From Akkermansiaceae bacterium (GTDB lineage Bacteria; Verrucomicrobiota; Verrucomicrobiia; Verrucomicrobiales; Akkermansiaceae): a stretch of 64,000 bases of DNA. Numbering within the stretch: position 1 is the stretch's first letter; the number at the start of each line of letters is the position of its first letter. A model generated the notes under the pieces. The model did no database searches and had not been told where the DNA came from. It worked only from the letters and a program-made list of their open reading frames with translations. The translations under genes and the position numbers were made by a program. The stretch is taken from positions 1 to 64,000 of the forward strand of contig CAJJBR010000013.1 in the NCBI GenBank assembly GCA_905182475.1, given 5' to 3'. Positions 1-64,000 of this stretch are shown piece by piece.

Positions 1-1
1 C

Positions 2-46
2 GCCACTCGCCACTCGCCACTCGCCACTGATCACTAGCCACTTCTC
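2..46. repeat. Heptamer tandem repeat, YCACTNN type
   Basis: Six consecutive 7-base units of the form ccactNN, four of them ccactcg or near it, end about 20 bases before the first start codon. The same unit recurs near 2277, 3406, 6365 and 51663. It is intergenic and has no coding role that I can see. Confidence 0.75.
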
Positions 47-65
47 CCTGAAAACTAGCAAACTC

Positions 66-1133
66 ATGAAAATACTCTCCACCCTCCTCCTCACCTCCCT
101 CGCCATCCACGCCCAGCCAGTATTCATCGGCACCGGCGCAGACGGCATCTACCTTTCCAACTTCGACCCGGAAAAAGGGACCCTCACTGAGCCGACCCTC
201 GCCATCAAATTTCAAAGACCAGGCTTCCTAGCACTCCATCCCGAGAAACCAATCCTCTACTCCATCGGCGGCAACAACACCGTCGCTGGCTTCACCGTAG
301 CCGAGGACTACGCCCTCACCCTCCTCGGCACCGCACCCTGCGGTGGGAAAGGCCCATGCCACCTCGCAATCGACGCCTCCGGCCGCACCCTCACCGTAGC
401 GAATTACGGCGGTGGCTCCGTGGTATCCATCAGGCTGGGAGCCGACGGCAAACCCGGAAAAACCGCATCCGTCATCCAAATCGAAGGCTCCGGCCCCAAC
501 GAAAATCGCCAAAAATCGCCCCACACCCATGGCGTCTATTTCGATAATGCCAACCGCTTCCTCTTTGCCCCCGACCTTGGAGTCGACAAGACGCTCATCT
601 ACAAATTCGACCCAGCTACATCCGAACTCACCGCTAACGAGCCAGCACATTTCACAGCTCCTCCAGGCTCCGGCCCACGCCACATGGCCTTCTCCCCGAA
701 CGAAAAGCACGCTTACATCATCAACGAACTGACCAACACCATCAGTGCAGCCGCCTTCAACCAAGACACCGGAGCCCTAACCGAAGTCCAAACCATCTCC
801 ACTCTCCCCGGCGATTTCAAAGACGGCACAACCGCCGAGATCGAAGTCCATCCCAACGGCAACTTTGTCTACGGCTCAAACCGCGGGCACAACTCCATCG
901 TCGTTTACAAACGCGATCCGGAAACCGGCAAACTTACCTACGTCCAGCACGCTCCCTGCGGCGGTGAAATCCCCCGCCATTTTAAGATTGATCCCTCCGG
1001 CAAATGGCTCATTTGCGGCCACCAGAAATCCAACACGATTTCCGTCCTTAGCCTAGACCCGAAAACCGGCATGCTCGGCGAACCACAATCAACGGTCAAA
1101 GCCCCAAAACCCATCTGCATCCTGTTTCCGTAA
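66..1133 (+). CDS. Lactonase-family seven-bladed beta-propeller protein (Pgl/YbhE-like), exported
   Basis: The 355-residue product begins with a short signal peptide (MKILSTLLLTSLAIHAQP). It then reads as repeated propeller blades with motifs such as GxGPRHMAFSPN (near 200) and HPNGNFVYGSNRG (near 265), typical of the lactonase/6-phosphogluconolactonase family (PF10282). Cytosolic members hydrolyse 6-phosphogluconolactone, but the export signal makes a secreted sugar-lactonase or uncharacterised propeller role more likely. The first ATG gives a clean signal peptide, so this start is kept. It is convergent with the next gene. The fold is confident; the substrate is unknown. Confidence 0.8.
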   Translation: MKILSTLLLTSLAIHAQPVFIGTGADGIYLSNFDPEKGTLTEPTLAIKFQRPGFLALHPEKPILYSIGGNNTVAGFTVAEDYALTLLGTAPCGGKGPCHLAIDASGRTLTVANYGGGSVVSIRLGADGKPGKTASVIQIEGSGPNENRQKSPHTHGVYFDNANRFLFAPDLGVDKTLIYKFDPATSELTANEPAHFTAPPGSGPRHMAFSPNEKHAYIINELTNTISAAAFNQDTGALTEVQTISTLPGDFKDGTTAEIEVHPNGNFVYGSNRGHNSIVVYKRDPETGKLTYVQHAPCGGEIPRHFKIDPSGKWLICGHQKSNTISVLSLDPKTGMLGEPQSTVKAPKPICILFP

Positions 1134-1155
1134 CTGGGAGGGGCGTCGCGTTGAA

Positions 1156-2265
1156 CTAGATCCCCAACTCACGCACCAACCCCGTGCACCGCTCCCCCGG
1201 CATGACGCTTAGTTCCATCTGGTTCATGACGTAGGCGAAGGAAAAGCCGCCTGCGGGATCGCCGAAGGCGTGGCTGCCGCCTGCGCCGGGATGGCCGAAG
1301 GCCGCGGTAGATTCCCCGTAAAGCTGGCGTTTCTTAATGCCGCTTCCATCGACCGGATCTTTCTGGCACCCGCAGGTGAAGGCGGTTTCACGGAGTAGCA
1401 CCTTGTCCTCGCCGCTGCATTGCAGAGTTGCAAGGGCGGTTCGTGTCGCTTCTGAAAACGGACTATCGATCACGCCGATGGCGGCCTGGTAGAACTTCGC
1501 CAACCCGCTGGCACTGCCCACCCCACCCATTGCCGGAAGACCGGCCACCCATGCTTGGGGTGCGTTCATCTCCGCGATGGCATGCAGTCCTTTCGGTGAC
1601 GAAAACGCCCTGCGAGTGAGGCTGCCGGGTGTATTGAAAGATGCGTAAAAACCTTCCTCGAAAGCGGAGGGACTGGTGCGACCCGGAACGAGTTTCGCAA
1701 CCCGTTCCCATTCACTTTCCGGCAGCCCAATCCAAAGATTAATGCCCATGGGAGCGGCGATTTCCGCATTCCAGTATACGCCAAGGCTCCGGCCCTCTAG
1801 GCGACGGACACATTCGTCCATGAGAAAGCCAAGCGTGCGCGGATGATAGCCATGTCCCTGACCGGGAGTCCACTCGGGCTCTTTCCTCTCCACTACGGCG
1901 ATGACCGCCGCGTGATCGAACACGTCCGCGACCTCATCCAGCGCCGACAGTCCGCACTGGTGGGAAAGCATTTCGCCGAAGGTGGCACTATCCAGCGGGA
2001 AGCCGCTCCAGACTTCGCTGACGAGAGTATCGTGATCCAGGCCGCGCTGGCCGAGGACATGCAGCAGGGTCGCGGCAGCCGGTGCTTTCGTAGCCGAGTA
2101 AACGGGAGCCAAGGTATCCGAAGTCCATGAATTGGTTTTCCCTCGATCCGTGAAACCGCCGTGTAGAGAAACGATTTCCTCACCGCCTTTCCAAACACTA
2201 ACAGAAGCCCCCAGCTCCCCCCGTGCAGAAAAGTTCTCCCGAAAATATGCTTCAATCCCTTCCAT
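1156..2265 (-). CDS. Serine hydrolase, class C beta-lactamase/esterase (EstB-like) family
   Basis: This 369-residue product matches the beta-lactamase-related PF00144 family. The active-site SxxK is present as SATK near residue 58 and HPGAGGSHAFGDP near the C-terminus is the usual glycine-rich end motif. No signal peptide is seen, which favours a cytoplasmic esterase or peptidase over a resistance enzyme. A GTG lies 15 bases further upstream, but the ATG at 2265 has GGAG about 7 bases before it, so I prefer it. A heptamer repeat separates it from the upstream hemB. The substrate cannot be told from sequence. Confidence 0.82.
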   Translation of the reverse strand: MEGIEAYFRENFSARGELGASVSVWKGGEEIVSLHGGFTDRGKTNSWTSDTLAPVYSATKAPAAATLLHVLGQRGLDHDTLVSEVWSGFPLDSATFGEMLSHQCGLSALDEVADVFDHAAVIAVVERKEPEWTPGQGHGYHPRTLGFLMDECVRRLEGRSLGVYWNAEIAAPMGINLWIGLPESEWERVAKLVPGRTSPSAFEEGFYASFNTPGSLTRRAFSSPKGLHAIAEMNAPQAWVAGLPAMGGVGSASGLAKFYQAAIGVIDSPFSEATRTALATLQCSGEDKVLLRETAFTCGCQKDPVDGSGIKKRQLYGESTAAFGHPGAGGSHAFGDPAGGFSFAYVMNQMELSVMPGERCTGLVRELGI

Positions 2266-2276
2266 AACTCCGTCTT

Positions 2277-2297
2277 CCACTAGTCACTAGTCACTTC
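2277..2297. repeat. Heptamer tandem repeat, YCACTNN type
   Basis: Three units (ccactag, tcactag, tcacttc) fill the gap between hemB and the serine hydrolase. The last unit supplies the hemB stop codon. Confidence 0.65.
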
Positions 2298-3277
2298 AAC
2301 CACCCCGCCACATCCTTAGCAAAGTAAGTCAGAATCATATCCGCCCCAGCCCGCTTGATACCCAGCAGGCTCTCCATCACCACCGCCTTTTCATCCAGCC
2401 ATCCACCGCCACAAGCAGACTTGATCATCAAATATTCCCCGCTCACCTGATAGGCAGCGATTGGCAGGGTCGTCTCATCGCGCAGCCGTGCGATGACATC
2501 AAGGTAGGGTCCAGCAGGTTTCACCATCACGATATCCGCACCCTCTTCCTCATCCATGAGAAGCTCGCGAACCGCTTCCCGCACATTACCGGGATCCATC
2601 TGGTAGGTCTTCTTGTCCCCTTCCTTCGGAGCGGAATCAAGAGCTCCTCGGAACGGCCCGTAAAAGGCGGAAGCATACTTCGCAGTGTAGGCCATAATCC
2701 CAGTTTCCTCGAAACCCGCTTCATCCAGCGCTACCCGGATCGCCCCAATCCTACCGTCCATCATGTCAGACGGAGCCACGATATCCGCTCCAGCACGTGC
2801 GTGGCAGAGCGCTTGTTCGCATAAAACCTCCACGGTTTCATCATTCAAAATTTTCAGCGAGCCATCCTCGCCCCGTTCCACAATCCCATCGTGCCCATCC
2901 GAGCTATACGGATCGAGCGCAACATCCGTGATTACACACATCCCCGGACAAGCTTTCTTAATCGCACGGATCACCTGAGGCACCAGCCCTTCATCGTCCG
3001 CACACGCAGCACCATTCGCGCTCTTCAGCTCCTCCGCGATCTTCGGAAAAAGCACCACCGCACGTATCCCCATTTTCCAGACCGACTCCACCTCAGCGAT
3101 CAACCCACTGACCGTCCAACGTGTGCATCCCGGCATAGATTCGATGGCCACATCCTCCGCATCCTCATGGAAAAAAACAGGCAGAATCAGGTCATCCACA
3201 GAGATTCCCGTCTCCCGCACTAACCCACGTATCGCAGGAGTCCTCCTATTCCGTCTCGCCCGAATCATCATTTCCAT
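2291..3277 (-). CDS. hemB: Delta-aminolevulinic acid dehydratase (porphobilinogen synthase)
   Basis: HemB condenses two 5-aminolevulinate molecules to porphobilinogen in tetrapyrrole synthesis. The 328-residue length and sequence are typical: an N-terminal RxRRxRRTPAIRGLVRETG segment, DVALDPYSSDGHDG near 140 and MVKPAGPYLDVI near 250 with the Schiff-base lysine. The active-site metal region lacks the full cysteine triad of zinc enzymes (DVALDPYSSDGHDG has no cysteine), which suggests a magnesium-type enzyme. The start has two close ATGs; the first is kept. It lies downstream of moaE on the same strand, across a 165-base gap filled with short tandem repeats. Confidence 0.95.
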   Translation of the reverse strand: MEMMIRARRNRRTPAIRGLVRETGISVDDLILPVFFHEDAEDVAIESMPGCTRWTVSGLIAEVESVWKMGIRAVVLFPKIAEELKSANGAACADDEGLVPQVIRAIKKACPGMCVITDVALDPYSSDGHDGIVERGEDGSLKILNDETVEVLCEQALCHARAGADIVAPSDMMDGRIGAIRVALDEAGFEETGIMAYTAKYASAFYGPFRGALDSAPKEGDKKTYQMDPGNVREAVRELLMDEEEGADIVMVKPAGPYLDVIARLRDETTLPIAAYQVSGEYLMIKSACGGGWLDEKAVVMESLLGIKRAGADMILTYFAKDVAGWLK

Positions 3278-3311
3278 ACGGCGAAGCTACATGCTCACCG
3301 CGAAAACAAAA

Positions 3312-3379
3312 TCAGAAATCAGAAATCGGAACCCAAGTCACAAGAATCTGATCCGCGCCAATCCGCGTTCATCCGTGGT
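3312..3379. repeat. Two short tandem repeats: 7-bp tcagaaa units and 10-bp atccgcg units
   Basis: Upstream of hemB, bases 3312-3332 hold three 7-base units (tcagaaa, tcagaaa, tcggaac). Bases 3350-3379 hold three 10-base units (gatccgcgcc, aatccgcgtt, catccgtggt). Both are degenerate tandem arrays in non-coding sequence. Confidence 0.6.
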
Positions 3380-3405
3380 TACTCTTCAAACCCTGCCCCA
3401 GCCTT

Positions 3406-3433
3406 CCACTGATCACTCGGCACTAGCAACTTC
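3406..3433. repeat. Heptamer tandem repeat, YCACTNN type
   Basis: Units ccactga, tcactcg, gcactag and a degenerate fourth lie just behind the moaE stop codon, in the moaE-hemB gap. Confidence 0.65.
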
Positions 3434-3442
3434 ACTCCCAAT

Positions 3443-3817
3443 TCAAACCCTCTTCCAAATCGGCACATCCAATTTCAAGCGATCAATCGAATCAGCAAGA
3501 AACCTCAATCCCTCCACCCGATGCGAACTAAGCACGCGGATATATAACGAAGCCTCACCGACAGGCACCCATCCCAAGCGATGGATGAACTCAACTGCCG
3601 TGCAGCCGTGGATCCCACCAAGCTCGCTCAAATGCCCTTCGAGAACATTCCTCGCCATTTCCTCATACACCTCATAGAAAAGCCCTTCCAACGCATCCTC
3701 TCCCTCCATTTCCCGCACGAGTCCCTGGAACTCGACTACGGCACCAATCTCCTTCGAAGGTAGTTCCATGGCCGGAACCACGATCACATCCGGGGTGAAT
3801 TTAATATCGATTTTCAT
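3443..3817 (-). CDS. moaE: Molybdopterin synthase catalytic (large) subunit
   Basis: MoaE transfers sulfur from thiocarboxylated MoaD to precursor Z, giving molybdopterin. The 124-residue protein has the family end, IDRLKLDVPIWKRV, containing the two conserved lysines of the active site. Mid-protein it carries the GCTAVEFIHRLGWVPVGEASLYIRV region. It starts 7 bases after the moaD stop, so the two subunits are probably co-expressed. It is slightly shorter than the 140-150 residues usual for the family. Confidence 0.92.
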   Translation of the reverse strand: MKIDIKFTPDVIVVPAMELPSKEIGAVVEFQGLVREMEGEDALEGLFYEVYEEMARNVLEGHLSELGGIHGCTAVEFIHRLGWVPVGEASLYIRVLSSHRVEGLRFLADSIDRLKLDVPIWKRV

Positions 3818-3824
3818 ACGCGTT

Positions 3825-4055
3825 TCATCCTCCTGATACCGGCGGCAGCAAGGCTATTTCGGCAGCCTCGCCAATAGCCTTATCCCAATCCACAAACTCG
3901 CAATCAACAGCCACACGCAGCCCTTCTAGGGAAACTCCCGGTGCGACCAGCTCCATCAATTCGCGCGGTGTCCGACCTACCTCACATTCCACGATTTTTT
4001 CGGAAAAATCGAACGTTTCCCGAGCTTGGGCGAATGCCATTAGTTTCACTTTCAT
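3825..4055 (-). CDS. moaD: Molybdopterin synthase sulfur-carrier (small) subunit
   Basis: The protein is a 76-residue ubiquitin-fold carrier ending in PPVSGG. The C-terminal Gly-Gly is the site of adenylation and thiocarboxylation required for sulfur delivery to MoaE. Its start overlaps the stop of the upstream dehydrogenase gene by an ATGA junction, and moaE follows directly, so the three genes form one operon. Length and C-terminus are exactly those of the family. Confidence 0.92.
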   Translation of the reverse strand: MKVKLMAFAQARETFDFSEKIVECEVGRTPRELMELVAPGVSLEGLRVAVDCEFVDWDKAIGEAAEIALLPPVSGG

Positions 4056-5068
4056 ACCACTATCCTCGCTTCGTCGATGCCTTCACCTTTCACAAAGCGC
4101 GTGATGCTGTCCACCGTTGTTTCCGCAATCGCGCCAAGCGCCTCTTGCGTGAGAAACGCCTGGTGGGAAGTAACTAGGACATTTGGAAAGGTGAGCAACC
4201 GCGAGAGCACATCGTCCTGTAGTGCAGTATCGGAATGATCTTCGAAAAATACGCCTTCCTCCTCTTCGTAAACGTCCAGCGCCACACCGCCGAGCTGCCC
4301 GCTCTTGAGTGCCGCAATCACCGCCTTACTCTCCACCAACTTGCCCCGGCTAGTATTCAGCAGATACGCCCCGTGTTTCATTTTCGAAATCGATTCCTTA
4401 TTCAAGACATGGAAAGTCTCCTCGGTTAGCGGCATGTGCAGGCTCACCACATCGGAGGTCGCGAGGAGCTTGTGAACGCCAGTATACACCACCCCGTTTT
4501 TCCGCGCCCACTCTTCCTGTGGAAACGGATCGTATGCCAAAACCTCGCAGCCAAAACCCCGGAAAATCGGTGCAGCACAACGTCCAATTTTTCCCGTCCC
4601 CATGATTCCGACCGTCTTCCCATACAGGTCGAACCCGACCAGCCCACCGAGTGAAAAATTCAGCTCACGCACCCTGTTGTAGGCACGGTGAATCTTTCGG
4701 TTCAGTGTGAGCAAGAGCGCCACCGCATGCTCCGCCACCGCATGCGGTGAGTATGCAGGAACCCGTAAGACAGTTATCTCCAACTCCTTCGCAGCATCCA
4801 GATCCACGTTATTGAAACCGGCGCAACGAAGCGCAACCAGCTTCACTCCCTTTCCCGAAAGAGCCTCCATACACGCGCGGTCAACCTTGTCATTGACGAA
4901 CACACAAACAGCAGCACAACCCTCCGCCGAAGTTGAATTCGCCGCCTCCAGACGAAAATCATGATACTCGATTTCCATATCTAGCCCCTCCACCGCCGCG
5001 CCGAAAAACTTCCGATCATACGGCTTCGAATCGTAAAATGCTACTTTCGTTCCACCTCCCTCGCTCAT
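4052..5068 (-). CDS. D-2-hydroxyacid dehydrogenase, D-lactate dehydrogenase (LdhA)-like
   Basis: The 338-residue NAD-dependent enzyme has the D-2-hydroxyacid dehydrogenase order. There is an N-terminal catalytic half, a Rossmann GIMGTGKIGR dinucleotide motif near 150, LLNTSRGKLV with the substrate arginine near 230, and TSHQAFLTQEA with the catalytic histidine near 295. The YDSKPYDRKFF start is typical of fermentative D-lactate dehydrogenases, which reduce pyruvate to D-lactate. An upstream in-frame ATG at 5101 exists, but the one at 5068 fits the family N-terminus. Sharing an ATGA overlap with moaD is an odd pairing with no obvious functional link. Confidence 0.88.
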   Translation of the reverse strand: MSEGGGTKVAFYDSKPYDRKFFGAAVEGLDMEIEYHDFRLEAANSTSAEGCAAVCVFVNDKVDRACMEALSGKGVKLVALRCAGFNNVDLDAAKELEITVLRVPAYSPHAVAEHAVALLLTLNRKIHRAYNRVRELNFSLGGLVGFDLYGKTVGIMGTGKIGRCAAPIFRGFGCEVLAYDPFPQEEWARKNGVVYTGVHKLLATSDVVSLHMPLTEETFHVLNKESISKMKHGAYLLNTSRGKLVESKAVIAALKSGQLGGVALDVYEEEEGVFFEDHSDTALQDDVLSRLLTFPNVLVTSHQAFLTQEALGAIAETTVDSITRFVKGEGIDEARIVV

Positions 5069-5169
5069 AAACGAGCTTAGCATGACTATAATCCTGGTCA
5101 ATCAACAGAGTATCCTTGGCGGTGTTGGATTCCGGTGGCAGATCTGCCAATTTCGTGGAAACTATCAGC

Positions 5170-6378
5170 ATGATATCTCTCGACGAAGCACGGCGCACAG
5201 TCGCCGCAAATATTTCCATGCTTGGCGCACAAGACCTCTCCCTGGCAGCTTCGCTCGGCAGCGTTCTTGCGGAGGATCTTCTCTCAGATGCCGACTACCC
5301 CTGCGCAGATCGCTCGATGATGGATGGCTACGTGGTGGGGGCGGATGCCATACCGGGAGAGTTCACCGTTGCAGGAGAAATCCCGGCGGGCGATGTTCCG
5401 GATCGGGCGATCAAGCATGGCGAAGCGATGAGAATCTTCACTGGTGCCATCCTTCCAACCGGGGGAGATCGGGTGCTAATGCAGGAGCAATGCGTGCGTG
5501 AAGGTGGCTCCGTGCGAATCGATCATTTCCCCGAGCCTTTGTTCATTCGCAGGAAGTCATCAGAAGCGAAGGCGGGTGATGTAGTTTTGCAAAAAGGCAC
5601 ACGAATCGGTGCCACCGAGATGGCAATTCTCGCCCAGATCGGCCACGTGAAACCCTCTGTCATACGCAGACCCTTGGTAAAACACATCGCCACGGGCGAC
5701 GAACTAGTAGCCCCGGGAGAAACACCCATCCCGGGAAAAATCCGCGATACAAACTCCAGCCTTCTTGCCGGACTGCTCGCGCCATTCGGGCTTTCCATGG
5801 AATCCTCACGACTCGCCGACGATCCCGAAGCCATGGCCGAATCCACGAAAGGCGATTGGGACCTTCTCCTCATATCCGGCGGAGCCAGTGTCGGCGACCA
5901 CGACCACGGCTCGGATGTCCTTCGCGCCTCCGGTTTCACCATCCACTTCGACAAAGTAAACCTCCGCCCAGGCAAACCACTAACCTTCGCAACCCGCGGT
6001 AACCAGGCAGCATTCGTCATCCCTGGCAACCCAGTCTCCCACTTCGTCTGCTACCACGTAGCCATCCGCCTAGCCATCGAACTCATGTGCGGACTAAAAC
6101 CCCGCTGGGATTTCCTGGATCTAGAAATCACCAATCCCAACCTCATCAAACCCAACCCGCGCGAAACTTTCTGGCCCGCCCGCACATCCATATCGAATGG
6201 CACCCTCTCCACAGAAGCCCGCCCATGGTCTAGCTCCGGCGACACCTTCTCCCTGGCGGAAACAAACGCCCTCATCCGCATCAACCCACAAGCAAATCAC
6301 CAAACCTTACTCCTCGACCTCCCCCACCCATGCAGATCAACTCAAGCCCCCACCCCCAGTCTTCCCACTGATCACTGA
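5170..6378 (+). CDS. moeA: Molybdopterin molybdenumtransferase
   Basis: MoeA inserts molybdate into adenylated molybdopterin, the last step of Mo-cofactor formation. The 402-residue product shows the MoeA hallmarks: [10 protein letters not shown] near 55, [15 protein letters not shown] near 95, the RDTNSSLL segment near 195, [14 protein letters not shown] near 235 and [13 protein letters not shown] near 260. A TTG at 5116 would add 18 residues without family support, so the ATG at 5170 is used. It is divergent from the dehydrogenase-moaD-moaE arm, with about 100 bases between for promoters. The C-terminus is a proline-rich tail whose stop codon lies inside a heptamer repeat. Confidence 0.93.
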
Positions 6379-6399
6379 TCACTCGGCACTAGCCACTCC
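6365..6399. repeat. Heptamer tandem repeat, YCACTNN type
   Basis: Five units (ccactga, tcactga, tcactcg, gcactag, ccactcc). The second unit carries the TGA stop of moeA, so the last codons of moeA are repeat sequence. The array ends 25 bases before the moaC start. Confidence 0.75.
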
Positions 6400-6424
6400 A
6401 CCAACCAGCAACCTCATCAAAATC

Positions 6425-6871
6425 ATGCCAGAATTCTCCCACCTAGACTCCGAAGGCACCGCCCGCATGGTCGATGTCGGCCACAAGCCCATCCAACTCC
6501 GCACCGCCACCGCCGCCGGCCAGGTCACCTGCCGAGCGGAAACCATCGCAGCACTCCGCGACAAAGCCCTCCCCAAAGGCGACGTCCTCACCGTCGCCCG
6601 CATCGCCGCCATCCAGGCAGCCAAGATCACCGACAAGCTCATCCCACTCTGCCACTCTCTCCCCCTCGATTCCGTTGACGTAGATTTCGAGATCCAGGAA
6701 ACCGAAATCCACATCCGCGCTACCGCCCGTACCTCCGCGAAAACAGGCGTGGAAATGGAAGCCCTCACCGCAGTCTCCATCGCCGCCCTCACCATCTACG
6801 ACATGTGCAAAGCCGTGGACAAAACCATGTCCATAGGCGGCATCACCGTAACAGAAAAAACCAAGCAATGA
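6425..6871 (+). CDS. moaC: Cyclic pyranopterin monophosphate synthase
   Basis: MoaC forms cyclic pyranopterin monophosphate (precursor Z) after the MoaA radical step. The 148-residue length and motifs are standard: [16 protein letters not shown] at the start, [16 protein letters not shown] near 70 and [19 protein letters not shown] near 105, then CKAVDK. The ATG at 6425 is chosen because family members begin with this segment; the upstream open frame overlaps moeA and is not conserved-looking. It overlaps the next gene by ATGA. No moaA lies in the window. Confidence 0.94.
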
Positions 6872-7335
6872 AAATCGCCCGCCTCACCCTCAGCGACCGC
6901 GCCAGCGCAGGGATCTACAAAGATCTCTCCGGCCCCGAAATCGAACGTATCCTCACCGAAAACGGCTTCACCGAAGTCGAGTGGATCCGCCACGTCATGC
7001 CCGACGATCGCGATAGCATCGAAACTCTCCTCCGCACCCTCAGCGATCAGGAAAACTGCCAACTCATCCTCACCACCGGCGGCACCGGACCTTCCGCCCG
7101 CGACAACACCCCCGAAGCCACCCGCGCCGTCCTCGAACGAGAACTCCCCGGCTTCGGCGAAGCCATGCGAATGCGCAGTTTCGAAAAAGTCCCAACCGCC
7201 ATCCTCTCTCGCTCCACCGCCGGAACCCGCGGAAAATCCCTCATCCTAAACCTCCCCGGAAACCCCAAAGCCATCGAAGAATGCCTCCCTATGCTGATCC
7301 CGGCTGTAAAAGAGGCGATGCGTCACCTTGAGTAG
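6868..7335 (+). CDS. mog: Molybdopterin adenylyltransferase (MogA/MoaB family)
   Basis: The 155-residue product activates molybdopterin by adenylation before MoeA inserts molybdenum. It begins [15 protein letters not shown], has the [18 protein letters not shown] motif near 70 and ends with [14 protein letters not shown], all family signatures. Its ATG overlaps the moaC stop, so translation is probably coupled. A large palindromic element follows immediately after its stop. Whether it is closer to MogA or MoaB cannot be decided by eye. Confidence 0.9.
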
Positions 7336-7339
7336 CAGT

Positions 7340-7437
7340 CGTGTCTCACGGCTTGAGTCAAAGCGGTGTCCCACCGCCCGTGCAAAGGTCTTCCGCAAAT
7401 GGTGAGACACCATTTAAAACTCAAGGCGTGAGACACG
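7340..7437. repeat. REPIN-like inverted pair of hairpins between convergent genes
   Basis: Bases 7340-7358 and 7419-7437 are 19-base inverted arms matching at 18 positions. Inside lie two further hairpins, gcggtg-tcc-caccgc (7363-7377) and an 8-bp stem with loop aga (7397-7415). Each arm is itself palindromic. All four hairpins share the core GTG-TCY/AGA-CAC with different, internally matched outer stems. It begins 5 bases after the mog stop and ends 2 bases before the end of the tricorn-like gene, so it may also act as a two-way terminator. Confidence 0.8.
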
Positions 7438-7438
7438 C

Positions 7439-10400
7439 CTACTCCTTATACTTGGCCTTCACCCGCCGTTCCCCGTCTCCAACCTCTTGCTCCAGCACCT
7501 TCACAGCCGCCTCCAGCTGCGGATCACTTCCTTTCGCCTGATCCTCCGGCAAGAACGGCACTACCACATCCGGCACCGCGCCGTTCAGCTCGAGATCTTG
7601 CCCGGTTTCCGCGTGAAACCAGCCCCGGAACGGAATTTGCAACTCCCCCACCTCCGGGATGCGGACCCCCACCGCCGAGATCACACCGCCGTTGGTCGGC
7701 ATCCCGACGAGTTTCCCCCGTCCGAGTCGCTTGAAGGCGTGGCAGAAAATCTCCGCGTTTGAAAAGGTGTTTCCGTTGCACAACACTACCATGGGTCCTT
7801 CCCAGGAAGGGCTAACTCGCCGGTCTGTCGGGTAGCCCCTCGGGCCGTCCCTTGGGATGGTAAAGGTATGCTCCGGCTGGCAGAAAAGCCCTAGAAGTCC
7901 GTCCGCCACGCGCCCACCCAGATTGTCACGCATATCTAGGATCAGCCCATCCGAATCCAATGAGGCACGGTAGATCTCTACCGCCAAATCCCGTAAATCA
8001 TCCGTCTTCATTTTCCGGAACGGCAGATAGGTAAAATCCTTTTCCTCCGCCATCCGCGCCGCAGCAGCCGCTTTCGCCTCCCGGTCAATCAGGCGGACCT
8101 CATCATAGTCCACGGACATCAGCTCCATCGTCCGCTTCTTCCCATCCGCACCGGCAACCACCATAGGCAGCGAATTCCCCTCCGCACCGCTGAAAAACCG
8201 CCCCAGATCCGTCTTCGCATCCACTTCCTTCCCGCCGATCCGGAGCACTGTGTCACCAGCCACAGGCGCGCCTTTCACCCGAGACACCGGAGTGCCGGCA
8301 ATCACCCGCTCCACTACCAGCGGCCCGTCCCAACTCGCCTTAAAAACCATGCCCGGATGCGCCATCGGCTTCTTCACCTTCGTCTTGTCACCTTTCAGCC
8401 CCCACGCTTTCGATTTAAAAGTAAGATGCGAGGCATTCAGCTCTCCCAACAACTGCGCCACCACCCGGTCGAACTGCCGCGATTCCTTGGCCCTTGCTGC
8501 GGCATCCTCGTATTTCACCAGTACGGCATCCCAGTCAGTACCGTTCATCGTCTTGTCATAGAAACGCTCTCCCAGAGCCCTCCAGATCCTGCGGAAGCCC
8601 AGTCGCAGCCGCGCGCTCCTGTCCTGCTCCACGGAAAACGAAAACTTAAAACCATCCATCACGCCGCCGTGGAACACCATCGGTTCCCGATCCACGCGCC
8701 AAAACGATAGACCAACACCATCCACTCCCACCGGTATCCCTCGGAAGTCCGCCCACTCATCTACCTCACCGGTTTCCACGGAAAGTGAAGACACCGACAT
8801 GTCCTTCGCATCCCGGCTCTGGAATAGTACCGACTGAGAATCCGCCGCCCACACAAGCCGAATAGGTTCGCTTACATCCGTATCCATGGGCTTGGCCGAT
8901 GCGGCGATCTTCGTGAAATCCTTTTTCCCCAGCCCCTCCACATCAACCGTCCACAGTCGCGCAATCTCATCCTCATCCCTCCGCGCCACGAAGACGATGG
9001 TCTTTCCATCCGGCGACCATTTCGGTGATCCCTCGAAGGCCGGATGGCGCGTCAAATTCACCGCCTTTTCCGAGCCATCCGCCCGCACCACCCAGATATC
9101 GCGGTTCGCGTGTAGATCCTTTTTTCCAATCACCAGCCACTCCCCGTCCGGCGACCAGTCATAGGTCGGCGGATCCCATCCGTGCGTAACCACCTTGGCC
9201 TCGCCCTCGCCAAATGCAGGGGCAATCACGATATCCCCCGTCGCTTCAATCCACGAGAGGCGACCACCGTCCGGACTCACCCGCAACGAGCGCTTCGATC
9301 TCTTTCCCGCCGGGATGATTGATACCTCCCCCAATTTCCCATCGGAAAATTCCGCGCGGCAAACCTCCATCTCAAGCCCATCATCCTTCAGAAAAAACAC
9401 CGCCTCGCCATACTGAGAAAACTGCGGCTCCTGCTCGTCCAAGGCATCCGTCTCAGTCAGCCGCACCGGCTCCTCACCCCGTATCATCGTCCACAAATCC
9501 CCCGCCGCCGAAAATACAATCCTCTCACCTTTCCCGAACGTCACCGACGAAGTCCCGGAGACCTTTTCCCGCCTAACCAGCTTCTTGGAAAATTCTTCCC
9601 CCTCTGCAAAAAACTTCACCTCCAACGGCTGCCTACCAGTGCCCGGCTCGAACCGATACACCTTCTGCCCCGCCCGGAAAATCATTACCTTCCCATCCCC
9701 CGAAAGCGTCGGCCCCACCACCGATTCACCCTTAAAAAAAGTCTCTTGCTTGTCAGAACCCGTCTCCAAATCCCGCGACCACAAGTTAAAAGCCCCGTCC
9801 ACGTTCGAGAGATAATAGAAGCCCTTCCCATCCGGTTTCCATAGCGGTGATTTCGCCTCCCACTTCTCGAGGATCAGGGGCGTAAACTCCCGCGTTACAG
9901 CATCATAGAGATGAACTTGCGAAGCCCGCGATCCACGATACCCGCTGCGGTAAAGCGGCTCCCCACCTTGGCAAAAAAGATACCGCTTCCCTTCCGGCGA
10001 AACCGAAATCGAATGAGCCGTCGCATCAAACAATTCCAGCTCGCGGCTATCATCTGATAGATCCACCAGCAGTGGACGATACGGCTTATAGCCAGAGTTT
10101 CCACGCAGTCCTTTTGCAACAGCCACCCTACCATCCGACGAAATGGATTCCAACACGTAGCCTTCGGAATGATTGCTGTGCAGTTGCAGATCACTCCCGT
10201 CCACCTTCACCGAATAGATCTGTGCAGATCCTGTCCGCTCAGAACAAAACACCAGCCGCGTTCCCTCCGACGCGAACTTAGGATAAGCTTCACGGGCAGA
10301 GTGTTTCACGATCCTTTGAGCCTTCCCGCCCTCAGCAGGAGCAGTCCAGATATCATTCAGCCACTCGAATGCTAGCAACTTCCCATCATGGGAAAGCGCA

Positions 10401-10498
10401 GACCAGGCCAAGCCTCTGATTTCTTGCGTTTCCTCTCCTTTCGCGGCCAGCCCATGGACAGAGGAGAACAGGAGAATAGCTGAAAGAAGAATCCGCAT
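7439..10498 (-). CDS. Tricorn-like S41 family peptidase with N-terminal beta-propeller, exported
   Basis: The 1019-residue protein has a signal peptide (MRILLSAILLFSSVHGLAA), about 600 residues of WD40/TolB-type propeller repeats (SPDGEWLVIG, WSPDGKTIVFVARRDED), a PDZ segment near 740-800 (GDTVLRIGGKEV) and a C-terminal S41 protease domain. The latter has LILDMRDNLGGR near 845 and the likely nucleophile serine in GNTFSNAE near 911. This is the tricorn protease architecture, here probably periplasmic and degrading peptides. The ATG at 10498 is preferred over a TTG two codons upstream. It is convergent with mog and divergent from alr. Confidence 0.88.
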   Translation of the reverse strand: MRILLSAILLFSSVHGLAAKGEETQEIRGLAWSALSHDGKLLAFEWLNDIWTAPAEGGKAQRIVKHSAREAYPKFASEGTRLVFCSERTGSAQIYSVKVDGSDLQLHSNHSEGYVLESISSDGRVAVAKGLRGNSGYKPYRPLLVDLSDDSRELELFDATAHSISVSPEGKRYLFCQGGEPLYRSGYRGSRASQVHLYDAVTREFTPLILEKWEAKSPLWKPDGKGFYYLSNVDGAFNLWSRDLETGSDKQETFFKGESVVGPTLSGDGKVMIFRAGQKVYRFEPGTGRQPLEVKFFAEGEEFSKKLVRREKVSGTSSVTFGKGERIVFSAAGDLWTMIRGEEPVRLTETDALDEQEPQFSQYGEAVFFLKDDGLEMEVCRAEFSDGKLGEVSIIPAGKRSKRSLRVSPDGGRLSWIEATGDIVIAPAFGEGEAKVVTHGWDPPTYDWSPDGEWLVIGKKDLHANRDIWVVRADGSEKAVNLTRHPAFEGSPKWSPDGKTIVFVARRDEDEIARLWTVDVEGLGKKDFTKIAASAKPMDTDVSEPIRLVWAADSQSVLFQSRDAKDMSVSSLSVETGEVDEWADFRGIPVGVDGVGLSFWRVDREPMVFHGGVMDGFKFSFSVEQDRSARLRLGFRRIWRALGERFYDKTMNGTDWDAVLVKYEDAAARAKESRQFDRVVAQLLGELNASHLTFKSKAWGLKGDKTKVKKPMAHPGMVFKASWDGPLVVERVIAGTPVSRVKGAPVAGDTVLRIGGKEVDAKTDLGRFFSGAEGNSLPMVVAGADGKKRTMELMSVDYDEVRLIDREAKAAAAARMAEEKDFTYLPFRKMKTDDLRDLAVEIYRASLDSDGLILDMRDNLGGRVADGLLGLFCQPEHTFTIPRDGPRGYPTDRRVSPSWEGPMVVLCNGNTFSNAEIFCHAFKRLGRGKLVGMPTNGGVISAVGVRIPEVGELQIPFRGWFHAETGQDLELNGAVPDVVVPFLPEDQAKGSDPQLEAAVKVLEQEVGDGERRVKAKYKE

Positions 10499-10600
10499 AT
10501 CCAAGGCAACTCCTCACAACAGGCGCAAGCAAGAATGATCTCGTCTGATTTTCCCTACACTCCGCCTTGCGCAGTTGATCCGCTCCATTAGCCTGAAGCC

Positions 10601-11734
10601 GTGAGCGAACCCGACATCCCCGTATCCCAGCCCAGGGCATGGGTGGAGATCAATCTCCCCAATCTGATTAAGAACCTTGCTTTCGCGCGGGAAATTTCCA
10701 GTTGTAAGATTATGGCAGTCGTCAAAGCGGGAGCTTACGGACACGGCCTTGAAGAAATATCAAAGACCCTTGAGGAAAACGAAATCGCATTTCTCGGAGT
10801 AGCAAACATCGGCGAGGCACGACGGATTCGCGAAGCCGGGGTTTCCACGCCAATCTATTTGCTCGGCGCAAGCTGGGACGGCGAACGTGAGGAAATCGTG
10901 GCACGCAACATCACGCCGTGCATTTCCACCGTAGCGGAAGCCAGCGCTTTCAACGACATTGCCAAGCGCCGTGGGGTGAGACTCGCAGTCCATCTCGCGG
11001 TCGATACCGGGATGGGACGTGGCGGTTTCCTACCGGAAGAGCTACCCGAAAAATGGGCACAATTGGTGAATTTAGAATCACTGATAATCGAAGGGATCGC
11101 ATCCCACCTGTCCTCGTCCGACGAAGACGAAGCATTCACCTTCCTGCAGATCAGCGCATTCGAGGCTGCGATTGAATCGCTTGGTGGATTGGAAAGGTTC
11201 AAGTGGCGGCATCTTTCCAACAGCGGAGGAATCCTCGGTTTCCCCCAAGGAAACTGTAACCTCGCCCGGCCGGGCTTGCTCCTCTACGGTGTGTCGCCAA
11301 TTCCATCGTATCAGCAAAAACTGCATTGTGTCATGTCGCTCAAATCAAGAGTCACACTCGTGCGAACTCTTCCGGCAGGTGCCAGTGTTTCTTACGGGCG
11401 CTCCTTCGTGACAACGAAGCCCACGCGGGTAGCCACAATTGGCATTGGATACGGAGACGGCTACCCCCGCCACGTTTCGGGAAAAGGAGCGGAAGTCCTC
11501 ATCCGGGGAAAACGCCACAAATTGATCGGCAGGGTTACGATGGATCAGGTCATGGTAGCCCTTCCCGATGATAGTGATGTATCTGTTGGTGACGAAGTTG
11601 AGCTTTTCGGACCCAACATATCAGCCAGGGAGGTCGCAACATTCGCCGACACCATCACTTGGGAGATCTTTACCGGAATCACCCCACGCGTCCAGCGGGT
11701 CTATCTTCGCAGTTCAAACGAAATAGCGTTCTAA
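10601..11734 (+). CDS. alr: Alanine racemase
   Basis: Alr interconverts L- and D-alanine for peptidoglycan. The 377-residue protein has AVVKAGAYGHG near 38-48 with the PLP lysine, AVDTGMGRGG near 133, a HLSNSGG segment, the second-domain catalytic tyrosine in GIGYGDGYPRH near 280, and GRVTMDQVMV near 308. It starts at GTG. Its last 21 bases overlap the 3' end of a deoB copy on the other strand. A second copy of its last 95 or so bases exists at 16656-16753, also overlapping a deoB 3' end. Confidence 0.94.
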   Translation: MSEPDIPVSQPRAWVEINLPNLIKNLAFAREISSCKIMAVVKAGAYGHGLEEISKTLEENEIAFLGVANIGEARRIREAGVSTPIYLLGASWDGEREEIVARNITPCISTVAEASAFNDIAKRRGVRLAVHLAVDTGMGRGGFLPEELPEKWAQLVNLESLIIEGIASHLSSSDEDEAFTFLQISAFEAAIESLGGLERFKWRHLSNSGGILGFPQGNCNLARPGLLLYGVSPIPSYQQKLHCVMSLKSRVTLVRTLPAGASVSYGRSFVTTKPTRVATIGIGYGDGYPRHVSGKGAEVLIRGKRHKLIGRVTMDQVMVALPDDSDVSVGDEVELFGPNISAREVATFADTITWEIFTGITPRVQRVYLRSSNEIAF

Positions 11735-12340
11735 AAGGGCTCCTACGTCGGAGAAAACCTTGAGTTCGGCATCGAAGATATGATCCTTTGCGATGACAAG
11801 GCAGGGAACCTGCTCACGGGTATGGTCGGTTCCGGAATGATAGGGATCGTTCCCGTGATCTGCGGTGATTACAACCAAGTCGCCTTGGTTGATTTCCCCA
11901 AGAAATCCACCAAGCCAAAGATCGAATTCGCGGAGGCACGAAGCGTATCCCTCCGGATCGCGGCGGTGCCCGTAGAGCGAATCGAAATCGAAGAAGTTGG
12001 CGAAAACAAACTGATCTCCCACTGACTGACCGACCAAAGCCCGTCGATCACCGCCATCCCATGGGCATTGTCCGTGGTCGGGTGGAATTCCCCGCCCCCT
12101 TTGCCCGCGAAGATATCACAAGTATGGAACGCCTCTTCCTGTAAGCAGTCCATCAACTCCCAGTGCCCGCGGTGGTATCCTTACCAGCCGAGATCTCGGT
12201 CAGGCGGAAGGCTGTAGCCGGGTATGCCCGCAAACAGGTACCCGAGCGTGTCGGCAACCCAGATCACCATAAACATCGGCATCAGCGCCCCTCCACAGCC
12301 GGCGGAATCAAGAACGATCACCATTGCCCTGTAGCTCATG
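11714..12340 (-). pseudogene. deoB: Decayed deoB (phosphopentomutase) copy
   Basis: The C-terminal third is still readable (DFDSLYGHRRDPEGY, ITADHGNDPYHSG) and nearly identical to the intact deoB at 16733-17851. Above about 12010 it shifts frame (CDIFAGKGGGEFHPT) and is more diverged. Near 12157 some 385 bases corresponding to 17195-17580 are missing. The N-terminus (MVIVLDSAGCGG) is then readable in another frame up to 12340. Similarity continues upstream to about 12480, covering the intergenic terminator of the intact locus. Frameshifts plus the internal deletion make it a pseudogene; the lost part includes substrate and metal-binding segments. Confidence 0.85.
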
Positions 12341-12452
12341 CTCCCCGGCTTCAAAAATGCGCATCGCGTCCACCAAAAAGGGCGGGAGCCGAAAGGTGCG
12401 ACCGATGCGCCAAGAAAACAGGAAGGAGCAACTTCCCAGAACCAAAACCAAT

Positions 12453-12475
12453 TTTCACAAAAGGCTTTTGTGAAA
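12453..12475 (-). terminator. Hairpin terminator of the large repeat-protein gene
   Basis: A 10-base perfect stem (tttcacaaaa / ttttgtgaaa) with loop ggc begins just past the stop codon at 12487. It also corresponds to part of the terminator region copied from upstream of deoB. Confidence 0.55.
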
Positions 12476-12486
12476 CGTGCCAAGTT

Positions 12487-15400
12487 CTAATTTGCTGCTG
12501 TCACTTCGACACGGAAGAAGAGGTTGGCAGGCGGACTCTCCGTCGAAGCCCATGTGACCGTCAGCCCATCGGCATATACTTCAACTGTCCACTCGTTTTG
12601 GTCGACAGCCAGCCAGTTCGTGGTGTCCGGGCTGATCTCAATTTGGTAATTCAAGGGATCAGCCATTTCAGCAGCACTCTTTTGATAGACAAACCGAGGA
12701 ACAAGCCGAGGCTGAGGTTGTTCGGATCCCTCGATTACTGCAAATGCTAATCCGGACAAGCTTTCAGGAACCCATTCAACTTGGGTAAGACCCAGCACTA
12801 CCAGAGGCAGGGTTCTGAAGCTGGAAACAACACTGTAGTTCGTCCCAGCACCATTGGTGGCGTAAACCTTATAGTGATAGAGTGTGTCTGGTGTTAACGA
12901 ACCAACATCCACCGTGAATGGACCCATGGTGCCAGTGCCACTGGCAACAACGTCGGTAACACCGGATCCACCAATCTGCGGATCCATGTTTGTGGAGGAG
13001 TAGACGACGCCCCTTCCGGTGGCTATGGTTCCTTGGTCACTTTCTACCGTGCCACCTAGAACAGCCATGGTCGAGGTGATATTCGCAATGGGCGCGGTAG
13101 GTGATGAGATGGTGAGCGGTGGCAGGGTGGTGAAGAAAGCAAATGCCGCTCCGTAGGCAGTGCCCACGCTGTTGATGCCGTAGGATTTGAAGGTGTATTC
13201 CGTGTTCGGAAGCAAACCAGTGATAGGGCTGGAAAATACAGCTGTGGTACCGGCGGGGATTTTAATCACCCCGCCGATACCACCGATCGTAGGGTCACTG
13301 TTGGAAGCCGTAACGGAATACACAAAACCACGTTCAAGGATAGCTGCAGTCCCGTCACTGGTAACTTCTGCGCCCAAGGTTGCCGAATTCAAAGTGATGT
13401 CCGAAAGGGTCGGATTCGTCAACGTGGCCAAAGTACCCGGAGTGGTGAAGCTAACGAATGGACTCATGCTTGTACCGACCGAATTGCGAGCGTAGGCAGA
13501 GAATAAATAAGTTGTCCCAGGCAAAAGCGTGACATTCACGGTGAAAACACCTGTGCCGGTTGACACGGCGACAAAATTGGGCGACGCCCCTGTTGAAGGG
13601 GTGATAATCACTCCACGCTCCAGAACGACTGCACCGCCATCGCTTGTCACATTGCCGCCAAGAGTTGCGGAAGTTGAGGTGATATCCGTGTTGGTCGGTG
13701 AGGTGATCGTGGGAGCACCCGGGGTGCTGAATGTCCCTATGGAAGAAGTGTGGCTCACACCCACACCATTGATGGCATATGCCCGGAATGAATAGGTGGA
13801 TCCAGGTACCAGACCCGCGACATCCAACGTAAAGACTCCAGTGGCGGCAGTCGATTCACTAATCGGCGTCACTCCGACACCACCCCTGAAAGGGTTATCA
13901 TTGGTGCTGGTCAGGGAATATACCACCCCCCTTTCGGTCAAAGGGTTGAATAGCCCGCCCGAACCACCATCACTTGTAACATTCCCGCCCAACGTCGCAG
14001 TGAACCCCGTGATGTTGCTGCTCACCGGAGAAGTTACCGTTGGAATCGTGACGGGTGGAAGTTCGGGCGTAGAGAAGGTCGAGACCGAAGAATTGTAAAA
14101 TGTGCCGCGATCCGTGATCACATAGCCATGAAAGGAGTATTGGGTGCCGGCGGAGAGTCCGTTCAACTGAGCCGTGAACGCGTCGTTAGTAGTCGGTGCC
14201 TCTTCCACGACCCGGCTTACCCCAGGGCCGTCAATGAGTGGGAATGGGTTGATGGATGAAGGTGCATAAACAAACCCGCGTTCAATTACCGTCACATTAA
14301 TGGGGGAGGCAGCATCCTTCACCTCCGTGGCACCCAACATGGTAGTCCAACTAAAAGAGCTTTGAATGGTGTTCGTGCTGACGGGATTTGAAACAGCAAT
14401 GGGCGGCACGGCGGGATCCCCCCCTTGGTTAAACTCCTGCAGGTTGGTCAGACCATCGCCATCCGGATCTGCATTTGGACCGGAGATGGAATCATTCAGG
14501 CCAGCAGCGCCAGGGAAGGTAGTTTTTCGATAGGAGGCGTAGCTCCGCATCATTTCAATTGGTACGCGGAGAGTGACCGTTGACACGTCGCCATTGGCTC
14601 CGGCATTGGTAATGCGTGAATATTGGAACACCATGAATGCATTGAGAGACGCTGGCCCACTGGATAAATCCAGCGGCGGTAACAGCCCCAGCATTAACAG
14701 CGTTGCCTGTGGATTGGTAATGGAAGCAACCACGGCAGCGCCGGTTGGCGGCCAGATCGTGTTGTTACCACCGTCCTCGATCGAGATGGTCATTTGGTCT
14801 GATCTGCTAGCAAAGCCATCCGTTACGAGATCGTCCCATGTGAAAGTGGTGGGTAATTCCGGGTCGAAGCGGAGGCTACCATTTACCCAGGTTTGCTGCA
14901 CCGGATCCTCATTAAAGCGCTCGATGGTCGTAGCGGATCTCAAAAGCCATGTCGGTTTTTTATAGGTTCCTATCGTCAAGCTGCCATTCGGCACCAGCTT
15001 ATGAGGCAACGATATACCCGTCCTGCCGGATGGGTTAGCTATGGTCGGATATTGCACCTGGTAGACACCAGGTAGCACATCGCTTTCTATTTCCCCAACA
15101 TCCGCAGGAGTCGGATACTCCTTCTGGTAATTGTATAGCGAGAGTCCGAATACCTCAAAGTTCGAAGTAGCGGGATTGATGAAGTAAAACTGGGTCGAGT
15201 AATCATTGAACTGCACCGAGCGAGGAAGTGTCGAACCGGCAGGTACGGCTGATAAAGTGACATTCGGCGAGGAAATAGGCCGGATTGTTAACGCCGGCGT
15301 TGAAGCACCGCTTGTTTGATCGACAGGTATGAGTAATCCGTTGGCCAATTGAGTCCAGGATACATCCAGCGGATCTGAGGGGTAGGGTGCATCCTTATTG

Positions 15401-15777
15401 AACGGGTCGGTTGGTGGTTCGGACGCTAATTCAACCACATCGCGCCAGCCATCTTTATCGCTATCCCACTCCTCCTCGAAGCCGAGGACCTGATCCCGCC
15501 AGATCTTGCCGACCGAGCCATCCGCGAGAGTCATATCCAAGCTGCCCCGCTGAAAAGATGCGGTACTCGAGCTGGTCTGAAGAATATCCCTTTCTGTTTT
15601 CAGGAATATCCGAGATCCAGGTATTACCGGGTTAACCATCTGGTCAATCCACAACTGTGTAGCTTCTACATCAGTAAGCTGACCGAGAGCAGGAGTATTC
15701 AGGCCAAATAATAGGAAAATGAAAGATACCAAGGGAATGGTCAATCTGATTGTTCGCAATGAGGTGATGTAATTCAT
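12487..15777 (-). CDS. Large secreted protein with five fibronectin/Ig-like repeats
   Basis: The 1096-residue product has a signal peptide (LTIPLVSFIFLLFGLNTPALG). Two calcium-type segments are seen, DSDKDGWRDVVEL near 105 and DPDGDGLTNLQEF near 437. Then come five repeats of about 90-105 residues from roughly 455 to 990. Each repeat has the pattern ITSTSATLGGNVTSDGG, ERGVVYS, and GTTYSFRAYAINGVG. The C-terminal 100 residues form a different domain with no PEP-CTERM or obvious anchor. The ATG at 15777 gives the signal peptide; the frame upstream is not signal-like. It sits between a deoB pseudogene and an IS remnant. Surface adhesion or matrix binding is a guess; function unknown. Confidence 0.8.
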   Translation of the reverse strand: MNYITSLRTIRLTIPLVSFIFLLFGLNTPALGQLTDVEATQLWIDQMVNPVIPGSRIFLKTERDILQTSSSTASFQRGSLDMTLADGSVGKIWRDQVLGFEEEWDSDKDGWRDVVELASEPPTDPFNKDAPYPSDPLDVSWTQLANGLLIPVDQTSGASTPALTIRPISSPNVTLSAVPAGSTLPRSVQFNDYSTQFYFINPATSNFEVFGLSLYNYQKEYPTPADVGEIESDVLPGVYQVQYPTIANPSGRTGISLPHKLVPNGSLTIGTYKKPTWLLRSATTIERFNEDPVQQTWVNGSLRFDPELPTTFTWDDLVTDGFASRSDQMTISIEDGGNNTIWPPTGAAVVASITNPQATLLMLGLLPPLDLSSGPASLNAFMVFQYSRITNAGANGDVSTVTLRVPIEMMRSYASYRKTTFPGAAGLNDSISGPNADPDGDGLTNLQEFNQGGDPAVPPIAVSNPVSTNTIQSSFSWTTMLGATEVKDAASPINVTVIERGFVYAPSSINPFPLIDGPGVSRVVEEAPTTNDAFTAQLNGLSAGTQYSFHGYVITDRGTFYNSSVSTFSTPELPPVTIPTVTSPVSSNITGFTATLGGNVTSDGGSGGLFNPLTERGVVYSLTSTNDNPFRGGVGVTPISESTAATGVFTLDVAGLVPGSTYSFRAYAINGVGVSHTSSIGTFSTPGAPTITSPTNTDITSTSATLGGNVTSDGGAVVLERGVIITPSTGASPNFVAVSTGTGVFTVNVTLLPGTTYLFSAYARNSVGTSMSPFVSFTTPGTLATLTNPTLSDITLNSATLGAEVTSDGTAAILERGFVYSVTASNSDPTIGGIGGVIKIPAGTTAVFSSPITGLLPNTEYTFKSYGINSVGTAYGAAFAFFTTLPPLTISSPTAPIANITSTMAVLGGTVESDQGTIATGRGVVYSSTNMDPQIGGSGVTDVVASGTGTMGPFTVDVGSLTPDTLYHYKVYATNGAGTNYSVVSSFRTLPLVVLGLTQVEWVPESLSGLAFAVIEGSEQPQPRLVPRFVYQKSAAEMADPLNYQIEISPDTTNWLAVDQNEWTVEVYADGLTVTWASTESPPANLFFRVEVTAAN

Positions 15778-15946
15778 TTTTTTTATGTCCGCAGTAATGG
15801 CTGAAGGTTTTTTTGAGCACGTGAGGTTTACCGCTGCGAAGAGATGAACAAGTTGCTGTATCAAAGGCTTTAAAATGGTGAGTTAGCAGTGAGCAGGCAA
15901 GGAAAAAAAACGCTAAAGCCCCCATCATCTCAGGGCGTCTGTCTGG

Positions 15947-16640
15947 TTAGTCGATCTTTGGCGGCTGTGTTTTCTGGAGATTCAGGCCGGTCCAAGGTTT
16001 GGCGCTGTGGTGGTGGAAACTGGCGTTGAGACTTTCGAAGATTTCTAGATCGTGGAGGCGCAGGACGGCTCCGCGTAACAATGCGAGGACCTGACCTCCG
16101 CTGGCTTTTTTGCGCGGGCGGGAGGTGTCTTCTTTCCACAGGCTGGTATCGCGCTTCCAGTGGTTTTTGTTTTCATCCGAAAAGCTAGTCGCCACCGTAG
16201 TCGTTGACTGTAGACCGTTTTTTTTGGGTATTGAGCGCACCGACGAACTGTGAAGCTACGTCTTTGTCGAGCAGATGTTGGGCTACGGACAATTCGCAGT
16301 CGTCCTTTTTTCGCTGTAGGAGCGTTGGGCGAGGGGTTGGCCAGTGGCGTGGTAGCAGAGGGTGACGATGTCGTTGATCGCTCCGTAGCCGGGCATGGTG
16401 AGGAGACGGGTTTTCTTGGTGCGCCGGGTAAGGCCGACCAACGCGGAGCTACTTTTGATCAAGGGGCGCGCACTTGTGCCAGATGGCTTTGAAATCGCCA
16501 GCCCCGCAGATGAGGGTGAGTATGGCGCGAAAAGGTGGCGGATAGCTTTGGGGGGCGCTGTCGGTGATGTGCCAGCGCGTAGCGCCGGGTGCGCAGCTCG
16601 GGGCATTTCAGGGCGCAACGGGCTCCGGCGGTATCACCAT
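15947..16640 (-). mobile_element. Decayed ISAs1-like transposase remnant
   Basis: Minus-strand reading gives pieces that align in order with ISAs1-family DDE transposases, in changing frames. Near 16330-16400 there is CYHATGQPLAQRSYSEK, resembling the HLVSAF-HxxGxxLAQ region. Near 16270-16290 is LLDKDV followed by GALNTQKKT, resembling the LLD...ALHTQKKT region. At 15950-16180 is HWKRDTSLWKEDTSRPR then LLRGAVLRL, resembling the HW-RDV...ED-SR C-terminus. Several frameshifts break it. I could not define terminal repeats or target duplication. The family assignment is by recall. Confidence 0.55.
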
Positions 16641-16655
16641 CCGCAATGACGGCAG

Positions 16656-16753
16656 CAACACTCGCCGACACCATTACCTGGGAGATCTTTACCGGAATCA
16701 CCCCGCACGACCAGCGGGCCTATCTTCGCAGTTCAAACGAAATAGCGTTCTAA
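16656..16753 (+). pseudogene. alr: Detached 3' tail of alr
   Basis: About 98 bases match the last codons of alr (11637-11734), still encoding DTITWEIFTGITP and RSSNEIAF before the stop. No upstream alr sequence is present; the IS remnant abuts it. It overlaps the 3' end of the intact deoB by 21 bases exactly as alr overlaps the deoB pseudogene. Confidence 0.85.
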
Positions 16754-17851
16754 AAGGGCACCCACGTCGGAGAAAACCTTGGGTTCGGCATCGAGGATAT
16801 GACCCTTTGCGATGACAAGGCAGGGAACCTGCTCCCGGGTATGGTCGGTTCCGGAATGGTAGGGATCGTTCCCGTGATCCGCGGTAATTACAACCAAGTC
16901 GCCTTCGTTGATTTCCCCAAGAAATCCACCAAGCCAAAGATCGAACTCCCGGAGGCACGAAGCGTATCCCTCTGGATCGCGGCGGTGCCCGTAGAGTGAG
17001 TCAAAATCAACCAGATTCGCGAAGATGAAGTGAGGGCTTTCCCTCTGTTCATCCCAAAGCCTGTCGATCGCTTCCATGCCCTCTTGATTGCTCTTGGTCG
17101 GATGGGATTCGGATACTCCGGAGCCAGCAAAGATATCTGCGATTTTCCCGACTCCGATTACCTCCACACTCTTCCCCTGTAAACGGTTCATGACAGTTTC
17201 ACCGGGAAACAGCGAGTAGTCGTGCCGATTTCCAGTTCTCCAGAAGTCGGTAGAATTACTTCCGAGAAATGGGCGTGCGATCACCCTTCCGATTTTCAAT
17301 CCTCTACGGTCGAGAATTCCCCTCGCGGACCGGCAAAGCTGTTGGAGACGATCGAGCCCGAAAACCTCTTCATGGGCAGCGATCTGCAAAACACTGTCCG
17401 CACTTGTATAGAGAATCGGATGACCTGTCCGGACGTGCTCTTCACCCAGTTCAGCCAGGATTTCGGTACCGGATGCGACCTTGTTCCCGATGAATCTCGT
17501 TCCGGCAAGCGCCGCAAGCTCAGTGATGAGATCTTCGGGAAAGTGCTCAAACGTGGGGAAAGGCTCGGTCACGGGAAATCCCATCAACTCCCAGTGCCCG
17601 GTGGTAGTATCCTTGCCTGCTGACGTTTCGGTCAAACGATAGGCTGAGTATCTATCTTGAATTACTTTAGCCGAATCTTTCCCAAGCAAACCCAACAGTC
17701 CCAACGATTCCAAGTTAGGTAACCGGAAATTTTTAATTCTCTCGTAAAGGTGGCCAAGCGTATTGGCACCAGTATCCCCGTATGCCTCTGCATCAGGCGC
17801 ATGACCACAGCCAACCGAATCCATAACGATGACCAGTGCTCGTTTTATCAT
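16733..17851 (-). CDS. deoB: Phosphopentomutase
   Basis: DeoB interconverts (deoxy)ribose 1- and 5-phosphates in nucleoside salvage. The 372-residue protein has the alkaline-phosphatase superfamily metal sites: VMDSVGCGHAPDA at the N-terminus, GANTLGHL near 30, the KDTTTGHWELMG segment with the phosphorylated threonine near 80, and ITADHGNDPYHSGTDHTRE near 320. All expected motifs are intact, unlike the copy at 11714-12340. It is slightly shorter than the usual 390-400. It lies downstream of the secretin operon behind a strong terminator. Confidence 0.93.
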   Translation of the reverse strand: MIKRALVIVMDSVGCGHAPDAEAYGDTGANTLGHLYERIKNFRLPNLESLGLLGLLGKDSAKVIQDRYSAYRLTETSAGKDTTTGHWELMGFPVTEPFPTFEHFPEDLITELAALAGTRFIGNKVASGTEILAELGEEHVRTGHPILYTSADSVLQIAAHEEVFGLDRLQQLCRSARGILDRRGLKIGRVIARPFLGSNSTDFWRTGNRHDYSLFPGETVMNRLQGKSVEVIGVGKIADIFAGSGVSESHPTKSNQEGMEAIDRLWDEQRESPHFIFANLVDFDSLYGHRRDPEGYASCLREFDLWLGGFLGEINEGDLVVITADHGNDPYHSGTDHTREQVPCLVIAKGHILDAEPKVFSDVGALLERYFV

Positions 17852-17887
17852 GGATCAAACTTCCCACAATGTCGCGATCCGTCCACG

Positions 17888-17918
17888 AAAAAGGGCGGAG
17901 GATATCCCCCGCCCTTTT
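17888..17918 (-). terminator. Rho-independent terminator of the secretin operon
   Basis: On the minus strand a GC stem (agggcggg / cctccgccct type) is followed by a run of five Ts. It lies about 27 bases past the stop codon of the secretin gene and before deoB. A degraded copy is present at 12366-12475. Confidence 0.8.
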
Positions 17919-17944
17919 GTGAATTTTTAAATAACCCGTTGGAA

Positions 17945-20545
<2,601 letters not shown>

Positions 20546-20622
20546 AAGGAACGGTAGCGTTTTGTAGATTTTTAATGAATTTGGAAAGAGCTTTTTCTGA
20601 AAATTTAACTATTTGAGGAGAA

Positions 20623-21714
20623 TCATGGAACTTTGGGGCCGGTAGCACCTTTGAGAATGGTGAAAGTCTCGATTTTCCCGTCTGCCTTGGTGTGTTCGAT
20701 AACGATTGCTTCCGGAGTTACCTCCATGAGTTTGAATGTTTTTTGCTTGGCATCTGGGGGAAGGGAAAAGGAGGTATTTTCCTCAATTTTCATCTCCACC
20801 CCGTCGAGGCCGAGGGCTTCTAGTGTGAGGATCGCAGTGCGGTCGAATTTTGCGAATTTTGCGGCATTACCTTTCCTGAACATCGCCGGGATTTCATAGG
20901 TAGTCCCTACTTTGTTCGATTTCTGGTCTTCAACAGTTACGATAGTGACTTCGACCTCGACTTTGAGCCTCTCGTTCATCTGCGCCCTCTTCTTAGAACC
21001 AATGAACTTGAATCGATTCTGCACCGGGCCTTTCGCGAAGAAAAGTTCACCTGGTTTCACCGGTTTTGCCGCTCCGACTTTGGCTGCCCGGCGGAGGTTG
21101 TCGTTGTATTCGAATGTGAAAGCACCGTTCCCGCTTGGGAAGCCTGGGCGAAGAACCCATTGGACTGCTTCGTCACTAGCGTAGGTGAGTTTTGTGATTA
21201 AGGGCGGGTAATCGCGGTCATCGCTGGGATCTGTTTTCGCGTTGTATTCGTCGAGATTAGAGAAACCGTCTTCGTCCGCATCGCGCTGCGGTGAATCGCC
21301 GAAACCAGGGTCGATCCGGTTGTCGATCCGGTTGTCGATCCGGTTGTCGATCCACCATTGGTTCGGAATTGGCGGGTGGACGGGTTCCACACTTGGATCC
21401 GCAAGATCGACGGGATTGTTTGGATTGTTTTTGTTAACGAAAAGCGGGACTCCGGTGAACAGGTCAACGGGGCGACCGTCATCCTCACCTTTAAGCCACT
21501 CCCTTTTGAGCTGGAAGGAGGACTTTGCGGTGGCAACACGATCCGCTCCTTTCACGGAAGGATCGCTTTTCGGAGGAGTTGGTCCCGTAGGAGTGCCGCC
21601 AAAGTCATCAGGGACTGCGCCAACTTTCTGCCAACCGAACCAGGCTAGCCCTATGGCTGCAACTGCGCCGACGCCGATAGCTGCTTTTTCGTAATTCTCT
21701 GAAATCCAAGACAT
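20623..21714 (-). CDS. Inner-membrane-anchored protein in PilP position, Amuc_1099-like
   Basis: The 363-residue protein has one N-terminal membrane segment (about 11-28, IGVGAVAAIGLAWFGW), a periplasmic linker, a repeat IDNRIDNRIDNRID near 122-135, and a calcium-type DADEDGFSNLDEY motif near 145. Its beta-rich C-terminal half ends in FKLMEVTPEAIVIEH near 335. Such a short C-terminal beta domain after a linker recalls PilP/GspC proteins that contact the secretin, but I see no firm PilP motif. Position between the PilO-like and secretin genes supports that role. Assignment rests mainly on synteny with Akkermansia. Confidence 0.75.
   Translation of the reverse strand: MSWISENYEKAAIGVGAVAAIGLAWFGWQKVGAVPDDFGGTPTGPTPPKSDPSVKGADRVATAKSSFQLKREWLKGEDDGRPVDLFTGVPLFVNKNNPNNPVDLADPSVEPVHPPIPNQWWIDNRIDNRIDNRIDPGFGDSPQRDADEDGFSNLDEYNAKTDPSDDRDYPPLITKLTYASDEAVQWVLRPGFPSGNGAFTFEYNDNLRRAAKVGAAKPVKPGELFFAKGPVQNRFKFIGSKKRAQMNERLKVEVEVTIVTVEDQKSNKVGTTYEIPAMFRKGNAAKFAKFDRTAILTLEALGLDGVEMKIEENTSFSLPPDAKQKTFKLMEVTPEAIVIEHTKADGKIETFTILKGATGPKVP
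21311..21353. repeat. 12-bp tandem repeat inside the PilP-position gene
   Basis: Three exact copies of tcgatccggttg plus seven bases of a fourth. It encodes the I-D-N-R tetrapeptide repeat on the minus strand. Confidence 0.9.
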
Positions 21715-21739
21715 GGGTAAAATTGAGTTGGGAAAGGGT

Positions 21740-22726
21740 TTAGGGTTTAGGGAGTTCCTTGGCGGCCAGGAACATCGTCAGATCAAATCTGATGAAGACG
21801 ATAATTTCTTCGCTACCGAGCACTTGGGCAAGGATGCGGCCGGAATCGGCAGAATCGACAGGCTCTACCACGATAGCTTCTTCCTCTTCGGCGGGCACCT
21901 CTTCCTCAACACCAGGAAGCACAAAAGGACTACCGAATTGATCGTCCACAGCAGCAGCTGCGGCAGGCTCGAGAGCGGAGGCAGTTTCAAACTTTGCATC
22001 GGAAACTTGCGGCGGATCGTCGCGTTCGTTTTCCACCTTCATGCAGCGCACGATGTAGTAGTATGGCTCTGTCTTCCCAAGGGAACTCACGAATTCACGG
22101 ATGGAAGACTCGGATCCTTTGAATGCGACTTCGTAGCCGAATTGGCGGATCACATCCTTAGAACCAATATCCGGTTCTGCGTCATTTTCTTCTGGGATTC
22201 CCTCGCGGAAAACGTTCAGAAGTTCACTTGGTCGACTCTCGGCGAGTTGCAAGAGTGCATGCTTCACACCTTCGAGTTGGTAATTGAGAACGCCGGTCGC
22301 CTTTTCCTTAGCGAGATCGTATACGTAGTGCTCGAAGCCCATCAAGAAACCTTCGGGAATCTTACAGCCAGCAGCTTCCAATGCATCTGTGACTTCATTG
22401 TTCGCTTGTTTTAGTGATGCGGTGAAATCCTGCGGGGAAACGTTTTTAAGATCACCCGGCCTGTAGCCATCAAAAAGAGTTCTCAGGTCTTCGATTGCCA
22501 CACCGTATTCAGTCAGAGCCTTGCTCTTTCCATTTCTCAGATCTGCCTTGGGATAGAGCGGGATGTTTTCTGCCTTTTGAACAGCTTGGTAGGACTCGTC
22601 GAAAGAAGATTTGGCTTCTTCATATTTCTTCGCTCCCTGGGAGCCGACGAAATACAAGGCTCCACAAATTACCAAGGTAATCGCGGCAAGGGTGGCGACG
22701 AAGGGGTTGCTTTTGATCCAATTCAT
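21740..22726 (-). CDS. Amuc_1100-like, PilO-type inner membrane protein
   Basis: The 328-residue protein has one N-terminal membrane helix (about 9-28), a coiled-coil-prone stretch to about 70, then alpha/beta periplasmic domains. The segment YEVAFKGSESSIREFVSSL near 198 followed by VRCMKVENER matches, by recall, the LEIAFQGDRESV and IRIRNER segments of Akkermansia Amuc_1100. The C-terminus is Pro/Ala/Glu-rich. Amuc_1100 is known as a pili-associated TLR2-active protein with PilO-like folds. Here it follows the PilM-like gene and precedes the PilP-position gene, as in pilMNOP. Confidence 0.85.
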   Translation of the reverse strand: MNWIKSNPFVATLAAITLVICGALYFVGSQGAKKYEEAKSSFDESYQAVQKAENIPLYPKADLRNGKSKALTEYGVAIEDLRTLFDGYRPGDLKNVSPQDFTASLKQANNEVTDALEAAGCKIPEGFLMGFEHYVYDLAKEKATGVLNYQLEGVKHALLQLAESRPSELLNVFREGIPEENDAEPDIGSKDVIRQFGYEVAFKGSESSIREFVSSLGKTEPYYYIVRCMKVENERDDPPQVSDAKFETASALEPAAAAAVDDQFGSPFVLPGVEEEVPAEEEEAIVVEPVDSADSGRILAQVLGSEEIIVFIRFDLTMFLAAKELPKP

Positions 22727-22755
22727 AATGGGATTTCAGAAAAAGGGGTTGAAAA

Positions 22756-24609
22756 TTATTTTACCGCGACAGGTCTAGCCAACGGCAGGCTGAGTTGGAA
22801 CGGAAATCCAAGATCGCCCTCTTCCCCGGTGAGACTCACTTTAAGGATTTGGTCGTCGCTCAATTCGATCAGTTTACCGTTCTTTCCGGGAACACGGAAA
22901 CTGAAGGACTTGGTATTATCGCGGAGTTGTTTCACCAGATCCGAAACGACGTTCTGACTCCGGGAATTCTCACGCCAAAAGCCCTTGATCAAGATCGCAT
23001 TGGCAACTGCAGCAGGTTGCTGTGGTTTCTGATTTTTCCCTTTCCCTTTTCTTTTTCCTTTTCCCTTGTTCGGAGCTTTGTCGGCTGGAGGATTTTCGAT
23101 GGCACTTTTTTTACTACTCTCGAATCCCGGGCTCACCACCTGTTTGACACCACCGCCGGAAGCATCGGCAGAGAGTGGGTCGAAACCATAGAGCGGACTC
23201 ATTTCGATCATCCAGACAGAGTCGCTGGCAAATGCGCCGCTAAGTTCACCCATGAGGTCGAACCAGAAAGCGTGGTCGGATTCGAGTGCCGTGTAGGAGT
23301 TTGCGATTGCGGAAAACTTGGCTTCCTTATTTAGGAGACTGCGATTTTGCATTTCCACAGGAGTCAGGCTTTCCTGGGTCTCGGCCATCTTCCTGGCTTC
23401 CTCGCCGGCATCACCAGCAGCCTTATTCTGGAACAAGGCCCAAATTCCGAAACCAACGACCAGAACAGCAGCGGCGGCAATCAGAAACGGTTTGCGGCGG
23501 TCTGCGGCGCGTGTCACTTCGACAGCTGCCGGGACAAGATCGATGTTGATAATGGACTTACCGATTCCACGGAGACCGAGACCGATCAATTCGCCCATGG
23601 TATGCGCTTCGCGCTGGAGCATTTCCGTATCCATGCCCTTGCCGATTGCGACGTTTGTGAGCGGATTGAAATACTCTACCGGCATGTTGAGCTTTTCGTT
23701 GAAAAACTCGAGGGTGTAAGGAAGGTTCGCCCCACCGCCTGCTAGCAGAACCTTGGTAGGTGCGCTGCCACCGTGCTGGCTGCGGTAGTAATTGGTCGTC
23801 CGCGCGATTTCCGCAGGGAGCCGGGACAGTGCATTGCGGATCACCATCGCCAGAGCGGCCAGTGACTCGTCCATTGTTTCCGTGTGGCCCCCGCCAAGAG
23901 CGACCAAACCGTTGGTGATCTTCTGGTGTTCGGCATCTGGGAAGGAAATGTTGTATTCCTTGGCAATCGCGGCACTGATCGAAGCACCGCCAATGGCTAC
24001 GCTACGGGTAAAAAATCGTTTACCTTCTACATAGAGAAGATTGCTAGTCTTTGCTCCGACATCGATAATAAGGGTCGGCTCCTCAGGAGTGCCGTATGCT
24101 GCACGGTATGCGTTGAAAAGAGCCATCGGGGCAACGTCCACTTCTGCGGTCGACATGCCAGATTGATTCACCGTATCGTCGATTTCATCGAGGGCATCTC
24201 CCTTGATTGCTGCGATCACGACCTCCTTGTCATCCCCGCCTTCGATGAGTTCGTAGTCCCATACAACTTCGTTGATCGGGAACGGGACGTGCTGCTGAGC
24301 CTCGAAGGTAACGAGTTGCTCGATATTGTCATTCTGGATGGGCGGAAGCTTGACAAAGCGCGTGAAGACCGACTGCCCTGAAATCGCATAGCGAACCTTC
24401 GATTTCGAAACCTTGAGTTTGGCCACGAGATCCTCGAGAGCTAAGCGAATTTGCGCCTCACGAGAGGCATCCATTGCTGGATCTGCAATGATTGTTTCGA
24501 CCTCATACCCTTTAAGGATCAGGCCTCCGCTCTTCGATGTCTCGAAGACGGCCATTCCGATGCGTTGAGAGCCAATGTTAAGGGCGACGGTAGTCTGGGT
24601 ATCTGCCAT
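22756..24609 (-). CDS. PilM-like actin-fold ATPase fused to a PilN-like domain (Amuc_1101-like)
   Basis: Residues 1 to about 350 are PilM-like: TVALNIGSQRIGMAVF at the N-terminus, VKLPPIQNDNIEQLVTFEAQQHVPFP near 90, IIDVGAKTSNLLYVEG near 177 and the adenosine motif LLAGGGANLP near 295. At about 355 the sequence changes to INIDLVPAAVE followed by a membrane helix (about 373-391). The helix leads into a periplasmic part with VWMIEMSPL near 460, the layout of PilN. A Lys/Gly-rich linker lies near 511-527. In other bacteria PilM and PilN are separate partners joined by the PilN N-terminal INLL peptide, so the fusion is notable. Confidence 0.85.
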   Translation of the reverse strand: MADTQTTVALNIGSQRIGMAVFETSKSGGLILKGYEVETIIADPAMDASREAQIRLALEDLVAKLKVSKSKVRYAISGQSVFTRFVKLPPIQNDNIEQLVTFEAQQHVPFPINEVVWDYELIEGGDDKEVVIAAIKGDALDEIDDTVNQSGMSTAEVDVAPMALFNAYRAAYGTPEEPTLIIDVGAKTSNLLYVEGKRFFTRSVAIGGASISAAIAKEYNISFPDAEHQKITNGLVALGGGHTETMDESLAALAMVIRNALSRLPAEIARTTNYYRSQHGGSAPTKVLLAGGGANLPYTLEFFNEKLNMPVEYFNPLTNVAIGKGMDTEMLQREAHTMGELIGLGLRGIGKSIINIDLVPAAVEVTRAADRRKPFLIAAAAVLVVGFGIWALFQNKAAGDAGEEARKMAETQESLTPVEMQNRSLLNKEAKFSAIANSYTALESDHAFWFDLMGELSGAFASDSVWMIEMSPLYGFDPLSADASGGGVKQVVSPGFESSKKSAIENPPADKAPNKGKGKRKGKGKNQKPQQPAAVANAILIKGFWRENSRSQNVVSDLVKQLRDNTKSFSFRVPGKNGKLIELSDDQILKVSLTGEEGDLGFPFQLSLPLARPVAVK

Positions 24610-24691
24610 GGTGTGGGGCGATCAGTGAAGCGTTTAAAAAGTGGAATGGGAAAAGAGCGGACGAGAGGAGGCCGAACGGGAAAACGCCCGA

Positions 24692-25318
24692 TTAGCGGCG
24701 TTCCTTGAGGATTTCCGCGTAGCGATCCCACCACATGTGTGCGAAGACGGTTTCGCTTTTATCGAGAAGAGGCACGCTGTCGCTACGTGAGATTTTATTG
24801 GAGGCGGTGTTCCACCAGCCAGGCTTTTCCTTATTCGACTTCTCGGCGACCTTCGCTCCGTTCACTAGGATCTCATAGCCGACGAGGTGAACGGCTTTCT
24901 TGCCGGCACGATCGGAGCCGGTGAGACGCTTTACCGAAGCCGGCGAAAGGTAGACGGAAGTGAAAAGTTCCTCACCGAGAGGGATGTTCACATAGGTGAT
25001 GTCCTTAGTGAGGAGAAGGAAGGCACCCTTCTTGTCGGGATGTTCGACCGCGACATACCATTTCACAAGAATTCGCTCGGCCGTTTTCGAAGGCGGCTCG
25101 GGCGACATTTTCACCTTGAAGGATGCCTCGATCTCAAGCCATTCCTTAGGCTTAAATGCCTTCTGCTTTCCACCGCCGAACTCGGGCGAGCGCAGATCAT
25201 CAAACTCGGGTTTATCTGCATCCACTTTATATTTTTGGGCGTTCGCCAGCGGCGCGGAGAAAACTCCGAGCGCGGCGAAGGTGAATGCGGAGATAATGGT
25301 AAGTTGGATTGTTCTCAT
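24692..25318 (-). CDS. Exported Amuc_1102-like protein, first gene of the pilus-like operon
   Basis: The 208-residue product has a signal peptide (MRTIQLTIISAFTFAALGVFSAPLANA). Its beta-rich body includes EWLEIEASFKVK near 60, ILVKWYVAVEHPDKKG near 85, then LVGYEILVNG near 145. It ends with an aromatic helix (FAHMWWDRYAEIL). No catalytic motif is seen. Its place ahead of the PilM-like gene and its size fit Amuc_1102 of Akkermansia; function unknown. It is divergent from aroD, with about 145 bases that should hold the operon promoter. Confidence 0.75.
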   Translation of the reverse strand: MRTIQLTIISAFTFAALGVFSAPLANAQKYKVDADKPEFDDLRSPEFGGGKQKAFKPKEWLEIEASFKVKMSPEPPSKTAERILVKWYVAVEHPDKKGAFLLLTKDITYVNIPLGEELFTSVYLSPASVKRLTGSDRAGKKAVHLVGYEILVNGAKVAEKSNKEKPGWWNTASNKISRSDSVPLLDKSETVFAHMWWDRYAEILKERR

Positions 25319-25464
25319 GTGGCTGGAATTTCATTACAAACTAGGGAATCGGGGGGCGGGTTGACCAGATAAAAGGATGAAAGATTGCAACTTTTTCTCC
25401 GGGGAAGCGTCACAGTCTGCACAAGCGATTGACGAAATCCTCTCCGCCACCCATCACTAGACTC

Positions 25465-26178
25465 ATGCCCCGCCCGCAATTCACCTTTCCAAATCCTACT
25501 GCCCTAGTAGTTGGCAGCTTTGGCGATGCCGAATCGCTCGCCTCGGCAACCCCGGAATCCCTTGCGGATCAATGCGATATCGCCGAGGTCAGACTCGATC
25601 TATTCCACACTGAATTTTCCACCCAAGGCACCAGACTTTGGCAACACCTAACCCAATTCCCCCTACTCTTCACGGCGCGGTGTCACTCGGAGGGTTCCCC
25701 CTTCGATCTTGATTCAGAAACACGCGAAGAACTTATCAGGGCGGCACTGCCGGATGCTGCGATCATCGATATCGAGGCTAGGAACGCCGACTCCATGTCC
25801 GAACTCATCTCTGAAATTTCCTCACAAGGCGTGCCTTGGATCGCCTCCTACCATGATTTCGGGAAGCTTCCCCCACCCGAAGAGCTCGCCGCCAACGCAA
25901 GAAACGCGAAACAAGCAGGGGCAAGCGCGTTCAAGGCCGCCGCGCAACTGCGGACGATGGATGACCTAACAGCACTTGCTCATTTCCAAATCAGCGACCA
26001 AGGCATCCCCCTTTCCACCATGGGGATGGGTGCCCTCGCCCCGGTTTCCCGCCTCCTCTGTGCCCAAGCCGGTAGTGTTCTGAACTACGGTTTCATTGGG
26101 AAAAAAGCTACCGCCCCCGGCCAATGGTCCGCCCGCCAGTTACGCGAAAGTATCCGCTCTCTCAGTCCTCTTACCTGA
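25465..26178 (+). CDS. aroD: 3-dehydroquinate dehydratase, type I
   Basis: AroD makes 3-dehydroshikimate in the shikimate pathway. The 237-residue product has the type I pattern: VRLDLF near 40 (binding), the SYHDFGKLP segment near 130 with the catalytic histidine, and FKAAAQLRTMDD near 155 with the Schiff-base lysine. It ends with the STMGMGALAPVSRLL region. The ATG at 25465 fits the family start; an upstream start adds only repeat-like residues. aroE follows after 13 bases, so they form a two-gene operon. Confidence 0.92.
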   Translation: MPRPQFTFPNPTALVVGSFGDAESLASATPESLADQCDIAEVRLDLFHTEFSTQGTRLWQHLTQFPLLFTARCHSEGSPFDLDSETREELIRAALPDAAIIDIEARNADSMSELISEISSQGVPWIASYHDFGKLPPPEELAANARNAKQAGASAFKAAAQLRTMDDLTALAHFQISDQGIPLSTMGMGALAPVSRLLCAQAGSVLNYGFIGKKATAPGQWSARQLRESIRSLSPLT

Positions 26179-26191
26179 CACATTTCCACCG

Positions 26192-27079
26192 ATGAATCCC
26201 GTTTATACCATAGCAACGCTCGAACAGGCAGCCAACGCCGATCTTCCCGCAAAACTCGCGGTTCTCGGCTACCCCGTCGCCCATTCCGCCTCCCCGGAGC
26301 TCCATCAACCCGCACTCGATGCCTTTGGAATCGGGTGTTCCTACATCCGCCTGGAGGTCGAACCGGGACGTCTGCCCCAAGCCTTCCAAAAAATGAGGGA
26401 ACTCGGTTTCATAGGTTGCAACGTTACCGTGCCCCACAAGTTCGAGGCTCTGGACAACTGTGATGAAGTAGCAGAAGAAGCGCGTATCCTCGGAGCGGTA
26501 AACACGGTCGTATTTGGCGAAAACGGAAGCCGTGGATACAATACGGATGGTCCGGGCATCATGCAGGCTGTTTCGGGCGCATTCGGCCTGAATCTCGGAA
26601 AAACCCACACACTCATCCTTGGTGCGGGCGGTGGAGCCGGTCAGGCGATCGCCACCCAATGCGCATTGGCAAAACCAGAACAACTTACCCTTGTGAACCG
26701 CAGCCTCGATAAGATCGTGGCTCTCGCAAGACGCCTCGAACGCATCTCCCCAGAAACGGATATCTTCACCCTGGATTTCGATGATCCAGGATTTGAAGGT
26801 GCCTGCCACGATGCGGAGTTACTTATCCAAACCACCTCACTTGGACTGAAATCGACGGATCCACAGGTGATTCCCGACGCCTGTTTTCTCCCACACCATT
26901 GTGCTTACGACACCATTTACCAGCCACCGGAAACGCCATTCCTTGCCTCTGCCCGCAGAGCAGGATGCCATACCGACAACGGCCTCAGCCTTTTGATTCA
27001 TCAAGGTGCAATCGCGTTCCAGCACTGGTTCCCCGGTACCGATCCCCTGCCCTACATGCGCAAGGCGATGAGCCTGTAG
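26192..27079 (+). CDS. aroE: Shikimate dehydrogenase
   Basis: The 295-residue enzyme reduces 3-dehydroshikimate to shikimate with NADPH. Motifs: GYPVAHSASPELHQPAL near 27-43 (substrate serines), GCNVTVPHKFEAL near 74 with the catalytic lysine, GYNTDGPG near 112, the Rossmann LILGAGGGAGQAIA near 135, NRSLDK near 165 and DNGLSLLIHQG near 270. The ATG at 26192 is used because it leads into the conserved N-terminus, and the upstream frame overlaps aroD. It is convergent with the membrane-protein pair that follows. Confidence 0.94.
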   Translation: MNPVYTIATLEQAANADLPAKLAVLGYPVAHSASPELHQPALDAFGIGCSYIRLEVEPGRLPQAFQKMRELGFIGCNVTVPHKFEALDNCDEVAEEARILGAVNTVVFGENGSRGYNTDGPGIMQAVSGAFGLNLGKTHTLILGAGGGAGQAIATQCALAKPEQLTLVNRSLDKIVALARRLERISPETDIFTLDFDDPGFEGACHDAELLIQTTSLGLKSTDPQVIPDACFLPHHCAYDTIYQPPETPFLASARRAGCHTDNGLSLLIHQGAIAFQHWFPGTDPLPYMRKAMSL

Positions 27080-27096
27080 TCGATACTACTTACCGG

Positions 27097-28257
27097 TTAG
27101 TTCCCGAAAAGGTCGTCCTTGAGTTCTTCCAGATCGTAGCCGATTTCCTCACTATCAATCCAGTGGCATGCGATGACTTTTTCCAGGATAAAAGCTCGCT
27201 TGCCTCCGAATTCAGTGCGTTTCACCCGGACATGAAGGCGGATCTCGCTAGTCGATTCAAGGGGCGGCATGGTTTGTCCGAAAGGCCGTTTACCATCGGC
27301 CCGGCCTGTCAAGGCGGCACGAATCAGGAGTCCTTCATCACTCTGCCTGTCGATCACAAAATCCGGGGAATCCATTCCAGCTTCATCAGCCTTACCGAAC
27401 ACTGGGGCGAACATCGTGAAGATGATGCGCGAGCCAATCCGCTCCGAATCTGATTCAGAAAGTTTCTGACGAGCACGCAGACGGAATTCTGCCTCAGCCG
27501 AGCCTTCACCAGCTAGGAAAAGAGTCCAAGGATACTGGCTATACTGGCTGAAATGGTTCCAATCCAACCGCCAAGTCCCGGAATCCCTACGGAATATCGC
27601 ATCGAATTCCACTCCGTCCTTTTCCTTCCAGCGAGTGAGAAGCATCCACGTCTCCCCCACCTTGATGACTTCCTGACCGGTGCGTTGCAGATTATTGACA
27701 TCGACCTTGGGAAATGGATTAAAACGATAGAAAATCGCCATTTTTCCAGCAGTTTCGATCGGATTGACAACAAACTGGTTACGCCCCTCGGGAGTTCCTG
27801 CGGAAAGGAACCCACCGAGCGCACGGTGGCAATCCGGAAGAGCCTTATTGAGCAGCGCGATATTTTCGTCCGCAAGTGTTCCCTTCGTCATCCGTAAAGC
27901 GACCAGTTCTAGGTTCTCCTTTTCTGTGGTAGTCTTCGTGTAATGGTGCCGAAGCCACACGGCCAAAAGCATCAGGAAAGTCCAGACGATGACAATTTTC
28001 ATCATCACGCTCCCCTTACGTGTTTTTTTCACGGCGCGGCGCCCATCTTCCTCGACCATCGCCTCAGGTTGTTTCGAAAACGCCTTTTGATCTGGATTGG
28101 TATCCTTTTCCGGTTTTTTCCTGGCAGGCCATACAACCGTTCTAGGTGTCTTTTCACAAACACCGCAGACCCGAGCTTCGTCGTATCCAAATGCAGCCTC
28201 AAAGAGAGAGCCGCATCTACCGCAGTGGTACCAAACCTGTTTCGTAGACTTTGTCAT
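27097..28257 (-). CDS. Zinc-ribbon membrane protein, paralogue of its upstream neighbour
   Basis: The 386-residue protein starts with a zinc ribbon (Cys12, Cys15, Cys31, Cys34: HCGRCG and VCGVCEK), then a basic linker. One membrane helix follows near 87-103 (IVIVWTFLMLLAVWL) and then a roughly 280-residue extracytoplasmic domain. The segment FRRDSGTWRLDWNHFSQYS near 230 resembles FRKEGDGLKLDWKATVGYG in the adjacent gene, so the two are paralogues. Its ATG overlaps the upstream stop (ATGA). I do not recognise a characterised family. Confidence 0.7.
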   Translation of the reverse strand: MTKSTKQVWYHCGRCGSLFEAAFGYDEARVCGVCEKTPRTVVWPARKKPEKDTNPDQKAFSKQPEAMVEEDGRRAVKKTRKGSVMMKIVIVWTFLMLLAVWLRHHYTKTTTEKENLELVALRMTKGTLADENIALLNKALPDCHRALGGFLSAGTPEGRNQFVVNPIETAGKMAIFYRFNPFPKVDVNNLQRTGQEVIKVGETWMLLTRWKEKDGVEFDAIFRRDSGTWRLDWNHFSQYSQYPWTLFLAGEGSAEAEFRLRARQKLSESDSERIGSRIIFTMFAPVFGKADEAGMDSPDFVIDRQSDEGLLIRAALTGRADGKRPFGQTMPPLESTSEIRLHVRVKRTEFGGKRAFILEKVIACHWIDSEEIGYDLEELKDDLFGN

Positions 28258-29747
28258 TTTGGTAATTCGTCAAGCCAAGACAAGCGGGTAAAATCTCGGA
28301 TCAGCCATTGGTTTTTCAGACCGTTTTCCGGGCCGGGTTCCATCCGTAAGACAACCTGCACCTTCGTCAGTGCCTCCCCTGTAATCTGGCTAGGAATGTA
28401 AAGCTTCATCAGTGTCTGATCCAGCTCACTGTCCCTCTCGGTGTATGCCCAGAGATTGGTATTTCCATCTGGAGACATCAGGCGGAAAGAGCGAAAATTT
28501 TCCTCCGGCAACGCAAAGGTGTAGAAGTCTGTCAAGGAAATCAATGTCCGAATCTCAGCACCGTCACCGACTCCGGTCTTCAGTTCATCAAAAATGGATG
28601 TGCCGTAGCCAACCGTAGCTTTCCAATCGAGTTTCAGACCGTCCCCCTCTTTCCGAAAGTAGGCGTAGAAACCAGTAAAGTCAGGATGACTGCCTTTCAG
28701 CACCCCGTAACGCTGCCCGTTACGATCGTGAACAGCCCATACTGCCTGATCCCCGGGAACCCAGCCCTCTTTCACACCCAGCGGTTTCCATCTCTTCTCA
28801 ATTATCGGAAGAACTTGATCCTTATTGAAAAGGAATTCGGAAAGATCTGCGGGCGTGGCGGCAGTTGCGAATATTCCATACATCTCCTTCGCTTCCTGCT
28901 TGCTGTTGGTAAATATTTCCAACAGCTCGAGGTCGTCGGTTTCTTCAACGGACTTTTCCTCGGTCACTTCCAACTGGCTGTAGAGAGATTTATCGGATTC
29001 GCGCGTCTTTTTCTTCCCACCCGTTTGATTCAGAGCGACGGTTAGAATCACGAGAAGTATGATTCCCACCCCTGTGTAAATCATCCAATTTGACGAGCCC
29101 CTCCCTTTCTCTTCCCCCCAATCCTGACGTTCGCCCCTGACAAAGCGGCGCCGCATCCTAGCCACATCTTCATCGCTTCCTCCGCTTCGGTCATTCTTCA
29201 GATTACTTGAAATTTTCTGAATCGGCCTAGTGGCAGGCCTAGGATCGGAATCGACAGCATCGCCCCCACCGATGCTGTGACTCACCCGGTTCGGCTTCCC
29301 GGAAGGAGCAGGAGGTAAACGGATGTCATCCTCTTCTTTCGGCAGGACGGATTCCTCCTCAACCTCGTTTAGACTAGGTGGCGGTGATTCGGCTCCCTTC
29401 TTCTTCGCTGATTTTTTCGCAGATTTCCTAGCTGCCTTCTTCGTCGTTTTTTTTGCAGCTTTCTTTGCTACCCCCCCGCGTTTCGATTTCGACTGAGCTT
29501 CACCACCGGAATCGTCCTCATCGGTAGAATCTTCGGGTTCTTCTACCGGGCAGAGTTCGACTAATTTCGGGTCGTGACGGCTAAACACAGCCCCCTTGGT
29601 TTCTTTTTTTGGAGGAAGCCCACGATCCATTCTCCTGGGAGGAAGTCCCATTTTTGATTTTTCGGAATCCGTATCGAGATCATACCAATCGTCACCCAGG
29701 GAAACCTTCGGCACGTGATTGTTAGGATCGTCGGTATCGGATTTCAT
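28254..29747 (-). CDS. Membrane protein with Lys/Ala-rich H1-like segment
   Basis: The 497-residue protein has an acidic cytoplasmic N-terminus and a Lys/Ala-rich stretch near 91-117 (KKAAKKTTKKAARKSAKK). An acidic/proline linker leads to one membrane helix near 217-236 (MIYTGVGIILLVILTVAL) and an extracytoplasmic domain shared with the next gene. The ATG at 29747 is preferred over one 18 codons upstream because that extension is not signal-like. The basic stretch could bind nucleic acid or anionic polymer; this is inference. Function unknown. Confidence 0.7.
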   Translation of the reverse strand: MKSDTDDPNNHVPKVSLGDDWYDLDTDSEKSKMGLPPRRMDRGLPPKKETKGAVFSRHDPKLVELCPVEEPEDSTDEDDSGGEAQSKSKRGGVAKKAAKKTTKKAARKSAKKSAKKKGAESPPPSLNEVEEESVLPKEEDDIRLPPAPSGKPNRVSHSIGGGDAVDSDPRPATRPIQKISSNLKNDRSGGSDEDVARMRRRFVRGERQDWGEEKGRGSSNWMIYTGVGIILLVILTVALNQTGGKKKTRESDKSLYSQLEVTEEKSVEETDDLELLEIFTNSKQEAKEMYGIFATAATPADLSEFLFNKDQVLPIIEKRWKPLGVKEGWVPGDQAVWAVHDRNGQRYGVLKGSHPDFTGFYAYFRKEGDGLKLDWKATVGYGTSIFDELKTGVGDGAEIRTLISLTDFYTFALPEENFRSFRLMSPDGNTNLWAYTERDSELDQTLMKLYIPSQITGEALTKVQVVLRMEPGPENGLKNQWLIRDFTRLSWLDELPK

Positions 29748-29826
29748 TCGGAAGGGTATTGCAGCACTTGCAATACTTAGCTTTCGGAACCATCCATGCA
29801 AGACATGATGCTCCGAATCTTTTTCA

Positions 29827-30333
29827 TTAATAGCCGGATGCCAATTTTGTTACGACTCCTTGGCTCGCCCTTTTCAGCGCATCAGGTAAGGCGTTTTGAC
29901 GTGCCGTTTGCAAATTTGAATCTACGAAAAAACTGCTAGTTCCGTCGTTTGTTCCGCTGGCGAGAACCTTCGTAGGATCCCGTGCATCCCGCAGCACCCA
30001 CTCGATGCGAATCGTGTTTGTGAGTTCCTCGGCAAGCAAGGAATCCAAACGCGAACTCCGAAGCGTGGAGTAATCAATACTTGTCAATTTACCTTCCAAC
30101 ACGGCATCGGCCTTGGATCTGTCCGCAAGACGGTAGGTGCCATCCTGAACAATCGCGTCTGTGAGAGCGGATGTAGCGAGACTTTCAGCCCGGGGGTGTT
30201 GGCTACCGTTAACGAACATCGGAACGGAAATCGTCTTCACCTCCGAAAGGGACGGAGGTTTCACTCCACCTAAATGGTAGCCCGCACAGGAGCTGAGGGC
30301 GACACAGAAGAGGATGGCTAGAATGGCTTTCAT
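29827..30333 (-). CDS. lptE: LptE-like lipoprotein of LPS transport
   Basis: The 168-residue precursor has a lipobox (VALSSC, Cys16) followed by AGYHLGG, the usual start of LptE. The segment VKTISVPMFVN and the SALTDAIVQDGTYRL region (near 55) are typical of the family. LptE plugs and helps assemble the LptD translocon in the outer membrane. The ATG at 30333 gives the lipoprotein signal. It follows a BamD-like gene, another outer-membrane assembly lipoprotein. LptE sequences are poorly conserved, hence moderate certainty. Confidence 0.78.
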   Translation of the reverse strand: MKAILAILFCVALSSCAGYHLGGVKPPSLSEVKTISVPMFVNGSQHPRAESLATSALTDAIVQDGTYRLADRSKADAVLEGKLTSIDYSTLRSSRLDSLLAEELTNTIRIEWVLRDARDPTKVLASGTNDGTSSFFVDSNLQTARQNALPDALKRASQGVVTKLASGY

Positions 30334-30355
30334 AATAGATTTTCGCTTAAAAATC

Positions 30356-31291
30356 CTACTCACCGAGTTCCTTCAGACGTGCCTTCGCCTGGTTGTAGGC
30401 ATCGCCGGATTTTGAGCGCTTAACCACATCCCTGTAGTAAACCTTAGCGGATTCAGTCTGACCTGTTTTGTCATAAAACTCCGCAATGTCCAGAGACCGG
30501 CTGAGTTCACGGCTGTTGAGATTTTTCGATAGGCGGCGGGCTTCGGCATTCTTCGAGTGACCAGGATACTGAATCAGGTAATCACTAAACGCTTCGGCTG
30601 CGAGATCGAGCGTCGCCTGATTGCGATTGCCACGATCCGCTTCTTCCATCAGCACCACGCCGACTCGGAAAAGTGCATCAGGAGCATAACTGCTTTCCGA
30701 TTGGTCTCGAACGAGTTTACGGTAAGCCGAAATCGCCTCCTTTGACTCCTTTTTTCCTTGGTGAAGCTCACCGATCGTAAACTGGGCTTTGGCTGCGGTG
30801 GCAGAGCGAGGGGCGTTGTCACGGAGTTTCCCCAACATTTCCACGACCTTCTTTGTGGAAAGCTTGCTCTTCAGCCCCGCGAAGGAGGATTTTACTTCAC
30901 CGTCCGCAGCTCGCTGTGCCAACGATGTCTGGCGGGCTAGTGCTTCGGAATAATTTCCACTACCTTGGTAACGGGTCAGGAATTTTTGATAGGCATCGAA
31001 CGATTCAACCACTTCACCTTCTTCTTCAAGCAACTGAGCCTGACGATAGCGAGCCACGGGAGCTGAAGTGGCAAGCGGATACCTGTCCGCCATCTTTCCA
31101 TAGAGGTTGATCGCCTTGGAACGCTTGCCGCTTGAGTCTGCCGCCTTCGCTTTCGCGAAAAGTGAATCACCCTTACTTGTCGAGACCTGAGTATCGCCTG
31201 AAAGGTTGATTACATCCTTATTACTGCTACAGGAAACTACCGTCAACAGGCTCGCGGCAACGACCGCAACCGTAGGAAAAAACTTCGTCAT
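30356..31291 (-). CDS. BamD-like TPR lipoprotein
   Basis: The 311-residue precursor has a lipobox (TVVSC, Cys21) and a chain of TPR-like helices: SGKRSKAINLYGKMADRYPLATSAP near 55, ESKEAISAYRKLVRD near 180, AEAFSDYLIQYPGHSKNAEA near 235. This is the BamD layout (outer-membrane beta-barrel assembly), and BamD sits beside LptE-type genes in other verrucomicrobia. YbgF/CpoB-like proteins share TPRs but not the lipobox, so BamD-like is preferred. It is upstream of lptE with a 22-base gap. Confidence 0.75.
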   Translation of the reverse strand: MTKFFPTVAVVAASLLTVVSCSSNKDVINLSGDTQVSTSKGDSLFAKAKAADSSGKRSKAINLYGKMADRYPLATSAPVARYRQAQLLEEEGEVVESFDAYQKFLTRYQGSGNYSEALARQTSLAQRAADGEVKSSFAGLKSKLSTKKVVEMLGKLRDNAPRSATAAKAQFTIGELHQGKKESKEAISAYRKLVRDQSESSYAPDALFRVGVVLMEEADRGNRNQATLDLAAEAFSDYLIQYPGHSKNAEARRLSKNLNSRELSRSLDIAEFYDKTGQTESAKVYYRDVVKRSKSGDAYNQAKARLKELGE

Positions 31292-31375
31292 GCCGGGACA
31301 ATAGAAGCTTTGCCAGATGGGGAAAGAGTAAATTACGGAAGACTAGCCGTTCCGCTCCATAAGACGGAAATTGAT

Positions 31376-32179
31376 TCAGGCCTTTCCTAGCTCCACCGCC
31401 CGTTGGGTGGCAGCGGAGACTGCTGAGATCAGAGCAGAGCGAACGTTTTTTTCCTCCAGTACCGACAGCCCCGTGATGGTCGTGCCGCCCGGGGAAGTAA
31501 CCATGTCCTTGAGCACAGCTGGATGCATCCCGGTACGAATCACCATTTCCGCGGCACCACTGACCGTCTGCGCAGCAAGGCGGAGAGCTTCCGCCCTCGG
31601 CAATCCCTGGCGAACTGCCCCATCGGCGAGAGCCTCGATTATCAAGTAAATATAGGCCGGCCCGCTACCGGATAGACCAGTCACTGCGTCCATCTGTTTC
31701 TCTGGAACCTCGACGCTAATACCGACAGCTCCCAGCAGTTTCTCCACCGTTTCAAGATCCCCCTCGACACAGCGTGCACCAAGACTGAACGCCGTCGCAC
31801 CTTTCCCGACCAGCGAGGGAGTGTTCGGCATGCATCTGACTACCCTGACAGAGTCTGGGGTAGTCGACTCCAGCGTTGCCAGCGTGACGCCGGCGGCGAC
31901 AGAGACCAACAGCTTCGGTTCCTCCGGCTTGAACAAGCAGCCTGCCAGTGTCGCAACGATATCCTGCGGCTTGGTACAGAGCAGCAGCACATCACTGGCA
32001 CCGAGAACATCTGCGATATCAGACACCGCCGCCGCACCGGTTTCATCGGAAAACCTCTGTCTTGAATTCTCCGTCCGGGCAACACCCATCACGTTTTCCA
32101 CATTCACCACCCCTTGGTCGATGACACCTTTCACCAAGGCAGTTGCCATTTTCCCGCATCCGATTACTCCTAACTTCAT
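31376..32179 (-). CDS. proC: Pyrroline-5-carboxylate reductase
   Basis: ProC makes proline from pyrroline-5-carboxylate using NAD(P)H. The 267-residue protein has an N-terminal Rossmann motif (MKLGVIGCGKMATALVKG), LLCTKPQD near 70, RVVRCMPNTPSLVGKGA near 113, and the C-terminal signature from SGSGPAYIYLIIEALADGAV near 169 to TSPGGTTITGL near 227. All conserved positions are intact and the length is standard. It is divergent from the TPR gene at 32261. Confidence 0.94.
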   Translation of the reverse strand: MKLGVIGCGKMATALVKGVIDQGVVNVENVMGVARTENSRQRFSDETGAAAVSDIADVLGASDVLLLCTKPQDIVATLAGCLFKPEEPKLLVSVAAGVTLATLESTTPDSVRVVRCMPNTPSLVGKGATAFSLGARCVEGDLETVEKLLGAVGISVEVPEKQMDAVTGLSGSGPAYIYLIIEALADGAVRQGLPRAEALRLAAQTVSGAAEMVIRTGMHPAVLKDMVTSPGGTTITGLSVLEEKNVRSALISAVSAATQRAVELGKA

Positions 32180-32260
32180 GCGCGGAGACTACGGCAGGAA
32201 CCCATGATCGCGCCAGCGTCATTTTCCTTGGAAATCCCCCGTCCTGTATCATCGTCGGTC

Positions 32261-33952
32261 ATGCCGAAACTGCTCGCCTGCCTCATACTCTTAGTCATAA
32301 GCCTACCCTTGTTCGCACAGGATGTCGCTGTGGAAGAAAAGTTATCCAATGAGCTTCCGGGCGTCGAATCCTGCATCCCAAAGGCTGTTTCCGATCTCCG
32401 GGCACCTTCCGTTTTTCCGTTTCACAACGGCCTCATTACCGCCGTCACCGCCGCTACGAGGCTCGCACAAACCCAAACGCTCCAAGGACTGAACCACCTT
32501 CACGGCGGTTGGGAGTTCGAGGCATCCCGGCACTTCGCCATTGCAATGAAGGAGGATCCCCGCTGCCTGATGGCGCATTGGGGAATGCTGCTTTGCATAC
32601 TCTCCCCGAATCCTGAAACCGATGACTGCCGATTCGCCGTAACCGAGCGTATGCTCCAACTCGTTAACGATGGAGAGGGCACCGAACTCGAACGTGGATA
32701 TGCTTACGGAATCGTAAAATACATCGAGGAAGGGCCGAAGGGCGCTGCCTCCGCATTCCGGAAAGTAGCTAACAAATACCCAGGGGAACTCCAGGCCGAA
32801 ATCTTCGCCGCACTTTTCGGACGCACCGGCTATGACGATAATGGAGAAGCTACTCCTAATCAGGAACGTGCAGAGAAGCGACTCGGGAAATTGATCGAGG
32901 CTGATCCGAATAGCGCCATCCCGGTTCACGCCATGCTTCTGATCCGCGCGGAAGCCCCGGATCTCCGCCCAACCTTGGCACTCGCCCGGAAGCTCTGCCA
33001 AATCGTACCCGACTACGCACCGTATTTCCACACTCTAGGGCATTACGAGTGGCGCTGTGGCGAGCATTCGAAGGCAGCCTCCGCGTTTGGCCGGGCGGCC
33101 ACGCTCTACTCGATCTGGATGAAAGAAAACGAAGTCTCCCCCGCAGACTGCGATGGTTGGGTTAGGGCGGAGTGCTACCGCTCCGTCGCACTCGCCTCCA
33201 AAGGGGAGTTCGATTTAGCCCTCCGCTCCGCTGAAAAACTAGCCAACACGACGGTGGATAGCCAGCGCCCCGCCGCACCCGGCACCCGCCAGCTCCTATG
33301 GGAAGGCAAGACTCTCCCAGCCCGCGTCCTCCTCCGCAGGGGTCTGAAAGGCGATTCCGCAAAAGCACTTGCCTCGCTTCCCTCCCCGGAGGAAATGAAA
33401 CCCTTCCTCGGAAAATCCCTCTCCTACTGGTGGATCGACGGCCTTCGTATCGCCCTCGAAGCACAGAGGCTCCTCGATGCAGGGATACCCGGCAAAGCAT
33501 CCGAAGTAATCAACGCAATGAGTTACCACGGCGAAGCAATGTCGAAAAAGCAGGTAGTGTCCTCAGCCATCGGTGAGCGCTCCGAGTGGAACCGTGCCTT
33601 CAGGTCACTGGAAGTTCTCGCTGCCGAGCTTCGGGGTCGGTTGGCACTGGCAGGCCCGCCCTCCGGACACGGCTCCGCATTCAACTGGTTCCGCGCGGCC
33701 ACCGACCGGCAGGTGCCATCCACCATGCTGGCTGCGCCTCCCATCCTCACCCCCATGGCCATCCGTCTGGGTGATTATTTCCTGACACAGAACGAACCTG
33801 CAAAAGCCGTAGAAGCTTATCTTGAGTCTCTCGCAGCATTTCCCAACGATGTCGAAGCACTCCGCCGGCTAGAAAAAAGCTACACGCAAACCAAGCAGGC
33901 CGACAAAGCAGCCGAAGTTGCAGCTAAAATCGCAGAGCTAGCACCAAACTAG
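32261..33952 (+). CDS. Exported TPR repeat protein
   Basis: The 563-residue precursor has a signal peptide (MPKLLACLILLVISLPLFAQ). TPR-like units follow, including LNHLHGGWEFEASRHFAIAMKEDP near 80, HTLGHYEWRCGEHSKAASAF near 260, and a canonical C-terminal TPR (EPAKAVEAYLESLAAFPNDVEALRRL near 510). A long helical middle contains a segment repeated as tripled Trp/Tyr-rich helices. No enzyme motif is seen. The frame upstream of the ATG at 32261 lacks signal character, so this start is chosen. Likely a periplasmic scaffold; exact role unknown. Confidence 0.75.
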   Translation: MPKLLACLILLVISLPLFAQDVAVEEKLSNELPGVESCIPKAVSDLRAPSVFPFHNGLITAVTAATRLAQTQTLQGLNHLHGGWEFEASRHFAIAMKEDPRCLMAHWGMLLCILSPNPETDDCRFAVTERMLQLVNDGEGTELERGYAYGIVKYIEEGPKGAASAFRKVANKYPGELQAEIFAALFGRTGYDDNGEATPNQERAEKRLGKLIEADPNSAIPVHAMLLIRAEAPDLRPTLALARKLCQIVPDYAPYFHTLGHYEWRCGEHSKAASAFGRAATLYSIWMKENEVSPADCDGWVRAECYRSVALASKGEFDLALRSAEKLANTTVDSQRPAAPGTRQLLWEGKTLPARVLLRRGLKGDSAKALASLPSPEEMKPFLGKSLSYWWIDGLRIALEAQRLLDAGIPGKASEVINAMSYHGEAMSKKQVVSSAIGERSEWNRAFRSLEVLAAELRGRLALAGPPSGHGSAFNWFRAATDRQVPSTMLAAPPILTPMAIRLGDYFLTQNEPAKAVEAYLESLAAFPNDVEALRRLEKSYTQTKQADKAAEVAAKIAELAPN

Positions 33953-34230
33953 TAGTCTGTCAGACAAAAAGTGGCGGATCAGCGAAGGCGATTTCCCCCA
34001 AGAGCAAGGCGCAAGGAGAGAGTGAAAGCCACCATACTATGCCCTCCGGAGGAGGTGGGCACACGCCGCTTGGCCGGAGAGGAGCGCAGGCAATCGAGAT
34101 TCACTCGCGAGGAGCAACCCAGCTATTGGTGAAAAGCGCCGAGCCACCTCTGCCTCTGCGACCACCGGAAGCCTAACCCACAAGACCACATCCAAAAACT
34201 CATCCATCAGATTTTGTCTGACAGGCCACT
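33953..34230. repeat. Non-coding element with terminal inverted repeats (possible MITE)
   Basis: The 300-base gap between two TPR genes is bounded by a perfect 13-base inverted repeat: ctgtcagacaaaa at 33957-33969 and its complement at 34212-34224. Flanking tag/cta bases extend the match loosely. The interior is GC-rich and holds no convincing frame. Size and ends resemble a miniature inverted-repeat element, or a structured RNA. Confidence 0.55.
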
Positions 34231-34252
34231 AGCACTGAGAGTTTGCCTCTCC

Positions 34253-35143
34253 CTAAATTTTTCCCAACAGCTCGAGAACACGTCTGGAAATAACATCCGC
34301 AAGATTCGCTTCACCTTCGTCCCGTAGGAAATCGCAGTAGTTCGAAGCCACTGACTCCAGATCATCGGCATAGGCAGTGCCCAAGGCTTCGAAGCCCTCC
34401 AGTGCCTTCTCAAAATGTCTGCGCGCCCATGCCTTATCACCGGTTTTTTGAAGGGCTAGCGCTAGGTTGTTATGGGATTGTGCCGTATCGGGATGGTTCT
34501 CTCCGAACAATTCGCGACGAGTTTCTAAAGCCATCATATGTATCTCCCGCGCCTGGTCGAGATAACCTGCGGCAAGATACACCGCTCCAAGATTGTTCGA
34601 TACCGAGGCCGTCTCCGGATGATTCTGCCCGACTTCGGCATGCATGATCTCCAAGGATTTTAGGAAAAAGTCTTCGGCTGAGTCCAGATCACCACCCGCC
34701 TTTGCGGTAAAGCCGAGGTTGTTCGTCATCGCCGCGACATCCATCAGCAACGGAGGCTCGTGTATTTCAAAATAACTCACGGCCATCTGCCATGCATCGA
34801 TCACACGCTCCGGCCTGTCTTGAGCGTCGTATGCAGCGCCGAGAAGAGCGTAGAGACGCCCCAGTTCGGCAATCTTGTCCGGGCGACTGTCGAGCTGGTC
34901 GATAGCTTGTTTCGCGTCATCAGTAGCTTCCAGGCAGCTCCCCAACTCAATGTGCAGGTCCGCGCGAACCTCAAGCCCGGTGACGAATGCATCAATTGTA
35001 TCAAGATCAGGGCCTAGAGCCTGCTGGCATTTGTCAACCAATGCATTCGCAGCGTGTAGCGCCTCGTGAAGGTCGCCTTCATCTCGCAGCGTCTTGATAC
35101 GCTCCTGCATCATCTGGATAAAATTTGCGGTGGGTGTATCCAT
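34253..35143 (-). CDS. TPR protein, kinesin-light-chain type repeats
   Basis: The 296-residue cytoplasmic protein has no signal peptide. Tandem 42-residue TPRs of the NPxxA/NLG type run from about 125 to 255: MTNNLGFTAKAGGDLDSAE, VSNNLGAVYLAAGYLDQAR, SHNNLALALQKTGDKAWAR, each followed by FGENHPDTA-like linkers. These are protein-interaction scaffolds. The ATG at 35143 is preferred over a GTG 12 codons upstream. It lies 62 bases downstream of recO on the same strand; partner and role are unknown. Confidence 0.75.
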   Translation of the reverse strand: MDTPTANFIQMMQERIKTLRDEGDLHEALHAANALVDKCQQALGPDLDTIDAFVTGLEVRADLHIELGSCLEATDDAKQAIDQLDSRPDKIAELGRLYALLGAAYDAQDRPERVIDAWQMAVSYFEIHEPPLLMDVAAMTNNLGFTAKAGGDLDSAEDFFLKSLEIMHAEVGQNHPETASVSNNLGAVYLAAGYLDQAREIHMMALETRRELFGENHPDTAQSHNNLALALQKTGDKAWARRHFEKALEGFEALGTAYADDLESVASNYCDFLRDEGEANLADVISRRVLELLGKI

Positions 35144-35205
35144 GTATTTGGTGGGGAGTTGTCCAATGCTAAACGTCACTCCTCGCCTTTGACTAGCCGA
35201 ATTCT

Positions 35206-35742
35206 CTATTCTTCAGTCAGCCGCTCCACAAGCTGCGCCCTCGTCGCCGGCATCATCCCCAGATGGCTGCGCAAAGCCGTATCGGCAGCCCCCCCGCCTC
35301 CCGATATTCCGAGAATTTCCGTAAGCTGTTTCTCGAAATGAAGCATCGCCTTCATTGTTGGATCTTCTTTCTCCAAATAATCCAACGCCCGCGTCAACAA
35401 ATCGAACAACGGTGCATCGCAATGCCCCGGCTCCACCCCAGCCTCCACCAGTTGGCAGAAATACCCAGCCATCAGCGTCGTCAGATACTGCCGACGTAGT
35501 CCCTGCCTCCAGCCGGAAATCGATACCTCCCGCAGGATATGTAGCTCCCCCTTCCGTGCACGCACCACGCAAATTTCACCGGAGAAAAATAGATCCAACT
35601 TACCCGCAAATGCGCTTTTCGGCCTCAGCGCACCCTTCGCCACAGTCTTCACCAAACCCTCCTCCTCAGTGAACCAACTCACGATCAAACTTGTGTCCGT
35701 GAGGCGGGTTGTGCGGATCAATATGGCTTCTGTGGTAAACAC
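35206..35742 (-). CDS. recO: DNA repair protein RecO
   Basis: RecO helps load RecA at single-strand gaps together with RecR. The product has the RecO N-terminal OB-fold pattern (TTEAILIRTTRLTDTSLIVSWFTEEEGLVKTVAKGALRPKS region) and the C-terminal helical part (LRRQYLTTLMAGYFCQLVEAGVEPG). The start is uncertain: a GTG at 35742 fits the family N-terminus (178 residues), while the ATG at 35823 would overlap the divergent basic-protein gene. It is short for RecO (usually 230-250) and I see no zinc-finger cysteine set. Family assignment is fairly good. Confidence 0.8.
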   Translation of the reverse strand: MFTTEAILIRTTRLTDTSLIVSWFTEEEGLVKTVAKGALRPKSAFAGKLDLFFSGEICVVRARKGELHILREVSISGWRQGLRRQYLTTLMAGYFCQLVEAGVEPGHCDAPLFDLLTRALDYLEKEDPTMKAMLHFEKQLTEILGISGGGGAADTALRSHLGMMPATRAQLVERLTEE

Positions 35743-35811
35743 GAGATTGGAAGGAATTAAAGATTCGGCTTGATACGACCGTTTAGGTGCCGTAGCCAAT
35801 GTCCAGCAACC

Positions 35812-36087
35812 ATGGCTCAACAATCAAACAAAAAGATCAAACGCCGCCGTCGCGCGGATTACCTGAAGCGCAAAAAAGAACAAGCCAAACTCGGCGAAAT
35901 TCTTCCAAAGGCGACCATAAAAAAGGCAACTCCCAAGAGCGCGCCTGCTGAGGAGCCAAAGCCAGCCGCTAAAAAGGCCGCCAAAAAGGCTCCTGCAAAG
36001 AAGGCCGCTAAAAAGGCCGCCAAGAAGGCTCCTGCAAAGAAGGCCGCTAAGAAAGCAGCCAAAGACAGCAGCTCTGAAGAAGAGTAA
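35812..36087 (+). CDS. Small histone H1-like Lys/Ala/Pro-rich protein
   Basis: The 91-residue protein begins with a very basic segment (NKKIKRRRRADYLKRKKEQ). It ends in a 13-residue repeat, AAKKAAKKAPAKK, present twice and then in part, before an acidic tail (SSSEEE). The repeat is encoded by 39-base tandem units from 35965. The composition is that of H1/Hc-like nucleoid proteins, so DNA or RNA binding is likely. The ATG at 35812 is chosen because upstream codons overlap the recO side. A strong terminator follows, indicating a one-gene unit. Confidence 0.8.
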   Translation: MAQQSNKKIKRRRRADYLKRKKEQAKLGEILPKATIKKATPKSAPAEEPKPAAKKAAKKAPAKKAAKKAAKKAPAKKAAKKAAKDSSSEEE

Positions 36088-36120
36088 ACCCTCTTGGGTT
36101 TTGAATCCGATTTCCAACCA

Positions 36121-36154
36121 AGCCGGACTTCCCCACCAGGAAGCCCGGCTTTTT
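36121..36154 (+). terminator. Rho-independent terminator of the H1-like gene
   Basis: A 12-base stem (agccggacttcc / ggaagcccggct, one mismatch) with a 6-base loop is followed by five Ts. Confidence 0.9.
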
Positions 36155-36236
36155 CGTGTCTCCCCACAATTTCCCCTTCCCTCTGCACGAGCCTTATCTA
36201 GTCTCCCGCCCGCACAGGCTCTCTTCCTTGAGAGTT

Positions 36237-36257
36237 GAAATTTGAAATTTGAAATTT
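36237..36257. repeat. AT heptamer repeat abutting the argG start
   Basis: Three exact copies of gaaattt end immediately before the argG ATG, in the place where a ribosome binding site would be. No Shine-Dalgarno is present. Confidence 0.8.
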
Positions 36258-37538
36258 ATGAAAATCGTCGTCGCATACTCCGGAGGCCTTGATACCTCCG
36301 TCCTCCTCCTCTGGCTCAAAGAAAAATACAACGCAGAGATCATCGCCTACTGCTCCGATTGTGGCCAAGGCGACGAACTCGACGGCCTCGAAGCCAAGGC
36401 TCTCTCCACCGGCGCGTCCAAGTGCTACATCGACGACCAGAAGGAAGAGTTCGCACGCGACTACATCTTCCCAATGTTCCAAGCGAATGCAATCTACGAA
36501 GGCCGTTACCTTCTCGGCACCTCCATCGCCCGCCCCTGCATTACCAAGGGCATGGTTGAAGTCGCCCTCAAAGAAGGCGCGGACGCCATCGCCCACGGCG
36601 CCACCGGCAAGGGTAACGACCAGGTTCGCTTCGAGCTTTCCGCCGCCGCCCTCGCGCCAGACATCAAGATCATCGCCCCATGGCGCGACGCTGAGTTCCG
36701 CAAGGAATTCCCAGGCCGCAAGGAAATGATCGAATACGCCGAAAAGCACGACATCCCAGTCAAGGCCTCCATGAAGAAGCCCTATTCCATGGACCGCAAC
36801 CTGCTCCACATTTCCTTCGAGGCAGGTGCTCTCGAAGACACCTGGTATGACGCCACCGGCGAGCGCGACCGCGACATGTATGTGCTCTCCGTTTCCCCCG
36901 AGGAAGCACCCGACAAACCACAGATGCTACAGTGCCTCTTCGAAAAAGGCGATATCATCGGCCTCCAGACCGATGGACTGGCGGAACTCATCGCCAATCT
37001 CGGCGACTTCAAAGTCCTCGGTGAAAAGGACGGCTACACCCTACTCACCCCATACGGCATCATGCGCGTCCTCAACGCCCTCGGCGGCGCACACGGCATC
37101 GGCCGCATCGACATCGTCGAGAACCGCTTTGTCGGCATGAAATCGCGCGGTATCTACGAGACCCCCGGCGGCACCATCTTACTCGCCGCACACCAAGATC
37201 TGGAAACGCTCGTCATGGATCGCGACCTCCAGCAGACCCGCGACACCCTCATCCCGAAATACGCCCAACTCGTTTACAACGGCTTCTGGTTCGCACCCGA
37301 GCGCGAAGCAATCCAGGCGCTCGTCACCGAGTCACAGAAAAAAGTCTCCGGCGAAGTCCGCCTGAAACTTTACAAAGGCAACGTCATGCAAGCTGGCCGC
37401 CGCAGCCCGCACTCCATGTACGACGAAGACGTAGCCACCATGGAAGGCGGCCAAGAGGAAGCCTATAACCAGGACGACGCCACCGGCTTCATCGCCCTGA
37501 ATGCACTGCGCCTAAAAGCCAACGCCAAGCAGAAGTAG
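36258..37538 (+). CDS. argG: Argininosuccinate synthase
   Basis: ArgG joins citrulline and aspartate using ATP in arginine synthesis. The 426-residue protein has the PP-loop [15 protein letters not shown] at residues 6-20, the [15 protein letters not shown] segment near 95, [13 protein letters not shown] near 119 and SPEEAPD near 215. The ATG at 36258 gives the standard [14 protein letters not shown] start; an ATG three codons upstream lies in the AT repeat. Length is within the range for bacterial ArgG. It stands alone, with a repeat-rich gap behind it. Confidence 0.96.
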
Positions 37539-37840
37539 CGATAGAGGTAGGAACGGCGCATTGATTTGCGCCGCTCCCCCCCCCTCCGAACTGGACAAGC
37601 GGATCTCCCGCATCCGGCTCTCCAGTCAGTAGTTTACTCCGTTACGGAGACTGATCACTTCAGAACTTTGGTCATTCATCAGGCAAAAGAGCCCGAGTTC
37701 TGCAAAGTAGCGGTTTGGCCAGCGTTGATGATCCCGCCCTCGGCCACGACTACGAAGGCCGCGCCGCTTTCGCAGGATGGAGCGCCAGAGCACTTACCAG
37801 CGATGGTATACCGCCGTGCTTCACCTCTTGTGAAAAATCT

Positions 37841-38023
37841 GCTGTAGGCAGGGCGCAACAACAGCATGGGGGTTCAGCCCCATGAACCATGTTCCAGGCA
37901 ATGCCCGTGCTGTAGGCACGGTGGATGGTTGCGCATTTCCCGCGTGCATTCAGCACGCATGGGCTTGGTTTGGGTAGTTCATGGGGCTAAACCCCCATCC
38001 TGTTGTTGCATCTCGCCTACAGC
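37841..38023. repeat. Large palindromic (cloverleaf-like) element
   Basis: The 47-base arms at 37841-37887 and 37977-38023 are inverted and match at about 42 positions. Each arm contains its own hairpin (catgggg...ccccatg type). The interior holds two more stems, ccgtgc/gcacgg (37905-37921) and gcgtgc/gcacgc (37942-37958), which are also complementary to each other. The word ctgtaggc occurs in the left arm and the interior, and as its complement in the right arm. Confidence 0.8.
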
Positions 38024-38091
38024 GAGGAAGAAGCCAGCGCAGCTACACAGATCAGAAAAATTGATCCGAATGGGGTCGATTCATAAGACTA

Positions 38092-38115
38092 CTTAGCGGC
38101 TTTGCGCCTCTGCGG
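38092..38115. repeat. 8-bp tandem repeat
   Basis: Three degenerate units, cttagcgg, ctttgcgc and ctctgcgg, lie in the gap ahead of the small membrane protein's 3' end. Confidence 0.5.
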
Positions 38116-38161
38116 TTCAATTCCGAGCTAGCCACTCGTTCGTTAGTTCCCCAAAGGCAGG

Positions 38162-38419
38162 TCACCCAAGGTGCACCAACCAAGAGATCGCCTTGATAAT
38201 GGCGACGATGACTCCGATAAAACTAAGAATCACAGCAAGGATGCTGAGCCCGCCGCCACGGGTCTTCGGAGATAGAGCTAGGACAATGCCGAGCACGCCG
38301 AAGATGAAGGCGATGGAGGCAAGGAGAAGCCCACCGAAGGCGCCGACTTTAAAACTAAGAATCGCCGCAATGATCGCGAGGATGGATGTGATGCTAAATG
38401 ATGCTTTACTAGAGGCCAT
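38162..38419 (-). CDS. Small integral membrane protein
   Basis: The 85-residue product is almost entirely hydrophobic, with three predicted membrane helices near 8-24, 26-48 (GLLLASIAFIFGVLGIVLAL) and 56-80. The short basic loop SPKTRGGG joins the last two. The composition, rich in Ile, Ala and Gly, resembles DUF4190-type small membrane proteins, but I cannot assign it firmly. It has a proper ATG and follows the DUF2721 gene on the same strand after 42 bases. Function unknown. Confidence 0.65.
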   Translation of the reverse strand: MASSKASFSITSILAIIAAILSFKVGAFGGLLLASIAFIFGVLGIVLALSPKTRGGGLSILAVILSFIGVIVAIIKAISWLVHLG

Positions 38420-38461
38420 GGGAAAATGCTTACCTTGAATTTCAGGCAGTGAAACCGGCTT

Positions 38462-38872
38462 TCACCGCCCGCTATGCTGCTCCCCCTCCTCCACGGCGGC
38501 GAGCATGATGCGCAATGCGCCGCCAGAGATCCAAATTTCCCAGAGAAGGCAGACTAGGGAGGTTCCCATAATTAACAGGGCGAAGCCGAACGACACCACC
38601 CCTACACTTTCCCAATCACAGATAACCCCGACCATGGACACGACACAGAGGAGCAGGCTCACCGCACCGAGGAGCTGCATCGCGCGGATGAGCACGAGCC
38701 TGCGCCCGAGATTGTCGATCTGTAGTTTCAGCACGCAATCGCGCTTCGAGATCCAATCGCCATGCAAGGTACGGATGAGGGCGGAGAGGTGCAGGAAGCG
38801 GTTCGTGTAGGAAAGAAAAAGCAGGCTGACGGCCGGGAAAAGCAGGGCTGGAGTGGAAACCTCAAGGGTCAT
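38462..38872 (-). CDS. DUF2721 family membrane protein
   Basis: The 136-residue protein opens with STPALLFPAVSLLFLSYTNRFLHLSALIR, the family signature of DUF2721. It has three membrane helices (about 8-24, 62-84, 90-112), with the cytosolic basic segment RDCVLKLQIDNLGRRLVLIR between the first two. Its length is standard. The function of the family is unknown. It is divergent from the M16 protease gene across 90 bases. Confidence 0.85.
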   Translation of the reverse strand: MTLEVSTPALLFPAVSLLFLSYTNRFLHLSALIRTLHGDWISKRDCVLKLQIDNLGRRLVLIRAMQLLGAVSLLLCVVSMVGVICDWESVGVVSFGFALLIMGTSLVCLLWEIWISGGALRIMLAAVEEGEQHSGR

Positions 38873-38962
38873 ACGTGAATTAGAGCGGCTTGCGGCGGAT
38901 TTGCAACCCGGGAGAAGCGCATCCTCCTTGCAAAATCTACGGGCTTCGCGATTCTCCCCCCC

Positions 38963-41914
38963 ATGCGCAACGCGACCCCATTGGTTCTGACCCTCTTCCT
39001 GGCGATCACCGCCATTTTCCTGTCCCTACGGGATACGCCTCCTTCTGCCCCGAAGGTAGACGCGCAGGCTACAGAGATAGAGAAACATACTGGCTCTGAG
39101 GAGAAGTCCGGGCCAGCAACCCCGTCAGATGATGAAAGCACTTCCAAGGCAGCCCCATGGCCGACGGAGAAATCTGACATCCCCGCAGACCCCCAGGCGG
39201 TGTTCGGGAATCTTGCGAACGGCTTCCGCTACATGATCCTGCCAAACTCGGATCCGCCGAACCGACTCTCGATCCGCCTCCACATCGCCGCAGGCTCTCT
39301 GGTAGAAGCTGATGACCAGCGCGGAATCGCCCATTTCCTAGAGCACATGGTTTTCAACGGGACGAAGACCTACAAGGATGCAAACAAGCTGATCCGTGAG
39401 ATGCAGACACGCGGTATCGCCTTTGGCGCGCACGTGAATGCCTACACCTCCTTTGATGAAACGGTTTACATGCTGGATCTTCCGGATTTGGAAGAGGACA
39501 CGATGGATCTCGCATTTGGGATCATGCGCGACTTCGGTGACGGTGCGCTTCTAAGCAAGGAAGAGATCGATGCGGAGAGAGGAGTGATCCTTTCGGAAAA
39601 GGCGTCCCGCGATTCCGTAAGCTACCGGATGATGCAGCAGCAGTTCAGCGCGTTGCTTCCGGACTCACTCATCGCGAAGCGTTTCCCTATCGGTGTGGAG
39701 GAAGTGATCAAGACCGCCCCACGCGAGCGTTTCACGGATCTCTACAGCCGCTACTACATCCCTAGTAAGATGACATTCGTAGTTGTCGGAAACGTGGACG
39801 CGGCGGAGATGCAAGAAACGATCAAGGCCAGATTCGGATCAATGCTGAATCCTGAGAACCCCGGCGGCGACCCGGATCTCGGTACGGTATCGACGCCAGA
39901 GGGAGTCGTGCCACACGTTTTCTCAGATCCAGAGGTCGGCACCACGGAAGTTTCGCTGAACCTAATTCGCCCTTACGAGCTGAAACCTGACACCACTGAA
40001 ACCCGCGCGAACAAGTTCCCAGTGCAGATCGCGAATTTCATCATCGGCAGGCGCTTCGACCGCCTTTCAAAGGAAGAAAACTCGCCTATCGCGGCGGGTA
40101 GCGCATCGAAATACGCGCTCTTCAATGAGCTTGAGCTAGGCTCCGTTTCCATTACCGCAGCCGACGATCGCTGGCCGGAAGTAGTTCCCGTGCTAGAGCA
40201 GGAATTCCGCCGCGTGCTGGAACACGGCGTCCTCGATGCCGAGCTTTCCGAGGCTAAGGCGAACCTCCTCAACGCCTACCAAGAAGCGGTGAAACGCAAG
40301 GCGTCCCGCAAGTCAGAAACCCTCGCCACCGCCATCGCCAGATCCATCAATGACGCGACCGTCTATTCCACACCGGAAACGGATCTGGAACTTGCAACGG
40401 CAGCTCTCGACGGCATCACTGCAGAGAGTGTGCACAACGCTTTCAAAGAATTCTGGAAAGCCACCGGATACCATCTTGTGCTCTCCACTAAGTCAGAACC
40501 GGAAGGCGCCCTCGGTGATCTTGCCGCCTACTATCAAGACTCCACCAGCGTCGAGGTCGCTCCACCAGCAGAACGCGAGGCGGTGCCATTCGGCTACACG
40601 GATTTCGGAAACGCCGGAAAAGTTGCGACCACTGTGGAAGTGGAAGATCTCAATGTGACGCAGATCACCCTCGCGAACAACATCCGCATCAATCTCAAGC
40701 AGACGGACTTCGAAAAAAACCGCATTCGCATCCTTACCCGCATCGGCACAGGTCAGCTTTCCCAGCCAAAGGACAAGCCACTGCTCCACGCCTTCGCCAG
40801 TGCGATCTACGATGGCGGCGGACTCGGCAAACACTCGAACGACGAGCTTTCGGAAATCCTAGCCGGCCGCAATGTCTCCTCCAGATTCGGAATTTCGGAG
40901 GATGCATTTAGCCTATCTGGCTCCACCACTCCGGACGACCAGCTCCTCCAGCTCCAGCTCATGGCCGCGATGATCACCGATCCCGGCTACCGCCCAGAGG
41001 CTCTCTGGCAGTTCCAGAAATCCATCCCCGTCCTCTTCCAAAACCTCAAGCACACCACTAGCGGCCCGATGAAAGAGATGGACGCATGGCTGCACGGCGG
41101 CGATTCCCGTTTCACTCTCCCCACTCAGACGGAGCTCTCGAACTACACCATTGATGACGTGAAAGACTGGCTCACCCGCGAGCTTGAGAAAGGCTACGTG
41201 GAGATGACCATCGTCGGAGACTTCGACAAGGAAGCCCTCCTCACCGACCTACTGTCCACCTTCGGCACCCTGCCGAAGCACGCTGTGAAGCCTGCGACCA
41301 AAACCATGAATCCCCGCTCCGTGGATTTCCCGGCTCCGCCTTTGGAAAAGACCTTCACCTACGAGTCCAAAATCCCTCAAGCAGTGGCCACCGCGCTCTG
41401 GAAGACAGCAGGTATCCGCGGAAACATCCCAGAATTCCGCCGCCTGAACGTCCTCTCGGATATCTACGGTGACAGGCTGCGCGAAGAGATCCGTGAAAAA
41501 CTCGGAGCCTCCTACTCGCCCAACGCCGGTGCCTCCGGATCGGATACTTTAGAAGACTTCGGCTACCTCATCGGCCAGGCCATCGGTAAACCCGAGGACA
41601 TCCCTCTCCTACTCAATACCATGGAAACCATCGCCACGGAACTTTCCGAAACAGGAGCCACCGCAGACGAGCTCGAACGAGCCCTCGCCCCCACTCTTTC
41701 CCAACTCGAAAAGACACTCCGCGACAATTCCTACTGGCTCTCCACCGTCCTCTCCCAATCCCAAGCCCATCCCGAGAAGCTCGACCTAGCCCGCAGCCGC
41801 GACGTAGACTACCGCTCCATCAACCTCGAAGAAATCAACACCCTAGCGAAGAAATACTTCGCCCCCACCAATCTCCACAGAATCTCCATCCTCCCGGAGG
41901 AAAACGAGCAATAG
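38963..41914 (+). CDS. M16 family zinc metallopeptidase (insulinase/PqqL-like)
   Basis: The 983-residue protein has an N-terminal membrane anchor or signal (LVLTLFLAITAIFLSL). A Pro/Ser linker precedes the M16 catalytic domain. The zinc motif HxxEH is HFLEHMVFNGT near 122-132, with the distal glutamate in the EEIDAERGVI region near 200. Two M16C domains and a second, inactive half follow (the motif is absent there). PqqL-type two-half periplasmic proteases degrade peptides. It stands upstream of the DUF58 gene; no functional tie is evident. Confidence 0.88.
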   Translation: MRNATPLVLTLFLAITAIFLSLRDTPPSAPKVDAQATEIEKHTGSEEKSGPATPSDDESTSKAAPWPTEKSDIPADPQAVFGNLANGFRYMILPNSDPPNRLSIRLHIAAGSLVEADDQRGIAHFLEHMVFNGTKTYKDANKLIREMQTRGIAFGAHVNAYTSFDETVYMLDLPDLEEDTMDLAFGIMRDFGDGALLSKEEIDAERGVILSEKASRDSVSYRMMQQQFSALLPDSLIAKRFPIGVEEVIKTAPRERFTDLYSRYYIPSKMTFVVVGNVDAAEMQETIKARFGSMLNPENPGGDPDLGTVSTPEGVVPHVFSDPEVGTTEVSLNLIRPYELKPDTTETRANKFPVQIANFIIGRRFDRLSKEENSPIAAGSASKYALFNELELGSVSITAADDRWPEVVPVLEQEFRRVLEHGVLDAELSEAKANLLNAYQEAVKRKASRKSETLATAIARSINDATVYSTPETDLELATAALDGITAESVHNAFKEFWKATGYHLVLSTKSEPEGALGDLAAYYQDSTSVEVAPPAEREAVPFGYTDFGNAGKVATTVEVEDLNVTQITLANNIRINLKQTDFEKNRIRILTRIGTGQLSQPKDKPLLHAFASAIYDGGGLGKHSNDELSEILAGRNVSSRFGISEDAFSLSGSTTPDDQLLQLQLMAAMITDPGYRPEALWQFQKSIPVLFQNLKHTTSGPMKEMDAWLHGGDSRFTLPTQTELSNYTIDDVKDWLTRELEKGYVEMTIVGDFDKEALLTDLLSTFGTLPKHAVKPATKTMNPRSVDFPAPPLEKTFTYESKIPQAVATALWKTAGIRGNIPEFRRLNVLSDIYGDRLREEIREKLGASYSPNAGASGSDTLEDFGYLIGQAIGKPEDIPLLLNTMETIATELSETGATADELERALAPTLSQLEKTLRDNSYWLSTVLSQSQAHPEKLDLARSRDVDYRSINLEEINTLAKKYFAPTNLHRISILPEENEQ

Positions 41915-41976
41915 CTGCCGCTTCTCGCAGCAGATCGTGCAAGCACCGTCGCGGGACACCCCACTCTTCCTTCGAG

Positions 41977-42004
41977 TTTGAAATTTAAAACTTAAAGTTT
42001 CCAA
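41977..42004. repeat. AT heptamer repeat before the DUF58 gene
   Basis: Units tttgaaa, tttaaaa, cttaaag and tttccaa end 3 bases before the ATG at 42008. There is no Shine-Dalgarno. Confidence 0.75.
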
Positions 42005-42007
42005 AAG

Positions 42008-42835
42008 ATGCTCCGCCTCCCCTTCCGCACCCGAGTCTGGCGAGGCGCCGCCGGTGAATTTTCAGGCTCCGGCACTGGTGCCTCCATGGACTTCCAGGAT
42101 CACCGCGCCTACGCACCCGGAGACGATCCCCGCCACATCAACTGGAACGCATACGCCCGCACCGGCCAGTATTCCATGAAGCTTTTCCGCGAGGAGATCC
42201 GCCCGGTAGTAGATCTCGTCCTCGATGTCTCACCCTCCATGTTCTTCACCCCAGAGAAGGACAAACGCACCACCGAGCTTCTGAATTTCCTCACCGACTC
42301 CTCCCTCGCCGACGGAGCAACCGTCCGCATCTACGCCGTCCACGGGGATGCGCAAATGTCCATCGATCCCCTCGCCGTTCGCGCCGGGAAATGGAAAGTT
42401 GATATCAAAACGCTCTCTCCCAGCGATCCTTCCTCCCCGCCAGAAATCCATCGCCTGCCCCTGCGCTCCGGAGCGATGCGCGTCCTCATCTCCGACCTCC
42501 TCTTCCCTACCGATCCGAACCCCTACTTCCGCACCCTCGGCCAGAAACAGGGCAGCCCCATCGTCTTCGCCCCCTTTCTAGAGACCGAAGCGAACCCTGA
42601 CTGGACCGGCAACTACGACTTCATCGATGCGGAGCTAAAATCCACCCATCCCCACCGCATCGAAGCAGCCACCCTCCGCCGCTATCACGAGTCCTACAAA
42701 AATCACTTCGACCAGTGGAAGCAATCCGCCCTCCGCCACCAAACACCCCTCGCCCGTATCCCCTGCGAGCCAGATCTCATGCCCGCGCTCTATAAGCACG
42801 CGCTACCTATTCGCGCACTTGAAGCCTCGAAGTAG
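42008..42835 (+). CDS. DUF58 domain protein of MoxR/VWA-type systems
   Basis: The 275-residue cytoplasmic protein has the DUF58 core. It includes GASMDFQDHRAYAPGDDPRHINWNAYARTGQ at 22-52 and a VWA-like strand with a MIDAS-type DVSPSM near 76. DUF58 proteins usually sit with a MoxR AAA ATPase and BatA/VWA membrane proteins. Here BatA-like follows, but no MoxR gene is visible. The ATG lies directly after the AT repeat. Confidence 0.87.
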   Translation: MLRLPFRTRVWRGAAGEFSGSGTGASMDFQDHRAYAPGDDPRHINWNAYARTGQYSMKLFREEIRPVVDLVLDVSPSMFFTPEKDKRTTELLNFLTDSSLADGATVRIYAVHGDAQMSIDPLAVRAGKWKVDIKTLSPSDPSSPPEIHRLPLRSGAMRVLISDLLFPTDPNPYFRTLGQKQGSPIVFAPFLETEANPDWTGNYDFIDAELKSTHPHRIEAATLRRYHESYKNHFDQWKQSALRHQTPLARIPCEPDLMPALYKHALPIRALEASK

Positions 42836-42867
42836 AAAGCATGAAAATCCGAAGCACGAACAAGCAA

Positions 42868-42902
42868 ATATGGAGAAGGGGTTTGAAAGCCCTTCTCCAT
42901 AT
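42868..42902. terminator. Strong hairpin between DUF58 and BatA-like genes
   Basis: A perfect 13-base stem (atatggagaaggg and its complement) with a 9-base loop lies 30 bases past the DUF58 stop. There is no T-run on the plus strand. It could end or attenuate transcription, or be a REP-like hairpin. Confidence 0.55.
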
Positions 42903-42906
42903 ACGA

Positions 42907-42934
42907 GTTTAGAATTTAAAGTTTAAAGTTTCCC
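42907..42934. repeat. AT heptamer repeat before the BatA-like gene
   Basis: Units gtttaga, atttaaa, gtttaaa and gtttccc end 5 bases before the ATG at 42940. Confidence 0.78.
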
Positions 42935-42939
42935 CAAAC

Positions 42940-44769
42940 ATGTTCGCCAATCCTCTAGGACTCCTCGCGCTGCTCGCCATTCCAGCCGTGCTGGCGATCC
43001 ATTTTCTCCAGAGGAAATCCATTTCGCTACCGGTCTCAACTTTATTCCTGCTGGATAGAACGCAACGGGAAGCGACTTCCGGGCGGCGGTTTGAGAGGCT
43101 AATTCCTTCGGTCCCGTTGTGGATGCAGATTCTTGGGATCCTGCTGCTCACTTGGTTTCTGGCGGAGCCTCGGTTCCAGAAGGAGAACAGCGTGCAGCGA
43201 GTGGCGGTAGTGTTTGATTCGTCGGCATCGATGACTGTCTTTAAAGAAGAGGCGATCGAGGCACTGCGCGATAAGCTTCCGGATCTGCAAGGGAATGCCA
43301 CTGCGATGGAGCTGACCTTACTGCCATCCACTCCGGGGGCGGATCGAATTTATTCCGGAACTTCGGTGGACGAGTTGGTGGAAGCGATGAAAAATGTTTC
43401 GCCGACAGGCGGGCTCGCCGATCCTTCTTATGCGCTACGTCTGGCGCGTTCCATTGTCTCGAACGACGGCGTGGTGATCTACCTCACCGATACTCCAGTG
43501 GAGTTGCTACCATATGATTCACGACTCATCGCAGTCGGGAAGCCGACTCCTAACGTTGGATTCACGGGTATCAGTTTCGAAGAAAAACAAGGAACGCTGA
43601 CATGGCAGGCACTCGTGAGGAACTACGGGAACGAGCCGACGAAACGCCGTTGGTCGCTGGTGACTTCGGGAGGAGCCACCGAGCCGCGCGAGTTCGATAT
43701 CGGGGCGAAAGCATTCGTGACCATCCAAGCGGCTTTCCCTACGGGTGCGCAAAACGTGAGAATCGTCCTCACGGCAGATGATTTCAGCTTGGACGACACT
43801 CTTCCCATCGTCGCCCCGCAGCCGAAGCAGCTGGAGCTTTTCACAGCCACCTCCCCGGCTTTCCGTGGACTGACTGACAAGCTCCTCCGCTCCCTCCAAT
43901 CCACCCGTGCGAGCATCAACCCCGCCTCATCGGATCTTGTCATCACCAGCTACGACCCGCTTGACCCGGCCTTGCCAGAGACGAGCGCGATCCTCTTCGT
44001 CGAAGATCCGACCTCGGTTGGGAAGTATTTGAAAGGAGGCATCCTCGCGGAATCGCATCCGCTGATGGACGGGATCAACTGGCAGGCTCTGCTTGTCCGC
44101 GAAACTCTGGATCTCCCCCGCCAGCCAACCGACCGAGTGCTGCTCTGGCAGGAGAAACGCCCGCTCATTTTCCTCCGGGAAAACGCAGGAAAACGTATCC
44201 TATGTTTCAACTTCGACCTCCGCCTCTCCAACGCCACCCAGCAACCCGCTTTCATCGTCTTGCTCCACCGCTTCGCGGAATCGTTGCGCACTTCCAAGGT
44301 CGCCCCGCAGGCTCTGAACCTGGAGACAGGACAGCAGATCCGGATCGCCACTGCACCGGGGCCGGTGGATCTCACTGCGACCGATACGGAAGGAAAAAAA
44401 GTCCCCGCACCCAGCACCAACCGAGCACCCTCGAAACCGGGATTCCTGACCATCACGCAAGAGGGAGCGACTGAACTCCAATTGGGTGGCGTGGCCGGAG
44501 CGGAAGACGAAACGATCCCCCTCCTCACGGCCGCAGTCCATTTCGCAGACACCCGGGAAGCTGATCTCTCAGACTGCGCACCCGGCGAACCCTTCCAAAC
44601 AGCCGGTGATGCATCGCTGAAACTCCACACCACATCTGATCCCCTCGCCCGACTGTGGCTCCTCCTACTTCTCGTCGCCCTTCTAGTGGCCTGGTATTTC
44701 ACCGCAGGGAAACAGCAACGTGCCGGGGTGGCGTCTTCCAGAACGCCACCCCGGCAGGATACCGTTTGA
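42940..44769 (+). CDS. BatA/VWA domain membrane protein
   Basis: The 609-residue protein starts with the BatA N-terminal domain: a membrane helix NPLGLLALLAIPAVLAIHFL, the LPVSTLFLLDR segment, then a second helix (QILGILLLTWFLAEPRF). A VWA-type domain follows with the MIDAS motif DSSASM near 92. A C-terminal helix (LWLLLLLVALLVAWYF) is near 570-586. Together with the DUF58 gene it is the membrane half of a MoxR-type system of unknown substrate. The final 16 codons (GVASSRTPP region) are encoded by a strong REP-like hairpin, so the native C-terminus may have been replaced. Confidence 0.82.
   Translation: MFANPLGLLALLAIPAVLAIHFLQRKSISLPVSTLFLLDRTQREATSGRRFERLIPSVPLWMQILGILLLTWFLAEPRFQKENSVQRVAVVFDSSASMTVFKEEAIEALRDKLPDLQGNATAMELTLLPSTPGADRIYSGTSVDELVEAMKNVSPTGGLADPSYALRLARSIVSNDGVVIYLTDTPVELLPYDSRLIAVGKPTPNVGFTGISFEEKQGTLTWQALVRNYGNEPTKRRWSLVTSGGATEPREFDIGAKAFVTIQAAFPTGAQNVRIVLTADDFSLDDTLPIVAPQPKQLELFTATSPAFRGLTDKLLRSLQSTRASINPASSDLVITSYDPLDPALPETSAILFVEDPTSVGKYLKGGILAESHPLMDGINWQALLVRETLDLPRQPTDRVLLWQEKRPLIFLRENAGKRILCFNFDLRLSNATQQPAFIVLLHRFAESLRTSKVAPQALNLETGQQIRIATAPGPVDLTATDTEGKKVPAPSTNRAPSKPGFLTITQEGATELQLGGVAGAEDETIPLLTAAVHFADTREADLSDCAPGEPFQTAGDASLKLHTTSDPLARLWLLLLLVALLVAWYFTAGKQQRAGVASSRTPPRQDTV
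44721..44756. repeat. REP-like hairpin inside the 3' end of the BatA-like gene
   Basis: A perfect 14-base stem (tgccggggtggcgt / acgccaccccggca) with an 8-base loop. Its core, gtggcgttctggaagacgcc on the minus strand, recurs at 52485-52506. Confidence 0.75.
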
Positions 44770-44868
44770 GTGTGGCTCTCTGAAGAACGCACTCCACATG
44801 CAAGCCATTCCAAACACCTCTCAAGAAAAGTCCTTTCCCATTTCGGAAATCCGAACTATAGGTGCCGC

Positions 44869-45198
44869 GTGAGTTTTCTGACCCGCCTGTTACTTCTCCT
44901 CTGCGTTTTCGCAGGGATTGGGACGGGTATGGTTCACAGCTACTCACATGGCGAGAAGGACGAGTGTGCTTCCCATTGCGAATCCGGCTCCCACGGGAAG
45001 GAACTTCCTTCCGACCACGACGAGCAGGATTCAGCTCCGCACCATCATCATTGCTGCCACGTTCAGAGCGCCGACCGGGTGCTCGACTCCATGGCGATGA
45101 AAGTCGCTTTCCAAGAGATTCTTCTGGAGATCTCCACCGACCATTCCCTAGCTCCCGACGAGCCAGTGTTTTCGTTGGATAAGCCGCCGCTAATCTGA
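44869..45198 (+). CDS. Small exported His/Cys-rich protein of the metal efflux operon
   Basis: The 109-residue product from the GTG at 44869 has an N-terminal signal (TRLLLLLCVFAGIGTGM) followed by a metal-ligand-rich part: SYSHGEKDECASHCESGSHG and HHHHCCH near 60-66. The frame is open further upstream, but that part lacks signal character. Small His-rich periplasmic proteins precede czc/cus-type efflux genes in many bacteria and probably buffer or sense the metal. A 14-base palindrome (ttcgga-aa-tccgaa, 44842-44855) lies just upstream and could be an operator. Function is inferred from composition and context. Confidence 0.65.
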   Translation: MSFLTRLLLLLCVFAGIGTGMVHSYSHGEKDECASHCESGSHGKELPSDHDEQDSAPHHHHCCHVQSADRVLDSMAMKVAFQEILLEISTDHSLAPDEPVFSLDKPPLI

Positions 45199-45207
45199 AG
45201 CCGCAGT

Positions 45208-45255
45208 CTGCCGTTTTCCGGCAGTAAAAGTTCCACCTGGAATCTTTTCCAGGTG
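45208..45255. promoter_or_regulatory. Two adjacent hairpins in the leader before the TolC-like gene
   Basis: Stems ctgccg/cggcag (45208-45224) and cacctgg/ccaggtg (45234-45255) lie between the His-rich gene and the efflux genes. Neither is followed by a T-run. They could affect read-through or message stability. Confidence 0.4.
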
Positions 45256-45332
45256 AGCCACCCGTCCGCATGGCGCGATCGCGCCCGTATTGCGGACACC
45301 CCGACTTCACGATTCCAAGCGAACACCCTACT

Positions 45333-46556
45333 ATGAATTTCCAAAAACAGATCCTCTGGTTCATCTGCGCACTCGCGCCGACAACCCTACTTCCCGCAGA
45401 GCCGGTCGAGATCCTTTCCTACCAAAGCATCCCCTCCCGCATCAAGAACGGTAATCCGGTGCTGGCCGCAGCACACTTCCGCATCGACGAAGCTGTGGGG
45501 CGCATGAACCAATCCGGTCGACTCCCCAACCCTTCCTTCGAGACGGGCACGGATCACAATATCCAATCAGCCGAAGGCAGCATCGAGATCGGCTTTTCTC
45601 AGAAATTCCCGATAACAAACCGGCTAATGCTTGAGAAAAAAATCTCTGCGGCGGGAGTAGAAGCGGCTGCGGCAGAAGTAAAAGATGTCGAACGGTTACT
45701 TGTCGCGGAAGCGCGGGCAGAGTTTGTGAAGATACTCTCGATACGGGAACGGCTAGCACTGCTGAATCGGCAGAAAACACTTTCCACAGAATTGGCGGAT
45801 TTCATCTCCAGTGCATCAGAGCGCGGGGAGATATCATCTCTCGATGCGGCGCAGGCACGGCTAGCGGCACTGCGGATCACCACCGCAGAACGCCGCCTAA
45901 AAACGGAGGAAACTGCAACTCTCGGAAAGCTCAGGCCGCTGGTGGGAATCGCAGCAGATACAGGAGTTAAACTTTCTGGAAACGTTCCGCCGGTTTCCAT
46001 CCCTGGAACTGCATCGCTAGACAGACCGGATCTCAAAGCTGCCAAGATCGATCTCATGGCCGCCGGAACTGAAATCGAACTGGAAACCGCGAGGAAACGC
46101 GATGACATCGAAGCTTCTATCTTCGCAGCCGGAGAGCGGACAGAAGATGCTCCCAACGGATTGGAAAACGAGGGCATCATCGGATTCAAACTCAGCATCC
46201 CCCTACCCTTCTGGAACGACAACAGCGGGAACATCGAGGAAGCCACTGCACGCCGCAGCCGCAAGGAGATGGAAGTGAAAGCTCTCGAACGCGAAATCCA
46301 CCACCAAGGACAAACCGCCCTGACGGAGATGCGCCAGTGGGCAGCACTTGTTTCCGAACTAGATCAACAACTCCTCCCCCTCGCCAAAGAACAAACCGAC
46401 CTCCTTGAGGAAGCCTACCGAAAAGGCCAAGGTGATCTCCAAGCTGTCCTCAGCTCCCGCGAACAAACCCTCGAACTGCTCGCCTCCAAACTGGATGCGA
46501 CCCGCGAGTTCCGACTCGCCCGCATCCGCTACGAAACATCCCGCGGCAACTTCTAA
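45333..46556 (+). CDS. TolC-family outer membrane efflux protein (CzcC-like)
   Basis: The 407-residue precursor has a signal peptide (QILWFICALAPTTLLPAEP). Two TolC-type repeats follow: QSGRLPNPSFETGTD near 65 and a long helix with ARAEFVKILSIRERLALLN near 125, then LSIPLPFWNDNSGNIEEATARR near 285 and the YRKGQGDLQAVLSSREQTLELL helix near 360. These are hallmarks of CzcC-type channels of tripartite heavy-metal pumps. The ATG at 45333 is chosen for the signal peptide. The adaptor gene follows after 15 bases. Confidence 0.9.
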   Translation: MNFQKQILWFICALAPTTLLPAEPVEILSYQSIPSRIKNGNPVLAAAHFRIDEAVGRMNQSGRLPNPSFETGTDHNIQSAEGSIEIGFSQKFPITNRLMLEKKISAAGVEAAAAEVKDVERLLVAEARAEFVKILSIRERLALLNRQKTLSTELADFISSASERGEISSLDAAQARLAALRITTAERRLKTEETATLGKLRPLVGIAADTGVKLSGNVPPVSIPGTASLDRPDLKAAKIDLMAAGTEIELETARKRDDIEASIFAAGERTEDAPNGLENEGIIGFKLSIPLPFWNDNSGNIEEATARRSRKEMEVKALEREIHHQGQTALTEMRQWAALVSELDQQLLPLAKEQTDLLEEAYRKGQGDLQAVLSSREQTLELLASKLDATREFRLARIRYETSRGNF

Positions 46557-46571
46557 TAAAAATTTATCATC

Positions 46572-47705
46572 ATGAATCCTCAATTTCACCCCCCCCAAAT
46601 CATCCCATTTCTCTTCACTATCTGGTTTTTCGCCTCTCCGGCAAAAGCGGACACCAACACCATTGTCCTAGACGAGACGGGCGTGAAGAACCTCCGTATC
46701 GAGACCGTCATGGTCGAGGAGACCAATTTCGAAGAAACCTTCTTCTCCCTCGGCCACATCGAGGCAGTCCCGGAAAACATCGCTGCGGTAAGCAGTCGTA
46801 TCTCAGGACGCGTAGTCGGCCTCGAAGTCAGCCCCGGGGACTTCGTGGAGAAAGACCAAGAGGTCGCGAGTATCGAATCCCGCCAGCCCGGCGATCCCCC
46901 TCCGGTAATTTTACTGAAATCTCCGATCAGCGGACTGGTCACCCACCGCGAGATCCGGCTTGGCGACCCAATCAATCCGGATACCCATCTAATGGAGATC
47001 ACCGATGTCGGCGAGATGTATGCGGTCGCAAAAGTGCCGGAGCACCTCGCAGGAAAGATCGCCCCCGGGACACTGGCGCACATCCGAGTGATCGCGGTAC
47101 CCGATAAGGTTTTCGAAGGAAAGATGGTCAGGTTCGGCACCAGTGCGGATGAAGAAAGCGGAACCATCGATGCTATTTTCCTACTGCCAAATCCTGAGCG
47201 GAGATTGCGGATGGAAATGAGAGCAGAATTTTCCATCGTGCTAAGCAGCAGGCCTAGCGTGATGTCTATTCCCCGCGCCGCACTTCAAGGTGAGGCCGCG
47301 GATCGTTTCGTTTACCTCAAACACTTCGATCTCCCAAACGCTTTCGTGAAAACCCCGGTGATCATCGGTGAAATGAACGACCGCTACGCCGAAGTCGTAT
47401 CCGGCCTCTTCCCTGCAGATGATGTCGTCACGCGGGGCGCGTATTCCCTCTCCTTCGCAGGTGCCAGCAGCATTTCCCTAAAAGATGCACTCGATGCCGC
47501 CCACGGCCACGAGCACGCGGATGACGGATCCGAACTCAACGGCAATGAGAAAGAAGACGAGCACGATCATGCCGAGGACGGCGCCCACGAGCACACCACA
47601 AGCCCGCTGTGGAAATACTCAACCATCCTGCTCGCCGTGCTCCTAGTCGCTTCGTTTTTCACCAAGTGGATGACCCCGCAGGCAGACGAAAAAGTCTCTA
47701 GCTAA
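46572..47705 (+). CDS. RND efflux periplasmic adaptor (CzcB-like)
   Basis: The 377-residue protein has an N-terminal signal, a barrel-sandwich/lipoyl half (GRVVGLEVSPGDFVEKDQEVASIESRQPG near 79 and ILLKSPISGLVTHREIRLGDPI near 115), beta-barrel segments (FEGKMVRFGTSADEESGTIDA near 180) and a membrane-proximal part. It ends unusually with a His/Asp/Glu-rich stretch (HGHEHADDG, EDEHDHAEDGAHEH) near 315-345 followed by a membrane helix. The His-rich tail supports metal binding. It sits between the channel and pump genes. Confidence 0.9.
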   Translation: MNPQFHPPQIIPFLFTIWFFASPAKADTNTIVLDETGVKNLRIETVMVEETNFEETFFSLGHIEAVPENIAAVSSRISGRVVGLEVSPGDFVEKDQEVASIESRQPGDPPPVILLKSPISGLVTHREIRLGDPINPDTHLMEITDVGEMYAVAKVPEHLAGKIAPGTLAHIRVIAVPDKVFEGKMVRFGTSADEESGTIDAIFLLPNPERRLRMEMRAEFSIVLSSRPSVMSIPRAALQGEAADRFVYLKHFDLPNAFVKTPVIIGEMNDRYAEVVSGLFPADDVVTRGAYSLSFAGASSISLKDALDAAHGHEHADDGSELNGNEKEDEHDHAEDGAHEHTTSPLWKYSTILLAVLLVASFFTKWMTPQADEKVSS

Positions 47706-47721
47706 CACCTTCCCAAATCCC

Positions 47722-50700
47722 ATGCTTAACAAAATGATCAGATGGTCGCTCGCCAACCGAGCAATCGTCATCGCCATCTCCCTGCTAGTGATGGTCACCG
47801 GCATGCGCACCGCCACGGAGCTTCCCGTGGAAGTCTTGCCCGATCTCACGAAACCAACTGTCGTGATCCTCGTAGAGGCGCCAGGACTCTCCCCCGAAGA
47901 GGTGGAGAGCCAGATCACGATCCCAGTCGAAACCTCCCTCATGGGTGTGCCCGGTCTCACCCGACTTCGCTCGAACTCCGACGTCTCACTCGCCCTGATC
48001 TACGCGGAGTTCGATTGGGATACAGACATTTACCGCGCCCGAGTGCTCGTGCAGGAGCGGCTCCAATCCGCCCGCGAAAAACTCCCCGAAGGCATCGAAC
48101 CTTTCATGACACCCGTCGCATCGCTGATGGGTGAAATCCTGTTGGTCGGTGTCCGCTCGACGATTCCAGAAGGCGAGCCAGACGCCATGGCACCAAGCGA
48201 GGTGCGAACGCTCGCCGATTGGACGATCAAGCCCCGCCTCCAGAACATCCAGGGGATCGCAGAAATCCTCAACATGGGTGGCGGCGTCCGCCAGATCGAG
48301 ATCCAGCCCGACCCCAACCGCATGATGGCGAACGGAGTCAGCATCGCGGAGCTACGCACGGCTGCTGAAAATTCCGCCGCGCGGACTTCCGGCGGTTTCC
48401 TGAACACAGGGCCGACGGAAATCATGATCCGCAATCTCGCGATGAGCACCCAACTCGATGACATCGCGCAGACTGCTGTAAAAAAGATCAACGACAGGCC
48501 GATCTCTATCGGTGATGTGGCGGATGTTTTCTGGGGAATCGAACCGATGCGCGGTGACGCGACAATCAGCAAAGCTCCCGAGAAATCCCCGACCTACGGA
48601 GTGATCATGTCCATCACGAAATCTCCCGGAGTCGATACCCGTGAGCTGACTGCAGAGATCGCTAAGGCGCTGAAAGAACTCGACCCCTCCCTGCCTCCTG
48701 GGATCGAGACCACAACCCTTTTCCAACAAAAAGACTTCATCGACCACGCAATCGGAAACCTAACCGAAGCCATCCGCGACGGCGCGATCATGGTGACCAT
48801 CGTCCTCTTCCTTTTCCTACTGAACTTCCGCACCACCGTCATCACCCTGACGGCCATGCCAATGTCCTTTGCTGTGACCATACTGGTTTTCAAAGCCTTC
48901 GACATCAGCGTGAACTCCATGACCCTCGGCGGACTCGCTGTAGCTATCGGCATGGTGGTGGACGATGCCATTGTGGATGTAGAAAACGTCTTCCGGCGCT
49001 TGCGTGAAAATGCGAACAAGCCCAATCCCTCCACCAAGCTACAGGTCATCGCGAAAGCCTCCGGCGAGGTGCGGAACTCCATCCTCTACGCCACGGTTCT
49101 AATCATCCTCGTCTTCCTCCCGCTGCTCGGCCTCACCGGGGTGGAAGGGAAACTTTTCGCTCCCATCGCCATCGCGACCATCGTTTCCATGATCGCGTCC
49201 TTCATCGTTTCGCTCACGGTCATCCCCGTCCTCTGTTCTTACCTCCTGAAACCGAAGGAAGGAAAAAGCCACAAGGACGGGAAGCTAATCCTCTTACTAA
49301 AATGGCTTTTGGAAAAGACCCTGTTACGTGCAGCTCTCGCCCAACCCTTAATGGTTATCGTGCTCGCGCTCGCGCTGATGCTCGCCTCGTTCTCCCTATA
49401 CCCGAGGATGCACAAGGACTTCCTCCCGCGCTTCGAGGAGGAGACGGCATTGGTCGCCGCGACGGCTGCGCCCGGTACCTCCCTTCAGGAAATGAACCGA
49501 ATTTCCGATGTCATCGAGCAACAGATCCTCTCCGTCCCGGAAGTGCGGCAAGTCGGACGCAGACTCGGACGCGCGGAACGCGGTGACCACGTGGTGCCTG
49601 TTTCCACCGCGGAGTTCGACGTCGATTTCATCGATACCGACGACGATCCGAAAGCACGGTCACGTCGAGAAGTGTTGGATGATATCGCGGCGAAGGTGAG
49701 GACAGTTCCAGGCGTATTTGCAATCGTGAGTGGGCCTCTGGCGGATCGGATCGGCCACATGCTTAGCGGAGTTTCCGCACCGGTGGCGGTGAAAGTCTTC
49801 GGGCGAGATCTGGATAAGATCCGCGAGATCGGAATTGAGATCCAGAAGATCGCCAAGGAAATCCCCGGCTTCGAGGACGCGAAGCTCGACCAAGCATCTT
49901 CCATCCCTCAGCTCCGAATCGAACCAATTCGCGACCGTGCCCTCGCCTACGGGGTCTCCCCCGGCGCACTCACCAACGAGCTTTCTACACTGCTCGGCGG
50001 GAGCGAAGTCGCCCAACTTTTCGCTGGCCAGACATCAGTAAACCTCGTCATGCGCCTCCCTGAAAAATGGAGGAACTCGCCAGAGACCATTGCGGAGATC
50101 CCCATCCAGGTTTCAGAAAAGCAATGGGTGCCACTTTCACAAATCGCCGATGTCCGAGAGGCGAAGGGGCCCAACGTCATCTTCCGGGAAAACGCCCAGC
50201 GTCGCTTCGCAATCGCAATCAAACCTACCGTCCGCGACGTATCCAACCTTGCCGCGCAGTTAGAAAGGGAGGTCCGCGAAAAGGTCACGATGCCGGAGGG
50301 ATACTCGGTCACCTTCGAGGGCGAGTTCCAGGCTCAACAGGAAGCCACCCGGCGCATCGTCTTGTTTTCCTCCATCGTCTTCGTTGCCGTATTTATGATG
50401 CTTTTCGGATATTTCCAGAGCATCTCCCTCGCCTTGCAGGTGCTCGTAAACATCCCTCTGGCATTGATGGGCGGACTCGCGTTCACATGGCTGATGGTCG
50501 ATAACATCTCCATCGCCACCCTCGTTGGCTTCATCGCAGTGGGCGGTGTCGCGGCTCGGAACGGGATCATGATGATCTCCCATTACCTCCACTTGATGCG
50601 GCACGAGGGAGAAGGATTTACCAAGCAAATGATCATCCGTGGCACCAAGGAGCGGCTCGTCCCCGTTGTCATGACCGCGCTGTCCGCAGGGATCGCCCTA

Positions 50701-50886
50701 GTTCCTTTCGTCCTCGCCGGAGACCAGCCGGGGAAAGAAATCCTCCACCCGGTTGCCGTCGTCATCGTTGGCGGCCTCGTTTCCTCCTCTTTCCTAGACA
50801 TGGCCGTGACCCCGGCGATATTCTGGCTGGTAGGTAGGAAAGCCGCTGCCCGCGCTCTTGCCATGAACTCCGAAGCCGCCGTCTAA
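47722..50886 (+). CDS. Heavy-metal RND efflux pump (CzcA/CusA family)
   Basis: The 1054-residue inner-membrane transporter has the RND layout: 12 membrane helices, two large periplasmic loops, helix 1 (RAIVIAISLLVMVTGMRTA) and the ELPVEVLPDLTKPTVVI loop. Helix 4 has the proton-relay acids in AIGMVVDDAIVDVENVFRRLREN near 412. The C-terminal half has GGVAARNGIMMISHY near 945. The acid pattern is that of heavy-metal RND pumps rather than drug pumps. It exports a divalent or monovalent metal with the CzcB- and CzcC-like partners just upstream. The exact metal cannot be told; no regulator lies nearby. Confidence 0.92.
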   Translation: MLNKMIRWSLANRAIVIAISLLVMVTGMRTATELPVEVLPDLTKPTVVILVEAPGLSPEEVESQITIPVETSLMGVPGLTRLRSNSDVSLALIYAEFDWDTDIYRARVLVQERLQSAREKLPEGIEPFMTPVASLMGEILLVGVRSTIPEGEPDAMAPSEVRTLADWTIKPRLQNIQGIAEILNMGGGVRQIEIQPDPNRMMANGVSIAELRTAAENSAARTSGGFLNTGPTEIMIRNLAMSTQLDDIAQTAVKKINDRPISIGDVADVFWGIEPMRGDATISKAPEKSPTYGVIMSITKSPGVDTRELTAEIAKALKELDPSLPPGIETTTLFQQKDFIDHAIGNLTEAIRDGAIMVTIVLFLFLLNFRTTVITLTAMPMSFAVTILVFKAFDISVNSMTLGGLAVAIGMVVDDAIVDVENVFRRLRENANKPNPSTKLQVIAKASGEVRNSILYATVLIILVFLPLLGLTGVEGKLFAPIAIATIVSMIASFIVSLTVIPVLCSYLLKPKEGKSHKDGKLILLLKWLLEKTLLRAALAQPLMVIVLALALMLASFSLYPRMHKDFLPRFEEETALVAATAAPGTSLQEMNRISDVIEQQILSVPEVRQVGRRLGRAERGDHVVPVSTAEFDVDFIDTDDDPKARSRREVLDDIAAKVRTVPGVFAIVSGPLADRIGHMLSGVSAPVAVKVFGRDLDKIREIGIEIQKIAKEIPGFEDAKLDQASSIPQLRIEPIRDRALAYGVSPGALTNELSTLLGGSEVAQLFAGQTSVNLVMRLPEKWRNSPETIAEIPIQVSEKQWVPLSQIADVREAKGPNVIFRENAQRRFAIAIKPTVRDVSNLAAQLEREVREKVTMPEGYSVTFEGEFQAQQEATRRIVLFSSIVFVAVFMMLFGYFQSISLALQVLVNIPLALMGGLAFTWLMVDNISIATLVGFIAVGGVAARNGIMMISHYLHLMRHEGEGFTKQMIIRGTKERLVPVVMTALSAGIALVPFVLAGDQPGKEILHPVAVVIVGGLVSSSFLDMAVTPAIFWLVGRKAAARALAMNSEAAV

Positions 50887-50998
50887 ACCATGTCATCCCA
50901 CCACAAGGTAGATATTTCCCCTTTCCCGGCGATGTTACTGAATACGATAAACCCAATCTATCTGAATAAAAACCAACAACAACCATCTAACCAACAAC

Positions 50999-51487
50999 AT
51001 GAAAATTACCAATGTAACACTTACAGCAATGGCTCTGTTCACCCCTTACCTCTTCGCCGAAAAGGGACACAAAGGCCACGACCACAGCGATCACAGCGAA
51101 GAAAGCCACGATCACGCTAAAGAAATCGCAGGGCCCAACAAAGGCCGCATCCTCACCAGCACGGAACCTCACGCGGAGTTTTTCGTAACTCCCGAGAGAA
51201 AGGTCAAAATCACTTTCGTCGATGAAGATGGCAAAGCTCTCCCTATCAATGGACAAACCGTTTCCGCAATCGGCGGCGACCGCGCAGCTCCTACCCGTAT
51301 GGTCTTTAAAAAGGACGGCAACTCACTAGTTTCCGACAAGGCACTTCCAGAAGGAAAGCTAGTCCCTATCATCATTCAGATCAAACCCGCCCCCGATTCG
51401 GACAACGTCACCGAGAAATTTAACGTCGATTTCTCAGAGTGCCCCACCTGCAAGCACCTAGAATACGCCTGCACCTGCGGCCATTAA
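50999..51487 (+). CDS. Exported His-rich protein downstream of the metal efflux genes
   Basis: The 162-residue precursor has a short signal peptide (TNVTLTAMALFTPYLFA) followed by a His-rich segment (KGHDHSDHSEESHDHAKE near 25-42). A beta-rich domain comes next (AEFFVTPERKVKITFVDEDGK near 58). The C-terminus carries a Cys/His cluster (CPTCKHLEYACTCGH). This spacing looks like a metal site. It stands 113 bases after the pump gene and matches the small His-rich protein at the other end of the operon in character. Probably a periplasmic metal-binding accessory. Confidence 0.72.
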   Translation: MKITNVTLTAMALFTPYLFAEKGHKGHDHSDHSEESHDHAKEIAGPNKGRILTSTEPHAEFFVTPERKVKITFVDEDGKALPINGQTVSAIGGDRAAPTRMVFKKDGNSLVSDKALPEGKLVPIIIQIKPAPDSDNVTEKFNVDFSECPTCKHLEYACTCGH

Positions 51488-51541
51488 AAAACGGCAGGGC
51501 CGGGCCGGCTCGGTCGCCCCAAAACGATATGCCGCAGGTGG

Positions 51542-51635
51542 AAGGAACCGTGGTTTAGAAACCGCGTCTGCAACGAGCCTCCGAGCCAAAGGGCGGTTCG
51601 CTCGTAAGGTCGCAGTTTCTAAACTGCGGTTCCTT
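51542..51635. repeat. REPIN-like inverted pair of hairpins
   Basis: The 25-base arms at 51542-51566 and 51611-51635 are inverted with 4 mismatches. Each arm is itself palindromic (core gtttagaaac / cgcagtttctaaactgcg). An inner stem acgagc/gctcgt spans 51573-51605. It lies in the convergent gap between the His-rich and MazG-like genes. Confidence 0.78.
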
Positions 51636-51662
51636 TCCCTCCAACAACCCAAGTCTTCCTGA

Positions 51663-51697
51663 TCACTGATCACTGATCACTCGGCACTCGGCACTTC
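51663..51697. repeat. Heptamer tandem repeat, YCACTNN type
   Basis: Five units (tcactga, tcactga, tcactcg, gcactcg, gcacttc). The last base of the array is the first base of the MazG-like stop codon on the minus strand. Confidence 0.8.
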
Positions 51698-52044
51698 TAC
51701 CTATACTCATGATACTTCTTCGAAGAGCCCTTCACCAGCGTCACCGGATACTTCGCGGCGTTCTTTTCCATCTTCCGCTCCATCGCCTCGAACAGGTCGA
51801 TCCCTAGGTTATCTGCCAACTCCACAAGATAGACGGCCACATCAGCGACTTCGTCTTCGATTTCCTCCCGTTTTTCCACCACGCGAGCCGCAACCTCATC
51901 CGGAGTTTTCCACAGGAAATGCTCCATCAGTTCGCTTGTCTCGATGGATATCGCCATCGCCATATCCTTTGGATTGTGAAACTGCGCCCAGTCTCGCTCA
52001 TCCCGGAACCGGCGGATCTTTTCGGTGATTTCTTCTAAATTCAT
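51697..52044 (-). CDS. MazG-like nucleotide pyrophosphohydrolase
   Basis: The 115-residue protein has the all-alpha NTP-PPase pattern. SIETSELMEHFLWKT near 29 carries the first EExxE-type acids, and EEIEDEVADVAVYLVELADNLGID near 59 is the second metal-binding helix (ExxDxxxD). It resembles the RS21-C6/MazG-like group that clears non-canonical nucleotides. The ATG at 52044 begins at the conserved N-terminal helix (NLEEITEKIRRFRDERDW); a start four codons earlier is possible. Its stop lies at the edge of a heptamer repeat. Confidence 0.87.
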   Translation of the reverse strand: MNLEEITEKIRRFRDERDWAQFHNPKDMAMAISIETSELMEHFLWKTPDEVAARVVEKREEIEDEVADVAVYLVELADNLGIDLFEAMERKMEKNAAKYPVTLVKGSSKKYHEYR

Positions 52045-52156
52045 AGCTGCGTCCAAGATGCAACACCGTCAGGAAAAACGATAGCAAGAATGTTTACCGG
52101 CATTCTCCATGTCCTCGTTTTGGGATGTAGACATAGAACTCGTGCTCCCGTCACCA

Positions 52157-52383
52157 TGTAGGCGACATCAAAACCTTTCTCGCCATTTTCATCATCCCTC
52201 TCCTCGCCCACGCAGCGGAGAAGCCAAATTTCCTAATTATCTTCACAGACGACCACGGCTACGGCGATGTGTCCACCTACCACGAATCTGGCAGGAAGGA
52301 ACCGAAAGGAATTCGACGAGCTAGCAACGATCCTGCGCGCACAGATCCAAGAAGGCGGCAAGACCCCTTGGCAGAAACGGTAG
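52157..52383 (+). pseudogene. Sulfatase relic: N- and C-terminal ends joined
   Basis: Bases 52167-52293 read IKTFLAIFIIPLLAHAAEKP and then NFLIIFTDDHGYGDV, a signal peptide plus the first metal-binding DD motif of formylglycine sulfatases. Directly after it, in another frame, comes KEFDELATILRAQIQEGGKT and PWQKR with a stop at 52381, a typical sulfatase C-terminus. Everything between (some 400 residues) is gone, and the start is broken by a TAG after the ATG at 52157. Verrucomicrobiota often carry many sulfatases, so relics are expected. Confidence 0.8.
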
Positions 52384-52484
52384 GCAAAAAACTCTGCGAT
52401 TCTGTGGATTCCAGCCGGTCGAATACAACGACAGCGTTTTCACCGCCCGCCATCGCCGCGAAAAAAGAAGGTAAAACACAAAGC

Positions 52485-52506
52485 GTGGCATTCTGGAGAA
52501 CGCCAC
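52485..52506. repeat. REP-like hairpin, same core as 44721-44756
   Basis: gtggc-attctggaga-acgccac, core matching the minus-strand hairpin within the BatA-like 3' end. It is intergenic, behind the hisH 3' end. Confidence 0.65.
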
Positions 52507-52507
52507 T

Positions 52508-52537
52508 CCTACCCTACCCTACCCTACCCTAGCCTAC
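52508..52537. repeat. 5-bp tandem repeat (cctac)6 over the hisH stop codon
   Basis: Six units of cctac, one changed to cctag. The hisH stop codon (52534-52536) lies in the last unit. Confidence 0.85.
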
Positions 52538-53151
52538 CCTTCCGTGAGGAAGTTCTGGATGAGGGCGAGGCCGGCGTCCTGGCTTTTCTCCGGGTGAAAC
52601 TGGCAGGCGAGGACTTTGCCTTTCTCAACTGCGGCGGTGAATTTCTCACCCGCGTAATCGGTGACGGAGGTTTTCCATTCATCATCCGTGTGGACCGGAT
52701 AGTAAGAGTGGACGAAGTAAAAATATGGCTCGGCACCGAGGCCTTTCCAGAAGCCGGAATCCTCTGCCTGTGGGACGGTGCCGTTCCAGCCCATCTGTGG
52801 GATCTTTTTCCCATCTTCCTCGCGGAAACGGACGCAGCGACCTTGGACGACGCCGAGGCCATCGACGCCAGGCGCTTCATCGCTACCTTCGAAGAGGATT
52901 TGAAAGCCTACGCAGATGCCGAAGTAGGGCTTCCCGGCGGTGATCCATTCTTTCAGGGGTTCCACAAGATCGCGCTTGGCGAGCTGGGCCATGACATCGC
53001 CGAACTCGCCCTGGCCGGGGAGGATGAGGTGAGTGATGCCTTCGAGATCCTGCGGGCTGCAGACAGGCTGCGGATCGTAACCTAGGGCATGGAGTGCGTT
53101 TTCCACACTGCGGAGGTTTCCCCCGCCGTAGTTCAGGAGGCCAATGTTCAC
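52534..53151 (-). CDS. hisH: Imidazole glycerol phosphate synthase, glutaminase subunit
   Basis: HisH releases ammonia from glutamine for HisF in histidine synthesis. The 205-residue class I amidotransferase has NYGGGNLRSVENAL near 8, LPGQGEFGD near 48, the nucleophile in GICVGFQILFEGSDE near 80, a FVHSYY segment near 142, and catalytic His-Glu in QFHPEKSQ near 186. It starts at GTG, overlapping the hisB stop (GTGA). hisF is not in the window. Confidence 0.94.
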   Translation of the reverse strand: MNIGLLNYGGGNLRSVENALHALGYDPQPVCSPQDLEGITHLILPGQGEFGDVMAQLAKRDLVEPLKEWITAGKPYFGICVGFQILFEGSDEAPGVDGLGVVQGRCVRFREEDGKKIPQMGWNGTVPQAEDSGFWKGLGAEPYFYFVHSYYPVHTDDEWKTSVTDYAGEKFTAAVEKGKVLACQFHPEKSQDAGLALIQNFLTEG

Positions 53152-53738
53152 AGTGCTTCCTTGGTGGAGGGGATGCCTTTCACGCGCGAGTCCTTCTCAC
53201 ATGCCTCGCGGAGGGCGCGGGCGAGTCCTTTGAAGATGGCTTCTGCGATGTGATGCCCATCGCGGCCATAGAGGAGCTCTACGTGGATGTTTGCCCGAAG
53301 GTTCGATGCCAGGGCGCGGCAAAACTCCTCCACGAGGGTGAAGGGCATGTTGGGCGCGGAGGGAGTGCCGACAGGTGCTCGGAACTCCAGGTGCGGGCGG
53401 TTGCTGAGATCTACGACGACCCTAGCGAGCGTTTCATCCATGGGAAGATAGGCGCAGCCGTAGCGGCGGATGCCTTCCTTGGTGCCTAGGGCTTCCTTCA
53501 TGCATTCCCCGATTACGATGCCGGTGTCCTCGATGGTGTGGTGGAAATCGACTTCGATATCGCCATCGACTTTCACATTGAGATCGAAGAGGCCGTGCTT
53601 GGAAAAGAGGGTGAGCATGTGGTCGAAGAACGGGATGCCCGTCTCGATATCGGATACTCCGGAGCCATCGAGATCGATACTTAGTTCGATCTCGGTCTCC
53701 GCCGTCTTTCTGCTGCGTTCTGCTTTTCTGCCACTCAT
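53148..53738 (-). CDS. hisB: Imidazoleglycerol-phosphate dehydratase
   Basis: HisB dehydrates imidazoleglycerol phosphate. The 196-residue monofunctional enzyme has TGIPFFDHMLTLFSKHG near 36, VDFHHTIEDTGIVIG near 62 with the paired metal histidines, and the C-terminal repeat unit GRDGHHIAEAIFKGLARALREA near 160. The two half-repeats expected of IGPD are both present. There is no phosphatase domain, as in most bacteria outside Enterobacteria. It is followed by hisH with a 4-base overlap. Confidence 0.95.
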   Translation of the reverse strand: MSGRKAERSRKTAETEIELSIDLDGSGVSDIETGIPFFDHMLTLFSKHGLFDLNVKVDGDIEVDFHHTIEDTGIVIGECMKEALGTKEGIRRYGCAYLPMDETLARVVVDLSNRPHLEFRAPVGTPSAPNMPFTLVEEFCRALASNLRANIHVELLYGRDGHHIAEAIFKGLARALREACEKDSRVKGIPSTKEAL

Positions 53739-53766
53739 AATTAAAAAATTCCCGTTTCCCTTAGCC

Positions 53767-54825
53767 TTAGGGAGTCTCCATTCCAGCGCGCTCGCGGAGC
53801 TTCACGAGGTAGAGCTCGGGCACGCCGTTTGTCTTGGCTTCATCGATGTTGGCTTTTTTCTCCTCACCGGCCCCTCCTGCAAGCTTGCCCCATGCCACCC
53901 GGTAGGTCTCGGCAATGGGAGTCTCGCGCGGAGTTTTCTTGGTCTCCAAGCGCCTTGTCTCCCCCTCCACCTGGCGGCGCGCCTCATCAAGGGACTCCTT
54001 GTGGAAGGCATCCGGGGTGACCCATGGCTCGCGAGCTTCCTTTTCCTGCTGGTAGTGGGCGACGACGCGCTCTTCCTTCTCTGCGAGGGCGCGCAAGGTT
54101 TGCTTACGGTCTTCCGGTGACATGGTTGCGAGCCCCGACTCCCTCTTTTCCATACGACTGGAGAGGCTGGCGAGATTCTCATCGATGCTGTTCTGGTAGA
54201 CGGAGAGGACTTGCTTGATGAGGTTCGCAATTTCATCGCGGCCGGCTGCATCAGAGAAGGTCTTTTCGTATTTGGTAAATGCCCGCAGCGCGCTGAGGAA
54301 ATCCCTGCGCCCGACGGCTTTCTTGATGGCCTTCCCCGCGATGGTGGCATCGTACTCGTAGGAGTTCGCCATGTAATCGTCTGCGGAGACCATTTCCTCG
54401 CCGAACTTTATGCCGCCGTTCTGAACAATTGCGTATTCTTCGGTGAGATAGTCGTGGATTTTCTTTGCCTTGGAAAGGCTGGTGCTCTCCGGGTAAGTGC
54501 TAATGAAAGCATCTACCTTCTCGATGCGTTTCTCATACGCAACTTTGGGAAGTAGCTCGGGGGTGGGAGTAAAGCCTTCGATTTTCTTGAAAGCCTTGTC
54601 GTCCTCTTTCTCCTTATCGATGTATTTCACGTCACTCTTGGCGACGATTTTCTCATCACGGATGGTATCGGTGACTTTCACCTCGAGGATATAGTTTCCA
54701 TCCACCTCGCGGAGAACCTTGCCATCAAATTTATCCCCGTTTTTGAGGACGATGGTATCGGCGGGTGCGAGCTGTAGACACGAGAGCCACATTACGGCGG
54801 CGAACGGGGTTTTCAGGATTTTCAT
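53767..54825 (-). CDS. PTPDL-like exported protein with coiled coil
   Basis: The 352-residue precursor has a signal peptide (TPFAAVMWLSCLQLAPA). A small beta domain follows (ADTIVLKNGDKFDGKVLREVDGNYILEV), then EGFTPTPELLPKVAYEKRIEKVDAF near 82. That TPTPEL motif is the basis for the PTPDL-type assignment. The rest is helical with coiled-coil character (RMEKRESGLATMSPEDRKQTLRALAEKEERVV near 240) and a conserved-looking YRVAWGKLAGG region near 308. Verrucomicrobia-specific; function unknown. It precedes hisB, but a functional link is not evident. Confidence 0.65.
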   Translation of the reverse strand: MKILKTPFAAVMWLSCLQLAPADTIVLKNGDKFDGKVLREVDGNYILEVKVTDTIRDEKIVAKSDVKYIDKEKEDDKAFKKIEGFTPTPELLPKVAYEKRIEKVDAFISTYPESTSLSKAKKIHDYLTEEYAIVQNGGIKFGEEMVSADDYMANSYEYDATIAGKAIKKAVGRRDFLSALRAFTKYEKTFSDAAGRDEIANLIKQVLSVYQNSIDENLASLSSRMEKRESGLATMSPEDRKQTLRALAEKEERVVAHYQQEKEAREPWVTPDAFHKESLDEARRQVEGETRRLETKKTPRETPIAETYRVAWGKLAGGAGEEKKANIDEAKTNGVPELYLVKLRERAGMETP

Positions 54826-54900
54826 ATGGCTCTTGGGATTCGTATTTCTAACGGAAATAAATGACTATTTTGGAGATTAGCACAAGGACGGATCATTGGT

Positions 54901-57057
54901 CTAGTCGAGTTCTTTCACCGAGACAGGTTTATTATCGGGGCCGATGAGGAGAATTTCTGTGGGACCTACGTCGATACGGATGGTGTGGTTCCGCCCTTCC
55001 GGGCCGCGGTTCACGCCTTTGAGCGGCTTTCTGGAGAGTGCGGCTTTTGATTCCGCAGAGATTTCCGCGCCATAGATATACGTGATGCCAAATTCCCTGA
55101 TCAGAGCGGCCTGGAGCAAATCCGTGTGGACTAAGGGCCTGTGGATGGAGGCCATCGGGAGCTTTACTGCATGCGTTTCCAATACTTCCAGAAAGGGGCG
55201 GCCGAGCGCGGCAAGGCGGGCTCCGGACATTCCGAGGAGGCCGGTGGTAGATTCGACGAAGAGCATTCTGAGGTCTGAGATCGGCAGGCCTACGAGATCC
55301 ACATCGGGAGGGCACTCCGCTATATACTCAGCGGCACCGAAATGCTCTGCGGTAGTGGTTGCTAGATCGTCCGCCCACATGAGCCAGGCCTCGTCCAGGG
55401 TGATGGCAGCGACATCCAGCGAAGCCTGCAGCGCGAGGCTGTAGAGAAATGCCCGGCCTGCGAAGATGCTGTCGGGATCACTGTCCTCGTAGAGCCGTAG
55501 CTCAGGGCCGTTTGAGAAAACGGCCTTTGCTTTTTCCAGAGTGGAAACGGCCTTTTCACGGAAGTCATTATCTCCGGTGATCCTGTATGCGGATGCATAG
55601 GCGGAAATCACGCGAAAGGTCGCGACTGCGTTCGCCCTGGCACCTGCTTTGCCTTGATCCATGCGCTCGTCGCGGACTTTGAGCAGTTTTCTCCGGGCGC
55701 TTTCGTAGAGCTCCCTTGCCTTCGCCGTATCGCCGCCTTTGCCCTCGGCGATTTCTTCCGGGGATTTCACGGAGGCGATGCTGTTGGCGCGGAAATACTT
55801 ACTGAGGGGGTCGACTTCCGAGGGGAGATTGCCCATGGATTTCATACCCGTGGCCTGCATCCATAGTTCCATCTCTTCCCCGGTGAGGATGGTCTTGATC
55901 TCGTCCTCTCTCCAGAGCCAGCGGTCAGTGCTGCCCGTGCTGTCCGCGCCGAGTGTGAACAGCCCGTTGCCGGCAGCGTATTTCCGCTCGATAAAATCCA
56001 GGACGCTCATCGCGCGCTCTAGGGCACGCTTGTCACCCGTGACTTCGAAGCAATCGAGCAGACTATTTACGATACTTGCCTGGGTGGCGCTATCGCGGTA
56101 GAACCCGGGGAGAGCCCATGATTTGCCGCGCCGAGAGCTGAATACGCCGCCGTCTAGGGGATCGAACATCGGGCTAGAGATAAGATCATCGAGCAGGTAG
56201 CCGGCCACCATACGGCACTTTTCGCGCAAGCTATCTGGGATCGCTTCCATGCGCGCGCCTAGGGCAAAAAGATCCAGCGCGCCGGACGGGAAGAGGCCGC
56301 CGGCTTCGTCGAAAGTCCGTGAGGCGGGATCGTAGAGGGAGGTGAGCTGACGCAAGGCTCTGGTCGCATCATTTCCCCGATCCACGCTTATCTCACGGTT
56401 ATCCATCCTCTCCAGCATGCGGCGGCGGCGGTTTTTCTGGTCCCTGCTGCTGTTCTTGAAAACATACGAGGGATCGTCCGTCCAGGTGCGCCCGACCATG
56501 ACGTGGGATTGGGAGAAAAGCGCGGTGCTGGCGTTTTTCTGTGAGGATGTCAACGGGGTCCAGGCAACCGGGTTCGCATCGGGAGTCATCCAGATCATGA
56601 GGGGAAGCTGGGGGCCGATTCCAATTTCCGCACAAAGAATAGCACTCAGTATCCCGATCTCATGGGCGGCGTCCCCGTCGATCAGGACAGGGACATAGAA
56701 GTTGTTGATTTGATCTACGACCTCAGGGTTCTTTTCCAATTCACGGAAGATTCGGTAAAACGACGACTGCTGTGGCAATGCAACGACGGCAAGGACGAGA
56801 CGGTTCGAATCCTTTGCCAGCTTGAGTGATTCCGCCGTCCACGGCTGCCAGTAAATCGCGGAATCCTTCTGGGAGCGGTAAATTTCCCCCGGCAGGCCTC
56901 CGAGCCGGTTTTCCTGAGCCCCCGCGGAAACATCGCCAGAAAACTTTCCCGGGATCTCCTCGATCCTCGTTTCCTCCCCGCCGCAACCAGCGAGAACCCA
57001 GATCCCCATGAAAAGGAACACCCTCAATAAAAAACGGCCGCAATATTTCTTAGTCAC
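54901..57057 (-). CDS. YyaL/SSP411-like lipoprotein lacking the CxxC of its thioredoxin domain
   Basis: The 718-residue precursor has a lipoprotein signal ending in VLAGC. A thioredoxin-like domain then runs to about 210 (DSNRLVLAVVALPQQSSFYRIFRELEKNP, PLMIWMTPDANPVAW) and an alpha/alpha-barrel of the N-acylglucosamine epimerase type to the end. This is the DUF255/YyaL architecture, but the usual CHWCH motif is replaced by PQQSSFY, so no thiol chemistry is expected. The GTG at 57057 fits the signal; an ATG at 57009 is an alternative. Divergent from the parA-like gene. Confidence 0.78.
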   Translation of the reverse strand: MTKKYCGRFLLRVFLFMGIWVLAGCGGEETRIEEIPGKFSGDVSAGAQENRLGGLPGEIYRSQKDSAIYWQPWTAESLKLAKDSNRLVLAVVALPQQSSFYRIFRELEKNPEVVDQINNFYVPVLIDGDAAHEIGILSAILCAEIGIGPQLPLMIWMTPDANPVAWTPLTSSQKNASTALFSQSHVMVGRTWTDDPSYVFKNSSRDQKNRRRRMLERMDNREISVDRGNDATRALRQLTSLYDPASRTFDEAGGLFPSGALDLFALGARMEAIPDSLREKCRMVAGYLLDDLISSPMFDPLDGGVFSSRRGKSWALPGFYRDSATQASIVNSLLDCFEVTGDKRALERAMSVLDFIERKYAAGNGLFTLGADSTGSTDRWLWREDEIKTILTGEEMELWMQATGMKSMGNLPSEVDPLSKYFRANSIASVKSPEEIAEGKGGDTAKARELYESARRKLLKVRDERMDQGKAGARANAVATFRVISAYASAYRITGDNDFREKAVSTLEKAKAVFSNGPELRLYEDSDPDSIFAGRAFLYSLALQASLDVAAITLDEAWLMWADDLATTTAEHFGAAEYIAECPPDVDLVGLPISDLRMLFVESTTGLLGMSGARLAALGRPFLEVLETHAVKLPMASIHRPLVHTDLLQAALIREFGITYIYGAEISAESKAALSRKPLKGVNRGPEGRNHTIRIDVGPTEILLIGPDNKPVSVKELD

Positions 57058-57172
57058 TCTCAAGTCCGAGCAGCTTCCACGAATCGCCCTCATTTGCCAA
57101 GCCACAAGAAAAGACTTCCGCTACGGGCGGCCATTGCTAATCTGCGCCAACAAATCTCATCTCTTTCCCCGC

Positions 57173-57967
57173 GTGATCAGTATCGCAATTTCCAGCCAAA
57201 AGGGAGGTGTGGGTAAAACCACACTCTCAATCAACCTCGCCCATGCCTTTGCGCGCGCAGGGCTGAACACTCTTCTAGTCGATGCCGACCCGCAGGGCTC
57301 CGTAGGCCTCTCGCTTACCAGGCAGTCGCGTTTGCTCTCCGGCTTCTATGATTTCCTAGCAGACCCGGGCATCCCAATGGAGCGACTTATCGTGCCGACT
57401 CGGTTGGAAACCTTTTCACTCGTCGCCGCAGGACAGGCCAGTGACTACGAGGCTGGGAACGGCTCGTCCGGATCGCACCTAGCACGCGTCCGCGCATTTC
57501 TAAGGAACGCCTCAGCCCGCCGCTACGATGTCTGCCTAATCGATACTGCGGCAGGACTTTTCGGAGTGACCAACGACACCATCGCCTCAGCAGACGCGCT
57601 GATCATCCCGCAGCAAGCGGAGCCGCTCGGCATCCGCTCGGTTCCGAAACTCCTGGAAGGTCTCAACCGCCTCCGCATCATCAACCCGCATCTGAACGTG
57701 CTAGGCGTGTGCCTGACCATGCTTCAGAAAAACCTCGCGGAGAGCACCGAGGCAGACTTTTCGCTGCGCCAGCTTCTCCCGCCGGAGATGCTTTTCACAA
57801 CTTCCATCCCACGCGATGACATTTTTATCAGAGCCAGTGCCAAGGGACTACCCGTCGGCGTCATGGACGGAGGCGAAGGTGCGGAGGCCGTGTTCGATTC
57901 GCTCCGTGCGGAGATTCAGGGAAAACTTGAGAAATCACAGCAACGAACTGCATTCAACGCACACTGA
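57173..57967 (+). CDS. ParA/MinD-family ATPase
   Basis: The 264-residue protein starts (GTG) with ISIAISSQKGGVGKTTLSINLAHAFAR: the deviant Walker A KGGVGKTT is at residues 10-17. Switch-like LLVDADPQGSVGLSL is near 38 and CLIDTAAGLFGVTND near 115. These define ParA-type ATPases that position chromosomes or protein cargo. The frame upstream of the GTG is open, but the conserved start is here. It overlaps the next gene by one base (TGATG). No parB is present, so cargo positioning rather than plasmid partition is likely. Confidence 0.87.
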   Translation: MISIAISSQKGGVGKTTLSINLAHAFARAGLNTLLVDADPQGSVGLSLTRQSRLLSGFYDFLADPGIPMERLIVPTRLETFSLVAAGQASDYEAGNGSSGSHLARVRAFLRNASARRYDVCLIDTAAGLFGVTNDTIASADALIIPQQAEPLGIRSVPKLLEGLNRLRIINPHLNVLGVCLTMLQKNLAESTEADFSLRQLLPPEMLFTTSIPRDDIFIRASAKGLPVGVMDGGEGAEAVFDSLRAEIQGKLEKSQQRTAFNAH

Positions 57968-58701
57968 TGGATCAGGTAAATCCGTGGCTCGACCCCTCTG
58001 AAGTTCGGCACCTCGCCGAGCAGCTTCTGCGCCCAGTGGCACCCGCCCGCCTTGCTGCAGCAGATCCCGGCTTCGACAAAGCGTTTGTAGGCTTCACCAA
58101 TCCGAATAGGCAGAGCGTGGAAACCCTCCCGCCCGAGGAGGAAGCAACACCGACACCTCCTCTGTATCAGGCAGCACCACCGGAAGCTCCGACAGCGAAA
58201 ATCCCACCGGGCATCATCGTCACCAACGAGCCGGAACCAGCCCCAAGCGCACCTGAGCCGGAACCCACCCAGCGAACCATCCCCAACCTACCTAAACCAG
58301 TCCGGGAAGAGGAACAAGCATTCACCCCGGCACCGCCCCAATCAGCTCCGACCAAGACCCGTTTCCTAAAGCGCATCGAGATTTTCCGCAACTGGCTGGC
58401 AAAGAATTTCAACGCCACGGACATCTTCATCCTAGATCGGGAAGGAAAAGTTATTTTTGACGAAAGCGGCCACGGTCGTCTCCATTTCATGGCGCGCAAC
58501 CTTGCCTTAGCATCCCGTAATACCGAAGTGCAGGGAGGAAACGTCCACGTAAAGATCGGGCCTGAAGCCATACTTGAGGTAATTCCTTGCGAAACGCCGT
58601 ATGGCCGCATCGTTCTCGGTGCCCTAGTGCCGGAGCCTCTAGCCGCCCAGCACGTCGGCACGATCACGGAAGTCCTCGTGCAAACCGCTTCCCCAGGCTG
58701 A
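57967..58701 (+). CDS. Proline-rich protein with C-terminal roadblock/LC7-like domain
   Basis: Residues 1-45 form a short conserved-looking helix (WLDPSEVRHLAEQLLRPVAP). Residues 46-130 are a proline/glutamate-rich disordered linker. The last 100 residues resemble a roadblock/LC7 domain: FILDREGKVIFDES near 156, FMARNLALASR near 177, VIPCETPYGRIVLGALV near 210. Such domains partner small GTPases or ParA-like NTPases in polarity systems. The one-base overlap with the ParA gene suggests the pair works together. The domain call is by eye. Confidence 0.65.
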   Translation: MDQVNPWLDPSEVRHLAEQLLRPVAPARLAAADPGFDKAFVGFTNPNRQSVETLPPEEEATPTPPLYQAAPPEAPTAKIPPGIIVTNEPEPAPSAPEPEPTQRTIPNLPKPVREEEQAFTPAPPQSAPTKTRFLKRIEIFRNWLAKNFNATDIFILDREGKVIFDESGHGRLHFMARNLALASRNTEVQGGNVHVKIGPEAILEVIPCETPYGRIVLGALVPEPLAAQHVGTITEVLVQTASPG

Positions 58702-58720
58702 TCCAAGGAACCGACTCCAC

Positions 58721-59635
58721 ATGCAGATTAAAGTCCAGGAACCACACGCCCGCATGGATGCATATCTGGCGAGCTGTCTGGACGAACTTTCCCGATCCCG
58801 CATCCAGGAACTGATCCGCGAGCAATACATCCTGCTCAACGGCAAGCCTGCCAAGCCCCGAGATTCAGTGAAAGCCCGGGATCTCATTTCCGTAACCATC
58901 CCAGAGGCGGTTCCGGCGGAGGCCGCGCCGCAGGACATCCCGCTCGATCTCATTTTCGAAGATGAACATCTCCTCGTCATCCACAAGGCACACGGCATGG
59001 TCGTCCATCCAGCGCCCGGCAATCCGGATGGGACGCTGGTGAATGCACTACTTCACCATTGCAAGGGGCAGCTCTCCGGTATCGGAGGAGTCGAGCGTCC
59101 CGGCATCGTCCACAGGCTCGATAAGGATACCTCGGGCTGTATTGTAGTCGCGAAAACCGATCCCGCCCACCAAGGGCTCGTCACCCAGTTTTCCGAACGA
59201 ACGACGATGGAAAAACTCTATCTCGCCGTCACCCACGGCATCCCGACTCCGGAAAAGGACACCGTCTTCACCCACATCGGGCGCCATCCGGTGAATCGCC
59301 AAAAGATGGCCGTCGTGAACCCACCGGGAGGAAAAACCGCGATCACCGATTACAAGATACTCACCACCGATCCGGCGACGAAGACAGCCCTAGTCCTTTG
59401 CCACCTCCACACGGGACGAACCCACCAGATCCGCGTTCACCTCCACCACAAGGGTGCCCCGATTCTCGGTGATCCGATATACGGGAAAAAGCACGAGATC
59501 CCCTCCCCCCGCCTAATGCTCCACGCATGGCAGCTCACTTTTAACCACCCGGTTACAGGAAAGAAGCTGCATTTCACCGCCAGCCCTCCCCCGGAATTCA
59601 AACCTTGGCTGAATCTTCAGCAGGACAGCCTGTAA
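58721..59635 (+). CDS. RluD-family 23S rRNA pseudouridine synthase
   Basis: The 304-residue enzyme has an N-terminal S4 RNA-binding domain (ARMDAYLASCLDELSRSRIQELI near 10-32). The RluA/RluD catalytic domain follows with GIVHRLDKDTSGCIVVAK near 127, where the aspartate is the nucleophile. GRTHQIRVHLHHKGAPILGDPIYG near 229 is the family's second signature. RluD-type enzymes modify helix 69 of 23S rRNA; RluC/RluA paralogues cannot be excluded. It follows the roadblock-like gene by 19 bases. Confidence 0.92.
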   Translation: MQIKVQEPHARMDAYLASCLDELSRSRIQELIREQYILLNGKPAKPRDSVKARDLISVTIPEAVPAEAAPQDIPLDLIFEDEHLLVIHKAHGMVVHPAPGNPDGTLVNALLHHCKGQLSGIGGVERPGIVHRLDKDTSGCIVVAKTDPAHQGLVTQFSERTTMEKLYLAVTHGIPTPEKDTVFTHIGRHPVNRQKMAVVNPPGGKTAITDYKILTTDPATKTALVLCHLHTGRTHQIRVHLHHKGAPILGDPIYGKKHEIPSPRLMLHAWQLTFNHPVTGKKLHFTASPPPEFKPWLNLQQDSL

Positions 59636-59804
59636 GTTTTTTCTGGAAAATATCCCGAAAAAGTCTAAACCTGTAGCTGCGTTCGATGCATATAGGAGCA
59701 GCAGGTGCCACTGGAAGGTCGGATTGTAGCGTAAAACACTTCTATCCACCTCCGGAGATTTCCTGAAAAACCTAGTCAAAACCAACCGCATAAAGAAACA
59801 ACCC

Positions 59805-60143
59805 ATGAAACTCAAACTCATCGCAGCACTTTCCCTTCTGGGAGCTGCATCATCATTCGGCGCACCCGGAATTTTCGGTAGCTCCGTGGATGCATTCACC
59901 ACTACAAGCACCGTTTATAAAGGCAAAAACTTCAGTTCTGTCCCGGATTTCAATGGAGCGATCTTGGGATTCTTCAACCCTTCGGACTCGCAGATCTTTA
60001 CCAACGCACAGATCAATACTTCCAAAAGTGGTGGCGGAGCCAATTACAGCGCTGGATTCACAGTGATCCCCGAGCCATCGGCAGCAATTCTCGGTGCCCT
60101 CGGAGCCCTCGGCTCCCTAATCCTACTTCGCAAGAGAAAATAA
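59805..60143 (+). CDS. Small PEP-CTERM sorting-signal protein
   Basis: The 112-residue precursor has a signal peptide (LKLIAALSLLGAASSFGA), a Ser/Thr/Asn-rich body of about 60 residues, and a PEP-CTERM tail. The tail is IPEPSAAILGALGALGSLILLRKRK, with the PEP motif, hydrophobic helix and basic end recognised by exosortase/EpsH. The mature part is tiny and unlike any enzyme I know. A good terminator follows. Exosortase must be encoded elsewhere. It is probably an exopolysaccharide-associated surface protein. Confidence 0.85.
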   Translation: MKLKLIAALSLLGAASSFGAPGIFGSSVDAFTTTSTVYKGKNFSSVPDFNGAILGFFNPSDSQIFTNAQINTSKSGGGANYSAGFTVIPEPSAAILGALGALGSLILLRKRK

Positions 60144-60192
60144 TCTCCCCCAGGTGAGTTGCTCGGACTTGCTCCAAGTTGCACACCCCCGG

Positions 60193-60227
60193 AGTCCGAC
60201 AGGCTTTCGAGCCTGCCGGACTTTTTC
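60193..60227 (+). terminator. Rho-independent terminator of the PEP-CTERM gene
   Basis: Stem agtccg-caggct / agcctg-cggact with loop ttcg and a single bulged position, followed by five Ts. Its position shows that the kinase gene starts after it. Confidence 0.9.
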
Positions 60228-60267
60228 TTGTTCGCATTCCTTCTCCTTCCCACCCATCCTGAGCCGC

Positions 60268-61434
60268 GTGAAGTCCGGTTTCCTAGAAAAGCTCGTCTCT
60301 CGTCTCGACCGCGTCGAGCCGGGCGAGATCCAGCAGATCGTCACCCGCTTGATCCAGGAGAAAGGCTTTCTCGAAAATGTCTTCGAAGCCCTGCAGGAAG
60401 GACTGATCATTCTCGATCCGGAGGGTAGGATCATGTTCCTCAACCGCGCTTCTTGCCGCTTCTTCGGACTCGATCCTTCCGATTCCCTTGGGGAAAAGCT
60501 CTCGACCAAGATCCGGGGAATCGACGCGATTACACTAACCAAATCCAAGCAGGCAGTTTCCCGGGATATCGAAATCTTCTACCCGGAGCACCGCCTCCTG
60601 AACTTCTACCTCTCCCCCATTGACGATGCGAAAAACCACGAACTGCCGCTGGGTCATGTCATGCTCGTGCGCGATCTCACAAGCTCCCACGCGGAAACCC
60701 AGGAGAACCTGGAATCCGAGCGACTGAATGCACTCACACTGCTTGCTGCGGGCGTCGCCCACGAGATCGGGAACCCACTCAACTCGCTCGACATTCATCT
60801 CCAGCTTCTCAAACGCAAACTCCGCAAACTCGCCCCCTCGGATCGCAAAAATCTCACGGAACATGTGGATACCGCCCGCCAGGAAATCCAACGGCTCGAT
60901 ACGATACTCAAACAGTTCCTTCACGCCGTCCGCCCAACCACACCCAGCCGCGAGGCAAGGGATCTAAATGCAGTCCTTAATCAGACACTCAACCTCCTAG
61001 AGCCAGAAATCGCCTCACGCGGGATCACCGTAAACCTCGATCTTTCCGAGACACTTCCCCCTGCCCAGATCGATCCCGACCAGTTCCAACAGGTTTTTTA
61101 CAACCTCCTTCGTAACGCCTACCAGGCCATCGCCGGGAAAGACGGCAGCATCGATATCCGCACCCGCTCAACCGATACGGATTTCCTGATTTCCATTTCC
61201 GACAATGGAACGGGAATCCCCCCGGAAAACATGGGCAGCCTCTTCGAGCCATACCGCACCACTAAGACATCCGGCACCGGCCTCGGACTCCTCATCGTCC
61301 GCCGCATCATCCGCGAGCACGGCGGGGAGATCGAAATCCAATCCCAGCCCAACGAAGGCACCAACATCCTCATCCACCTCCCCCACACAGCCCCCTCGCC
61401 AAGGCTCCTCCCTTCCCCCACCATCGACGCGTGA
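60268..61434 (+). CDS. PAS-containing sensor histidine kinase (NtrB-type)
   Basis: The 388-residue soluble kinase has an N-terminal helix and a PAS domain (LIILDPEGRIMFLNRASCRFFG near 48). The HisKA H-box is AAGVAHEIGNPLNSLDIHLQLL near 162, with the phospho-acceptor histidine in AHEIGNPL. HATPase_c motifs follow: an N box FYNLLRNAYQAI near 278, DNGTGIPPENMGSLF (G1) and GTGLGLLIVRRIIREHGG (G2). No transmembrane helix is seen, as in NtrB. The GTG at 60268 is used because a terminator at 60193-60227 lies upstream. It pairs with the sigma-54 regulator that follows. Confidence 0.9.
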   Translation: MKSGFLEKLVSRLDRVEPGEIQQIVTRLIQEKGFLENVFEALQEGLIILDPEGRIMFLNRASCRFFGLDPSDSLGEKLSTKIRGIDAITLTKSKQAVSRDIEIFYPEHRLLNFYLSPIDDAKNHELPLGHVMLVRDLTSSHAETQENLESERLNALTLLAAGVAHEIGNPLNSLDIHLQLLKRKLRKLAPSDRKNLTEHVDTARQEIQRLDTILKQFLHAVRPTTPSREARDLNAVLNQTLNLLEPEIASRGITVNLDLSETLPPAQIDPDQFQQVFYNLLRNAYQAIAGKDGSIDIRTRSTDTDFLISISDNGTGIPPENMGSLFEPYRTTKTSGTGLGLLIVRRIIREHGGEIEIQSQPNEGTNILIHLPHTAPSPRLLPSPTIDA

Positions 61435-61456
61435 GCCAAAGCCCGGTCTTCATTCA

Positions 61457-61483
61457 GTTTCAAATTTAAAGTCTAAAGTTTTG
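61457..61483. repeat. AT heptamer repeat running into the regulator start codon
   Basis: Units gtttcaa, atttaaa, gtctaaa and gttttg. The TTG start of the response regulator is the end of the last unit. Confidence 0.75.
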
Positions 61484-62848
61484 TTTCCCACCCTCCTGAT
61501 AGTTGACGACGAACGCGCCACCCGCGAAGGGCTACGCAGTGCAATGGAAGACGATTTCGAAGTCTATACAGCGGCGAACAACAGCGAGGCGCTTACCATA
61601 CTCAAAACAGAAGGCATCCAGCTCCTCCTGACGGATCTTCGACTTGGCGGCGACTCGGGGATGGATCTCATCGATACCGCATCAAAGCTCTCCGAGCCGC
61701 CAATCATCCTGATGATGACCGCCTACGGCTCGGTTGACACGGCCGTGGAAGCCATGCGCCGCGGCGCATTCCACTTCGTCACCAAGCCACTGAACATCGA
61801 CGAGGTAGAAATGCTGCTCAAACGCGCCCTCCGCTCCCGAACCTTAGAAACGGAAAACTTACAACTCACCAAGCAGGTAAAAAAGGGAGGCAGCCTCTCC
61901 CGCCTAATCGGAAAATCCCCGGAGATCAAACGCGTCACGGATCTTATCGAGCAGGTCGCGCCCACCCGCGCTACGGTGCTCATCGAAGGAGAATCGGGAA
62001 CCGGTAAGGAGATCGTAGCAAATGCCGTCCACCACCTGTCAGGCCGCCCTGCATCCAAGCTAGTTGTCGTGAACTGCGCCGCGCTTTCCTCGCAGCTCCT
62101 CGAGTCCGAGCTTTTCGGCCACGAGAAAGGCTCCTTCACCGGAGCATCCCAACGCCGGATCGGGCGCTTCGAGCAAGCCGATGGCGGAACCCTGTTTCTT
62201 GACGAAATTGGCGAGATCGACCAGACGACCCAAGTGAAGCTGCTGCGTGCGCTTTCCGAACGGTCGATTGAAAGGGTCGGTTCAAATTCACCCATCAAGG
62301 TCGATGTGCGCCTCATCGCAGCCACGAACCGACACCTCCGCCAGATGGTGGACGAGGGAAAATTCCGCGAAGACCTCTACTTTCGCCTGAATGTCGTATC
62401 GATACAGATGCCGACCCTCCGAGAAAGGCCGGAAGACATTGTGCTGATGGCAAATGCGTTCCTCAAGGAATTCGCTGAGGAAAACCAGCGTCCTGTGAAG
62501 CCCCTGAGCAATGAAGCCCTACACCTTCTGATCAGCTATTCCTGGCCGGGAAACGTGAGGGAATTAAGAACCGCCATCGAACACGGTGTCGTGATGTCGA
62601 ACGATACCGAGATCAGTGCAAATCATTTACCTGCATTCGTTAGCGGAAACGAATCCAAACCACAGGAAGCGATACAACCGACAAAAAACACCCTTCCCAC
62701 TACAGCAGATTTCAATTTGCATGCACTCGAAAGTAACGCGATCCGGAGTGCCCTCGCGCAAACCGGAGACAACCGCACACAGGCAGCCGAACTCCTTGGA
62801 ATCAGCCGCCGGACTCTCCAGCGAAAAATCAAGGAACTAGGGCTTTAA
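61481..62848 (+). CDS. Sigma-54-dependent response regulator (NtrC family)
   Basis: The 455-residue protein has a receiver domain (TLLIVDDERATREGL, phospho-acceptor aspartate in LLLTDLRLGGDSG near 49). An AAA+ domain follows with GESGTGKE near 168, the sigma-54 contact loop written GSFTGA (usually GAFTGA) near 217, and GGTLFLDEIGEI near 238. A Fis-type HTH ends it (AAELLGISRRTLQRKIKELGL). A TTG at 61481 is the only start that leads straight into the receiver; the longer open frame upstream overlaps the kinase. It activates sigma-54 promoters in response to the kinase just upstream. Target genes are unknown. Confidence 0.9.
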   Translation: MFPTLLIVDDERATREGLRSAMEDDFEVYTAANNSEALTILKTEGIQLLLTDLRLGGDSGMDLIDTASKLSEPPIILMMTAYGSVDTAVEAMRRGAFHFVTKPLNIDEVEMLLKRALRSRTLETENLQLTKQVKKGGSLSRLIGKSPEIKRVTDLIEQVAPTRATVLIEGESGTGKEIVANAVHHLSGRPASKLVVVNCAALSSQLLESELFGHEKGSFTGASQRRIGRFEQADGGTLFLDEIGEIDQTTQVKLLRALSERSIERVGSNSPIKVDVRLIAATNRHLRQMVDEGKFREDLYFRLNVVSIQMPTLRERPEDIVLMANAFLKEFAEENQRPVKPLSNEALHLLISYSWPGNVRELRTAIEHGVVMSNDTEISANHLPAFVSGNESKPQEAIQPTKNTLPTTADFNLHALESNAIRSALAQTGDNRTQAAELLGISRRTLQRKIKELGL

Positions 62849-62883
62849 ATTTTCCGTTCAATAGCATATCCACAACCCACCGT

Positions 62884-64000
62884 ATGAGCAACGCACAAAC
62901 CCAATTTGACACAGGCATCCTGATCCGCAGGAGCCTGTTTTTCCTGATTCTCATCATCCTTACCCTCGGAAACCTCTTCACTCTGTTCCGCGGGCTCAAT
63001 TCCCCCCACGCAATGGATCAGGCGCAGATCGCCCGGGAAATCGCCCGTGGTAACGGTTATGTGACCAAGTTCATCCGTCCGGTCGCATACGGGGAGACAC
63101 GCAAACACCAAGAGCGCACTGTTCCTTTCGTCGGCTTCCAGGACACCTACCATTCCCCCCTGAACCCGCTTCTCAATGCCGCTGTTCTCAAAATGATAGG
63201 CGCAGACAAATCGGAGGATTGGCTCATGGGTGAAAACGAAATGGTTTTCCCGCTCGACCGAGTGATCGCGACGGTTTCCACGCTATGTTTCCTCATGGCC
63301 ATAGGTGTCAGCTACCTTCTGGCATCAAGGATCTTTGATGCGAAAATCGCCGGGGTCACGGCGATCTTGATGCTATTCTCTGAAACATTCTGGAATTACG
63401 CCCTCAGCGGATTGCCCCAGATGCTGATGTTACTGCTCTTTTCCTGTGCCATCTACTTTGTTTACAAAGCAGTGGAGGATTCCAGCGAAGGCCGCATCCC
63501 CTTCGCACCCGCGCTCATCGCAGGGGTATTTTTCACACTATTGGCAATGACCCATTTTCTAGCGGTCTGGATCGCACTCGGATATATCATATTTGCAGCA
63601 GTGGCTTTCCGGCCACGTGGAGTAGTGGGCATCAGTATCCTGGCAATTCTAATCGTCCCCTCTGTCTTCGTCATGGTTCGCAATGCGGGAATTTCAGGAA
63701 CTCCTTTCGGCACCGCATTCCTGAATCTTTATAACGGGATCGGTGGTGCAAACGAGGATATCGTGATGCGGACTAGCAACCTTGAGGAATTCCCACTTCT
63801 GAACAAGGGATTCTTGTCCAATATCATTAGGACCACGTTGACCCAGACTACTAGTATCATCCCGTTCCTAGGAGGAATCATCGTTGCTCCACTGTTTTTC
63901 ATCTCCCTGTTGCATCCTTTCAAGCGCCCATCAATCGCGAATTTCCGCTGGGCGGTCTTGCTCATGTTTGGACTCTCTGCGTTCGGACTAGCAATCTTCG
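62884..64000 (+). CDS. Multi-pass membrane protein, glycosyltransferase-39-like, truncated by window end
   Basis: At least 372 residues are present and the frame stays open at the window edge. There is an N-terminal membrane helix (SLFFLILIILTLGNLFTLF), then an extracytoplasmic loop (MDQAQIAREIARGNGYVTKFIRP, with an acidic residue near the start). Many more helices follow, such as VSTLCFLMAIGVSYLLAS, QMLMLLLFSCAIYFVY and VVGISILAILIVPSVFV. The Asp in the first loop and helix-rich layout recall ArnT/PMT-type (GT39/GT83) lipid-linked sugar transferases. Assignment is tentative because the C-terminus is missing. Confidence 0.7.
   Translation, partial: MSNAQTQFDTGILIRRSLFFLILIILTLGNLFTLFRGLNSPHAMDQAQIAREIARGNGYVTKFIRPVAYGETRKHQERTVPFVGFQDTYHSPLNPLLNAAVLKMIGADKSEDWLMGENEMVFPLDRVIATVSTLCFLMAIGVSYLLASRIFDAKIAGVTAILMLFSETFWNYALSGLPQMLMLLLFSCAIYFVYKAVEDSSEGRIPFAPALIAGVFFTLLAMTHFLAVWIALGYIIFAAVAFRPRGVVGISILAILIVPSVFVMVRNAGISGTPFGTAFLNLYNGIGGANEDIVMRTSNLEEFPLLNKGFLSNIIRTTLTQTTSIIPFLGGIIVAPLFFISLLHPFKRPSIANFRWAVLLMFGLSAFGLAIF

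Follow-up and report, generated by a model that had tools for sequence, protein, structure and literature searches.

A REPIN-like family in Akkermansiaceae

The window analysed here, a stretch of 64,000 nucleotides from the genome of an Akkermansiaceae bacterium, contains between two convergent genes a palindromic element of 116 bases (7331–7446) that is very probably a REPIN, i.e., a non-autonomous element composed of two inverted REP halves, each of which opens with a G(G/T)AG tag and continues with two hairpins. The family is new, the kind of element is known. We call the feature a REPIN because, in the same-genus genome G052, a gene resembling those for RAYTs (REP-associated Y1 HUH transposases) is flanked immediately, on either side, by an inverted pair of the same family, hereafter family I (L178: gene at 1685–2299, pairs at 1479–1601 and 2313–2435). 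A REPIN family with independent copies across a genus and a matching RAYT-like gene is thereby placed in the Akkermansiaceae.

Structure of the element and its place between two stop codons

The element consists of two inverted halves of about 53 nt, each comprising, in order, a G(T/G)AG tag, hairpin 1, a linker and hairpin 2. The 5′ half (7331–7382, plus strand) carries the tag GTAG at 7332–7335, hairpin 1 at 7340–7350 (CGTG-TCT-CACG) and hairpin 2 at 7363–7377 (GCGGTG-TCC-CACCGC). The 3′ half (7393–7446, minus strand) carries the tag GGAG at 7442–7445, hairpin 1 at 7425–7439 (GGCGTG-TCT-CACGCC on the minus strand, GGCGTG-AGA-CACGCC on the plus strand) and hairpin 2 at 7397–7415 (AAATGGTG-TCT-CACCATTT on the minus strand, AAATGGTG-AGA-CACCATTT on the plus strand). 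The two halves score 70.2 and 69.6 bits, respectively, with the covariance model R1, although both belong to its training set, whose copies score well by construction. An earlier note on this DNA had delimited the element as 7340–7437; the tags and the outermost bases belong to it as well. The same note had ascribed a common GTG-TCT-CAC core to four hairpins with differing, self-paired outer stems. All four are present between 7340 and 7439, hairpins 3 and 4 being of the same kind as 1 and 2 read on the opposite strand, and every stem is perfectly paired; the core, however, is GTG-TC(T/C)-CAC, with TCC in one loop. The pairing of the outermost parts with each other, previously put at 19 bases, amounts to 11 + 7 bp with one mismatch. 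The minimum free energy of the element is −60 kcal/mol, compared with −29.9 ± 3.4 kcal/mol for 200 shuffled sequences, none of which folds as well (z −8.98), and all 3 occurrences of GTGTCTCAC in the window, against 0.34 expected, fall within the element.

Upstream lies a convergent MoCF_biosynth (MoaB-like) gene (6805–7335, plus strand; Pfam PF00994, E 8.7e-28), the true start of which may be at 6868, and downstream a convergent gene for a tricorn-like S41 peptidase (7439–10504, minus strand; Pfam PF03572, PF14684 and PF07676), the closest named relatives of which come from MAGs of Akkermansiaceae and other Verrucomicrobiales. Both genes end in TAG, and both stop codons overlap the ends of the element: that of the moaB-like gene (7333–7335) is inside the 5′ tag GTAG, and that of the peptidase gene (complement of 7439–7441) sits between hairpin 4 and the 3′ tag, which it adjoins. 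The convergent stops had been placed within 5 bases of the element and are thus even closer.

Dispersed copies in the genome and the genus

The genome from which the window comes is a MAG of 3.38 Mb in 144 contigs, about 90% complete. Searching this assembly at the DNA level recovered one more complete copy, 82% identical, along with others, complete or partial, of 69–84% identity. The bare GTGTCTCAC is too short for a genome-wide count, yielding 16 matches against 8 in a reversed control, so that a structure model was needed. With R1, which was built from 11 halves and describes two hairpins, we found about 15 halves dispersed over 11 sites. The strong ones form four clear inverted pairs, on contigs C13 (the window), C16, C56 and C85, and the solo or decayed ones are on C109, C72, C101, C88, C82, C58 and C93. 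Independently of the training set of R1, inverted pairs of the same length occur in four genomes of the same genus (G004, G052, G068 and G086), including four pairs as long as the window unit in G004, which is a single contig. The unit is therefore multi-copy in its own genome and in the genus, and RAYT/Y1 genes are present (see below), so that both parts of the refutation proposed in the earlier note, a single occurrence and the absence of any RAYT gene, fail.

Some of the copies resemble each other beyond the element. The right outer flanks on C56 and C85 are alike (ATATTTCATG), and two of the G004 copies (L108 and L113) have ATTTCATGA in common before the tag, so that duplication of longer stretches, or a common target, may account for some copies. 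The genome also harbors a sister family (family II) with the tag GTAG, a first hairpin CTGCCGC-GTCTC-GCGGCAG and an equal two-hairpin layout, copies of which are located at C56:93824, C136:10222, C33:65198, C22:6378, C26:4654, C84:442, C15:8638, C46:2683 and C80:39175 (L064–L078).

A strong hairpin between convergent genes, with the stops of both inside it, could also be a two-way intrinsic terminator unrelated to transposition, and one terminator-like site is indeed present on the minus strand. That site, however, is weak and near chance (0.4 expected), the plus strand has no U-tract, and a terminator would not explain why homologous copies, some paired in inverted orientation and others solo, are scattered over unrelated loci, nor why a relative has them on both sides of a RAYT-like gene. 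We therefore consider this explanation improbable; intrinsic termination is at most a weakly supported side role, confined to one strand with a weak U-tract.

The candidate transposase

The RAYT-like frame of G052 encodes 204 aa with the motifs LPHW and MPNHLH. It matches the NCBIfam model REP_Tyr_transpos with an E value of 1.7e-15, though at 57 bits it stays under the curated cut-off of 80; a Pfam search returned no match at E 0.001. Relatives of this RAYT, 58–64% identical, are encoded in five other genomes, where the flanking inverted repeats are of other sequence; relatedness among RAYTs alone is thus no predictor of the REP class, which fits the published association of each tnpAREP with its own REP class (PMC6006769). 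The search for a RAYT (Y1 transposase) gene called for in the earlier note yielded, besides the G052 gene, seven Y1_Tnp matches in the genome of the window. None of the seven is flanked by family I in this MAG, about 90% complete, and a RAYT flanked by family I was likewise not found in G004. The window family may be an orphan population, or its cognate RAYT may be encoded in the roughly 10% of the genome that the assembly lacks.

Two RAYT sequences in the MAG were weighed as cognates and rejected. The RAYT on C31 (L039:1500–2280) is 35% identical and adjoined by another REP class; that on C120 is an N-terminal fragment of 41 residues beside yet another. The C31 gene lies directly downstream of gyrA, flanked by REPINs of the class GGAACGCGGACT...AGTCCGC, of which the upstream pair extends into the 3′ end of the gyrA coding sequence. 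The matches on C14, C15 and C124 (L028–L031) are copies of an IS200-like TnpA, two of them, on C124, scoring equally, and form a mobile population apart from the RAYTs.

Short, inverted and dispersed elements could also be MITEs, descended from an ordinary insertion sequence of the DDE type bounded by terminal inverted repeats. Yet each half is itself a pair of hairpins with a tag, the only gene that we found enclosed by such ends is a RAYT-like Y1 frame rather than a DDE transposase, and unsystematic inspection of the flanks showed no direct repeats, so that a MITE is very unlikely.

The REPIN reading draws support from the strong fold, recurrence in the genome and the genus, the presence of RAYT/Y1 genes, the arrangement in G052, and the covariation and the presence/absence difference at C16, both described below, as well as from the tag position and the location at gene 3′ ends, which match published GTAG REPs (PMC3733652). 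Against it stand the low copy number, about 15 halves compared with 91–323 REPINs in a well-studied system (PMC8049555), the mostly GGAG tag, the sub-threshold profile match of the G052 RAYT without a Pfam hit, and the failure to find a RAYT flanked by family I in the MAG and in G004. By analogy with the E. coli and Stenotrophomonas systems, on which the recognition and cleavage of tag and hairpin are based (PMC8266576), a RAYT would recognize the tag and hairpin on single-stranded DNA, cleave there, and then copy or move the REP doublet in trans via single-stranded intermediates. What we see is structure, dispersal, covariation, presence and absence of copies and association with a RAYT in one relative; movement of the REPIN by a RAYT is, most likely, what produced this pattern.

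Covariation and the tag

An alignment of 45 halves of family I shows the core G-TCT-C in hairpin 1, the same core within a variable stem in hairpin 2, and a linker that is often TTGAGTTCA. Standard pairs fill 90% of the paired cells. Cells in which both partners have changed number 112, compared with 43.6 ± 7.3 in the shuffled control and no more than 22 in the control with slid partners, and the covariation score is 0.516, compared with 0.194 and at most 0.112, respectively. Covariation thus exceeds both controls, indicating that pairing is kept while the sequence changes and bearing out, with 112 double changes where about 44 are expected, the compensated pairing that the first reading of the window had proposed. 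RNA function would produce equally strong covariation, but a structured non-coding RNA kept for its own sake is the least probable explanation of all, given that copies lie beside unrelated genes, halves also occur alone, and Rfam at a permissive threshold returns only models of miRNA precursors, of the sort that any long hairpin attracts, with scores that fall far short of the gathering thresholds.

The tetranucleotide G(G/T)AG stands directly 5′ of the hairpin in all 45 aligned halves, as GGAG in 42 and as GTAG in 3, the 5′ half in the window being among the latter. Family I is thus a GGAG-tagged REP and not a canonical GTAG REP.

Among known systems, the REPINs of Pseudomonas fluorescens SBW25 are alike in being inverted REP doublets of about 100 bp that form a long hairpin, in their compensatory changes, in leaving solo REPs as remnants and in the pairing of each cognate RAYT with its own REPIN class (Bertels and Rainey 2011, PMC3116915). 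By contrast, the family described here has two hairpins per half, a mostly GGAG tag, few copies and a cognate RAYT found only in a relative. The GTAG REPs, including those of Opitutus terrae (Verrucomicrobia), have a 5′ tetranucleotide tag before the hairpin, sit at the 3′ ends of convergent genes, where the tag often supplies a TAG stop, and also occur inside coding genes (Di Nocera 2013, PMC3733652). Apart from the GGAG tag, family I departs from them in a preference for T(A/G)(A/T) directly before the tag, which we have not seen described there.

Empty sites and a possible target preference

The C16 site differs between relatives: the genome of the window has the element there, whereas G004 and G052 lack it but keep the neighbors, an amidase-like and a glnB-like gene (both named by sequence reading). 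At the locus of the copy in the window, the element is absent beside relatives of the peptidase gene (L042, 75%) and of the moaB-like gene (L272, 90%); the neighbors differ, so that this absence is weaker evidence than that at C16.

The triplet directly before the tag is TAA, TGA or TAG at 16 of the 45 ends, compared with 4.6% when every GGAG in these loci is considered (binomial 7e-11, a guide only because the rows are related), whereas neighboring offsets have stop triplets at 0–3 of the 45 ends. Position −3 is T at 24 of these ends, and position −2 is A or G at 35. Given that only some of the triplets are the stops of long frames, the pattern suggests that the elements prefer target sites of the form T(A/G)(A/T)|GGAG, which would often fall on a stop codon by virtue of its letters; in particular, T(A/G)A|GGAG would give a concrete explanation for the position of such copies on stop codons. 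Because TAAGGAG resembles a Shine-Dalgarno sequence, the actual target could instead be that. The element in the window would have arrived in the convergent-gene junction at a site of the T(A/G)(A/T)|G(G/T)AG type, with its ends now part of both TAG stops, and would have become fixed there, where it presumably does little harm.

RAYTs in frame inside host genes

Relatives within the genus show a further arrangement. In G015, inverted REPs of the sister family (L117:1820–1868 and 2526–2578) flank a RAYT that lies in frame inside ispG (ORF 935–3439); the frame matches GcpE/IspG on both sides, and its central part matches REP_Tyr_transpos with a score exceeding the curated cut-off (Pfam, NCBIfam). 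Among the fetched loci, 30 long frames carry such a RAYT guest, one of them carrying two. The hosts are large genes, for the most part essential; by genomes, they are ispG in nine, several bounded by inverted family-II REPs (L117:1820–2578 in G015, L208, L209, L218, L223, L226, L231, L235 and L236), metH in eight (L210, L211, L216, L221, L228, L229, L234 and L237), alaS in five (L222, L224, L227, L233 and L235), leuS in three (L214, L217 and L230), carB in two (L219 and L232), hsdR in two (L215 and L220), and one further large, methyltransferase-like gene (L213). Profile searches confirmed IspG, LeuRS and MetH, in a single example of each, and the other hosts are named by sequence reading.

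The metH guest in G004, a single contig, speaks against an assembly artefact. A search of six guest-bearing genomes (G015, G013, G052, G005, G058 and G017) showed no second ispG; ispG is free of a guest in the genome of the window, G068 and G004. In a tree, the guest RAYTs group largely by host gene, with two changes needed for ispG and three for leuS. Pairwise dN/dS among guests is mostly 0.1–0.4, rising to 0.54 in a few pairs; values for saturated pairs are unreliable, and those for alaS are mixed because the fixed slice of 210 residues includes host residues. Given these low values, selection appears to act on the guest. The HUH motif was a search criterion, so that its conservation is no evidence. 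We found no description of in-frame RAYT guests in the openly searchable literature, and their novelty is accordingly provisional; one survey set aside long TnpA-Y1 proteins as fusions or annotation errors (PMC6006769).

Taken together, it is about an even call whether the RAYT–REP system of this genus resides partly inside essential genes, with whole RAYT frames, several bounded by their own inverted REPs, as in-frame guests of IspG, MetH, AlaRS, LeuRS and CarB, under purifying selection and inherited at fixed sites. The REPIN in the window would then be a non-autonomous satellite of a system of the same kind, and its target preference would tend to place it on stop codons. RAYTs have been described as single-copy, vertically inherited and domesticated genes of unknown benefit (PMC8049555). 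If RAYTs do recur in frame in essential enzymes, with REPs at their borders and low dN/dS, the question of why bacteria keep them would become testable.

The Rickettsia palindromic elements (RPE), discussed in PMC3733652, are palindromic repeats tolerated in frame within coding genes. The ispG and alaS insertions in the relatives resemble RPE in that palindromic repeats lie in frame inside coding genes, but here the host gene also contains, in frame, the gene for the transposase, together with its REPs. Two of the ispG loci deserve separate mention. That of G061 (L209) is a single frame of 1125 aa with two RAYT domains that take differing positions in the tree. The ispG of the genome from which the window comes (C10:21545–23341, L288/L292) has no RAYT; at the insertion site it carries an apparent REP scar, in frame and decayed.
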